Assembly: GCA_026388535.1 (NCBI GenBank)
Contig: JAPLJP010000177.1
Span: forward strand, 1-33,189
DNA: 33,189 nucleotides
Origin: Deltaproteobacteria bacterium
GTDB lineage: Bacteria > Desulfobacterota > Syntrophia > Syntrophales > Smithellaceae
Reading direction: 5' to 3'
A model generated the notes under the pieces. The model saw only the letters and a program-made list of their open reading frames with translations, did no database searches and had not been told where the DNA came from. Below are positions 1-33,189 of the stretch, piece after piece (positions within the stretch are counted from its first letter, which is position 1; every line of letters begins with the position of its first letter). The position numbers were made by a program, and so were the translations under genes.

Positions 1-571
1 TTTTTATGTCGTTGGGCATCGTAGCGGAAAAAAGCAATGTTTGACGCTGTACGGGAAGATGTTTCACTATTCTTCGGACATCCGGCAGAAAGCCCATATC
101 AAACATATGATCCGCTTCATCCAGTACCAGCACCTCTACATGAGACAAGTCAATGGTATTGCGTTCTATATGATCAAGCAGCCGGCCGGGACACGCTGAG
201 ACAATATCAACTTTATCACGGAGCTTTTTTATCTGGCCTTGAATGTTCACTCCGCCATAGATGGAGGCGCTGTGGATTTGCGCCCTGCGTCCCAATTGTC
301 CTATTGCTTTGTGGGTTTGTTCGCTCAACTCCCGCGTCGGCGCTATGATAAGGGCGCGGATGCGGCCGCGCGGCCCCTTCATAAGACGTTGTAAGATCGG
401 CAACACAAAAGCCGCTGTTTTCCCGGTTCCGGTTTGGGCAAGCCCCATAACATCGCGGCCTTCCATAATCGGCGGGATTGATTTTAATTGAATTGGTGTC
501 GGCACTGTGTAGCCAAGCGCTTGCACGCCGGCAAATATTTTCGCATGTAACTCAAACTTCTCAAAACTCAT
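1..571 (-). CDS. rhlE: DEAD-box ATP-dependent RNA helicase, RhlE-like (5' part only)
   Basis: The minus strand reads open from ATG at 571 to the window edge, giving about 190 N-terminal residues of RecA-like domain 1. In order I see the Q motif PTPIQ (24-28), motif I AQTGTGKT (45-52), motif Ia APTRELSEQ (78-86), the GG motif near 106, DEAD (151-154) and motif III SAT (182-184). The helicase uses ATP to unwind short RNA duplexes; RhlE relatives act in ribosome assembly and cold adaptation. An SD-like stretch (GAAGGAAAAAGAAG on the coding strand) lies directly before the start. Motif Ib reads ACPGRL where the family normally has TPGRL, so the conserved Thr is replaced by Cys127. Domain 2 and the C-terminal tail lie outside the window. 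The subfamily assignment rests on the N-terminus alone. Confidence 0.93.
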   Translation of the reverse strand, partial: MSFEKFELHAKIFAGVQALGYTVPTPIQLKSIPPIMEGRDVMGLAQTGTGKTAAFVLPILQRLMKGPRGRIRALIIAPTRELSEQTHKAIGQLGRRAQIHSASIYGGVNIQGQIKKLRDKVDIVSACPGRLLDHIERNTIDLSHVEVLVLDEADHMFDMGFLPDVRRIVKHLPVQRQTLLFSATMPNDIK

Positions 572-998
572 TTCTTCTTTTTCCTTCTTTTTCAGTATTA
601 GTGACACTTGAACCCATTTCTAATCGTTGCGGCTTTTCAATATACGCCGCTTTACCGTGCAGGGCAGCATCCCCAAAGAACGCATACACTCATAGTATTA
701 TAGCTGGATTCTATTACGATTAGCTGGATTTTCCTGCCGAAGTTTCCAAGAGAAAAAAGTTGGGAAGGTAAATAACTATCGCTATCACTGGGCAGTCTTT
801 ACAGGCATAACTAATAAATAGCAAGAAATATCTTTATACCAACTAAATTTCTTTTATTCCTACTGGTTGACGAATTCAAAAAAATATGAAATATTGCAGT
901 CCTTGGAATATTACAAATATTAATAATTAAAATATAGCACCGTTGTAAAAAACTCGTCTCAAGTAAAAAACAAGTAAAAGAGGAGGAGTTAATAGCTA
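572..998. other. intergenic region between divergent genes
   Basis: This A+T-rich stretch separates the divergent helicase and OmpA-type genes and should carry both promoters. I could not identify a convincing -35/-10 pair for either. A 10-bp direct repeat, TAGCTGGATT, occurs at 701-710 and 721-730. The short open frames here lack coding character. The only firm signal is the AGGAGGAG ribosome binding site at 981-988. Confidence 0.5.
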
Positions 999-1982
999 AT
1001 GAAAAAGACATTAGGAATGATGATAGCGGTAATTGTGTTGGTCGTTTTAACCGGGGCTTTTATTACGCCTAAGCCTTCCATCGCAGAGGGAATTGCCAAT
1101 GACGGACGTTTCGTTATCATGGACGACGGGACAATATTGGATACGAAGATGGATCTGATTTGGGCGGCCAGGGACAATGGGAGTAATATAAACTGGTCAG
1201 ATGCCAAATCCTATTGTGAGAATTATCGCGAAGGCGATTACAATGACTGGCGGTTGCCGACATTAGATGAGTTGAAGGGTTTATATGACAGGTCAATCGC
1301 TGGAAACAACGACTTTCATGTAACAAGACTGATAACCCTGACTGGATCTTTTCCGTGGTCATCTGAAACAAGAGGTTCCGAAGCCGCTGTCTACGGATTT
1401 GGTTATGACCGTGGCGTATGGTACTGGGATTCCTTATCACACAAAAGCAGAAATCGGGCGCTTCCAGTGCGGCCTGCTATATTGAAGAAGGTTGCTGTTG
1501 TCGAACCACCTCCACCTCCACCTCCACCTCCACCTCCACCTCCACCTCCGCCTCCACCACCACCTCCACCTCCGCCTCCACCACCGCCACCGCCTCCGCC
1601 ACCTCCGATAGTAATGGAGAAGGTTTCCATCGCGCTTAATATTGAGTTCGATTTCAAAAAATCCGTAATCAGGAAGAAATATCATAACAACATCAAGAAA
1701 GTAGCGGATTTCATGAAGGATTATCCTGAAACTAATGCTATTATAGAAGGTCATACTGATAACGTTGACGTCTTCCACGATCCAAACAACAATATTAAAC
1801 TGTCTCAGGCGCGCGCCGATAGTGTCCGGCAATACCTGATAGACAACTTCGGAATAGATGCGTCCCGTATCATCGCTGTCGGTTATGGACCGACCAGACC
1901 AATTGCCAGCAATGACACCGAAAAAGGGCGGCAGATGAATCGCCGAGTTGAGGCTGTCCTTGAAACAATGAGGGCAAAATAA
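999..1982 (+). CDS. DUF1566 (Lcl)/OmpA-family protein with 34-residue polyproline linker
   Basis: This is an exported 327-residue protein. It has a signal peptide (1 to about 29, cleavage probably after SIA) and a DUF1566/Lcl-type domain (about 35-162) with the typical DWRLPTLDEL motif and a closing RALPVRP. A run of 34 prolines (170-203) follows, then an OmpA C-terminal peptidoglycan-binding domain (about 210-324) with EGHTDN, SQARADSV and NRRVE motifs. OmpA domains of this type bind diaminopimelate in peptidoglycan, so the protein probably anchors to the wall while the Lcl domain projects from a stiff polyproline rod. The ATG at 999 follows AGGAGGAG by 10 bases. The gene stands alone and ends at a strong terminator. 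The polyproline run should make translation depend heavily on elongation factor P. The ligand of the N-terminal domain is unknown. Confidence 0.9.
   Translation: MKKTLGMMIAVIVLVVLTGAFITPKPSIAEGIANDGRFVIMDDGTILDTKMDLIWAARDNGSNINWSDAKSYCENYREGDYNDWRLPTLDELKGLYDRSIAGNNDFHVTRLITLTGSFPWSSETRGSEAAVYGFGYDRGVWYWDSLSHKSRNRALPVRPAILKKVAVVEPPPPPPPPPPPPPPPPPPPPPPPPPPPPPPPPPPIVMEKVSIALNIEFDFKKSVIRKKYHNNIKKVADFMKDYPETNAIIEGHTDNVDVFHDPNNNIKLSQARADSVRQYLIDNFGIDASRIIAVGYGPTRPIASNDTEKGRQMNRRVEAVLETMRAK
1506..1607 (+). repeat. CCN microsatellite encoding 34 prolines
   Basis: The tract is 102 bases of proline codons, mainly alternating CCA CCT units with CCG and CCA variants towards the 3' end. Because the main unit is six bases long, slippage would lengthen or shorten the linker without breaking the frame. 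It is a likely site of length polymorphism and of assembly error. Confidence 0.9.
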
Positions 1983-2012
1983 TTCTATAACAGTTAAATA
2001 ATTCTAAAAACG

Positions 2013-2053
2013 AGGGCCCCATGACCGATATAAGGTTATGGGGCCCTTTTCTT
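2013..2053 (+). terminator. intrinsic terminator after the OmpA-family gene
   Basis: A perfect 9-bp stem is formed by GGGCCCCAT (2014-2022) and ATGGGGCCC (2038-2046), and TTTTCTT follows. It starts about 30 bases after the stop codon, as expected for Rho-independent termination of the monocistronic OmpA-family message. Confidence 0.9.
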
Positions 2054-2242
2054 AGAATGCCCTTATGGTGAAAAAAACAGCAGCACCATCTTACAAATTC
2101 AGTGACAATTATGTAATTGATGTACAAGACTTGCATCCTTATCTGGCAACGGTCTTCTCGGAACAGTAGAGATAAGGAAGATTGTTTGTTAACATGCTTT
2201 TTTCATTCGTTTTCATGAAAGCAAAGTGGCACAAAAAATATC

Positions 2243-2300
2243 TTGACAGATTCCCGCGTATTAATTTAACCTTTTAGTTAAAATAACCGTTTAGTTAAAT
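2243..2300 (+). promoter_or_regulatory. promoter with tandem palindromic operator for the TetR-type regulator
   Basis: A consensus -35 hexamer TTGACA lies at 2243-2248. Downstream are two copies of a dyad with arms AAC and GTT: TTTAAC-CTTTTA-GTTAAA (2265-2282) and TAAC-CGTTTA-GTTA (2284-2297). The dyad centres are 17 bp apart, so both face roughly similar sides of the helix and cover the -10 and start region. The adjacent gene encodes a TetR-family repressor, so autoregulation of the whole efflux operon through these sites is the natural inference. The -10 element itself is not clear. Confidence 0.65.
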
Positions 2301-2353
2301 AAGTGGTCTGGAAAGAAAATGCTAAGAATTAGTCCTTGTCTAAGCAGTGACAT

Positions 2354-2983
2354 ATGAAGAATATCCGTAAAGAAAAATCATATAAAACCGCTGAACGTAT
2401 TTTAGTTGCGGCGCGGATGGTTTTTGCCGAGAAGGGTTACAGCGGGGCGCATGTTGATGAAATCGCCGAACGCGCCGGTGTGAATAAAGCCACCATCTAT
2501 TATCAAATCGGTGATAAAGACACCCTCTACGCCAGCATAATCCATCAGGTTATTGGTAATGTGGCTCAAGGCATTGCCCAGTCTGTTGCCACCGTGAATC
2601 ACCCGGAAGAAAAGATCAATGCCTATATAAATTATATAGCTGATGCCGTGGATAAAAATCCGGATTTGCCGCCGATTATGATGCGGGAAATTGCTTCCGG
2701 CGGTGCAAACCTGCCGAGAGTTGTTGTCGAAGATATAGCTTCTGTGCTGACAATTCTAGTTGGCATTCTCGACGAAGGAAGAAAAAAAGGAATATTTATT
2801 GAAACCGTACCATTCCTTATTCACATGATGATTATGGGAACAATTCTCTTTTATAAAAAAAGCTCGCCAATTAAGGATAAGCAGTTATGGATGCCGGCTG
2901 AACTTAAAGCCCATGATAAAAAATTAAAGGCGAGTCTGGGAGAGGAAGTTGCGAAACTGGTACTAAAGGCGATAAAGCTATAA
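2354..2983 (+). CDS. TetR/AcrR-family transcriptional regulator (CecR-like)
   Basis: This 209-residue protein has an N-terminal TetR helix-turn-helix (about 13-58: AERILVAARMVFAEKGYSG, then HVDEIAERAGVNKATIYYQI) and a helical ligand-binding C-terminal domain. TetR regulators normally repress nearby transport genes and release DNA when a toxic ligand binds. It is the first gene of a run of six same-strand genes encoding a YbhGFSR-type ABC exporter. E. coli has the same arrangement, with CecR (YbiH) before ybhGFSR. Two tandem dyads just upstream are the probable operator. The start at 2354 has no obvious SD sequence, so translation may begin from a weak site. The 70-base gap to the next gene suggests co-transcription. 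The ligand cannot be told from sequence. Confidence 0.9.
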   Translation: MKNIRKEKSYKTAERILVAARMVFAEKGYSGAHVDEIAERAGVNKATIYYQIGDKDTLYASIIHQVIGNVAQGIAQSVATVNHPEEKINAYINYIADAVDKNPDLPPIMMREIASGGANLPRVVVEDIASVLTILVGILDEGRKKGIFIETVPFLIHMMIMGTILFYKKSSPIKDKQLWMPAELKAHDKKLKASLGEEVAKLVLKAIKL

Positions 2984-3053
2984 CCAAACAAGGCGGTACA
3001 ATCCCAATAGTTGGTAGAAAAAATACTGCGGACTAAAAAATGGAGGTTAAGCG

Positions 3054-4064
3054 TTGAAAAAAAGAATAATTATTATTGTTTTTATAATTCTTTTTGTAAC
3101 TGTCGGACTGCTTGTTTATATCGGCCAGAAAAATAATCGCGAAAAAGGACTTTTTTATTCCGGAACAATAGAAACGACGCAGGCGAATTTATCTTTTCAG
3201 GTTCCCGGTCGCGTTGATAAAGTCAATGTTCAGGAAGGGCAGGCTGTTACAAAGGATCAAATAATCGCAGAGCTCGACCGAGTGGAATTTGAATCCCGTC
3301 TAACGCAGGCTAAAGCTAACCTGGACCGGGCGCAAAAAACAAAACAGCAACTGGAAACAGTGCTGGATATCAACAGGAAAACGCTTCCTTCGGAAGTGAC
3401 CAGAGCGCGGGCCAATGTAAAAAGTGCTCAAGACACATTAAAGGATGCTGAAAAGAACTATCAGCGCTTCGAAGATTTGTTCAATAAGGGTGTGATTACG
3501 GAAAAAGAACGCGACACCATGAAACTAACTTATGATGTGGCCAAATCTAGGCTTGCCGAAAGCGAATCCGTTTTGAAACAGGCCGAGGGTAATTTAACCA
3601 AAATAGACGCCGTCAAACAGGATATCGAAGTTGCCGCCGCGCAGATTAATTCGGTGAACGCTTTACTGAATCAGGCTTCCATCCAATTGGATTACACGCA
3701 ATTAAAATCGCCCATGAACGGCGTGGTAACCAGCCGCAATATTGAACCGGGCGAGTCCGTGAATCCGGGCAGAGAAGTCATTACGGTTTCCGATCTTGCC
3801 CGCGTTGATTTGAAAATATTTGTGGATGAAACGGAGATCGGCAAAGTCAGGCCGGGACAAAAAGTGGATGTAAAGGTGGACACCTTCCCCGGGAAAACTT
3901 ACACGGGAACAGTTTCCTTCATCTCTCCTGAAGGAGAATTTACTCCGAAAATCATTCAGACAAAAAAGGAAAGGGTGAAATTGGTATACTTGGTCAAAGT
4001 ATCCATCATTAATCCCAACTTTGAACTCAAAGCGGGAATGCCGGCTGACGCCTGGCTGCGTTAA
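3054..4064 (+). CDS. HlyD-family membrane fusion protein (YbhG-like efflux adaptor)
   Basis: This 336-residue periplasmic adaptor has one N-terminal membrane anchor (about 4-24). A biotinyl-lipoyl-like half motif follows (about 38-75, with SFQVPGRVDKVNVQEGQAV), then a long alpha-helical hairpin rich in Ala, Lys, Glu and Gln (about 78-200). The second lipoyl half and beta-barrel come last (LKSPMNGVVTSRNIEPGE and after). Such proteins bridge an inner-membrane transporter to an outer-membrane channel; no TolC-like gene is present here, so the channel must be encoded elsewhere. The start is TTG, supported by GGAGG at 3042-3046, seven bases upstream. The ABC genes begin 14 bases after its stop. 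Confidence 0.93.
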   Translation: MKKRIIIIVFIILFVTVGLLVYIGQKNNREKGLFYSGTIETTQANLSFQVPGRVDKVNVQEGQAVTKDQIIAELDRVEFESRLTQAKANLDRAQKTKQQLETVLDINRKTLPSEVTRARANVKSAQDTLKDAEKNYQRFEDLFNKGVITEKERDTMKLTYDVAKSRLAESESVLKQAEGNLTKIDAVKQDIEVAAAQINSVNALLNQASIQLDYTQLKSPMNGVVTSRNIEPGESVNPGREVITVSDLARVDLKIFVDETEIGKVRPGQKVDVKVDTFPGKTYTGTVSFISPEGEFTPKIIQTKKERVKLVYLVKVSIINPNFELKAGMPADAWLR

Positions 4065-4078
4065 GGGTAAGGTTCCGG

Positions 4079-4852
4079 ATGGCAGAGTCCCCTGAAAATT
4101 ATCCACCCATGGTGGAAGTCAAAAATGTTACTTTCCGCTTTGATCTTGCTGAGGCGGTCAAAGACGTTTCCTTCCATGTCGACAAGGGCAATATTTTCGG
4201 CCTCGTCGGTTCGGACGGCGCGGGAAAATCAACGCTCTTAAGACTGATTGCCACCATGATCAGACCAATGCGGGGCGAAATTTTCGTGGGCGGCCTCAAT
4301 GTTGTTACCCAGCGGCAAAAAATCAAAAACATTATCGGTTATATGCCTCAGCGGTTCGGTCTGTATCAGGATCTGACGATCGAAGAGAACATGCAGTTTT
4401 TCATGGATGTTTTTAATATACCGCGCAAGGAAAGAAAAATGCGCAAAGAGAAATATCTGGGATTTTCCAATCTTCTGCCCTTTACCGACCGGCTGGCCGG
4501 TAATCTTTCCGGAGGCATGAAGCAAAAACTGGGGCTGGCCTGCGTGCTGGTGCATGAACCGCAATTGCTGATTCTGGACGAACCGACCAACGGCGTTGAC
4601 CCTGTATCCCGGCATGAATTCTGGGAAATACTGGGCAGCATGAAAAAAGAAGGGATGACGATTATCGTTTCCACAGCCTATCTTGATGAAGGTGAACGCT
4701 GCGACAGTTTGGGCTTAATGCATAGCTCTGTTCTGATGGATACGGCAACTCCCGCCAGTATTCGCGGCAGTTTTCAGACGCTGGAAGAAGCAATTATCGA
4801 ACGTATTAAAGAAGTGGATGGAGATCTGGCACATGACACTTTTCAACTCTGA
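4079..4852 (+). CDS. ABC transporter ATPase, first half of a split YbhF (degenerate switch His)
   Basis: This 257-residue nucleotide-binding protein has Walker A GSDGAGKST (44-52), Q-loop Gln91 in YMPQRFGLY, signature LSGGMKQ (143-149) and Walker B LLILDEP (163-169). The switch position, normally His in the VTTHYMDE context, reads VSTAYLDE with Ala at 200, so this subunit keeps a good signature but lacks the catalytic His. The next gene shows the reverse pattern. In E. coli YbhF the two halves are one chain; here they are two overlapping genes. The protein should energise export by the two ABC-2 permeases downstream. An AAGGGTAAGG stretch before ATG 4079 serves as the ribosome site. Confidence 0.92.
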   Translation: MAESPENYPPMVEVKNVTFRFDLAEAVKDVSFHVDKGNIFGLVGSDGAGKSTLLRLIATMIRPMRGEIFVGGLNVVTQRQKIKNIIGYMPQRFGLYQDLTIEENMQFFMDVFNIPRKERKMRKEKYLGFSNLLPFTDRLAGNLSGGMKQKLGLACVLVHEPQLLILDEPTNGVDPVSRHEFWEILGSMKKEGMTIIVSTAYLDEGERCDSLGLMHSSVLMDTATPASIRGSFQTLEEAIIERIKEVDGDLAHDTFQL

Positions 4853-5588
4853 TTCCATCTCCGTGACGAATCTGGAAAAAAAATTCGGCGCATTTGTCGC
4901 GGTCAACAAAATCACCTTCTCGGTAAAGAAGGGCGAGATATTCGGATTCCTCGGCGCCAACGGCTCCGGCAAGTCCACCACAATTCGCATGCTTTGCGGC
5001 ATCATTACCCCGACATCAGGCGGGGGATTTGTTGCCGGGCACGACATCATGACGGATGCAGAGGAAATCAAGCATTCCATCGGCTATATGTCTCAGAAAT
5101 TTTCTCTCTACGAAGATTTAACGCCCTTCGAAAATTTGCGCTTCTATCTGGGAGTCTATAATGTGCCGGAAGCACAATGGCCCCAGCGCATTGATTGGGT
5201 TTTGGATATGACGCGTCTGCAGAAGGTACGTGACCGTAAAACGAGAGAGTTGCCGTCGGGATGGCGCCAGAGACTCGCGCTGGGCTGTTCGCTTTTACAT
5301 AAACCGGAGATTCTCTTTCTCGATGAACCTACTTCGGGGGTTGATCCCGTCACCAGAAACCATTTTTGGAAATTCATCAAACAACTGGCCCAGGGCGGGA
5401 TGACTATATTTGTCACCACCCATTATATGGATGAAGCGCGTTTTTGCGAAAGGATCGTTATGATCAATGAAGGTAATATCGTTGCCTCGGGCAGTCCCGC
5501 GGAAATTATCGCCGGTGCCTGCCCGGGCAATCCGGACGCCGACTTGAATGATGCTTTCATAACTTTAATGAAGAGGGATACGACTTGA
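4833..5588 (+). CDS. ABC transporter ATPase, second half of a split YbhF (degenerate signature)
   Basis: This nucleotide-binding subunit has 251 residues from ATG 4833. I prefer this start to the in-frame ATG at 4818 because GGAG (4820-4823) sits nine bases before it. Motifs are Walker A GANGSGKST (41-49), Q-loop YMSQKFSLY, Walker B ILFLDEP (160-166) and switch His197 in VTTHYMDE. The signature is altered to PSGWRQ instead of LSGGQ. Paired with the preceding subunit, one composite ATP site would combine this subunit's intact Walker and His motifs with LSGGM, while the other would have both defects. That is the layout of an asymmetric ABC exporter. The gene overlaps the previous one by 20 bases and the next by four, which indicates translational coupling. 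Confidence 0.92.
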   Translation: MTLFNSDSISVTNLEKKFGAFVAVNKITFSVKKGEIFGFLGANGSGKSTTIRMLCGIITPTSGGGFVAGHDIMTDAEEIKHSIGYMSQKFSLYEDLTPFENLRFYLGVYNVPEAQWPQRIDWVLDMTRLQKVRDRKTRELPSGWRQRLALGCSLLHKPEILFLDEPTSGVDPVTRNHFWKFIKQLAQGGMTIFVTTHYMDEARFCERIVMINEGNIVASGSPAEIIAGACPGNPDADLNDAFITLMKRDTT

Positions 5589-6718
5589 AATTCATCAGAC
5601 TCAAAGCCATTGTCCGCAAAGAATTTTATCATTTGATCCGGGATTACCGCAGTCTTTATCTGGCTTTCGCGATTCCGCTGATCCTGATTATTCTTTTCGG
5701 TTACGCGCTGAGCCTTGATGTGGATAACGTGGAAACGGTATTTGTTGATTACGATAGATCAGAACTCAGCCGTGATTTTATCCGCAAGCTGGATGCTTCT
5801 TCTTATTTCCATGTTTCACAGCGTCTGCCGCAGACAAAAGACGCCATTGATTATCTTGATCATGACCGTGCCAAAGTAATAATTGTCATCCCGCCAGATT
5901 TCATGAAAAGCATACGGGCCGATAGAGCAACTCCACTGCAGATTATTATTGACGGCAGCGACCCGACTTTCGGAAACATTATCCGCGGCTACATGACTTC
6001 CTTTACAGAACAATACAATCAAAAGCTGTTGCTTAGTTTCTTGAACAGGCAGGGACAGGAACAAATTAAACCTCCGGTGGACGGACGCGTTCGTATCTGG
6101 TTCAATGAAGATCTGGAAAGCCGTAATTTTATTATTCCGGGGATCATCGCTGTCATCATTATGATTGTCGGCGCGCTTCTGACCTCGCTCATCATCGCCC
6201 GGGAATATGAAAACGGCACAATGGAAACCATCAAATCCATGCCGGTTAAAGCGGGGGAATTACTGCTGGGCAAAGCTATTCCCTATTTTTTCATCGGACT
6301 GACCAATGTGTTGATAGCAATCCTCATGGGACAATTGCTGTTCGGCATAGTTATGAAAGGGAATTTCTGGTTGCTGATGGCATCCGCCTCCCTTTATTTA
6401 TGCGTTGCGTTATCTTTGGGACTTTGGATTTCCAATGTGACAAAATCACAATTAATGGCCAACCAGATAGCCATCTTAACAACTTACCTGCCGTCGCTTC
6501 TTCTTTCCAACTTTGTTTTTCCGGTAATCAATATGCCGAAGTTTTTGCAATTGCTGACCCTGGCGGTTCCGGCGAGATATTTTATTGATATTTTATCAGG
6601 GATTTATCTGCGTAATCTGGGTTTTACCTATTTATGGCCGAGCATGCTGGTTCTGGCTTTGATGTTTACGATATTGACGTTTCTTAACTTCAGATTATTA
6701 AAGAAGGAAGGTCTATGA
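5585..6718 (+). CDS. ABC-2 type permease (YbhS-like)
   Basis: This 377-residue inner-membrane protein has the ABC-2 exporter plan. One N-terminal membrane helix (about 22-42) is followed by a periplasmic domain of about 130 residues, then five helices from about residue 178. The cytoplasmic motif REYENGTMETIKSMPVK between helices is typical of the family and probably contacts the ATPase. It starts with TTG at 5585, whose TTGA overlaps the stop of the ATPase gene; a GAGGG stretch lies a few bases upstream. It forms a heteromeric permease with the next gene. The exported substrate is unknown; E. coli YbhGFSR has been linked to antibiotic and cation export, which I recall and cannot test here. 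Confidence 0.92.
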   Translation: MKFIRLKAIVRKEFYHLIRDYRSLYLAFAIPLILIILFGYALSLDVDNVETVFVDYDRSELSRDFIRKLDASSYFHVSQRLPQTKDAIDYLDHDRAKVIIVIPPDFMKSIRADRATPLQIIIDGSDPTFGNIIRGYMTSFTEQYNQKLLLSFLNRQGQEQIKPPVDGRVRIWFNEDLESRNFIIPGIIAVIIMIVGALLTSLIIAREYENGTMETIKSMPVKAGELLLGKAIPYFFIGLTNVLIAILMGQLLFGIVMKGNFWLLMASASLYLCVALSLGLWISNVTKSQLMANQIAILTTYLPSLLLSNFVFPVINMPKFLQLLTLAVPARYFIDILSGIYLRNLGFTYLWPSMLVLALMFTILTFLNFRLLKKEGL

Positions 6719-7836
6719 GCTGGCTTAGAATCAGAGAACTGGTGCGCAAGGAATTCATTCAGCTTTTCAGCGACAGGCGAAATCGCGCGATGATGCTGGT
6801 TTTTCCATTTATTCAAATGTTCATTTTCGGCTATGTCGTCAATTACGATATTACCAATATTCGCGTTGCTATTCTGGACCAATCCAAAACCTTCGAGAGC
6901 CGCAAACTTGCCGACAGCTTTACCGGAAGCAACATCTTTCATATTACAAATAACGTGGCCGACGAAAATCAGATGACCGAGCTGCTGCTGCGGCAAAAAG
7001 TTGATATGGGCATTAAGATTGACCATGATTTCGCGTCCATTATCAGGAAAGGGCAAACAGCGCCCATTCAGATTCTCGTTGACGGCTCCATGAGCAACAT
7101 GGCTTCTGTGAGGGTGGCATATACTGCATCGGTTTTGGATAAGTTCAACCGCGAAACACTGCGCGAACTTTATCCTATGAATATGAGCTATGGTAAAGTA
7201 GATGCGCGCATCAGAACCTGGTACAACCCGAATCTCAATAGCCAATACTTTTTTGTCCCCGGAATTGTCGCCGTATTAATAATGGTTACTGCTTTTATTC
7301 TGACCTCTATCGCCATCATCAGGGAAAAAGAAGACGGCACAATGGAACAATTAATTGTTACTCCATTAAAATCATATGAGTTCATCATCGGCAAAACTAT
7401 TCCCTATATTATTCTTTCTCTGGGCCAGATGGGTGCGGTCATTCTTCTGGCTATTTACTGGTTTGAGATACCTTTAGCGGGAAGTATTCCACTGCTGTTT
7501 TTTGCCACCTGCTTATTTTTACTGAGCACGCTGGGCATCGGGCTGTTTATCTCGACCATTTCCGCGACCAAACAGCAGGCTATGATGACTTCCTTCTTTT
7601 TCATTTTACCGTTTTTTATGCTCAGCGGTTTTGTTTTCCCTATTGCCAATATGCCCGAGGTTGTGCAATGGCTTACCTATCTTAATCCATTGAGATTTTT
7701 CCTGGTCATTCTCCGGAATATTTTTCTTAAAGGCGTTGGATTTGACGTGCTCTGGCCTCAGTATCTGGCCCTGACTATTTTAGGAACAGTCGTCTTTTCC
7801 GGTGCGATTAGCCGCTTTAAAAAACGGCTGGATTAG
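6715..7836 (+). CDS. ABC-2 type permease (YbhR-like)
   Basis: This 373-residue second permease has the same topology as the gene before it: an N-terminal helix (about 24-44), a soluble periplasmic domain, then five C-terminal helices. The coupling motif is REKEDGTMEQLIVTPLK. The pair probably arose by duplication, since YNPNLNSQYFFVPGIVAV here matches FNEDLESRNFIIPGIIAV in its partner. ATG 6715 overlaps the preceding stop as ATGA, and AAGAAGGAAGG directly upstream is a good SD. It is the last gene of the TetR-regulated efflux operon. No clear T-rich terminator follows, but a field of hairpins starts about 80 bases downstream. Confidence 0.92.
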   Translation: MSWLRIRELVRKEFIQLFSDRRNRAMMLVFPFIQMFIFGYVVNYDITNIRVAILDQSKTFESRKLADSFTGSNIFHITNNVADENQMTELLLRQKVDMGIKIDHDFASIIRKGQTAPIQILVDGSMSNMASVRVAYTASVLDKFNRETLRELYPMNMSYGKVDARIRTWYNPNLNSQYFFVPGIVAVLIMVTAFILTSIAIIREKEDGTMEQLIVTPLKSYEFIIGKTIPYIILSLGQMGAVILLAIYWFEIPLAGSIPLLFFATCLFLLSTLGIGLFISTISATKQQAMMTSFFFILPFFMLSGFVFPIANMPEVVQWLTYLNPLRFFLVILRNIFLKGVGFDVLWPQYLALTILGTVVFSGAISRFKKRLD

Positions 7837-7914
7837 TGACATTTTTTCATATAATATTACTCCGGCGCGTGAGAATGTGTTGTAATTAACGTTCTCGTCG
7901 TTGCTTTTGCGTGT

Positions 7915-8075
7915 CCCCCGCTGGCGGGGGATTAAGGGGGTGGATGTATTTAGCCGTAATGCTCATACAAGTTCATCGTAGGGCGCGTTTCCCAAACGCG
8001 CCGTTTCGGACTGCTCGGGGAGCAGTCTCTACAATATCCACCTCCGTCACTGCGTGACACCTCCGCCAGCGGAGG
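7915..8075. repeat. cluster of five intergenic palindromes
   Basis: Within 160 bases there are five near-perfect hairpins. They are CCCCCGC/GCGGGGG (7915-7930), GGCGCGTTT/AAACGCGCC (7982-8002), GACTGCTC/GAGCAGTC (8009-8027), GTCAC/GTGAC (8046-8058) and CCTCCGC/GCGGAGG (8060-8075). GGTGGAT (7939-7945) and ATCCACC (8036-8042) also pair over distance and enclose the central two. It lies between the efflux operon and the gene at 8108. The T-runs expected of a terminator are absent, so it looks like a dispersed palindromic repeat element, though it may also stabilise the upstream mRNA 3' end. Confidence 0.7.
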
Positions 8076-8107
8076 ACAGGAATAACATTTCAGGAAGTTA
8101 ATAATTT

Positions 8108-9103
8108 ATGCTCAAAGTAATCGCGGATCAACCGGCCATCAAAAAATATGCCGGACAATTTAATAAAAAGTTTAAGCCCTTTATTGACGAAGAGATAAAG
8201 GTAAAACTGGGGCATCAGGGAGCAGGTTTTCCCGCGAAGGTTCTCTGGTCGAAAGAATTGGGTATCTGGAAATTCTCTCAAACCATAAAGGAAGTACGCT
8301 ACTGGAATGCTTTCGGCATAGGAAAGCCTGGAACGTCCAGTGTTATTTCCATTGCTTCCGAAATTAATTTCCCCTGGGAGCAAATAGATCGAAAAACCGG
8401 AGGAGCGTTTGCCGAAGACGCGTGGGGGAATGTTTTTGTAATTCATCGGGGTAAAATAGGCGGCGGGAAAAAGGGCATCGGGAAATTACTTTTTGAACAT
8501 AACTACCGGGGGGTCTGGTCCTTTATGGAAGACGGAGATTCAATCAGCCAGGTGGCGGTGATAGGCGATCTTAAGTCCAGCCGCTTTGCCCTGCAGGCGG
8601 CTCAATTTGTAAAAAAAATAGAAATAATGAAATCAACTGTAGTCCCTTCCACGCAAACAGAAATGAATTTTTCGGAAATAACTTTTCGGGAAGACTTGAT
8701 AGGAAGCGTTACTCCTTTACCCGAGGATGAAATCATCTCCGCGTGCGATCATGATCTGGTTGTCAGTGAATTGGCAGCTTTGCTTCAAAAACAAAAAGTA
8801 AAAATAGGAAATGATTCAGAGAGCGAGCTTTTCGCGGTTGATACTTCTGAAAACAGAATTTCTTATATTTTTGAAGTTTTAACCGATACAAAAGAAAAAA
8901 GTGTGCTGGCCGCGGCGGCTAAATTACTTTTGCAGACTTCTGCGGCCGCTTTAAATCCTCTTCCCGTCCTGGTTCTGCCGGAAGACAATGTAAATGGTTA
9001 TGCCAAAGAACTGCGCAGAATAAATATTTCCGTTATCGGTTTTCACTGGCAGGAGGAGAAAAAAGTTATCTTCTCAGGGTTGGAGAAAATCAAGTTTGCA
9101 TAA
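8108..9103 (+). CDS. hypothetical protein with possible decayed PD-(D/E)XK-like C-terminal domain
   Basis: I do not recognise this 331-residue protein as a named family. It lacks a signal peptide and membrane segments, so it is probably cytoplasmic. The N-terminal half (about 1-172) is a compact domain with a Gly/Lys-rich HRGKIGGGKKGIGK turn (113-126). A variable linker spans about 176-215. The C-terminal part (about 216-331) has a pattern seen in restriction-endonuclease-like folds. It runs from an acidic strand around D245, through FEVLTD (255-260), an Ala-rich helix and a VLVLPE strand (287-292), to a final VIGFHW strand. In active enzymes the second strand would end ExK; here the Lys is Leu258, so cleavage activity is doubtful. 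The start follows AGGAAGTTAATAATTT with plausible SD spacing. The stop codon overlaps a small inverted-repeat element. Confidence 0.8.
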   Translation: MLKVIADQPAIKKYAGQFNKKFKPFIDEEIKVKLGHQGAGFPAKVLWSKELGIWKFSQTIKEVRYWNAFGIGKPGTSSVISIASEINFPWEQIDRKTGGAFAEDAWGNVFVIHRGKIGGGKKGIGKLLFEHNYRGVWSFMEDGDSISQVAVIGDLKSSRFALQAAQFVKKIEIMKSTVVPSTQTEMNFSEITFREDLIGSVTPLPEDEIISACDHDLVVSELAALLQKQKVKIGNDSESELFAVDTSENRISYIFEVLTDTKEKSVLAAAAKLLLQTSAAALNPLPVLVLPEDNVNGYAKELRRINISVIGFHWQEEKKVIFSGLEKIKFA

Positions 9104-9227
9104 TACCATTCCGCTTGCGTCGCCTAACTTTATTGGCAGCGTCGTCGGCTTGCTCAACGTATTTCCATATACTCCTGCGGAGCCTCCGCCTTGCCGCCTC
9201 GCTATGCTTTGCAATCGAAATGGTATT
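9102..9227. mobile_element. MITE-like small inverted-repeat element
   Basis: A 126-bp unit is bounded by AATACCATTCCG (9102-9113) and CGAAATGGTATT (9216-9227), which are inverted copies with one mismatch. Inside is a hairpin, GCGGA-GCC-TCCGC, around 9177-9189. There is no open frame of note. The left terminus overlaps the TAA of the gene at 8108, so insertion may have redefined that protein's last residues. I saw no clear target-site duplication. It could be a non-autonomous transposon remnant or a structured intergenic repeat. Confidence 0.55.
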
Positions 9228-9267
9228 TACAATTCACGTATAAATATTTTTAGTTGAAAGTGTGGCG

Positions 9268-9324
9268 TAGTAACATGCTGCTCAGCCGCCGGCGAAGCCG
9301 GTCGGATGAAGCGGTTGGTTAGCA
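9268..9324 (-). repeat. attC-like recombination hairpin after the lipoprotein gene
   Basis: On the minus strand, four bases after the stop of the lipoprotein gene, GCTAAC opens an imperfect foldback that closes at GTTA (complement of 9271-9274). The core is a stem of CCGACCGGC against GCCGGCGG with loop TTC and one extra unpaired A, which resembles the extrahelical bases of integron attC sites. The closing R-box matches poorly beyond GTTA. Position and shape suggest a gene-cassette attC; the weak consensus keeps confidence low. Confidence 0.4.
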
Positions 9325-9327
9325 GTA

Positions 9328-9987
9328 TTACCGTTTTCTGCTGAAGTATCCTGGGTCAAACAGACTAAGGACATAAACAATTTTACTATCTTCGTGAGAT
9401 ATCTGTTCTTCGTTTTGATCCAATACAGATAAATGTAACGAGTACCATTTAGAGTTGTGAGGAGCTGCAACCCAGTAACTCCATTTCCATGTATTCCATT
9501 GCGGGTTCTTTGCAGGGGATTCCGTCATTTTTAATTGATAGCGAAGAATAAGCTTATTGCTTCCAGGTATGCTAATTTCATCAACATTTCTAATCAAACA
9601 TTTTCCGGAATTTCGCATGTCATCCATCAACTTTTTATAGAACTCTTTAGGGGTGTCTATTGATCCAGTTCCAATATTAACTGTGGCCATATATTGATTA
9701 TTTCTCGCAAAGATTGGAGCTTTTATGCCAGATTCCAATTCCCATTTATCACAAGCAGGAAGATAAAACACAATATCATTGGATGGGCTACCAATCATAA
9801 CATAAGGCTTCGTTTGAGGGTTACTAGAACCTACTACAATGAGTCCGGTTTTAGCATCACCTTCTATATCTTTTCCTGTATATAATATTTTCCCACTTGG
9901 CATCATAGAAGCACAACCAAAAAACAATAGCAGTAATAAAGCAATGGGTATTATAATCTTACCCCCAAAAATTAGATTGTTATTCAT
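9328..9987 (-). CDS. hypothetical lipoprotein, possible integron-type cassette gene
   Basis: This 219-residue protein has a lipoprotein signal: a hydrophobic stretch (about 8-23) and the lipobox LFFGCAS with Cys25 as the lipidated residue. I chose the ATG at 9987 over the in-frame one at 10011 because GAGGAG (9995-10000) lies seven bases upstream of it and inside the longer version. The mature part is soluble and mixed alpha/beta, with a Trp/Tyr-rich C-terminal third (WNTWKWSYWVAAPHNSKWYS). I do not recognise a family. The message is monocistronic. The stop codon is followed almost directly by an attC-like hairpin, and an A+T-rich sequence lies before the start. This is what a captured gene cassette would look like, without an integrase nearby. 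Confidence 0.8.
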   Translation of the reverse strand: MNNNLIFGGKIIIPIALLLLLFFGCASMMPSGKILYTGKDIEGDAKTGLIVVGSSNPQTKPYVMIGSPSNDIVFYLPACDKWELESGIKAPIFARNNQYMATVNIGTGSIDTPKEFYKKLMDDMRNSGKCLIRNVDEISIPGSNKLILRYQLKMTESPAKNPQWNTWKWSYWVAAPHNSKWYSLHLSVLDQNEEQISHEDSKIVYVLSLFDPGYFSRKR

Positions 9988-10158
9988 TTTTATTCTCCTC
10001 ATATGATTCATTTATGCTAACAATTAATATACCCGTCGGGTATTTTTCGAAATTTCGTGCAAGCCTATATCAATTCAAAAAAAATAAAAAGAGAAGAATG
10101 CGTCGCAAAATCAGAAAAAATAAACTTTTCCTTAATCGTGTTTTTCATGCTTATGATC

Positions 10159-11073
10159 CTACTTTACAACATTGCACAGAAGCTTTGCCTTGTCGCAGGA
10201 ATTAGACTCGAACTGCAAAATCGGATGATCAATTTTAAATTCCGTGAAAAGAATTGATCTTACTTTTTCTGCCAGATCGTCCACCTGGCTCAGCATTTGA
10301 TCAGGCACAGTAATGTGAACAGCCAGGGCGATATTTTCCGCCGATGGATTCCAGACATGCAGGTCGTGAATCTCCTTTACTCCTTCCAGCGATTCCAACG
10401 ATTTCTGAATATCGTGCAGGTCAATTCCGGGCGGCGTGGCATTCATCAAAATAAGAATGCTGTCTTTCAGCAAGCCCCAGCCGCTGAATAATATCATCCC
10501 GACAATTAACCAGGAGAATAACGGATCAAGCCAAAACCAGGGCTTGAAAATCCAGACAACTCCCAATACGGCAACAACCAGAGAGGTGGCGGCATCACTG
10601 ATCATGTGCAAAAAGGCGCTCTTCATGTTCAGGTTGACCTTCGAGCCGGCATGCAGCATCAGTGCCGAAATAAAATTGCCGGCAAATCCCAAAAGAGCAA
10701 TCCAAATAACAAATTGTCCCGCAATCGGCTGAGGATTTAAAAATCTTTTCCACGCCTCAATCGCAATGTAGAAACCAGCGCTATATAAAATCGCCACGCT
10801 GATTAATGTAGCGAATATTTCCACACGTTTGTATCCAAAGGTTTGTTTATGAGTAGGGCCGCGCCTGCCCAAAAGAAGGGCCGCATAGTTGATGACCAGA
10901 GAAATAAAGTCGCTTAAGTTATGCAGAGCGTCACTGATGAGCGCCATACTGCCGGAGATGATGCCGCCGTAAATCTGCACCGCCGGAATAATCAGATTCA
11001 TAATCATGGAGACGACTAAGCGTTTGCCCCATGATGCTTCTTCGTGACTATGGTTATGCTGATGTGTTGACAC
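10159..11073 (-). CDS. cation diffusion facilitator (CzcD/ZitB-like) metal efflux transporter
   Basis: This 304-residue inner-membrane transporter has six helices and a cytoplasmic C-terminal domain. The N-terminus is His-rich (HQHNHSHEE), as in zinc-handling members. The metal site motifs are present: D48, H51 and D55 in SDALHNLSD on helix 2, and H156 and D160 in HMISD on helix 5, consistent with a 2His-2Asp tetrahedral zinc site. The C-terminal domain (about 208-304) contains the family's DLHVWN motif. It exchanges protons for Zn2+ or similar divalent ions. The longest frame starts with GTG at 11073, just after an in-frame stop a few codons upstream; only a weak GGTGATGGA precedes it. Immediate neighbours do not suggest an operon. 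Confidence 0.92.
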   Translation of the reverse strand: MSTHQHNHSHEEASWGKRLVVSMIMNLIIPAVQIYGGIISGSMALISDALHNLSDFISLVINYAALLLGRRGPTHKQTFGYKRVEIFATLISVAILYSAGFYIAIEAWKRFLNPQPIAGQFVIWIALLGFAGNFISALMLHAGSKVNLNMKSAFLHMISDAATSLVVAVLGVVWIFKPWFWLDPLFSWLIVGMILFSGWGLLKDSILILMNATPPGIDLHDIQKSLESLEGVKEIHDLHVWNPSAENIALAVHITVPDQMLSQVDDLAEKVRSILFTEFKIDHPILQFESNSCDKAKLLCNVVK

Positions 11074-11172
11074 TGTTCCATCACCATGTTATTTGGCGGC
11101 ACAGATAAATTTGATCATCCCCTAAAAAGTAAACTGGCTGGTTTTCAGATGCTTCTGTGCATGCCGCAAAAC

Positions 11173-12894
11173 TCAAAGATTGCGAACAACCCGGAACCCA
11201 AAACCCATAAATTCGTACTGGTCATACGGGCTGGCCTGACCACGTCTGGCAACCGCAGCATTAGACGCAGAATATGCAAAACTGCCGCCACGTAAAACCC
11301 TGGTTCCCCCTGAAGCCGGCCCTGGATAGTCTGTCACTGCTCCGGTAATCGCATAATTTGGCGGCGTTCCATTGTCTGCATACCAATCCCAACACCACTC
11401 CAACACGTTTCCACTCATGTCGTACAAGCCAAGCTCGTTTGCCAGCCTGGTTTCTGCCGGGTGCGTTTTAGCGTCGCTGTTTTCACTTGTCCAGGCATAA
11501 CCTTCGATCAAATCGCCGCTCGTCGTTGGATTCGGGTCGCCCGCGAATTCCTTCTGATATCCGCTAGTATAAGTCCCGCCTGTGTATCCAGAACCGCTGG
11601 TGGCGCCCATGGCCGCCCACATCCATTCCATCTCCGTCGGCAGGCGATAGCCTTTAGCATGCCCGTCTGCAATAACCGCATTCCAGGTGGCATTGCTAGA
11701 GGTCGGCACAGGACCCCAGTCCGCGGGATCGGTGCTTCCGCTTATTTTATAAACCGGGGTCAGACCTTTCAGTATGCTCAGTTTATTGCAGAATACCAGC
11801 GCATCGTACCAGCTAACTTTTTGTACCGGGTCACTTTCACTTCCCGAAGAATAAATCAGATCACTGGGATCTAATCCCGTAACATAGTAAAATTGATTCC
11901 GGGTAATTTCCGCTTTGCTCATGTAAAAACCTGTTACAGTGCTTGTATTTGCTGGCGCGGCATCCCTCTGAAAAGTGCCGCCGGGAACCGCTATCATTGG
12001 TTCTATATCAGAGAATTGTCCCCACTTGGTTACAGTGACCGTGTAATCCTGCGTAACGCCATTTGCGTCTGTTACCGTGTAAGTCACAGGATCGGCAAAT
12101 TTATTGGCTGTCGTCCCGCTTATCTGAACGGTTGAATCTATTTTGACGCTGGCACCGGTTGTGATAAATGACGCTACTAGAGATGTTAGGTTCGCGTCAG
12201 ACGGAACCTTGACGACTATTGTATGCGCTGTCTCGTTGATAATACCCGTTGCCGCCGGTGTGGCAAAAGAAAACCTGGTGATAGCCTTAGCATCAGCAGA
12301 CGCAGGCGTAACTGTCACTTCATAGTCCTGCTTTGAGCCGTCCTCAGCTGTCACCGTATAAGTTACCGGAACAGAAAAGTCTTGCGCCCCAACAGGGCTG
12401 ATGCTTTTGCCCGTATGAATAATTGTAGGTGTCAGTAAGGTTAAAATAGTATTATGTGGTACAATAATTGATATCTTATGATCTTCTTCCGAAATAATTC
12501 CCGTTGCCGCCGGAGTTGCAAAATTGAACTCGGTGATGGCTTTATCCGGGTTTAACCCAGGCGTCACTGTAACTGTGTAGGTTTGAGTTGAGCCATCCGC
12601 TGCTGTTACCGTGTAAATAACAGGACTGGAAAAATTTTGCGCCACTCCCGATTCGGGGCTGATGCTTTTGCCCGCATAAGTAATCGTCGGAGTTAAAGAT
12701 GTCAGGTAAGTTCCAAAAGGAACTTCGACGGCTATCGTATGCGCTGTGACATTGATAATACCCGTTGCCGCCGGAGTTGCAAACTTGAACTCGGTGATGG
12801 CTTTGGTGCTATCCAGAGGACTATCTAGGCTCGCACATCCCACAACAATAATCCCCAGCGCTACGATGAGAAATACCTCAAGAAATCTTTTCAT
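11173..12894 (-). CDS. lipoprotein with three Ig-like repeats and a SUMF1/FGE-type domain
   Basis: This 573-residue lipoprotein has a signal peptide and the lipobox VVGCAS, with Cys20 lipidated. Three tandem domains of about 86 residues begin with KAIT at 31, 118 and 203. They share FATPAATGII, a closing YTVTVT strand and an intervening YAGKSISP-type turn, resembling DUF5018/cadherin-like beta-sandwich repeats. A formylglycine-generating-enzyme-sulfatase-type domain follows (about 296-573) with VPGGTF, YRLPTEMEWMWAA, DMSGNVLEWCWDW, RVLRGGSF and GFRVV. Most bacterial proteins with this domain are not sulfatase activators, so a ligand-binding or surface role is as likely. GGAGATAAA precedes the ATG. 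DNA repeats near 12238, 12499 and 12757 reflect recent internal duplication. Confidence 0.9.
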   Translation of the reverse strand: MKRFLEVFLIVALGIIVVGCASLDSPLDSTKAITEFKFATPAATGIINVTAHTIAVEVPFGTYLTSLTPTITYAGKSISPESGVAQNFSSPVIYTVTAADGSTQTYTVTVTPGLNPDKAITEFNFATPAATGIISEEDHKISIIVPHNTILTLLTPTIIHTGKSISPVGAQDFSVPVTYTVTAEDGSKQDYEVTVTPASADAKAITRFSFATPAATGIINETAHTIVVKVPSDANLTSLVASFITTGASVKIDSTVQISGTTANKFADPVTYTVTDANGVTQDYTVTVTKWGQFSDIEPMIAVPGGTFQRDAAPANTSTVTGFYMSKAEITRNQFYYVTGLDPSDLIYSSGSESDPVQKVSWYDALVFCNKLSILKGLTPVYKISGSTDPADWGPVPTSSNATWNAVIADGHAKGYRLPTEMEWMWAAMGATSGSGYTGGTYTSGYQKEFAGDPNPTTSGDLIEGYAWTSENSDAKTHPAETRLANELGLYDMSGNVLEWCWDWYADNGTPPNYAITGAVTDYPGPASGGTRVLRGGSFAYSASNAAVARRGQASPYDQYEFMGFGFRVVRNL

Positions 12895-13217
12895 TTTATC
12901 TCCACAGGAATTAATTTATTTTACGCGCAAACGGACCAACCCCCCAAAAAACAAAAATGCCTCGACTAAAATCGCGCACAAATCATTACAAAAATTATCA
13001 TATGATGATTTTACTAATCAAGTAAAAAACCGACCAAATAAAGTTAATACTATTTCGATTTTACCTGCGGTTATCGAACAATATGAACACCCTTTTGTCA
13101 ATACAAATTTAATCACTTAATTCTTGAATGGGGGGGAAATAAATTTATCCTTATTTTGTTACAAATGAAACATTCTCTTTATTTTTTCAATAAAAATATA
13201 TCTCTTAATACCCCCTA
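12895..13217. other. A+T-rich intergenic region
   Basis: This region separates two minus-strand genes and should hold the promoter of the SUMF1 lipoprotein gene. On the minus strand a TTGACA lies at 13095-13100, but no good -10 is at standard spacing. A perfect 10-bp palindrome, ATCATATGAT, sits near 13000. I see no RNA gene and no credible open frame. Confidence 0.45.
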
Positions 13218-14063
13218 CTAAAAAGTGAAGCTGGCGGAAAATCCTCCGTAAAGAAATGCACTATCCCTATCTGATGGATTAGCCGCGATCTTTAAACCGC
13301 GACCTCTCATTTCGTATCTGGCATCATCACTGAGCGGAAACACGTAAATTATAACCGGAGTGATAGTCAAGTACTTGGTCACCGAAACCGGCAGGGAAAC
13401 AGACACTGTCGCGTCATGAAAGTTATTGAATTTGTCCGCCGTTGCGGCTGAATTGCTGTCATATTTTGCATAAGTTGTCGCGTCTTCGCTTTTCAGATAG
13501 CTTGCCGTTGCCGCCAGTTTCAAACCGATCTTCTCATGCAAAGTAAAAGTATGGGAAACTCCCAGCAGAACATACCACTGATGATAATGATCAATTTCCT
13601 TGTAAACAGTCAGTGTGGGCGCCAGAATTGTATCCAGACCAAGAGTGATAAATAATTCCTGAGAATCAAGCGGATCGGCAGTTCCCGCGTATGGCGCGGC
13701 CAGTGCATAGTATATATAGCCCGCGCCCACTTGTAAAATTCCGAATTTATGTGAATAAAAAAAAGTTAAATCTGTTTCCGTAAAATTGGAAGAATATTTT
13801 TCGTCTCCTGTGCTATAAGGTTTGGTATCCATATTTTCCCAAAAGTTTATCGTAAAACCTTTATAGCCTACTGTCAGCGATGGTTGAATAACAGCGCTTT
13901 GGCGCGTTAATTCCTGTCCGCGCCAGATATAGGCGCTCAAAAAACTTGCGGCCACTTCACCCGTCACCCTCTCCTCCTCAGCGGCGATGGAAGTCCGCGC
14001 GAAACCTAGCAAAACCAGGGCAGTAATAAAAACAACGATTGATTTTCTAAAAATTTCTTTCAT
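13218..14063 (-). CDS. putative outer-membrane beta-barrel protein (TorF-like porin)
   Basis: This 281-residue protein has a signal peptide (1 to about 27, cleavage after SIAA). The rest is built of alternating hydrophobic/polar strands and ends in an aromatic residue (SASFTF), the C-terminal signature of barrels inserted by the Bam complex. An early strand carries AYIWRGQELT, typical of the TorF-family/uncharacterised porin group. No enzymatic motif is visible, so passive transport or a structural role is inferred. GAGGAG precedes the ATG. It is divergent from the citramalate synthase gene, with about 220 bases between its start and that gene's promoter. The family call is moderate; the barrel call is firm. 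Confidence 0.82.
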   Translation of the reverse strand: MKEIFRKSIVVFITALVLLGFARTSIAAEEERVTGEVAASFLSAYIWRGQELTRQSAVIQPSLTVGYKGFTINFWENMDTKPYSTGDEKYSSNFTETDLTFFYSHKFGILQVGAGYIYYALAAPYAGTADPLDSQELFITLGLDTILAPTLTVYKEIDHYHQWYVLLGVSHTFTLHEKIGLKLAATASYLKSEDATTYAKYDSNSAATADKFNNFHDATVSVSLPVSVTKYLTITPVIIYVFPLSDDARYEMRGRGLKIAANPSDRDSAFLYGGFSASFTF

Positions 14064-14283
14064 AACGAATCTCCTCTTTTTTATATTTGCGTTTAATCTT
14101 TGCAGGAGAATATAAGAACAAAAGATATGCCATTTTATATTTCCCCAAACAGATGAGATTTAACAAATCGTAATGTTTATGTATTTCCCGACATGATTGT
14201 TAGCGACGGACGTAAAATGAGAGGACATAATTGTTGGTTTATAAAAAGTTATGGACATAAATGATTGAAGTATTTAATTTCTA

Positions 14284-14312
14284 TTGACAAAGTTTGCCGA
14301 AAAAATTAGTAT
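14284..14312 (+). promoter_or_regulatory. sigma70-type promoter of the isoleucine leader and cimA
   Basis: The -35 TTGACA (14284-14289) and -10 TAGTAT (14307-14312) are separated by exactly 17 bases, a near-consensus promoter. The expected start near 14319 puts the leader-peptide ATG (14338) close to the 5' end of the transcript. The spacing between promoter, leader peptide and terminator is what transcription attenuation requires. Confidence 0.8.
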
Positions 14313-14337
14313 CCTCCAAAAGGTAACAATTGACGCT

Positions 14338-14418
14338 ATGAACACGATCAACATTCAAGAAATAATAATTAGCAACATTATAATTAGCTTCTCCATAGGA
14401 GGCTTGGTCGCGGAATAG
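14338..14418 (+). CDS. isoleucine-rich leader peptide (attenuator) of cimA
   Basis: This is a 26-codon open frame from ATG 14338 to TAG 14416-14418, lying between a strong promoter and an intrinsic terminator. Nine residues are isoleucine (positions 4, 6, 9-11, 14-16 and 20), including two triplets, and Leu23 and Val24 follow. Such leader peptides sense charged tRNA: when Ile-tRNA is scarce the ribosome stalls on the Ile codons, the terminator cannot form and the biosynthetic gene is transcribed. The gene downstream encodes citramalate synthase, which starts the pyruvate route to isoleucine, so sensor and pathway match. AAGG near 14320 is the only SD candidate, about 14 bases from the ATG, somewhat far. 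The frame is too short for standard gene finders. Confidence 0.8.
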   Translation: MNTINIQEIIISNIIISFSIGGLVAE

Positions 14419-14482
14419 TATCAACTCGAAATAAACAAAATTTCAATCCGCTGCCGGGCGATCCCGTCAGCGGATTTTTTTT
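14386..14482 (+). terminator. attenuator: intrinsic terminator with candidate alternative stems
   Basis: The terminator stem pairs AATCCGCTG (14445-14453) with CAGCGGATT (14468-14476), extended by CGGG/CCCG, and runs into eight T (14475-14482), 15 bases before the cimA ATG. Upstream, AGC-TT-CTCC (14386-14394) can pair with GGAGGCT (14398-14404) as a 1:2 hairpin inside the leader frame. The alternative is weaker: GCGGA (14410-14414) can pair with TCCGC (14447-14451), flanked by GG/CC across a small internal loop, which would break the terminator. The terminator is certain; the antiterminator pairing is my inference. Confidence 0.85.
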
Positions 14483-14497
14483 GAAAGTGAGGGGAAA

Positions 14498-16084
14498 ATG
14501 ACAAAAAATAAATTACTGGTTTACGACACAACTTTAAGGGACGGAACACAGGGGGAACAAACAAATTTTTCGGCGGAAGAAAAATTGCGAATCGCCCAGC
14601 GCCTCGATGATGTTCATTTTCACTATATTGAAGGGGGCTGGCCCGGTTCCAATCCCAAAGATATGCGTTTTTTCGAAATGGCCAAAGCCGTTAAATTTAA
14701 AAATTCACGTCTGACCGCATTCGGCAGTACGCGCCGGCCGCATACAAAACCAGAAGCATGTTCTAATTTAAAAGCATTGGTAAAAGCCGGCACTCCTGCC
14801 GCCGCTATTGTCGGGAAATCGTGGGATTTGCACGTAACCGAAATTCTTAAAACCGACTTGAACGAAAATCTCGCCATGATTGCCGATTCTATCGAATATC
14901 TGAAATCGATGGGCAAGGAAGTACTTTTTGACGCCGAACATTTTTTTGATGGCTATAAAAACAATCCCCGTTACGCGACTAAGGTTGTTAAAACAGCACT
15001 TGCTGCCGGAGCGGACATGATTGTTCTTTGCGATACCAACGGCGGTTCTATGCCCCATGAAATCAGTGCCATCGTAAGAAAAATTTCTTCCCATATTTCC
15101 TTAGATATTGTCGCGATTCACGCGCATAATGACGGCGGACTTGCAGTTGCCAATTCCATCGCCGCTGTGCAGGAAGGCGTGAAAATGATTCAGGGCACTA
15201 TAAACGGTTACGGCGAAAGATGCGGAAACGCCGACTTGATAACGCTTATTGCCAATCTGCAATTAAAACTCGGCAAAAATTGTCTGCCGCCGGAATCGAT
15301 CCGTCAACTTACAAGCCTTTCTCATTATGTAAGCGATGTTGCCAATGTCCCGCCGCTTAATTCGCGGCCATTTGTTGGCCGCAGCGCTTTCGCGCACAAA
15401 GGCGGGGTGCATGTCAGCGCTGTGGTCAAAAACTCCACGGCCTATGAGCATATCCAACCGGAGCTTGTCGGCAATCACCGGCGCGTTTTAGTTTCTGATC
15501 TGGCAGGTAAAAGCAACGTTGAATATAAAGCCAAAGAATTGGGCATTGATATCACTAAAGATGACACCCTCAGTAAAAAAATAGTGCATGAAGTGAAGCT
15601 TATGGAAGACCGCGGTTTTCAGTTTGACGCTGCCGACGGTTCGCTTTCTCTGCTGATTAAGAAAACAATCGGTGAATTTATCGAACCATTTAACCTGGAA
15701 TGCTTCAGCGTTATTACTTCACGCACAGAGAATAACCCCTGCCTTTCTCAGGCGACGATAAAAATATCTGTTGCCGGCGAAGAAGAATTAACCGCCGCTG
15801 AAGGAAACGGTCCGGTAAACGCTCTGGACCATGCCTTGCGTAAGGCGCTGACAAAGTTTTATCCGCAAATCAAGGATATGCATCTGGTTGATTTCAAAGT
15901 GCGCACGCTGGAAGGTTCGGAAGGAACAGCCGCCGGTGTCCGGGTGCTTCTGGATTCGACGGATGGCGAAGAATTCTGGAGCACTATCGGTGTTTCCGAA
16001 AATATTATTGAAGCCAGTTGGCAGGCTCTTGTTGACAGTATTGAATATAAACTGAGCAAGGAGGAAAATCTCAACATAAAATAA
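14498..16084 (+). CDS. cimA: (R)-citramalate synthase
   Basis: This 528-residue enzyme of the LeuA/DRE-TIM superfamily condenses pyruvate and acetyl-CoA to citramalate, the first step of the threonine-independent isoleucine pathway. The catalytic start of the barrel is seen as DTTLRDGTQ (10-18), where the Asp and Arg bind metal and substrate. The metal-binding HAHNDGG lies near residue 208, and NGYGERCGNADL follows. The C-terminal third (about 390-520) is the allosteric LeuA-type regulatory domain, containing TAEGNGPVNALDHALRKAL. Length and the IEGGWPGSNPKD motif fit the long citramalate synthase family rather than isopropylmalate synthase. GTGAGGGG directly before the ATG is a good SD. Expression is almost certainly controlled by the upstream isoleucine attenuator, and the enzyme probably by isoleucine feedback. 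Confidence 0.93.
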   Translation: MTKNKLLVYDTTLRDGTQGEQTNFSAEEKLRIAQRLDDVHFHYIEGGWPGSNPKDMRFFEMAKAVKFKNSRLTAFGSTRRPHTKPEACSNLKALVKAGTPAAAIVGKSWDLHVTEILKTDLNENLAMIADSIEYLKSMGKEVLFDAEHFFDGYKNNPRYATKVVKTALAAGADMIVLCDTNGGSMPHEISAIVRKISSHISLDIVAIHAHNDGGLAVANSIAAVQEGVKMIQGTINGYGERCGNADLITLIANLQLKLGKNCLPPESIRQLTSLSHYVSDVANVPPLNSRPFVGRSAFAHKGGVHVSAVVKNSTAYEHIQPELVGNHRRVLVSDLAGKSNVEYKAKELGIDITKDDTLSKKIVHEVKLMEDRGFQFDAADGSLSLLIKKTIGEFIEPFNLECFSVITSRTENNPCLSQATIKISVAGEEELTAAEGNGPVNALDHALRKALTKFYPQIKDMHLVDFKVRTLEGSEGTAAGVRVLLDSTDGEEFWSTIGVSENIIEASWQALVDSIEYKLSKEENLNIK

Positions 16085-16111
16085 TACCCAGCCGCATTTT
16101 TAGCTTCCCAT

Positions 16112-16140
16112 GAAGCTTTCGTTGCGAAAGCTTCTGTTTC
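16112..16140 (+). terminator. hairpin after cimA, terminator-like
   Basis: GAAGCTTTCG (16112-16121) and CGAAAGCTTC (16125-16134) form a perfect 10-bp stem with a TTG loop, followed by TGTTTCTT. The T-tract is interrupted, so termination may be partial and allow some read-through to the gene at 16188. Confidence 0.55.
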
Positions 16141-16187
16141 TTGATATATATCTTTCGCAAAAGTAAAAAATATTAGGAAGTTAAAAC

Positions 16188-16805
16188 ATGCTGCTGTCTA
16201 TCAACAGCCAGAATCCACAAATGCGCCTTATCAAAAAAGCCGCTGATTTTCTGCGTCAGGGTGGGATAATAATTTATCCGACCGACACGGTTTACGGTTT
16301 GGGCTGTGATTTGTCCAATAAGAAAGGTATTGAAAAAATTTACGAATTGAAAAGACGAAACAGAAAACAACCATTGAGTTTTGTTTGCTCTGATCTTAAA
16401 CATATAAGTCAGTATGCCAAAGTAACCGATTACGCGTATAAAACAATGAAAAGGCTTTTGCCGGGAGCTTATACTTTTATTCTTGAGGCTTCGCGGTTGG
16501 TGCCTAAAATTATTTTACCGAAAAGATCGACTACGGGAATAAGAGTCCCTGATAATCAAATTTGTCTGGCTTTGATCAAAGAACTTGGTCAGCCGATAAT
16601 CAGCACCAGCGTAAAAACAGAACAGGGCGAAACTTTAGGCGATCCCTCTGTTATAAAAGAATACTTCGGCAGGACCGTTGACTTAATTATTGATGGTGGT
16701 ATTATAATGCCGCAACCATCCAGCGTCATCAGCCTTGTTGATGACAATATAGAAATTATTAGAATTGGTAAAGGCGACATAAGCGCCTTTCTACCACGGG
16801 AATGA
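16188..16805 (+). CDS. Sua5/YciO/YrdC-family protein (L-threonylcarbamoyladenylate synthase type)
   Basis: This 205-residue single-domain protein has the YrdC fold. The family makes threonylcarbamoyl-AMP from threonine, bicarbonate and ATP for the t6A modification of ANN-decoding tRNAs. Visible motifs are GGIIIYPTDTVYGLGCD (25-41), the KRRNRKQPLSF signature (55-65), LLPGAYTFIL (89-98), STTGIRVPDN (114-123) and a closing PSSVISLVD strand. The length without the extra Sua5 C-terminal domain and the overall sequence suggest the YciO subgroup, whose role in t6A is less certain than that of TsaC. AGGAAGTTAAAAC precedes the ATG. A hairpin-repeat module fills the space before the next gene. Confidence 0.88.
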   Translation: MLLSINSQNPQMRLIKKAADFLRQGGIIIYPTDTVYGLGCDLSNKKGIEKIYELKRRNRKQPLSFVCSDLKHISQYAKVTDYAYKTMKRLLPGAYTFILEASRLVPKIILPKRSTTGIRVPDNQICLALIKELGQPIISTSVKTEQGETLGDPSVIKEYFGRTVDLIIDGGIIMPQPSSVISLVDDNIEIIRIGKGDISAFLPRE

Positions 16806-16830
16806 ATCCCATAGTACTTTTTGGCTTCAT

Positions 16831-16990
16831 TCCCTCCGCTACGCGGGATTGTTCCCAATGGCCGTTTGCTATTGGATAATTCGACTGACAAACTTTAATG
16901 CGCTTAGCTTTTAAAGTTTGAGTCTCATTACAATTTACCAATTCCGATACGCTTCGCCTGGCGGCAGCCAGGCTTTGCTTTCGTAATTGG
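16831..16990. repeat. variable-stem hairpin module, copy A
   Basis: This stretch is a chain of foldbacks between the YciO-like gene and RNase E/G. A TCCC...GGGA hairpin (16831-16848) comes first, then CCAAT/ATTGG (16855-16875), then connector GGATAATTCGACTGA. Stem CAAACTTTA/TAAAGTTTG (16889-16897 with 16912-16920) follows around loop ATGCGCTTAGCTTT, and connector AGTCTCATTA closes it. A last foldback, CAATT/AATTG, encloses CCTGGC/GCCAGG. The two connectors and the CRCTT...TTT loop recur at 25.4 and 26.2-26.46 kb with other stem sequences. Confidence 0.75.
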
Positions 16991-17104
16991 AGGTTTACGA
17001 ATAAATACAAAAGGTCGCACCGCATATTTTATGAATAGACTTTGAAAAAAGTCCATCCTCGTGCGAATACGCACAAAGATATCAGCCGGCCAAAAAGGAC
17101 ATTT

Positions 17105-18946
17105 ATGAAACACACGATGCTTGTTAACGCTGTTCACAAAGAACAGATGCGCATGGCTACCGTTAACGAAAAAGGTATTCTTGTTGAATTCAACATTGAA
17201 ATGCCGACAAGAGAACCCATTACCGGTAATATTTTTAAAGGCAAGGTTCTTAAAGTTGAACGCGGCCTGCAGGCGGCCTTTGTTGATTATGGCGGCGGCA
17301 AAGACGGTTTTCTTCCGCTTAAGGATGTTGGCCCGGAGTATTTAACCGAACAGGAAAACGGCCAGACTCATGGCAAAGCGGCGCTTAAAGCCGGCCAGGA
17401 AATAATTATCCAGGCTGTAAGAGAAGCAATCGGCAATAAAGGAGCCCTCTTAACTTCATATATTTCTCTCCCCGGCAGATATTTAGTCCTGCTTCCCAAC
17501 AAACCCGGCAGCGGCATCTCCCGCAAGGTGGAAGATGAAGAAGACCGGCAGAAAATAAAAAACATCATGAAGCAGATTAAAATCCCTGAGGATATGGGAT
17601 TTATCGTGCGGACAGCGGGATTCAACCGGACAAAGCAGGAAATTTACCGCGATTATCAGCTTCTTGTGCGTCTTTGGAAAGAAATATGCAAGAAGGCAGG
17701 CAGTATTAACGCGCCCTCTCTGATTTATCAGGAAACCGATTTCGGCGTGTGCAGTTTGCGCGATTATCTGACGCCGGAGATTGACGAAATTCTGGTTGAT
17801 GATCTGGAAACCTTTCGTAAAATGCGCGCTTATTTAAGGGCTGTGGCTCCGCGTCACATAAGAATACTCAAACATTACAAGGAAAAAATACCCATTTTTG
17901 ACAGTTTTAAATTGGAAGAACAGATACGCGTTATTTATCAGGACAGAGTGGATCTGAAGTCCGGAGGATATATTATTATTAATCCGACTGAGGCAATGAT
18001 CACAATTGATGTTAATTCCGGCCGCGGCTCCAATAAGAGAAACATTGAGGAAACCGCTTTCAAAACAAACATTGAAGCCAGCGAAGAAATTGCCCGGCAG
18101 TTGCGCTTACGGGACTTGGGCGGATTGATTATCATCGATTTTATTGACATGATGGACAAAAAACATAACGCCGAAGTGGAAAAGTCTTTCAAAAAAGCGC
18201 TGAGCATTGATAAAGCAAGAATTCAGCTATCACGTATTTCTAAATTCGGCATGCTGGAATTATCGAGGCAGAAGAAACAGTCAACGATTCAGGAAATCAG
18301 CTACACAAGATGTCCTTACTGTAAAGGCAGCGGTTTGCGTCCGTCTTTGGAATACGCCGCGTTGGGAGCGTTTCGTAAAATTGAATCAGAAGCGGTCAAG
18401 GGTATTTACTCCGAATTAAGAATAACTTTACCGCATGAAATCGCCGATTACATTCTGAATCGTAAAAGGAGCGAACTTCTGAATCTGGAATCAGCATTCG
18501 ATGTCATCTTGCATATTTTTGGCAGTATGGAAATATCGTGGGATAAGGTGGAAATACAGCAAACCATCAAAGAGAAACCATTGGATGTTTCTGAACCGGA
18601 CGAGGAAACTTCTCCAAAAACAGAGGAACATTCAGTATCGGCGGTTGACGAAAAAGTTTCAGTAAATGGTGAGAAATCCCATAAAAAGAAAAGCCGCCAT
18701 AGGCCGCGTCACAAGAAAAGAAAACCGTCGGAAACAGTAACGGAAGATTCTTCATCGGAGAATATTTTACCGGTAACAGTTTCGGAGACGCCCGGCGGCG
18801 AAAATTTACCGGCGGCGCAAAATCCACCGGCAGAGACAGTTACGCTTATCATTGAACGGGCTAAACCGGAAGAAATTATTGCCGCTCCAGAACCGGATAA
18901 AAAGGAAAGTAACTTTATCGAAACAGAAAAAAAGAATGATGAATAA
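17105..18946 (+). CDS. rng: ribonuclease E/G family endoribonuclease
   Basis: This 613-residue protein cleaves single-stranded A/U-rich RNA in rRNA maturation and mRNA decay. It has an N-terminal S1 domain (about 35-120), then the 5'-sensor and DNase I-like catalytic regions. The metal-binding Asp302 (TIDVNSGRG) and Asp345 (IIIDFIDM) match E. coli D303 and D346, and the zinc-link CPYC (403-406) matches C404/C407. This numbering supports ATG 17105, which has AAGGA a few bases upstream, over the longer TTG frame at 17042. The tail after about 500 is Glu- and Lys/Arg-rich (KKKSRHRPRHKKRK), low in complexity and probably disordered. It could bind RNA or partner proteins, but it is shorter than the E. 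coli RNase E scaffold. Confidence 0.93.
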   Translation: MKHTMLVNAVHKEQMRMATVNEKGILVEFNIEMPTREPITGNIFKGKVLKVERGLQAAFVDYGGGKDGFLPLKDVGPEYLTEQENGQTHGKAALKAGQEIIIQAVREAIGNKGALLTSYISLPGRYLVLLPNKPGSGISRKVEDEEDRQKIKNIMKQIKIPEDMGFIVRTAGFNRTKQEIYRDYQLLVRLWKEICKKAGSINAPSLIYQETDFGVCSLRDYLTPEIDEILVDDLETFRKMRAYLRAVAPRHIRILKHYKEKIPIFDSFKLEEQIRVIYQDRVDLKSGGYIIINPTEAMITIDVNSGRGSNKRNIEETAFKTNIEASEEIARQLRLRDLGGLIIIDFIDMMDKKHNAEVEKSFKKALSIDKARIQLSRISKFGMLELSRQKKQSTIQEISYTRCPYCKGSGLRPSLEYAALGAFRKIESEAVKGIYSELRITLPHEIADYILNRKRSELLNLESAFDVILHIFGSMEISWDKVEIQQTIKEKPLDVSEPDEETSPKTEEHSVSAVDEKVSVNGEKSHKKKSRHRPRHKKRKPSETVTEDSSSENILPVTVSETPGGENLPAAQNPPAETVTLIIERAKPEEIIAAPEPDKKESNFIETEKKNDE

Positions 18947-18981
18947 AAAAACGACTATTCTATAAAGTAATAATTATAGAT

Positions 18982-19800
18982 CTATTTTCCGCTGGCTAAT
19001 TCTTTTGATCGCCTGGTTGCTGCTTCAACGGCGGCAACAATTATCGCACGAATATTTTTCTCTTCCATTACCTTCAATCCGGCAGCGGTCGTGCCGCCCG
19101 GCGATGTCACCATTTCCCTTAATTGAACCGGTTCTTTATCGCTTTGAATGCACAGACGGGCGGCCCCCAGCATGGTTTGAGCCGCCAGCTGTTTTGCCAA
19201 AGCGCGCGACAATCCGGTTTTCAATCCCGCATCAATCAGCGCTTCGATGATAAGGAAAAAGTAAGCAGGGCCACTGCCGCTCAATCCGGTCACCGCATCC
19301 ATCAGCTTCTCTTTAACTTCAACGCTTATGCCTACGGCATTGAAAATTGCGCGCGTAAGTTTAATATCATTTGCCTTAGCGCCACTGCCTGCGGCAACTG
19401 CGGCAGCTCCTTCGCCGACGAGAGCGGGAGTATTGGGCATTACTCTGACAACGCGAACTCCTTTGTTCATTAATTTTTCAATAAAATTCGTCGTGATACC
19501 TGCCGCAATGGAAATAATAACTTTTGACTTATTGACTGATGAACTAATTTCTTTAAGAGTCGCGGCCATATTCTGCGGTTTGACGGCGAGAATTATTATA
19601 TCCGCGCCTTTAACGGCTTTCACATTATCGTGGGAAACTTTTAGCTTCAGAGATGAGCGGAGGAAATCAAGCCTTGCGGTATCAATGTCCGTAACGATGA
19701 TATCTGCGGCAGGTACAATTTTATGCGTGATTAAGCCCTGGGCTATGATGCTTCCCATTTTCCCGCCGCCGATAATTGCTATCTTTTTATCTTTAAGCAT
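18982..19800 (-). CDS. proC: pyrroline-5-carboxylate reductase
   Basis: This 272-residue cytosolic enzyme performs the last step of proline synthesis, reducing 1-pyrroline-5-carboxylate with NAD(P)H. The N-terminal Rossmann motif is IIGGGKMGSIIAQGL (9-23), and VKPQNM near 75 is the usual second nucleotide-site signature. The C-terminal dimerisation domain carries GLSGSGPAYFFLIIEALIDA and REMVTSPGGTTAAGL, which form the substrate pocket. GGAGGAACTAGAAT precedes the ATG on the minus strand. It is convergent with the RNase gene, with only 35 bases between the stops and a small foldback there. It is divergent from the hydrolase gene at 19942. Confidence 0.95.
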   Translation of the reverse strand: MLKDKKIAIIGGGKMGSIIAQGLITHKIVPAADIIVTDIDTARLDFLRSSLKLKVSHDNVKAVKGADIIILAVKPQNMAATLKEISSSVNKSKVIISIAAGITTNFIEKLMNKGVRVVRVMPNTPALVGEGAAAVAAGSGAKANDIKLTRAIFNAVGISVEVKEKLMDAVTGLSGSGPAYFFLIIEALIDAGLKTGLSRALAKQLAAQTMLGAARLCIQSDKEPVQLREMVTSPGGTTAAGLKVMEEKNIRAIIVAAVEAATRRSKELASGK

Positions 19801-19941
19801 ATTCTAGTTCCTCCGGTATTATTCATACGTTTTTTCTTTTTATCCTGTTAATCCAAATCGGGTCAAGTTTTTTTGTTGGCTATTCTTCCGTTGCATTAAA
19901 ATTTGCTTTTGTGATACTTAACTTACAAGGTTCTAAAACAT

Positions 19942-20745
19942 ATGTTGAAATATTTTGAAATTGAATCGGTAGAAATAGCTTGCTGGGTAAATAACAGCGA
20001 TGTTGACGCGTGTAAACAAAATCTGGTTTTTATCCACGGCTCCGGTGGAAACCACAGCATCTGGTCTCATCAATATGGCCGGCTGCATAAAAAATATAAC
20101 ATAGCCGCCGTTAATCTTCCCGGGCATGGCCACTCCGGCGGCAAGGGAGAAAAAGACGTTAGGGACTATTGTCTATGGATAAAGAAATTACTGGCTGAAT
20201 TTGATTGGAAAAGATCAGTGCTTGTGGGTCATTCGTTAGGCGCAGCCATCGCGCTTCAATTTGCTATAAATTATCCTGAAGAAATCGCCGGAATTGTATG
20301 TATTGGCTGCGGAATGAAAATGCCGGTTAATCCTTTTTTCCTGGAATTTTTACAAACAAATCCGCCGGAGGTGCCAGTGGAAATAATCGATTTAATTTGT
20401 AAATATTCGCTGGCCAAGAAAAATCGTTCTAAATATTCCGCTCCGTTGCGAAAAAGCATTTCCCAATCAAAAGTTGATGTTTTATATGGCGATCTTTCAG
20501 CGTGCAATGAGCTGGACATAACCCGGGAGACAGGTAAAATCAGCGTGCCCGCTTTAATCATCTGCGGAGCGGAAGATAAAATGACGCCGCCTGATCTATC
20601 GCGCGCGCTTGCCGCGGGCATCAGGAAAGCAACGCTGGAAATAGTTGAAGGCGCCGGTCATATGGTTATGCTGGAAAGACCGACAGAATTTAATACGTCT
20701 TTGGACAAATTTGCCGCTTTAATTTCCGCGGTAGTTCCCAGATAA
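19942..20745 (+). CDS. alpha/beta-hydrolase fold protein
   Basis: This 267-residue cytoplasmic protein has the complete alpha/beta-hydrolase catalytic set. The oxyanion-hole strand is HGSGGNHSIW (32-41), nucleophile Ser98 sits in VLVGHSLGAA, the acid is Asp212 (GAEDKMTPP) and His240 sits in EGAGHMVMLERP. The layout fits small esterases or lipases and C-C hydrolases; substrate specificity cannot be read from the sequence. It starts a same-strand run with the YggT, DUF167 and MurJ genes, 33 bases before yggT, so it is probably the first gene of that operon. No strong SD is visible before the ATG (AAGGTTCTAAAACAT is the best candidate). Confidence 0.88.
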   Translation: MLKYFEIESVEIACWVNNSDVDACKQNLVFIHGSGGNHSIWSHQYGRLHKKYNIAAVNLPGHGHSGGKGEKDVRDYCLWIKKLLAEFDWKRSVLVGHSLGAAIALQFAINYPEEIAGIVCIGCGMKMPVNPFFLEFLQTNPPEVPVEIIDLICKYSLAKKNRSKYSAPLRKSISQSKVDVLYGDLSACNELDITRETGKISVPALIICGAEDKMTPPDLSRALAAGIRKATLEIVEGAGHMVMLERPTEFNTSLDKFAALISAVVPR

Positions 20746-20778
20746 GACCGAACGCTGGGTTATCAGAAAGGTGTTTTT

Positions 20779-21075
20779 ATGTTTGTTTTAAGTAATTTTG
20801 TTATTGCGCTGGCGAAGGTCATTGATATCGCGTTAACTTTTTATATGTGGATTATTATTTTTCGCGCTGTGATATCATGGGTTAATCCTGACCCCTATAA
20901 TCAGATCGTGATTTTTCTGTATCGTGTTACCGAGCCGGTTCTACGGCCTATACGGAGGTTATTGCCAATACGCAATATAGGGATCGATTTTTCACCTGTT
21001 ATAGTTATCCTAGTGATTATCTTTTTAAAGTATTTCTTGGTGGAAACTATGATTCAACTGGCCAGTCATCTCTAA
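20779..21075 (+). CDS. YggT family integral membrane protein
   Basis: This 98-residue protein has two hydrophobic helices (about 5-33 and 66-93) separated by the family signature, which includes AVISWVNPDPYNQI and LYRVTEPVLRPIRRLLP. YggT proteins are short inner-membrane proteins linked to cell division and osmotic tolerance in some bacteria; the biochemical role is not settled. AGAAAGGTGTTTTT before the ATG is the ribosome site. It is followed 26 bases later by a DUF167 gene, a pairing seen in many Gram-negatives (yggT-yggU), and then by murJ, which supports the assignment. Confidence 0.9.
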   Translation: MFVLSNFVIALAKVIDIALTFYMWIIIFRAVISWVNPDPYNQIVIFLYRVTEPVLRPIRRLLPIRNIGIDFSPVIVILVIIFLKYFLVETMIQLASHL

Positions 21076-21101
21076 TTTTTTTTTAAGAAAGGAAATTACT
21101 T

Positions 21102-21416
21102 TTGACCAATGTGGTTTTTTTGAGAGAGTCGAAAAACGGCCTGACTTTCAATATTCAGGTAATTCCGCACGCTTCCCGCGCGGAAATATCGGACGTGCAA
21201 GATGGCGCTTTAAAAATCAAGGTTACCGCGCCACCTGTGGAAGGAGCGGCCAACGAGGCTTGTATCAAATTGTTAGCTAAAGAACTGGGGCTGAAGAAAA
21301 GCCAGATGGAAATATTATCGGGCGCCAAATCACGAAGAAAAACAATTTTGGTTAAAAATATAAATAAGTCAGATCTGGAATTAAAGATAAATAGATTGGC
21401 TAACAAGTCATTATGA
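21102..21416 (+). CDS. DUF167/YggU family protein
   Basis: This 104-residue cytosolic protein has the small alpha/beta DUF167 fold. Visible motifs are VIPHASRAEI near 26, LKIKVTAPPVEGAANEACI (43-61) and LSGAKSRRKTILV (77-89). Its molecular function is unknown. The start is TTG 21102, supported by AAAGGA about eight bases upstream. Its stop overlaps the murJ start as ATGA, so the two are translationally coupled. Its position after yggT is the common conserved arrangement. Confidence 0.9.
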   Translation: MTNVVFLRESKNGLTFNIQVIPHASRAEISDVQDGALKIKVTAPPVEGAANEACIKLLAKELGLKKSQMEILSGAKSRRKTILVKNINKSDLELKINRLANKSL

Positions 21417-22996
21417 AACAAAAAGAGGTTTCAGAAAATTCCAAGGTCGTCAAAGCCGCCGGGATTGTTGGCGCGTTGACAATGGTCAGCCGCGTTTTCG
21501 GTCTCGTGCGCGATATGGTGATTGCCGCCTTTTTTGGCGCCAGTTGGATGACTGATGCCTTCTGGATTGCTTTTCGTATTCCCACTACGTTAAGCCGGCT
21601 GCTGGGCGAAGGATCGCTTACAGCTTCTTTTATCCCTGTTTTTACCGAGTATTTGCAAAAAAAAACGAAAGATGAAGCATTGGAATTGGCATATAACGCA
21701 TTTACGATTCTTTCTATAATTCTTACTTTTGTATCGGTTCTGGGCATTATTTTTTCGCCGTTTATTATCAGGCTTATCGGACACGGTTTTATTTCTGATC
21801 CAAGGCAATTCGCGCTGGCAGTTTTTTTAAACCGCCTGATGTTCCCTTACATATTTATCATTTCACTAGGAGCATTATGCATGGGAATTTTGAATTCCTT
21901 CCGGCGTTTTGCCTCTCCGGCTTTATCTCCGGTCATGTGGAATATCTCTATTGTAGCAGCGGCGTTGGGATTACGATCTTTTTTTGCCGAACCTATTACG
22001 GCGCTGGCCGTGGGCGTCCTGATTGGCGGTGTGCTGCAGCTTGCCCTGCAATGGCCTTTTTTACGGCAATGCGGTGTTAAATTGAAATTTCGCTTTAATT
22101 TCCGTCATCCGGGTTTGAAGCAAATCGGTCTTCTCATGATTCCGGCGATGCTGGGAGCGGGAATCACCACCATCAATGTTTTTGTCTCGAGCACTCTGGC
22201 CTCCATGCTGCCGGGTGGTTCTGTTACGTATCTTTTTTATGCCGACCGGATAATGGAACTGCCGCTGGGTGTTTTTGCCATTGCCATCGGCACGGCGGTA
22301 CTGCCAAGCTTTTCGAGACATGCTGCGGCAGGTAATATGGATGAATTAAAATCCAGCATTTCTTTTTCACTGCGGTTAATGCTTTTTTTGACTATTCCGT
22401 CAACATTCGCTTTGATGGCATTGAACCTGCCGATTATCTCTGTTTTGTTTCAACGCGGCGCGTTTAACACGCAGGCGGCTATTTTTACCAGCGAGGCCCT
22501 GTTTTTTTACGGTATGGGCCTCTGGGCTTTTTCCGTAGTTCGCGTTTTTGTTCAGTCGTTTTATTCGTTGCAGGATGCCAAGTGGCCAATGAGGGTCGCC
22601 ATGATTGCTTTTGTCGTTAATCTTATCTTTAGTCTGGCGCTTATGTATCCGATGAAGCACAAGGGGCTGGCTCTGGCCAATTCACTTTCTGCCGTTTTTA
22701 ATGTCTTTATCCTGTTTTTTGTACTGAGGAAAAAAATAGGGAAATTTCTCGATCGTTCCTTTTACATATCTGTTTCCAAAATTATCTTGTCCTCTGTTAT
22801 GATGGTTGTTTCCATTATGTTCATTGATTATTTCTTGCCATGGAATACCAACGCTGATTTTAAGACGAAATTGGTTTATCTTATCAGCGCTATTGCCATT
22901 GGAACTGGAGTATTCTTTACAAGCGCTTACTTGCTGAAGAGTCAGGAAATCAATTCACTTATAAATATTATAAAAAAGAAGTTAACTATTTCCTGA
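21413..22996 (+). CDS. murJ: lipid II flippase MurJ
   Basis: This 527-residue inner-membrane protein of the MOP superfamily has about fourteen helices and flips undecaprenyl-linked lipid II to the periplasm for peptidoglycan synthesis. Family motifs are VSRVFGLVRDMVIAAFFGAS near the N-terminus, where essential Arg residues line the cavity, and RIPTTLSRLLGEGSLTASFI. Further along come GALCMGILNSFRRFASPALS and YFADRIMELPLGVFAIAIGT-like residues (YADRIMELPLGVFAIAIGTA here). Length is standard for MurJ. It is the last gene of the hydrolase-yggT-DUF167-murJ run, coupled to DUF167 by a four-base overlap. Confidence 0.95.
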   Translation: MKQKEVSENSKVVKAAGIVGALTMVSRVFGLVRDMVIAAFFGASWMTDAFWIAFRIPTTLSRLLGEGSLTASFIPVFTEYLQKKTKDEALELAYNAFTILSIILTFVSVLGIIFSPFIIRLIGHGFISDPRQFALAVFLNRLMFPYIFIISLGALCMGILNSFRRFASPALSPVMWNISIVAAALGLRSFFAEPITALAVGVLIGGVLQLALQWPFLRQCGVKLKFRFNFRHPGLKQIGLLMIPAMLGAGITTINVFVSSTLASMLPGGSVTYLFYADRIMELPLGVFAIAIGTAVLPSFSRHAAAGNMDELKSSISFSLRLMLFLTIPSTFALMALNLPIISVLFQRGAFNTQAAIFTSEALFFYGMGLWAFSVVRVFVQSFYSLQDAKWPMRVAMIAFVVNLIFSLALMYPMKHKGLALANSLSAVFNVFILFFVLRKKIGKFLDRSFYISVSKIILSSVMMVVSIMFIDYFLPWNTNADFKTKLVYLISAIAIGTGVFFTSAYLLKSQEINSLINIIKKKLTIS

Positions 22997-23095
22997 ATTG
23001 ATTAAGCCGATAAAATCATTGACTTCAACATTCCAAAATGATAGGAACCTTCGTTCTTATACGGTATAAACAAGGAAAAACCGTAGAGGTAAATT

Positions 23096-24370
23096 ATGTT
23101 AGATATTAAATATTTAAGACAAAACATCGATTTTGTCCGCAAAAAGATGGATGAACGCGGCCAAAAAATAGATTTTGATCGATTTTTAGGTCTGGATGCG
23201 AAAAGACGCGACATTCTGCAGGCGGTGGAAACCCTCCGTAATGAACGCAACAGTGTTTCCAAGCAAGTTGGTGAACTCAAAAAGAAGAAAGAGGATGCTT
23301 CGGCGCTTATTGAGAAAATGGGCGAAGTATCGGCCAAGATAAAAGAATACGATGAAAGCCTGCGTGTCACAGAGGAAGAGCTTAATACTTTTGTCATGAT
23401 CGTGCCGAATATTCAGCATGAATCGGTGCCACAGGGCCTAGGATCCGAAGACAATCCGGTGGTGCGCACCTGGGGCGAAAAGCCGGTTTTTAGTTTTGAG
23501 CCCAAACAGCATTTTGATTTAGGAGAAAGCTTAAATATTCTGGATTTCGCGCGCGGAGCGAAAATTACCGGGGCGCGGTTTACACTTTATCGCGGTGCAG
23601 GAGCTCAACTGGAAAGAGCTATCTTAAATTTTATGCTGGATTTGCACACGGCAGATCACGGTTACACGGAAGTGCTGACGCCGTTCATGGTCAATGCCGA
23701 AAGCATGACCGGTACCGGCCAGTTGCCGAAATTCAAAGAGGATCTTTTTAAGATTGAAGGCATGGAATATTATTTAATTCCGACAGCGGAAGTTCCGGTA
23801 ACCAATATTTACAGAGAAGAAATCTTGGAAGAAGAAATGTTGCCGATTTATCTGGTGGCGTATTCTCCCTGTTTCCGAGCGGAAGCCGGTTCCTACGGCA
23901 AGGATACTCGCGGATTGATTCGTCAGCATCAGTTCAATAAAGTGGAAATGGTGAAGTTCTCCAAACCGGAAACCTCTTATGATGAATTGGAAAAACTGAC
24001 CGCCAACGCGGAAGAAGTTCTTAAACGTCTGGGCATTCCTTTCCGCACCGTCTGTCTTTGCACGGCGGATCTTGGTTTTTCTTCGGCCAAGACTTATGAC
24101 GTGGAAGCGTGGCTGCCCGGACAAAATACGTATCGGGAAATATCTTCGTGCAGTAATTTCGAAGATTTTCAGGCGCGCCGGGCATCTATCCGTTTCCGCA
24201 GGAAAGAAAGCGGCAAGGTAGAATTTGTCCACACTTTAAACGGCTCCGGTTTGGCGATTGGCAGAACAGTTGTGGCGGTACTGGAAAATTATCAGCAGGC
24301 CGACGGCAGTATTATCATACCGGAAGCTTTGCGTCCTTATATTAGAGGTCTGGAAAGAATTACTCCTTAA
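23096..24370 (+). CDS. serS: seryl-tRNA synthetase
   Basis: This 424-residue cytosolic class II synthetase charges tRNA-Ser. The N-terminal coiled-coil arm (about 1-105, Lys/Glu-rich) grips the long variable arm of tRNA-Ser. The catalytic core has the [15 protein letters not shown] segment, motif 2 ([20 protein letters not shown], then HQFNKVEM) and motif 3 ([18 protein letters not shown]). The C-terminus, [16 protein letters not shown], is canonical. GTAGAGGTAAATT is the ribosome site. I looked for a T-box leader in the 99 bases upstream and saw none. Two tRNA-Ser genes, its substrates, follow within about 180 bases. Confidence 0.96.
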
Positions 24371-24404
24371 GACTATCTAAAGGATAATAAAAATATTTAT
24401 ATAT

Positions 24405-24490
24405 GGAGGGATGGCCGAGTGGTCGATGGCGGCGGTCTTGAAAACCGTTGACCGAAAGGTTCGCGGGTTCGAATCCTGCTCCCTCCGCCA
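24405..24490 (+). tRNA. tRNA-Ser (anticodon UGA)
   Basis: The acceptor GGAGGGA pairs with TCCCTCC, followed by discriminator G and encoded CCA. The anticodon loop CTTGAAA shows TGA, reading UCA codons. A long variable arm typical of class II tRNA-Ser and the T-loop GGTTCGAATCC are present. It lies 34 bases after serS. Confidence 0.96.
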
Positions 24491-24551
24491 GAAAACAAAA
24501 ACAAGCGGTAAATTTTTATCGCCGTTTTTAAAAATAGACCGTCAACAAAGC

Positions 24552-24646
24552 GGAGAGATGGCTGAGTGGTCGAAAGCGATCGCCTGCTAAGCGATTGTAC
24601 GCCCTTTAAAGGTGTACCGCGGGTTCAAATCCCGCTCTCTCCGCCA
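24552..24646 (+). tRNA. tRNA-Ser (anticodon GCU)
   Basis: The acceptor GGAGAGA pairs with TCTCTCC, then discriminator G and encoded CCA. The loop CTGCTAA gives anticodon GCT for AGC/AGU codons. The variable arm is long (GTACGCC...GGTGTAC region), as expected for serine, and GGTTCAAATCC forms the T-arm. Confidence 0.96.
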
Positions 24647-24703
24647 GTTTTAAAAATTGAGTTGCTTTTTTAATATCGGCAGCTTTCAATTTTATCAGCA
24701 TAA

Positions 24704-24780
24704 GCGCCCATGGCTCAGCTGGATAGAGCGTCGGACTACGAATCCGGATGTCGCAGGTTCGAATCCTGCTGGGCGCACCA
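24704..24780 (+). tRNA. tRNA-Arg (anticodon ACG)
   Basis: The acceptor GCGCCCA pairs with TGGGCGC, then discriminator A and encoded CCA. The anticodon loop CTACGAA gives ACG, which TadA would deaminate to ICG to read CGU, CGC and CGA. Length is 77 bases with a short variable loop. It is the last of the tRNA cluster before a strong terminator. Confidence 0.96.
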
Positions 24781-24786
24781 GTAAAT

Positions 24787-24820
24787 AAAAGGGCTTACCT
24801 TGCGGAAGCCCTTTTATTAT
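24787..24820 (+). terminator. intrinsic terminator of the tRNA cluster
   Basis: AAAAGGGCTT (24787-24796) and AAGCCCTTTT (24806-24815) form a 10-bp stem over a nine-base loop, running into TTTTATTATTTT. It lies seven bases after tRNA-Arg and ends the serS/tRNA transcript. Confidence 0.92.
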
Positions 24821-24900
24821 TTTATTTTACCTTTGTACGAAAAATGTTCTGTTATTTCCATTAATATGGTTTGAAAAAAAGATTGCGGAACTAATTAACC

Positions 24901-25242
24901 TTATGGATTCAAGTTCCTTCTTTTTAATTCTAAGCGGACATCAATCCGGCGAGCTCTTAGATCATCGGCTGTGTACCCCGAGCCACCAGTGCCTACGCTG
25001 GCACCACCCCCAACACCGTGACCAAAACTGCCAATTCCAATACCGAATTGAGGGCTTGACTGTTTCTCCTGACGTTCAATTTCATCGTTGAGACTGTAGT
25101 AATAACGAAGGATATTCTCGTTACTCATGGTTTTATAATCTTCGGCGAGCAACTCCGTTGATTTTCCCGCGCATCCCAAAATAAAAATCACGGCAGTGAT
25201 TATAAGAAGCAATATGCTAATATTTCTAATTATTTTCATCAT
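24901..25242 (-). CDS. small hypothetical lipoprotein with Gly-rich segment
   Basis: This 113-residue protein has a lipoprotein signal (hydrophobic about 8-21) and the lipobox FILGCAG with Cys24 as the lipidation site. The mature part has a charged helix (about 35-61, with Asn/Glu/Arg). A Gly/Ser-rich flexible stretch (GIGIGSFGHGVGGGASVGTG) follows, then an Arg-rich C-terminal helix (DDLRARRIDVRLELKRRN). I do not recognise the family. AAGGAG lies just before tandem ATG codons at 25242 and 25239; either could be used. Its stop lies about 80 bases past the convergent tRNA-cluster terminator. Confidence 0.8.
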   Translation of the reverse strand: MMKIIRNISILLLIITAVIFILGCAGKSTELLAEDYKTMSNENILRYYYSLNDEIERQEKQSSPQFGIGIGSFGHGVGGGASVGTGGSGYTADDLRARRIDVRLELKRRNLNP

Positions 25243-25384
25243 ATATTATTCTCCTTATATTATTGTTTTTTATGCCAGTAAAATATGACATTTCGTAATT
25301 ATTAAGGATTAATTTCAATAAAAACAGTCATGCGCATTATAAACCAAATTTTCTGTTTGTCTATGAAGATTTTTTAAGAAGTCA

Positions 25385-25512
25385 GGTGAATTTCACTAAA
25401 ACAGTCTCACTTCGCTTCGCATGTGTGATATCCCTGTGTGGTTTGCACACGGGATAATTCGACTAACAGATATTACCGTCGCACTTCGTTTGTAATATCT
25501 GAGTCTCATTAA
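25385..25512. repeat. variable-stem hairpin module, copy B
   Basis: Foldback GTGAA-TTTCAC (25386-25396) comes first, then TCAC...GTGA around a TTCGCTTCGC loop. Next come TCCCTGTGTG/CACACGGGA (25431-25453) and connector GGATAATTCGACTAAC. The stem AGATATTAC/GTAATATCT (25468-25476 with 25492-25500) closes over loop CGTCGCACTTCGTTT and is followed by connector GAGTCTCATTA. Connectors and loop match copies A and C; the stem does not. Confidence 0.75.
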
Positions 25513-25544
25513 AAACCCCCCTAAGACACTTTATCTTAAGGGGG
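25511..25544 (-). terminator. intrinsic terminator of the small membrane-protein gene
   Basis: Read on the minus strand, a stem of CCCCC-T-TAAGA against TCTTA-G-GGGGG (complement of 25516-25544) runs into TTTTT. It lies about 85 bases after the stop of the minus-strand gene at 25629, the natural end of that transcript. Confidence 0.8.
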
Positions 25545-25628
25545 TAGTACTATATTTACAGATCATTTTTTTATGTTATTAGAGGAGCTTAAAAAATCCT
25601 TTTTTCTTCATCAGATTGTGTAATCTTT

Positions 25629-25904
25629 TTAGCTTACAATTGTCTTTACAGTTTCAATCACCGGGTTGGTAAAAAGCGCCATCAGGATCGTGTACAGAGC
25701 GAATATGGTGACTACTTCGCCGACATACATCTTTTCATATTTGCGTTTTAGAGAGATCATAATTAATCCACCGATGATTAAGCAGCCCAGTTGAAAGTAC
25801 GGGAAATTAGTGGTTCCTGCCGCCGCGAATTCAGCAAAGCTGAAAGTTGCTGTTAAAAGAATAACCGCCGTTGCTACCATAATTGTTCCTAATGTTTTTT
25901 TCAT
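25629..25904 (-). CDS. small hypothetical membrane protein
   Basis: This 91-residue protein has an N-terminal signal-like helix (about 5-24, ending FSFAEFAAAG), a second helix (about 36-50, QLGCLIIGGLIMISL), a basic loop KRKYEKMY and a third helix (about 58-77). I do not recognise it. Topology suggests two stable inner-membrane helices after signal cleavage, or three if the signal is retained. Its ribosome site is nearly perfect (AAGGAGGTAACAGATC before the ATG) and it has its own strong terminator, so it is probably an abundant, independently expressed product. The upstream 300 bases are A+T-rich and should hold its promoter. Confidence 0.75.
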   Translation of the reverse strand: MKKTLGTIMVATAVILLTATFSFAEFAAAGTTNFPYFQLGCLIIGGLIMISLKRKYEKMYVGEVVTIFALYTILMALFTNPVIETVKTIVS

Positions 25905-26207
25905 GATCTGTTACCTCCTTAGGGTAATTTGTTTATTTGCCTTCATATTAATGAAAAGACCGTGCCAGATTCTCAAAATAAAATAAATATTATCGCAACT
26001 ATTTGAATAATATAGTAATTATATGATAGTGCTGAATCCATAATATTCTCTAAAGATGTTTTTCGGCTCTCTTTTTCAATAAAATGTTAAAGCCGATTGA
26101 ATGAAACGTAAAAAACGATTTAAATATTGTGTTTTTTGAAATTCCATTGACAAGTATCCTGCAACGAGATTAAATACTTTCAGAATTTCTATATTTACCT
26201 TAATCAC
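25905..26207. other. A+T-rich intergenic region
   Basis: The right part of the gap between the small membrane-protein gene and the Mla-type operon is a field of hairpins; this left part is plain A+T-rich sequence. It should contain the promoter of the minus-strand gene. I see no RNA gene, open frame or strong palindrome in it. Confidence 0.45.
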
Positions 26208-26460
26208 GGGTATCTACGATACCCTCCGCTTTGCGGGATTGTTCAACTAACCAATTCCACTACACTACGTTTTCGGAATTGGAGTTTCACAAATCACGGG
26301 TATCTACGATACCCTCCGCTTTGCGGGATAGTTCGACTTGCAAATTTCAGCGTGTAACCTTTAGGTTATACGCTGTTGTCCCGCTACGCTGCGCTTTGGG
26401 GATAATTCGACCTACAAGCTTCAGTGCACTTAAGTTTCTGAAGCTTGGGTCTCATTAAGT
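26208..26460. repeat. variable-stem hairpin modules, tandem copies C1-C3
   Basis: Two identical blocks, each a GGGTATC-TAC-GATACCC palindrome (26208-26224 and 26298-26314) followed by a CCGC-TTT-GCGG hairpin, lie exactly 90 bases apart. C1 continues with stem CCAATTCC/GGAATTGG (26251-26258 with 26275-26282). C2 has CAGCGTGTAACC/GGTTATACGCTG (26348-26375). C3 has connector GGATAATTCGACCTA, then stem CAAGCTTCAG/CTGAAGCTTG (26415-26424 with 26438-26447), loop TGCACTTAAGTTT and connector GGTCTCATTA. The array ends about 25 bases before the first Mla-operon start codon, so it lies in or beside that operon's leader. Confidence 0.8.
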
Positions 26461-26484
26461 CTCACAATAAATATTTGCTGTCAG

Positions 26485-27645
26485 ATGAAAATTATGACAA
26501 CACAAACAAACAAAAATTGCCCGGAAGGTTACAGAATTTCTTATAAATGGGAAGATTTGAATCTTTTCATTTATCTTTCAGGAGAATTCGGCCTAAAAAA
26601 TTTGACGGTTTTCGATGGCGATATCAGGCGGGAGATCTCTAAACAAAAGTTAAATTCCATAACCATTGATTTTTCAGAAGTTTGTTATCTGGACAGCGCC
26701 GCGGCATTGGCTTTTGTCCAAATTGAGAAGGATACAAATTATCAGAATGTACAATTCCGGCTTATTAATTTAAATGATGAATCTAAAGGAATTTTCAGTG
26801 TAATTCACGAGGAAGCTCTGAATCATCAGCCTTTCAAATCATTGGAACATAAAGAAGGTTTTATACGTAAAATTGGGCAATCATCTTCAGATATTGCCAA
26901 TGATTTTGTTAATTTTGTTGAATTTATTGGTGACCTTTTAGTTGCCTTTTTTTATATTGTCAGACATCCCAAAACACTGCGAGGAAAAGACGTTTTTTTT
27001 TATATCCAACGGGCGGGTGTTGATGGTCTGCCCATTGTGGCTTTGATAGGAGCACTGACAGGATTGATCATTGCTTTCATGTCTTTCTTACAGTTAAAAA
27101 TGATCGGCGCCAATATTTACGTCCCTGCGCTTGTCAGTTTTGCCATGGTCAAAGAACTCGGGCCTATCATGACGGCGATTTTAGTCGCGGGACGCTCCGG
27201 ATCTGCTTTTGCGGCAGAAATCGGAACAATGATGGTTAACGAAGAAGTGGATGCGCTTCATACAATGGGCTTTGATCCTGTTCGCTTTTTAGCCATACCA
27301 AAGGTTTTGGCCACAATTATTGTCGTGCCGATTTTGACTATTTATGCCGATTTTTTCGGTATTTTCGGCGGTATGATTATCGGCGTTACCAGCCTTGATT
27401 TGACCATAAAAACATACATCTCTCAGTCTCTTAAAACAATACAGGTATTTGATATTATTAGGAGTTTGATCAAGGCTGCCGTTTTTGCCGCATTGATTTC
27501 ATCAATAGGCTGCCAAAGGGGATTCCAGGTGCGCTCGGGAGCCCAGGATGTCGGCAAATTTACCACCTCCGCCGTTGTTGCGGCGATTTTTATGATTGTG
27601 GTGGCCGATTCCATTTTTGCCATTATGTTCTATTACATGAAGTAA
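26485..27645 (+). CDS. mlaE: MlaE-family lipid ABC permease fused to an N-terminal STAS domain
   Basis: This 386-residue protein has an N-terminal STAS-like domain (about 15-120) with the DFSEVCYLDSAAALAF motif (62-77; Ser71 at the usual regulatory position). The MlaE/YrbE permease domain (about 165-386) carries IGALTGLIIAFMSFLQL, AMVKELGPIMTAILVAGRSG, SAFAAEIGTM and five predicted helices. In E. coli the STAS partner MlaB is a separate protein that stabilises MlaF; here it is built into the permease. The system moves phospholipids between inner and outer membranes. A second in-frame ATG at 26494 is possible; neither has a strong SD. It leads an operon with mlaF, mlaD, a lipoprotein and yjbQ. 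Hairpin repeats fill the upstream leader. Confidence 0.92.
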   Translation: MKIMTTQTNKNCPEGYRISYKWEDLNLFIYLSGEFGLKNLTVFDGDIRREISKQKLNSITIDFSEVCYLDSAAALAFVQIEKDTNYQNVQFRLINLNDESKGIFSVIHEEALNHQPFKSLEHKEGFIRKIGQSSSDIANDFVNFVEFIGDLLVAFFYIVRHPKTLRGKDVFFYIQRAGVDGLPIVALIGALTGLIIAFMSFLQLKMIGANIYVPALVSFAMVKELGPIMTAILVAGRSGSAFAAEIGTMMVNEEVDALHTMGFDPVRFLAIPKVLATIIVVPILTIYADFFGIFGGMIIGVTSLDLTIKTYISQSLKTIQVFDIIRSLIKAAVFAALISSIGCQRGFQVRSGAQDVGKFTTSAVVAAIFMIVVADSIFAIMFYYMK

Positions 27646-27662
27646 TATCAAAGGAGGATGTT

Positions 27663-28457
27663 TTGAATAATAAAGAAAAAAAACCCATCATTGTTGTCAA
27701 AGACCTGACCGCCCGTTTCGACGATAATGTTGTATTTGAAGATGTAAGCTTTCAAGTTTACGAAGGGGAGGTTCTGGTAATTGTTGGCGCTAGCGGTTGC
27801 GGCAAATCAACCCTGCTGAAAATCATGATCGGGCTGCAAAAGCCTTATTCCGGTCAGGTTTTGTATCAGGGAATGGATATTACCCACGCGGAGGAAAAAG
27901 AACTCAACCAGTACAGACAAAATATCGGGGTCCTTTTTCAGTCCGGTGCACTGTTCAGTTCGATGACGATCAAAGAAAATATCGAGCTGCCTTTGCAGGA
28001 GTACACTGATCTTGATCCTGCCAAGATCAATAATATTATCAAAATGAAATTAGGCATGGTCAATTTAGCAGGTTATGAAAATCATTCCCCGTCCGAGCTT
28101 TCCGGCGGCATGAAAAAAAGGGCCGGCATCGCCAGAGCCATGGCACTGGACCCACGGGTTCTTTTCTTTGACGAATTGTCCGCTGGTCTCGATCCGGTTA
28201 CCGCCGCCGAACTCGACGATTTGATTATTAAAACTGATGAATCCTTAGGAACAACGATGGTCATAGTGACTCACGAACTGGAATCTATTTACAAAATAGC
28301 CCATAGAGTGTTAATGTTGGATATAGATGCGAAAGGCATCATCGCTGAAGGCAAACCGCTTGATTTAAAACAGAACGCTACAGACCCGCGGGTGAAAAGT
28401 TTCTTTTTACGCCAAAAGCCTGCAGAACCTGCCGAAAAGAGGTTTTATGTCAGCTAG
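27663..28457 (+). CDS. mlaF: Mla-type lipid transport ATPase
   Basis: This 264-residue ABC ATPase energises the MlaE permease. Motifs are Walker A GASGCGKST (42-50), Q-loop Gln93 in LFQSGALF, signature LSGGMKKR (146-153), Walker B VLFFDE (166-171) and switch His204 in IVTHELESI. Gln-Ser-Gly-Ala-Leu-Phe after the Q-loop is typical of the Mla/Ttg2A family. The residue after the catalytic Glu is Leu (DELSAGLDP) instead of the usual Pro. The start is TTG 27663, with AGGAGG (27652-27657) five bases upstream; a nearby ATG at 27658 is out of frame and runs at once into a stop. It overlaps mlaD by 11 bases. Confidence 0.93.
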   Translation: MNNKEKKPIIVVKDLTARFDDNVVFEDVSFQVYEGEVLVIVGASGCGKSTLLKIMIGLQKPYSGQVLYQGMDITHAEEKELNQYRQNIGVLFQSGALFSSMTIKENIELPLQEYTDLDPAKINNIIKMKLGMVNLAGYENHSPSELSGGMKKRAGIARAMALDPRVLFFDELSAGLDPVTAAELDDLIIKTDESLGTTMVIVTHELESIYKIAHRVLMLDIDAKGIIAEGKPLDLKQNATDPRVKSFFLRQKPAEPAEKRFYVS

Positions 28458-29379
28458 AAGCTCAAAATTTTTAATCGGTCTTTTTATAATCATCGGAGCG
28501 CTGATTTGTGCGGCAATTATCATCTGGATCGGCGCGGCGGGGATCTTCATGAAGGGTTCTCTTTACACGACCTATTTTGACGAATCCGTTCAGGGATTGC
28601 AGGTCGATTCAGCGATTAAATACCGGGGCGTAGAAATCGGTAAGGTACAAAGTATCAAAGTGGCGCCCGACTACCGCCTTATTGAAGTGGTCATGAAAAT
28701 TGATTTGGAAGGCGATTTACAAAAACAAACCATTGCCGCGCTCAAGGCAGCAGGAATTACCGGAATTGTCTTCATTGAACTGGACCAACGAAGAACCGGC
28801 GATTTGTCCAATTCACCTAAGATAACTTTTAAATCCAATTATCCGATTATACCGTCGCGCCGGTCGGACATCAGCCGTTTTGTAGCTGATACCGGCGTCA
28901 TTATTCAAAGCATTAAGGATATAGACATCAAGGGCATTTCCGATCAACTGAGAAACACCACCCAGGCCATAGAAAATTTCTTGGAAGGCAAGCAAATGAA
29001 CAATATCATGACTAATCTCGAATCCACCTCATACAATCTGAATCAGGCGATTTTTAAAATCAACAAAACTATCGCTGAAGGCAAAGTGGACAGGGCGGTC
29101 AATGAAACAATGGGAGTTTTATCAGATGCCCGCCAGTTGATCGGACAGGCAAAAAATGAAATCGAGGCCTTGAAACTGAAAGAAAAATCGTCCCGAACGG
29201 ATATTTTGCTCGACAATATGGACAAAAAGACAAAAGCCATTACTAATGAATTGCAGGATACATCAGAGAATTTGCGAGTTACTTCGGAAAATCTGCAAAA
29301 GCTTTCCGATAGTTTAACAAGAAATCCTTCGGAGCTCATTTTCTCGAAACCGGCACCGCCGCGAAAAGCCATGGAATAA
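28447..29379 (+). CDS. mlaD: MCE-domain substrate-binding protein (MlaD-like)
   Basis: This 310-residue protein has an N-terminal inner-membrane anchor (about 9-31) and one MCE domain (about 38-117), including YFDESVQGLQVDSAIKYRGV and AAGITGIVFIEL. A long, mostly helical C-terminal region (about 140-300) has heptad-like repeats, ending in a helix rich in Glu, Asn, Leu and Ser. MCE proteins form a hexameric ring that carries lipid across the periplasm with MlaE and MlaF. The helical tail is much longer than in E. coli MlaD and could form a tube or needle reaching towards the outer membrane, as in PqiB/LetB-type systems. It overlaps mlaF by 11 bases; AAGAGG precedes the ATG. Confidence 0.92.
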   Translation: MSARSSKFLIGLFIIIGALICAAIIIWIGAAGIFMKGSLYTTYFDESVQGLQVDSAIKYRGVEIGKVQSIKVAPDYRLIEVVMKIDLEGDLQKQTIAALKAAGITGIVFIELDQRRTGDLSNSPKITFKSNYPIIPSRRSDISRFVADTGVIIQSIKDIDIKGISDQLRNTTQAIENFLEGKQMNNIMTNLESTSYNLNQAIFKINKTIAEGKVDRAVNETMGVLSDARQLIGQAKNEIEALKLKEKSSRTDILLDNMDKKTKAITNELQDTSENLRVTSENLQKLSDSLTRNPSELIFSKPAPPRKAME

Positions 29380-29395
29380 AGCGAGGAGTTAATCA

Positions 29396-30079
29396 ATGAG
29401 ACAATTATTGATGCAGGCTCAATGCCACGGGAAAAGAATAAAAATCTTTTGTTTTATAATGGTTGCTTTATCACTTATAATAATTGGATGTGCCGGCAGC
29501 GGTAAACCGCAATACGAAGTGGAAAGCTACCTGTTGAGCTACTCCGTGCCATCATGGGAAAAACCAGACAAGCTCAGTACGTCTTTAAAGTTTAACCGGT
29601 TTTCTATTGCCGCCGCTTATAATTCCGCCAATATGGTTTTTCGCAAAGATTCTTATAGCCTTGATTCTTTCAATTACTCCAGATGGGCTGTCAATCCGGC
29701 GGATATGATTGCCGACAGTCTTTTACGCGACGTCAGGGAAAGCGGCCTTTTTCAGGCGGTCTTTTCCCGTCACGAAACTGATGAAGCACGATTTGTGATT
29801 TCGGGCAGCGTCGAAGAATTTTTTCTGCGTATGGGAAAAAGCGATAAAACAGCGGTCATCAGTATTTCTGTTTTATTAAAAGATACGCGGGAAAAAGAAA
29901 TCGGGAAAAGCATCATGTTCCAGAAAAAATATCTCAGAGAAGAACCTCTGCAGGAGTCGTCCCCGCAGGGATATTGTCAGGCTGCAAGCCTTGCAATGCG
30001 GGTAATTTCGGAACAAATCACCAATGATATTTACGCGGCAGTCAAAACAAAAGTTCAGTCAACGGCCGGCAATCCATGA
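29396..30079 (+). CDS. ABC-type transport auxiliary lipoprotein (PqiC/YmbA-like)
   Basis: This 227-residue lipoprotein has a signal with lipobox IIIGCAG (Cys32 lipidated) and a mature domain of the ABC_trans_aux type. It has YEVESYLLSY near the start and a central LRDVRESGLFQAVF helix-strand. A strand pattern, ISGSVEEFFLRMG...ISISVLLKDT, follows, and the C-terminal helix region contains SLAMRVISEQITNDIY. Family members such as PqiC and YmbA sit in the outer membrane and contact the distal end of MCE assemblies. Co-location with mlaEFD supports that role here and compensates for the absence of an MlaC-like periplasmic carrier in this operon. GAGGAG lies about eight bases before the ATG. The stop overlaps the next start as ATGA. 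Confidence 0.87.
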   Translation: MRQLLMQAQCHGKRIKIFCFIMVALSLIIIGCAGSGKPQYEVESYLLSYSVPSWEKPDKLSTSLKFNRFSIAAAYNSANMVFRKDSYSLDSFNYSRWAVNPADMIADSLLRDVRESGLFQAVFSRHETDEARFVISGSVEEFFLRMGKSDKTAVISISVLLKDTREKEIGKSIMFQKKYLREEPLQESSPQGYCQAASLAMRVISEQITNDIYAAVKTKVQSTAGNP

Positions 30080-30471
30080 AAGAAATCTCTGTTGAAACCC
30101 ATTCTAGAGTTGAAATGATTGACATCACCGCGGCTGTGCAAAAATTCATTCGCGAAGAAAAAATCGAAGAAGGCATTTGTCTTGTTTACACGCCGCACAC
30201 TACCGCCGCAATTACCATCAATGAAAACGCCGATCCGGATGTGCCCATCGATATTCTTGCGGCTCTGGATAAGGCTTTCCCATTTACCGCTAATTACAGG
30301 CATGCAGAGGGGAATTCTGCGGCGCACGTTAAATCTTCTCTGGTCGGCGCATCCGAACTGGTGATTATTGAAAACGGCCGTCTGGTTTTAGGAACCTGGC
30401 AGTCAATATTTTTCTGCGAATTCGACGGCTCCCGTTCAAGAAAAGTTTTCATCTCAATTATTGCCGGTTAA
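30076..30471 (+). CDS. YjbQ/UPF0047 family protein (secondary thiamine-phosphate synthase type)
   Basis: This 131-residue cytosolic protein has the UPF0047 fold. Signatures are CLVYTPHTTAAITINENADP (36-55) with conserved His and Asp/Glu residues, HAEGNSAAHVKSSLVG (76-91), LGTWQSIFFCEFDG and a final Arg-rich strand. Family members can rescue thiamine-phosphate synthase mutants weakly; the physiological role is uncertain. Length and motifs are standard. The ATG at 30076 overlaps the lipoprotein stop by four bases, so it is translated with the lipid transport operon, although no functional link is known. Confidence 0.92.
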   Translation: MKEISVETHSRVEMIDITAAVQKFIREEKIEEGICLVYTPHTTAAITINENADPDVPIDILAALDKAFPFTANYRHAEGNSAAHVKSSLVGASELVIIENGRLVLGTWQSIFFCEFDGSRSRKVFISIIAG

Positions 30472-30826
30472 CATTAATTTTTGCTTAAAAGTTAAGTCTA
30501 CCTGGATTATTTCTTTCTTCCTGAAGTCAAGTATTCAGTGAATTTGATATGCTTTCACTCTTTCAAGTCGTTATCATTAATTTAGTGGTAATTTAATGAT
30601 AACTGATTTGAACCTTTCGTAAATTATTGGATGAAGAATAAATCTAACCTCTTATTTACTCGGAATGTCAATATCAAACAATGAGGTTAAGTCCAATATA
30701 GGATTTCTTCGGGAACCCTCAGCCATCGGATTAAAAGTCATTTTGTACATTTAATAAAATCAGTTGCTTGCATTGCCAGTATTCCACAAATGGGCGCAAA
30801 ACTTATTTTGTATTGGCGGTTGCCTG
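30472..30826. other. intergenic region with a long palindrome
   Basis: This is A+T-rich sequence between the Mla operon end and a convergent small lipoprotein gene. The notable structure is an 11-bp perfect inverted repeat, GTTATCATTAA (30570-30580) with TTAATGATAAC (30593-30603). No T-run follows on either strand. It could be a terminator of an unusual kind, a protein-binding site or an insertion-element end. No RNA gene or open frame of note. Confidence 0.5.
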
Positions 30827-31207
30827 TTACAATTTATTAAGGCGTGCGGAAATTGCTTTAGCGGCGCTATTGGCATTACCGCGAGTGCCTGCTCCATGAA
30901 CCCAAACAGAAACACCTTCAGGCTTTTTCTTAAAGTCCACAAAGAGTTGATCGGTGCCGTTCGGAGTCACTAACTGGAAAAATAACCGGCCTTCCCAGTC
31001 GTTATATTTCGACGGCTTTATCTCGGAAGTGAGCGTGCTGAAACCGTTGTTTGCTGCTTCTTCCATGACTATTTTTTTGATGCTTGAGTACTTGCTTGCA
31101 AAAGTGCCCTCCTTCATGACGAGCCGCTCGCTTCCCATAGTTACACAGCCCAAAAAGAGTGAAACGACGAAGATGCACAAAAACACATTTATAACTCGCT
31201 TAATCAT
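30827..31207 (-). CDS. small hypothetical lipoprotein
   Basis: This 126-residue protein has a lipoprotein signal (hydrophobic about 5-18) and the lipobox SLFLGCVT (Cys21). The mature part has two Lys/Glu-rich helices and a strand-rich C-terminal half (RLFFQLVTPNGTDQLFVDFK, then VSVWVHGAG), with a final Ala-rich helix. I do not recognise a family. I take the ATG at 31207 instead of the longer in-frame start at 31255, because AGGGGAGGT lies directly before it and the longer form would put a charged stretch before the signal peptide. Confidence 0.78.
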   Translation of the reverse strand: MIKRVINVFLCIFVVSLFLGCVTMGSERLVMKEGTFASKYSSIKKIVMEEAANNGFSTLTSEIKPSKYNDWEGRLFFQLVTPNGTDQLFVDFKKKPEGVSVWVHGAGTRGNANSAAKAISARLNKL

Positions 31208-31407
31208 GTTGATACCTCCCCTGTTAGTGAGTACTTCTTCAAAAATATCTAACAATTAATATAAGAATTAACTTTTTTCGATAACCTGAAGGTCATGCTT
31301 AATTTAAATTTCAATTTAGCGCAACTTGTTTTTTAAAGAAAGGAAAATATCCCATTATTTTAAGTAAAAAAATATTTACATCATTTCATATTTTGGCTCT
31401 ATGGCAT

Positions 31408-31594
31408 TTATTCAAACCTCAATTTTCCCATTTCTTTTTGTTTTATTTCGTCCAGGACGTGAGTATAAATCATTGTCGTACTGATTTGTGCATGGCCTAA
31501 AATCTCTTTAACAACCCTTATATCAATTTTTGATTTCAAAATGTGTTGCTGCGCTATGACGTAGATCATGGAGTTTAGCCTTGATTCCGCATGA
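31408..31594 (-). pseudogene. tyrosine recombinase C-terminal remnant (frameshifted)
   Basis: The catalytic C-terminus of a phage-type integrase survives in two minus-strand frames. The first carries [12 protein letters not shown], the Arg-His box, and stops at 31523. The other carries [20 protein letters not shown] (second His and the nucleophile Tyr), then THV and [14 protein letters not shown] to the stop at 31408. Joining them needs a small deletion or insertion near 31530-31545. The N-terminal core-binding domain and the first catalytic Arg are missing. It marks an old integrated element whose remainder is gone, and it is fused at its 5' side to a DUF333 lipoprotein frame. Confidence 0.8.
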
Positions 31595-31801
31595 AAGAGC
31601 ACAGATGCCGTATTCTCCTCCACCCCTTCCTTTCTGAATCTTAAGAGTTCCTCCCTTATTTATACAGTTGGTTGAAGCGGGATTGGCAATTCCTGCCTTG
31701 CTGTCCGGTTTGTTAATCACCCTGTCAGAAGCTACAGAGCACCCGCAAAGTAATGCAAAGCATAAAATTAAGGTAACAATGCCACAAGATTTCCTTGACA
31801 G
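31523..31801 (-). pseudogene. DUF333 lipoprotein fragment fused to recombinase remnant
   Basis: The frame encodes a typical lipoprotein signal (SRKSCGIVTLILCFALLCGC, lipid Cys in the lipobox LLCGCS). A DUF333-like motif follows, [17 protein letters not shown] and [10 protein letters not shown], as in YoaF-type small lipoproteins. After ICAL the normal DUF333 ending (a PDG...CEEW segment) is replaced by recombinase sequence ([13 protein letters not shown]), so the C-terminus is chimeric. No ATG, GTG or TTG precedes the signal peptide in frame. The first candidate is CTG 31801, with AAGG eight bases upstream and a stop codon immediately before it; GTG 31720 would drop the signal. Either CTG is used or the start has mutated. 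I treat it as disrupted. Confidence 0.6.
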
Positions 31802-31871
31802 TCAAGACGCCTTATTATAGTTTACACATGCAGCAAAAATATCTAATTGTCTATTGATTTGAGATAAGAAT

Positions 31872-33189
31872 ATGAAAATCAAGTTATGGTTTGGTTTGTT
31901 GACAGTGATGATGATTTCTATGATCATATTTGCGTGCACTGGAGGTAAGGATAGTGAAGTAAATCAATCATCAGATAGTAGTCTTACTAACATGAAAACA
32001 TCTCAAGAAGTATCAGACAGCAATGGATATGTGACGTTCACATCAGCGCAGGGTAATCCTGTATCATACGAAGTAATGGACATGAATAACAGCCCCATTC
32101 CTAACGTTTCTGCGAGTTTTCAGCAAATGAATAATGGCACTTTGATATCTTCATTTAAAGCACAAGATTATTTGCCTGTTTTTCATATCGGTGATGTTAA
32201 TGCAAACCAAGCTATACAGAAATCAGCAGTTGGAGTTGCTAAGGCATCTTCAGATCAAGTTACAATAATCAATGCTCTACCAATAGTGGGTTTTGTTGAT
32301 AAAGTCGGCAGTACTGCACAAGGCATAATCTATCTGGAAAAGTTGGGTGGAGACAACAGCAAATGGGGAGAATTGAAAGGTTCTACCTGTATGACAGTTG
32401 ATCATTATAGTGTTTTTGTTTCCCAGTTTTTGACAGAATCTGATTATATTGGCGCTATGATAGACGTTGGTGCTGCATTTCTTACCGATGGGGTTAGCAT
32501 ATTTATAGGTTTAACAAAAAATTTTTTATTAAATGCCGACACAGACCAAATTGATTATTACTTAACACTTTTTTCCAAGACTAATATAATTGATACATAT
32601 GATGGCAAACAAATAATTAAGTTTACTTATTATGTGAACAACAATCCATTGTTTTTTGATGCAACAGTCCCTATCACATTATTCCAAGCTTTCCATGCGG
32701 ACAATACATGCCCTAATATACATCAGTCACCTTTATCGGGGATACCAGGGTCCATTTTTAATCAGTCGGGAACTGGATTTACGCCAAATTCTGTGGCAAT
32801 CATGAAAGTACAAAACCCCGATGGAACTTATATTAATATAAATCAAGCAATTGATTCACAAGGTTCCTTTAATATCAATTATACCTCCGATATAAATAAA
32901 CCTTCAGGAACCTATTTATGGTGGGTTGAAGACGGCGTAACTACAACTCCTAGCAACACAATCACTTATACAATAATTACCAATACGACGGTTAATCCCG
33001 TAATTGCGCAAAGCCCGATGTCAGGACCAGCTGGAACAAATTTTGCTGAGTGGGGAACAGGATTCACACCAAATAGTACAGCTACTCTGCATTTTCAAAA
33101 ACCGGATGGAACAGAATATCCGACTGCTTCTCAGTCCATTGATGGAAACGGGACTTTTTCAATTACTTACCCATCGCCAACAAATAAAC
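31872..33189 (+). CDS. large lipoprotein with tandem Ig/IPT-like repeats (3' end outside window)
   Basis: The frame is open from ATG 31872 to the right edge, at least 439 residues. It has a lipoprotein signal (hydrophobic about 5-20) and the lipobox IIFACTG (Cys22). A Ser/Asn-rich linker and a globular region of about 250 residues follow. At least two repeats of about 90 residues come next, each opening with a QSP-SG-PG/AGT stretch. They share GTGFTPNS at about residues 306 and 397, then an aromatic KxQNPDG/FQKPDG strand and a closing SIDGNGTF-like segment. The repeats resemble surface beta-sandwich domains of the Ig or IPT type. The DNA is visibly more A+T-rich than neighbouring housekeeping genes, and the gene lies next to an integrase remnant, so horizontal origin is possible. 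GAGATAAG is the ribosome site. Confidence 0.75.
   Translation, partial: MKIKLWFGLLTVMMISMIIFACTGGKDSEVNQSSDSSLTNMKTSQEVSDSNGYVTFTSAQGNPVSYEVMDMNNSPIPNVSASFQQMNNGTLISSFKAQDYLPVFHIGDVNANQAIQKSAVGVAKASSDQVTIINALPIVGFVDKVGSTAQGIIYLEKLGGDNSKWGELKGSTCMTVDHYSVFVSQFLTESDYIGAMIDVGAAFLTDGVSIFIGLTKNFLLNADTDQIDYYLTLFSKTNIIDTYDGKQIIKFTYYVNNNPLFFDATVPITLFQAFHADNTCPNIHQSPLSGIPGSIFNQSGTGFTPNSVAIMKVQNPDGTYININQAIDSQGSFNINYTSDINKPSGTYLWWVEDGVTTTPSNTITYTIITNTTVNPVIAQSPMSGPAGTNFAEWGTGFTPNSTATLHFQKPDGTEYPTASQSIDGNGTFSITYPSPTNK

What the first reader, a model, noticed from the sequence alone, without database searches (positions are those of the whole stretch)
14284..14482. Isoleucine leader-peptide attenuator in front of citramalate synthase
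Promoter TTGACA-N17-TAGTAT, a 26-codon leader with nine Ile codons (two triplets) and a perfect stem plus eight T precede cimA in the correct order. Classical attenuation is well known for ilv, leu, thr, trp and his operons. A leader tuned to isoleucine ahead of cimA would directly link Ile-tRNA charging to the first step of the pyruvate route. I do not know of a described cimA attenuator.
Basis: partly seen in the sequence, partly recalled or inferred. Interest (0 to 1): 0.78.

Follow-up and report, generated by a model that had tools for sequence, protein, structure and literature searches.

The report
Isoleucine-sensing attenuator before citramalate synthase gene
The stretch before a bacterial isoleucine-making gene (cimA) carries a short isoleucine-rich leader reading frame and a switchable stop signal, conserved across a whole bacterial order, which very probably lets the cell make the enzyme only when charged isoleucine tRNA runs short.

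Summary
Between a consensus promoter (14284-14312) and cimA (14498-16084, TIGR00977) lie a 26-codon leader ORF with nine Ile codons (14338-14418) and an intrinsic terminator (14445-14482). Five Ile positions are invariant in 34 close relatives while their codons change synonymously. The missing part, an antiterminator, was found: the leader's 3' end (14402-14414) pairs with the terminator's 5' arm (14447-14459), conserved with GC-to-AU double changes. Folding with a ribosome masked at the Ile codons gives the antiterminator; masked at the stop codon it leaves the terminator. Outside the order similar leaders precede cimA-leu-ilv operons, leuA, ilvB and ilvD, and their codon content follows the operon (Ile only for cimA alone; Ile+Leu+Val for cimA-leu-ilv). 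It is a classical leader-peptide attenuator on a gene for which I found no described one. There are no expression data.

The parts
14284..14312 (+). sigma-70-type promoter TTGACA-N17-TAGTAT
   Evidence: the same TTGACA-N17-TANNNT lies 49-64 nt before the leader ATG in most same-family relatives; 31 of 51 regions score 10 or more of 12 against 2.7% of shuffles
14338..14418 (+). leader ORF, MNTINIQEIIISNIIISFSIGGLVAE, 26 codons plus TAG
   Evidence: 5-12 Ile in 52 relatives, ORF end 20-44 nt before the terminator; five Ile columns 34/34 with synonymous codon changes. Translation not shown; Shine-Dalgarno weak
14362..14370 (+). first Ile triplet (ATA ATA ATT), presumed sensing codons
   Evidence: two of its three columns are Ile in 34 of 34 same-family leaders, the other in 30
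14377..14385 (+). second Ile triplet (ATT ATA ATT), presumed main stall site
   Evidence: all three columns Ile in 34 of 34; distance from last Ile run to terminator 59 +/- 3 nt in 52 sequences
14387..14403 (+). region 1:2 hairpin GCUUCU-CCAUA-GGAGGC (protector/pause hairpin, tentative)
   Evidence: predicted and, in part, in the family consensus; covariation weak and no general enrichment across the order
14402..14414 (+). antiterminator 5' strand (region 2), GCUUGGUCGCGGA
   Evidence: 12 of 13 pairs with 14447-14459; z below -1.6 in 47 of 52 sequences; double changes GC to AU in 16 and 9 sequences at two pairs
14447..14459 (+). antiterminator 3' strand = 5' arm of terminator (region 3), UCCGCUGCCGGGC
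14445..14482 (+). intrinsic terminator: hairpin 14445-14476 (regions 3:4) overlapping T8 at 14475-14482
   Evidence: -20.7 kcal/mol; compensatory changes UA to AU and CG to UA; hairpins of about -16 to -29 kcal/mol with T-runs in the relatives
14498..16084 (+). cimA, citramalate synthase, 528 aa, the regulated gene
   Evidence: TIGR00977 equivalog 745 bits against cut-off 450

Best explanation
A classical ribosome-mediated transcription attenuator that senses charged tRNA-Ile. RNA polymerase starts near 14319; a ribosome translates the leader behind it. If Ile-tRNA is scarce, the ribosome stalls in the Ile triplets (14362-14385), covers the start of the 1:2 hairpin, and leaves 14402-14414 free to pair with 14447-14459 as soon as that is transcribed; this antiterminator holds the terminator's 5' arm and transcription continues into cimA. 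If Ile-tRNA is plentiful the ribosome reaches the stop codon (14416-14418), covers 14402-14414, the terminator 14445-14482 forms, and cimA is not transcribed. Shown here by computation: the parts, their conservation, covariation and spacing. Inferred: translation, stalling, termination in vivo and the response to isoleucine.
For: Anatomy. cimA identity. 52 of 54 scorable Syntrophales loci pass the filter for leader plus terminator; 135/155 genomes of the order, 87/92 of the good ones, match a model built from 30 leaders. Ile positions invariant with synonymous codon changes. Antiterminator in 47 of 52 stronger than shuffles and with double changes; terminator with double changes. Ribosome-mask folding: 2:3 probability 1.0 with stall at Ile 11-16, 0.0 with ribosome at stop. 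Last Ile run to terminator 59 +/- 3 nt. Promoter conserved. Leader content follows operon content: 52 Syntrophales cimA leaders average 8.7 Ile and 0.9 Leu; eight leaders of cimA-leu-ilv operons average 6.0 Ile, 9.1 Leu and 4.1 Val. The own genome's leuA and ilvB have Leu-rich and Leu/Val/Ile-rich leaders before terminators. No biosynthetic IlvA over cut-off in 21 relatives, so cimA is probably the main entry to isoleucine.
Against: No expression, Term-seq or ribosome profiling data. The leader's Shine-Dalgarno is weak (AAGG about 14 nt before ATG). The 1:2 protector hairpin is clear only in part of the relatives. At equilibrium the terminator wins even with the stalled ribosome, so the switch depends on co-transcriptional kinetics, as in known attenuators. 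The shuffle control for covariation cannot exclude relatedness of the sequences, though slid controls are also lower.
Confidence: 0.9

Rival explanations
1. The short ORF encodes a functional hydrophobic small protein, and the terminator is an unrelated constitutive damper of cimA.
For: The peptide is hydrophobic and conserved over part of its length.
Against: Mainly the Ile positions and the RNA segment that pairs with the terminator are conserved; the rest varies. Ile gives way to Leu/Val runs when leu and ilv genes join the operon. The distance to the terminator is fixed and the ORF end covaries with the terminator arm.
Confidence: 0.03
2. The element is a T-box or other RNA that senses tRNA-Ile or isoleucine directly, without translation.
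For: T-boxes control branched-chain genes in Firmicutes, and leuA in Geobacter and Pelobacter (PMC2494555).
Against: No Rfam match at gathering threshold in this region of the window and nothing credible at E up to 1 on 14270-14500. The conserved feature is a reading frame of Ile codons with synonymous changes, not a fixed specifier loop.
Confidence: 0.02
3. The leader responds to general slowing of translation or to several branched-chain amino acids, not to isoleucine alone.
For: Operon-type cimA leaders elsewhere hold Ile, Leu and Val runs; the common ancestor may have been multivalent.
Against: In Syntrophales the leader holds on average 8.7 Ile, 0.9 Leu and 1.1 Val; the single Leu and Val of the window's leader lie in the pairing segment at its end.
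Confidence: 0.05

Closest known systems
ilvGMEDA / ilvBN leader-peptide attenuators of enterobacteria (named from general knowledge)
   Same: Short leader ORF rich in the codons of the product amino acids, antiterminator and intrinsic terminator before a branched-chain gene.
   Different: Known ones read branched-chain amino acids together before ilv genes; here Ile alone before cimA, in Desulfobacterota. A sequence relation was not tested beyond Rfam.
leu operon attenuator (Rfam Leu_leader)
   Same: Same mechanism; cimA and leuA are related enzymes with the same logic (first committed enzyme of a branch).
   Different: Leu codons; no Rfam family matched the window element.
Corynebacterium ilvBNC uORF/attenuator (PMC10272879, PMC11857589)
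   Same: Leader ORF and terminator before a branched-chain operon outside gamma-proteobacteria.
   Different: Different gene and phylum.
T-box upstream of leuA in Geobacter and Pelobacter (PMC2494555)
   Same: Transcription antitermination by tRNA charging before a branched-chain synthase in delta-proteobacteria.
   Different: A T-box reads uncharged tRNA directly, without a leader peptide; none was found here.

Membership tests
ribosome-mediated leader-peptide transcription attenuator | short ORF upstream of the gene, rich in codons of the gene's end product | tested here: met
   9 of 26 codons Ile; invariant Ile columns with synonymous changes
ribosome-mediated leader-peptide transcription attenuator | intrinsic terminator between leader ORF and structural gene | tested here: met
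   14445-14482, conserved with compensatory changes
ribosome-mediated leader-peptide transcription attenuator | mutually exclusive antiterminator using the terminator's 5' arm | tested here: met
   14402-14414 with 14447-14459, 12 of 13 pairs, 47 of 52 relatives, double changes
ribosome-mediated leader-peptide transcription attenuator | protector (1:2) hairpin that sequesters region 2 without translation | tested here: inconclusive
   present in the window and part of the close relatives, weak across the order
ribosome-mediated leader-peptide transcription attenuator | control codons at a set distance from the switch so that a stalled ribosome frees region 2 | tested here: met
   59 +/- 3 nt from last Ile run to terminator; masked folding
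ribosome-mediated leader-peptide transcription attenuator | read-through depends on leader translation and charging of the cognate tRNA | not testable with these tools
   needs reporter or RNA-seq data
T-box | T-box covariance model match | tested here: not met
   no match at gathering threshold nor at E up to 1 on 14270-14500
Rfam amino-acid leader families (Leu, Thr, His, Trp) | match to the family model | tested here: not met

The most novel reading that the evidence does not exclude
One ancestral attenuator chassis (CCTGATAATGG / CCGTTATCAGG / terminator) was reused across Desulfobacterota before cimA, leuA, ilvB and ilvD, and its codon runs were retuned to the products of each operon as leu and ilv genes joined or left, giving a natural series for how attenuator specificity evolves.
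Probability: 0.55. Interest if true: 0.6.

Novelty: new member of a known kind. Interest (0 to 1): 0.5.

Why it matters
It would be, as far as I could find, the first described attenuator on citramalate synthase, tying the pyruvate route to isoleucine (the likely main route where biosynthetic threonine deaminase is missing) directly to tRNA-Ile charging, in Desulfobacterota of the Syntrophales, where I found nothing on such regulation. A 2013 survey of RNA motifs suggested that amino-acid attenuators originated in gamma-proteobacteria with very few transfers (PMC3766115). The matching of leader codons to operon content gives a ready comparative test of how such switches change specificity, and the leader identifies cimA as an isoleucine gene by its regulation alone.

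Tried and rejected
T-box and other Rfam families: no match. Plasmid records: no match to the region. Terminator of the upstream gene: rejected, because the neighbour (13218-14063) is divergent and the hairpin has a T-run only on the + strand. The pattern scanner did not list the terminator, probably because its stem/loop rule does not allow the internal mismatch; RNAfold shows it. The 1:2 hairpin as an equal third structural element: only weak support, so kept as tentative. One family scan failed for wrong coordinates and was repeated. A first script left minus-strand loci unrotated; corrected. Literature searches gave no cimA attenuator, but most subscription papers are not held, among them a 2004 comparative study of proteobacterial attenuators that I know by name only.

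Full report
Observation. The sequence at 14284-14482 is as described: promoter TTGACA-N17-TAGTAT at 14284-14312; leader ORF 14338-14418 (MNTINIQEIIISNIIISFSIGGLVAE) with nine Ile codons (at 14347, 14353, 14362-14370, 14377-14385 and 14395); terminator hairpin 14445-14476 and T8 to 14482; cimA ATG at 14498. The stem has one mismatch, a small correction. The upstream neighbour (13218-14063) is on the other strand, so the terminator can only serve this leader. Dinucleotide shuffles of 14312-14445 reached nine Ile in an ATG ORF of 10-45 aa once in 5000, and the leader folds 4.1 sd better than shuffles.

Gene and organism. The product matches TIGR00977 citramalate synthase with 745 bits against a cut-off of 450. 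Named close relatives of this cimA are Syntrophaceae and other delta-proteobacterial MAGs, so the window most likely comes from Syntrophales (the order name is my inference from these titles). In 21 relatives neither form of biosynthetic threonine deaminase scores over its cut-off (TIGR01127, TIGR01124); seven genomes, the window's own among them, hold a 333-450 aa open frame of this fold at 243-255 bits, possibly a catabolic threonine/serine dehydratase, so a minor threonine route is not excluded.

Conservation. I took the region before cimA from 55 loci of the order. An automatic filter found, in 52, an Ile-rich leader ORF and a terminator of about -16 to -29 kcal/mol (one search was a first pass). 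Of the other three, L118 and L121 have the terminator and Ile codons but did not pass the filter, and L022 is cut by its contig end just before the terminator. So 52 of 54 scorable loci pass. A covariance model built from 30 leaders found the element in 135 of 155 genomes of the order, and in 87 of 92 with completeness of at least 90% and low contamination; the model's own training genomes are among these. In 34 leaders of the same family five Ile columns are Ile in 34 of 34 while each is written with ATT, ATC and ATA, which is selection for the amino acid, not for the RNA letters. ATA makes up 36% of leader Ile codons and 18% in window genes. The promoter is conserved too.

Switch. 14402-14414 (GCUUGGUCGCGGA, the last leader codons) pairs with 14447-14459 (UCCGCUGCCGGGC, the terminator's 5' arm) in 12 of 13 positions. 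In 47 of 52 relatives the best duplex of the same two parts is at least 1.6 sd below shuffles, mostly in the same register. On the 44-sequence alignment A2 84.5% of cells pair against 27-64% in slid controls; two pairs change from GC to AU on both sides in 16 and 9 sequences. The terminator has its own double changes. The 1:2 hairpin (14387-14403) is clear in the window but weak over the order. The last Ile run ends 59 +/- 3 nt before the terminator in 52 sequences. Folding with the ribosome masked at Ile 11-16, before the 3' arm is made, forms the antiterminator with probability 1.0; with the ribosome at the stop codon it cannot form and the terminator does; without a ribosome the probability is 0.57.

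Wider spread. A scan of 395 genomes of the phylum gave 49 with a match. Outside the order those I read lie nearly all before branched-chain genes: cimA, leuA, ilvD and ilvB; one lies before an acyl-CoA dehydrogenase-like gene (L165) and one (G190, L179) before no gene I could recognise. Where cimA opens an operon with leuA, ilvB and usually leuCD, the leader is mixed, for example MNLVHNIIVIISAVGILVSLLLLLLGVIPRPPGLIMT; eight such leaders average 6.0 Ile, 9.1 Leu and 4.1 Val, against 8.7, 0.9 and 1.1 in 52 Syntrophales leaders, where cimA is usually followed by a TsaC-like gene. In the window's own genome leuA has the leader MTDIARIQNVVINILPLLLGLALLRLLLKAAYPLFLGIH before a terminator and ilvB has MFLKVLESGIIRILNKVLVLVVIVLTGSAALYL before one. 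So the codon content of each leader follows the products of its operon. This is strong indirect evidence that the Ile codons are the sensor. Whether all these leaders descend from one element is open: the shared CCGTTATCAGG/CCTGATAACGG is short and palindromic.

Known or new. The mechanism is the textbook leader-peptide attenuator. In the papers held I found no attenuator for cimA; a survey from 2010 and one from 2013 do not mention citramalate in their main text, and the delta-proteobacterial reconstruction of 2004 does not mention branched-chain genes. Many subscription papers are missing, so the absence is not proof. I file it as a new member of a known kind: new target gene, new lineage, with a useful comparative series.

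Limits. All evidence is sequence-based. Translation of the leader (weak Shine-Dalgarno), stalling, termination and the isoleucine response are inferred.

Noticed in passing
L137 (own genome G000:C164) about 9248-9424, before leuA at 9502: Leucine-rich leader ORF MTDIARIQNVVINILPLLLGLALLRLLLKAAYPLFLGIH followed by a terminator: a likely leuA attenuator in the same genome.
   Followed up: partly
L196 (own genome G000:C73), minus strand about 1647-1490, before ilvB: Mixed Leu/Val/Ile leader MFLKVLESGIIRILNKVLVLVVIVLTGSAALYL followed by a terminator; between it and ilvB lies a further repeat-like stretch of about 250 bases with a second hairpin.
   Followed up: partly
L165 (G363:C70) about 1432-1628: Leader MNNNYANIIIIIRAIGIALSLLPVIMGIQRKPPDLIM and terminator of the same type before an acyl-CoA dehydrogenase-like gene, a match before a gene outside branched-chain synthesis.
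   Followed up: no
L172-L177, L188-L190: cimA-leuA-(leuC-leuD)-ilvB operons led by one Ile+Leu+Val leader of the same architecture, against Ile-only leaders before cimA in Syntrophales.
   Followed up: partly
14338-14418 and relatives: ATA, the rarer Ile codon, is twice as frequent in the leaders as in window genes (36% against 18%).
   Followed up: partly
L112 (G001:C14): A second cimA, 80% identical, with its own leader and terminator in one genome; that genome is listed as 9% contaminated, so it may be foreign sequence.
   Followed up: no
window 999-1982 (+): OmpA-like protein with a long run of prolines between its two parts.
   Followed up: no
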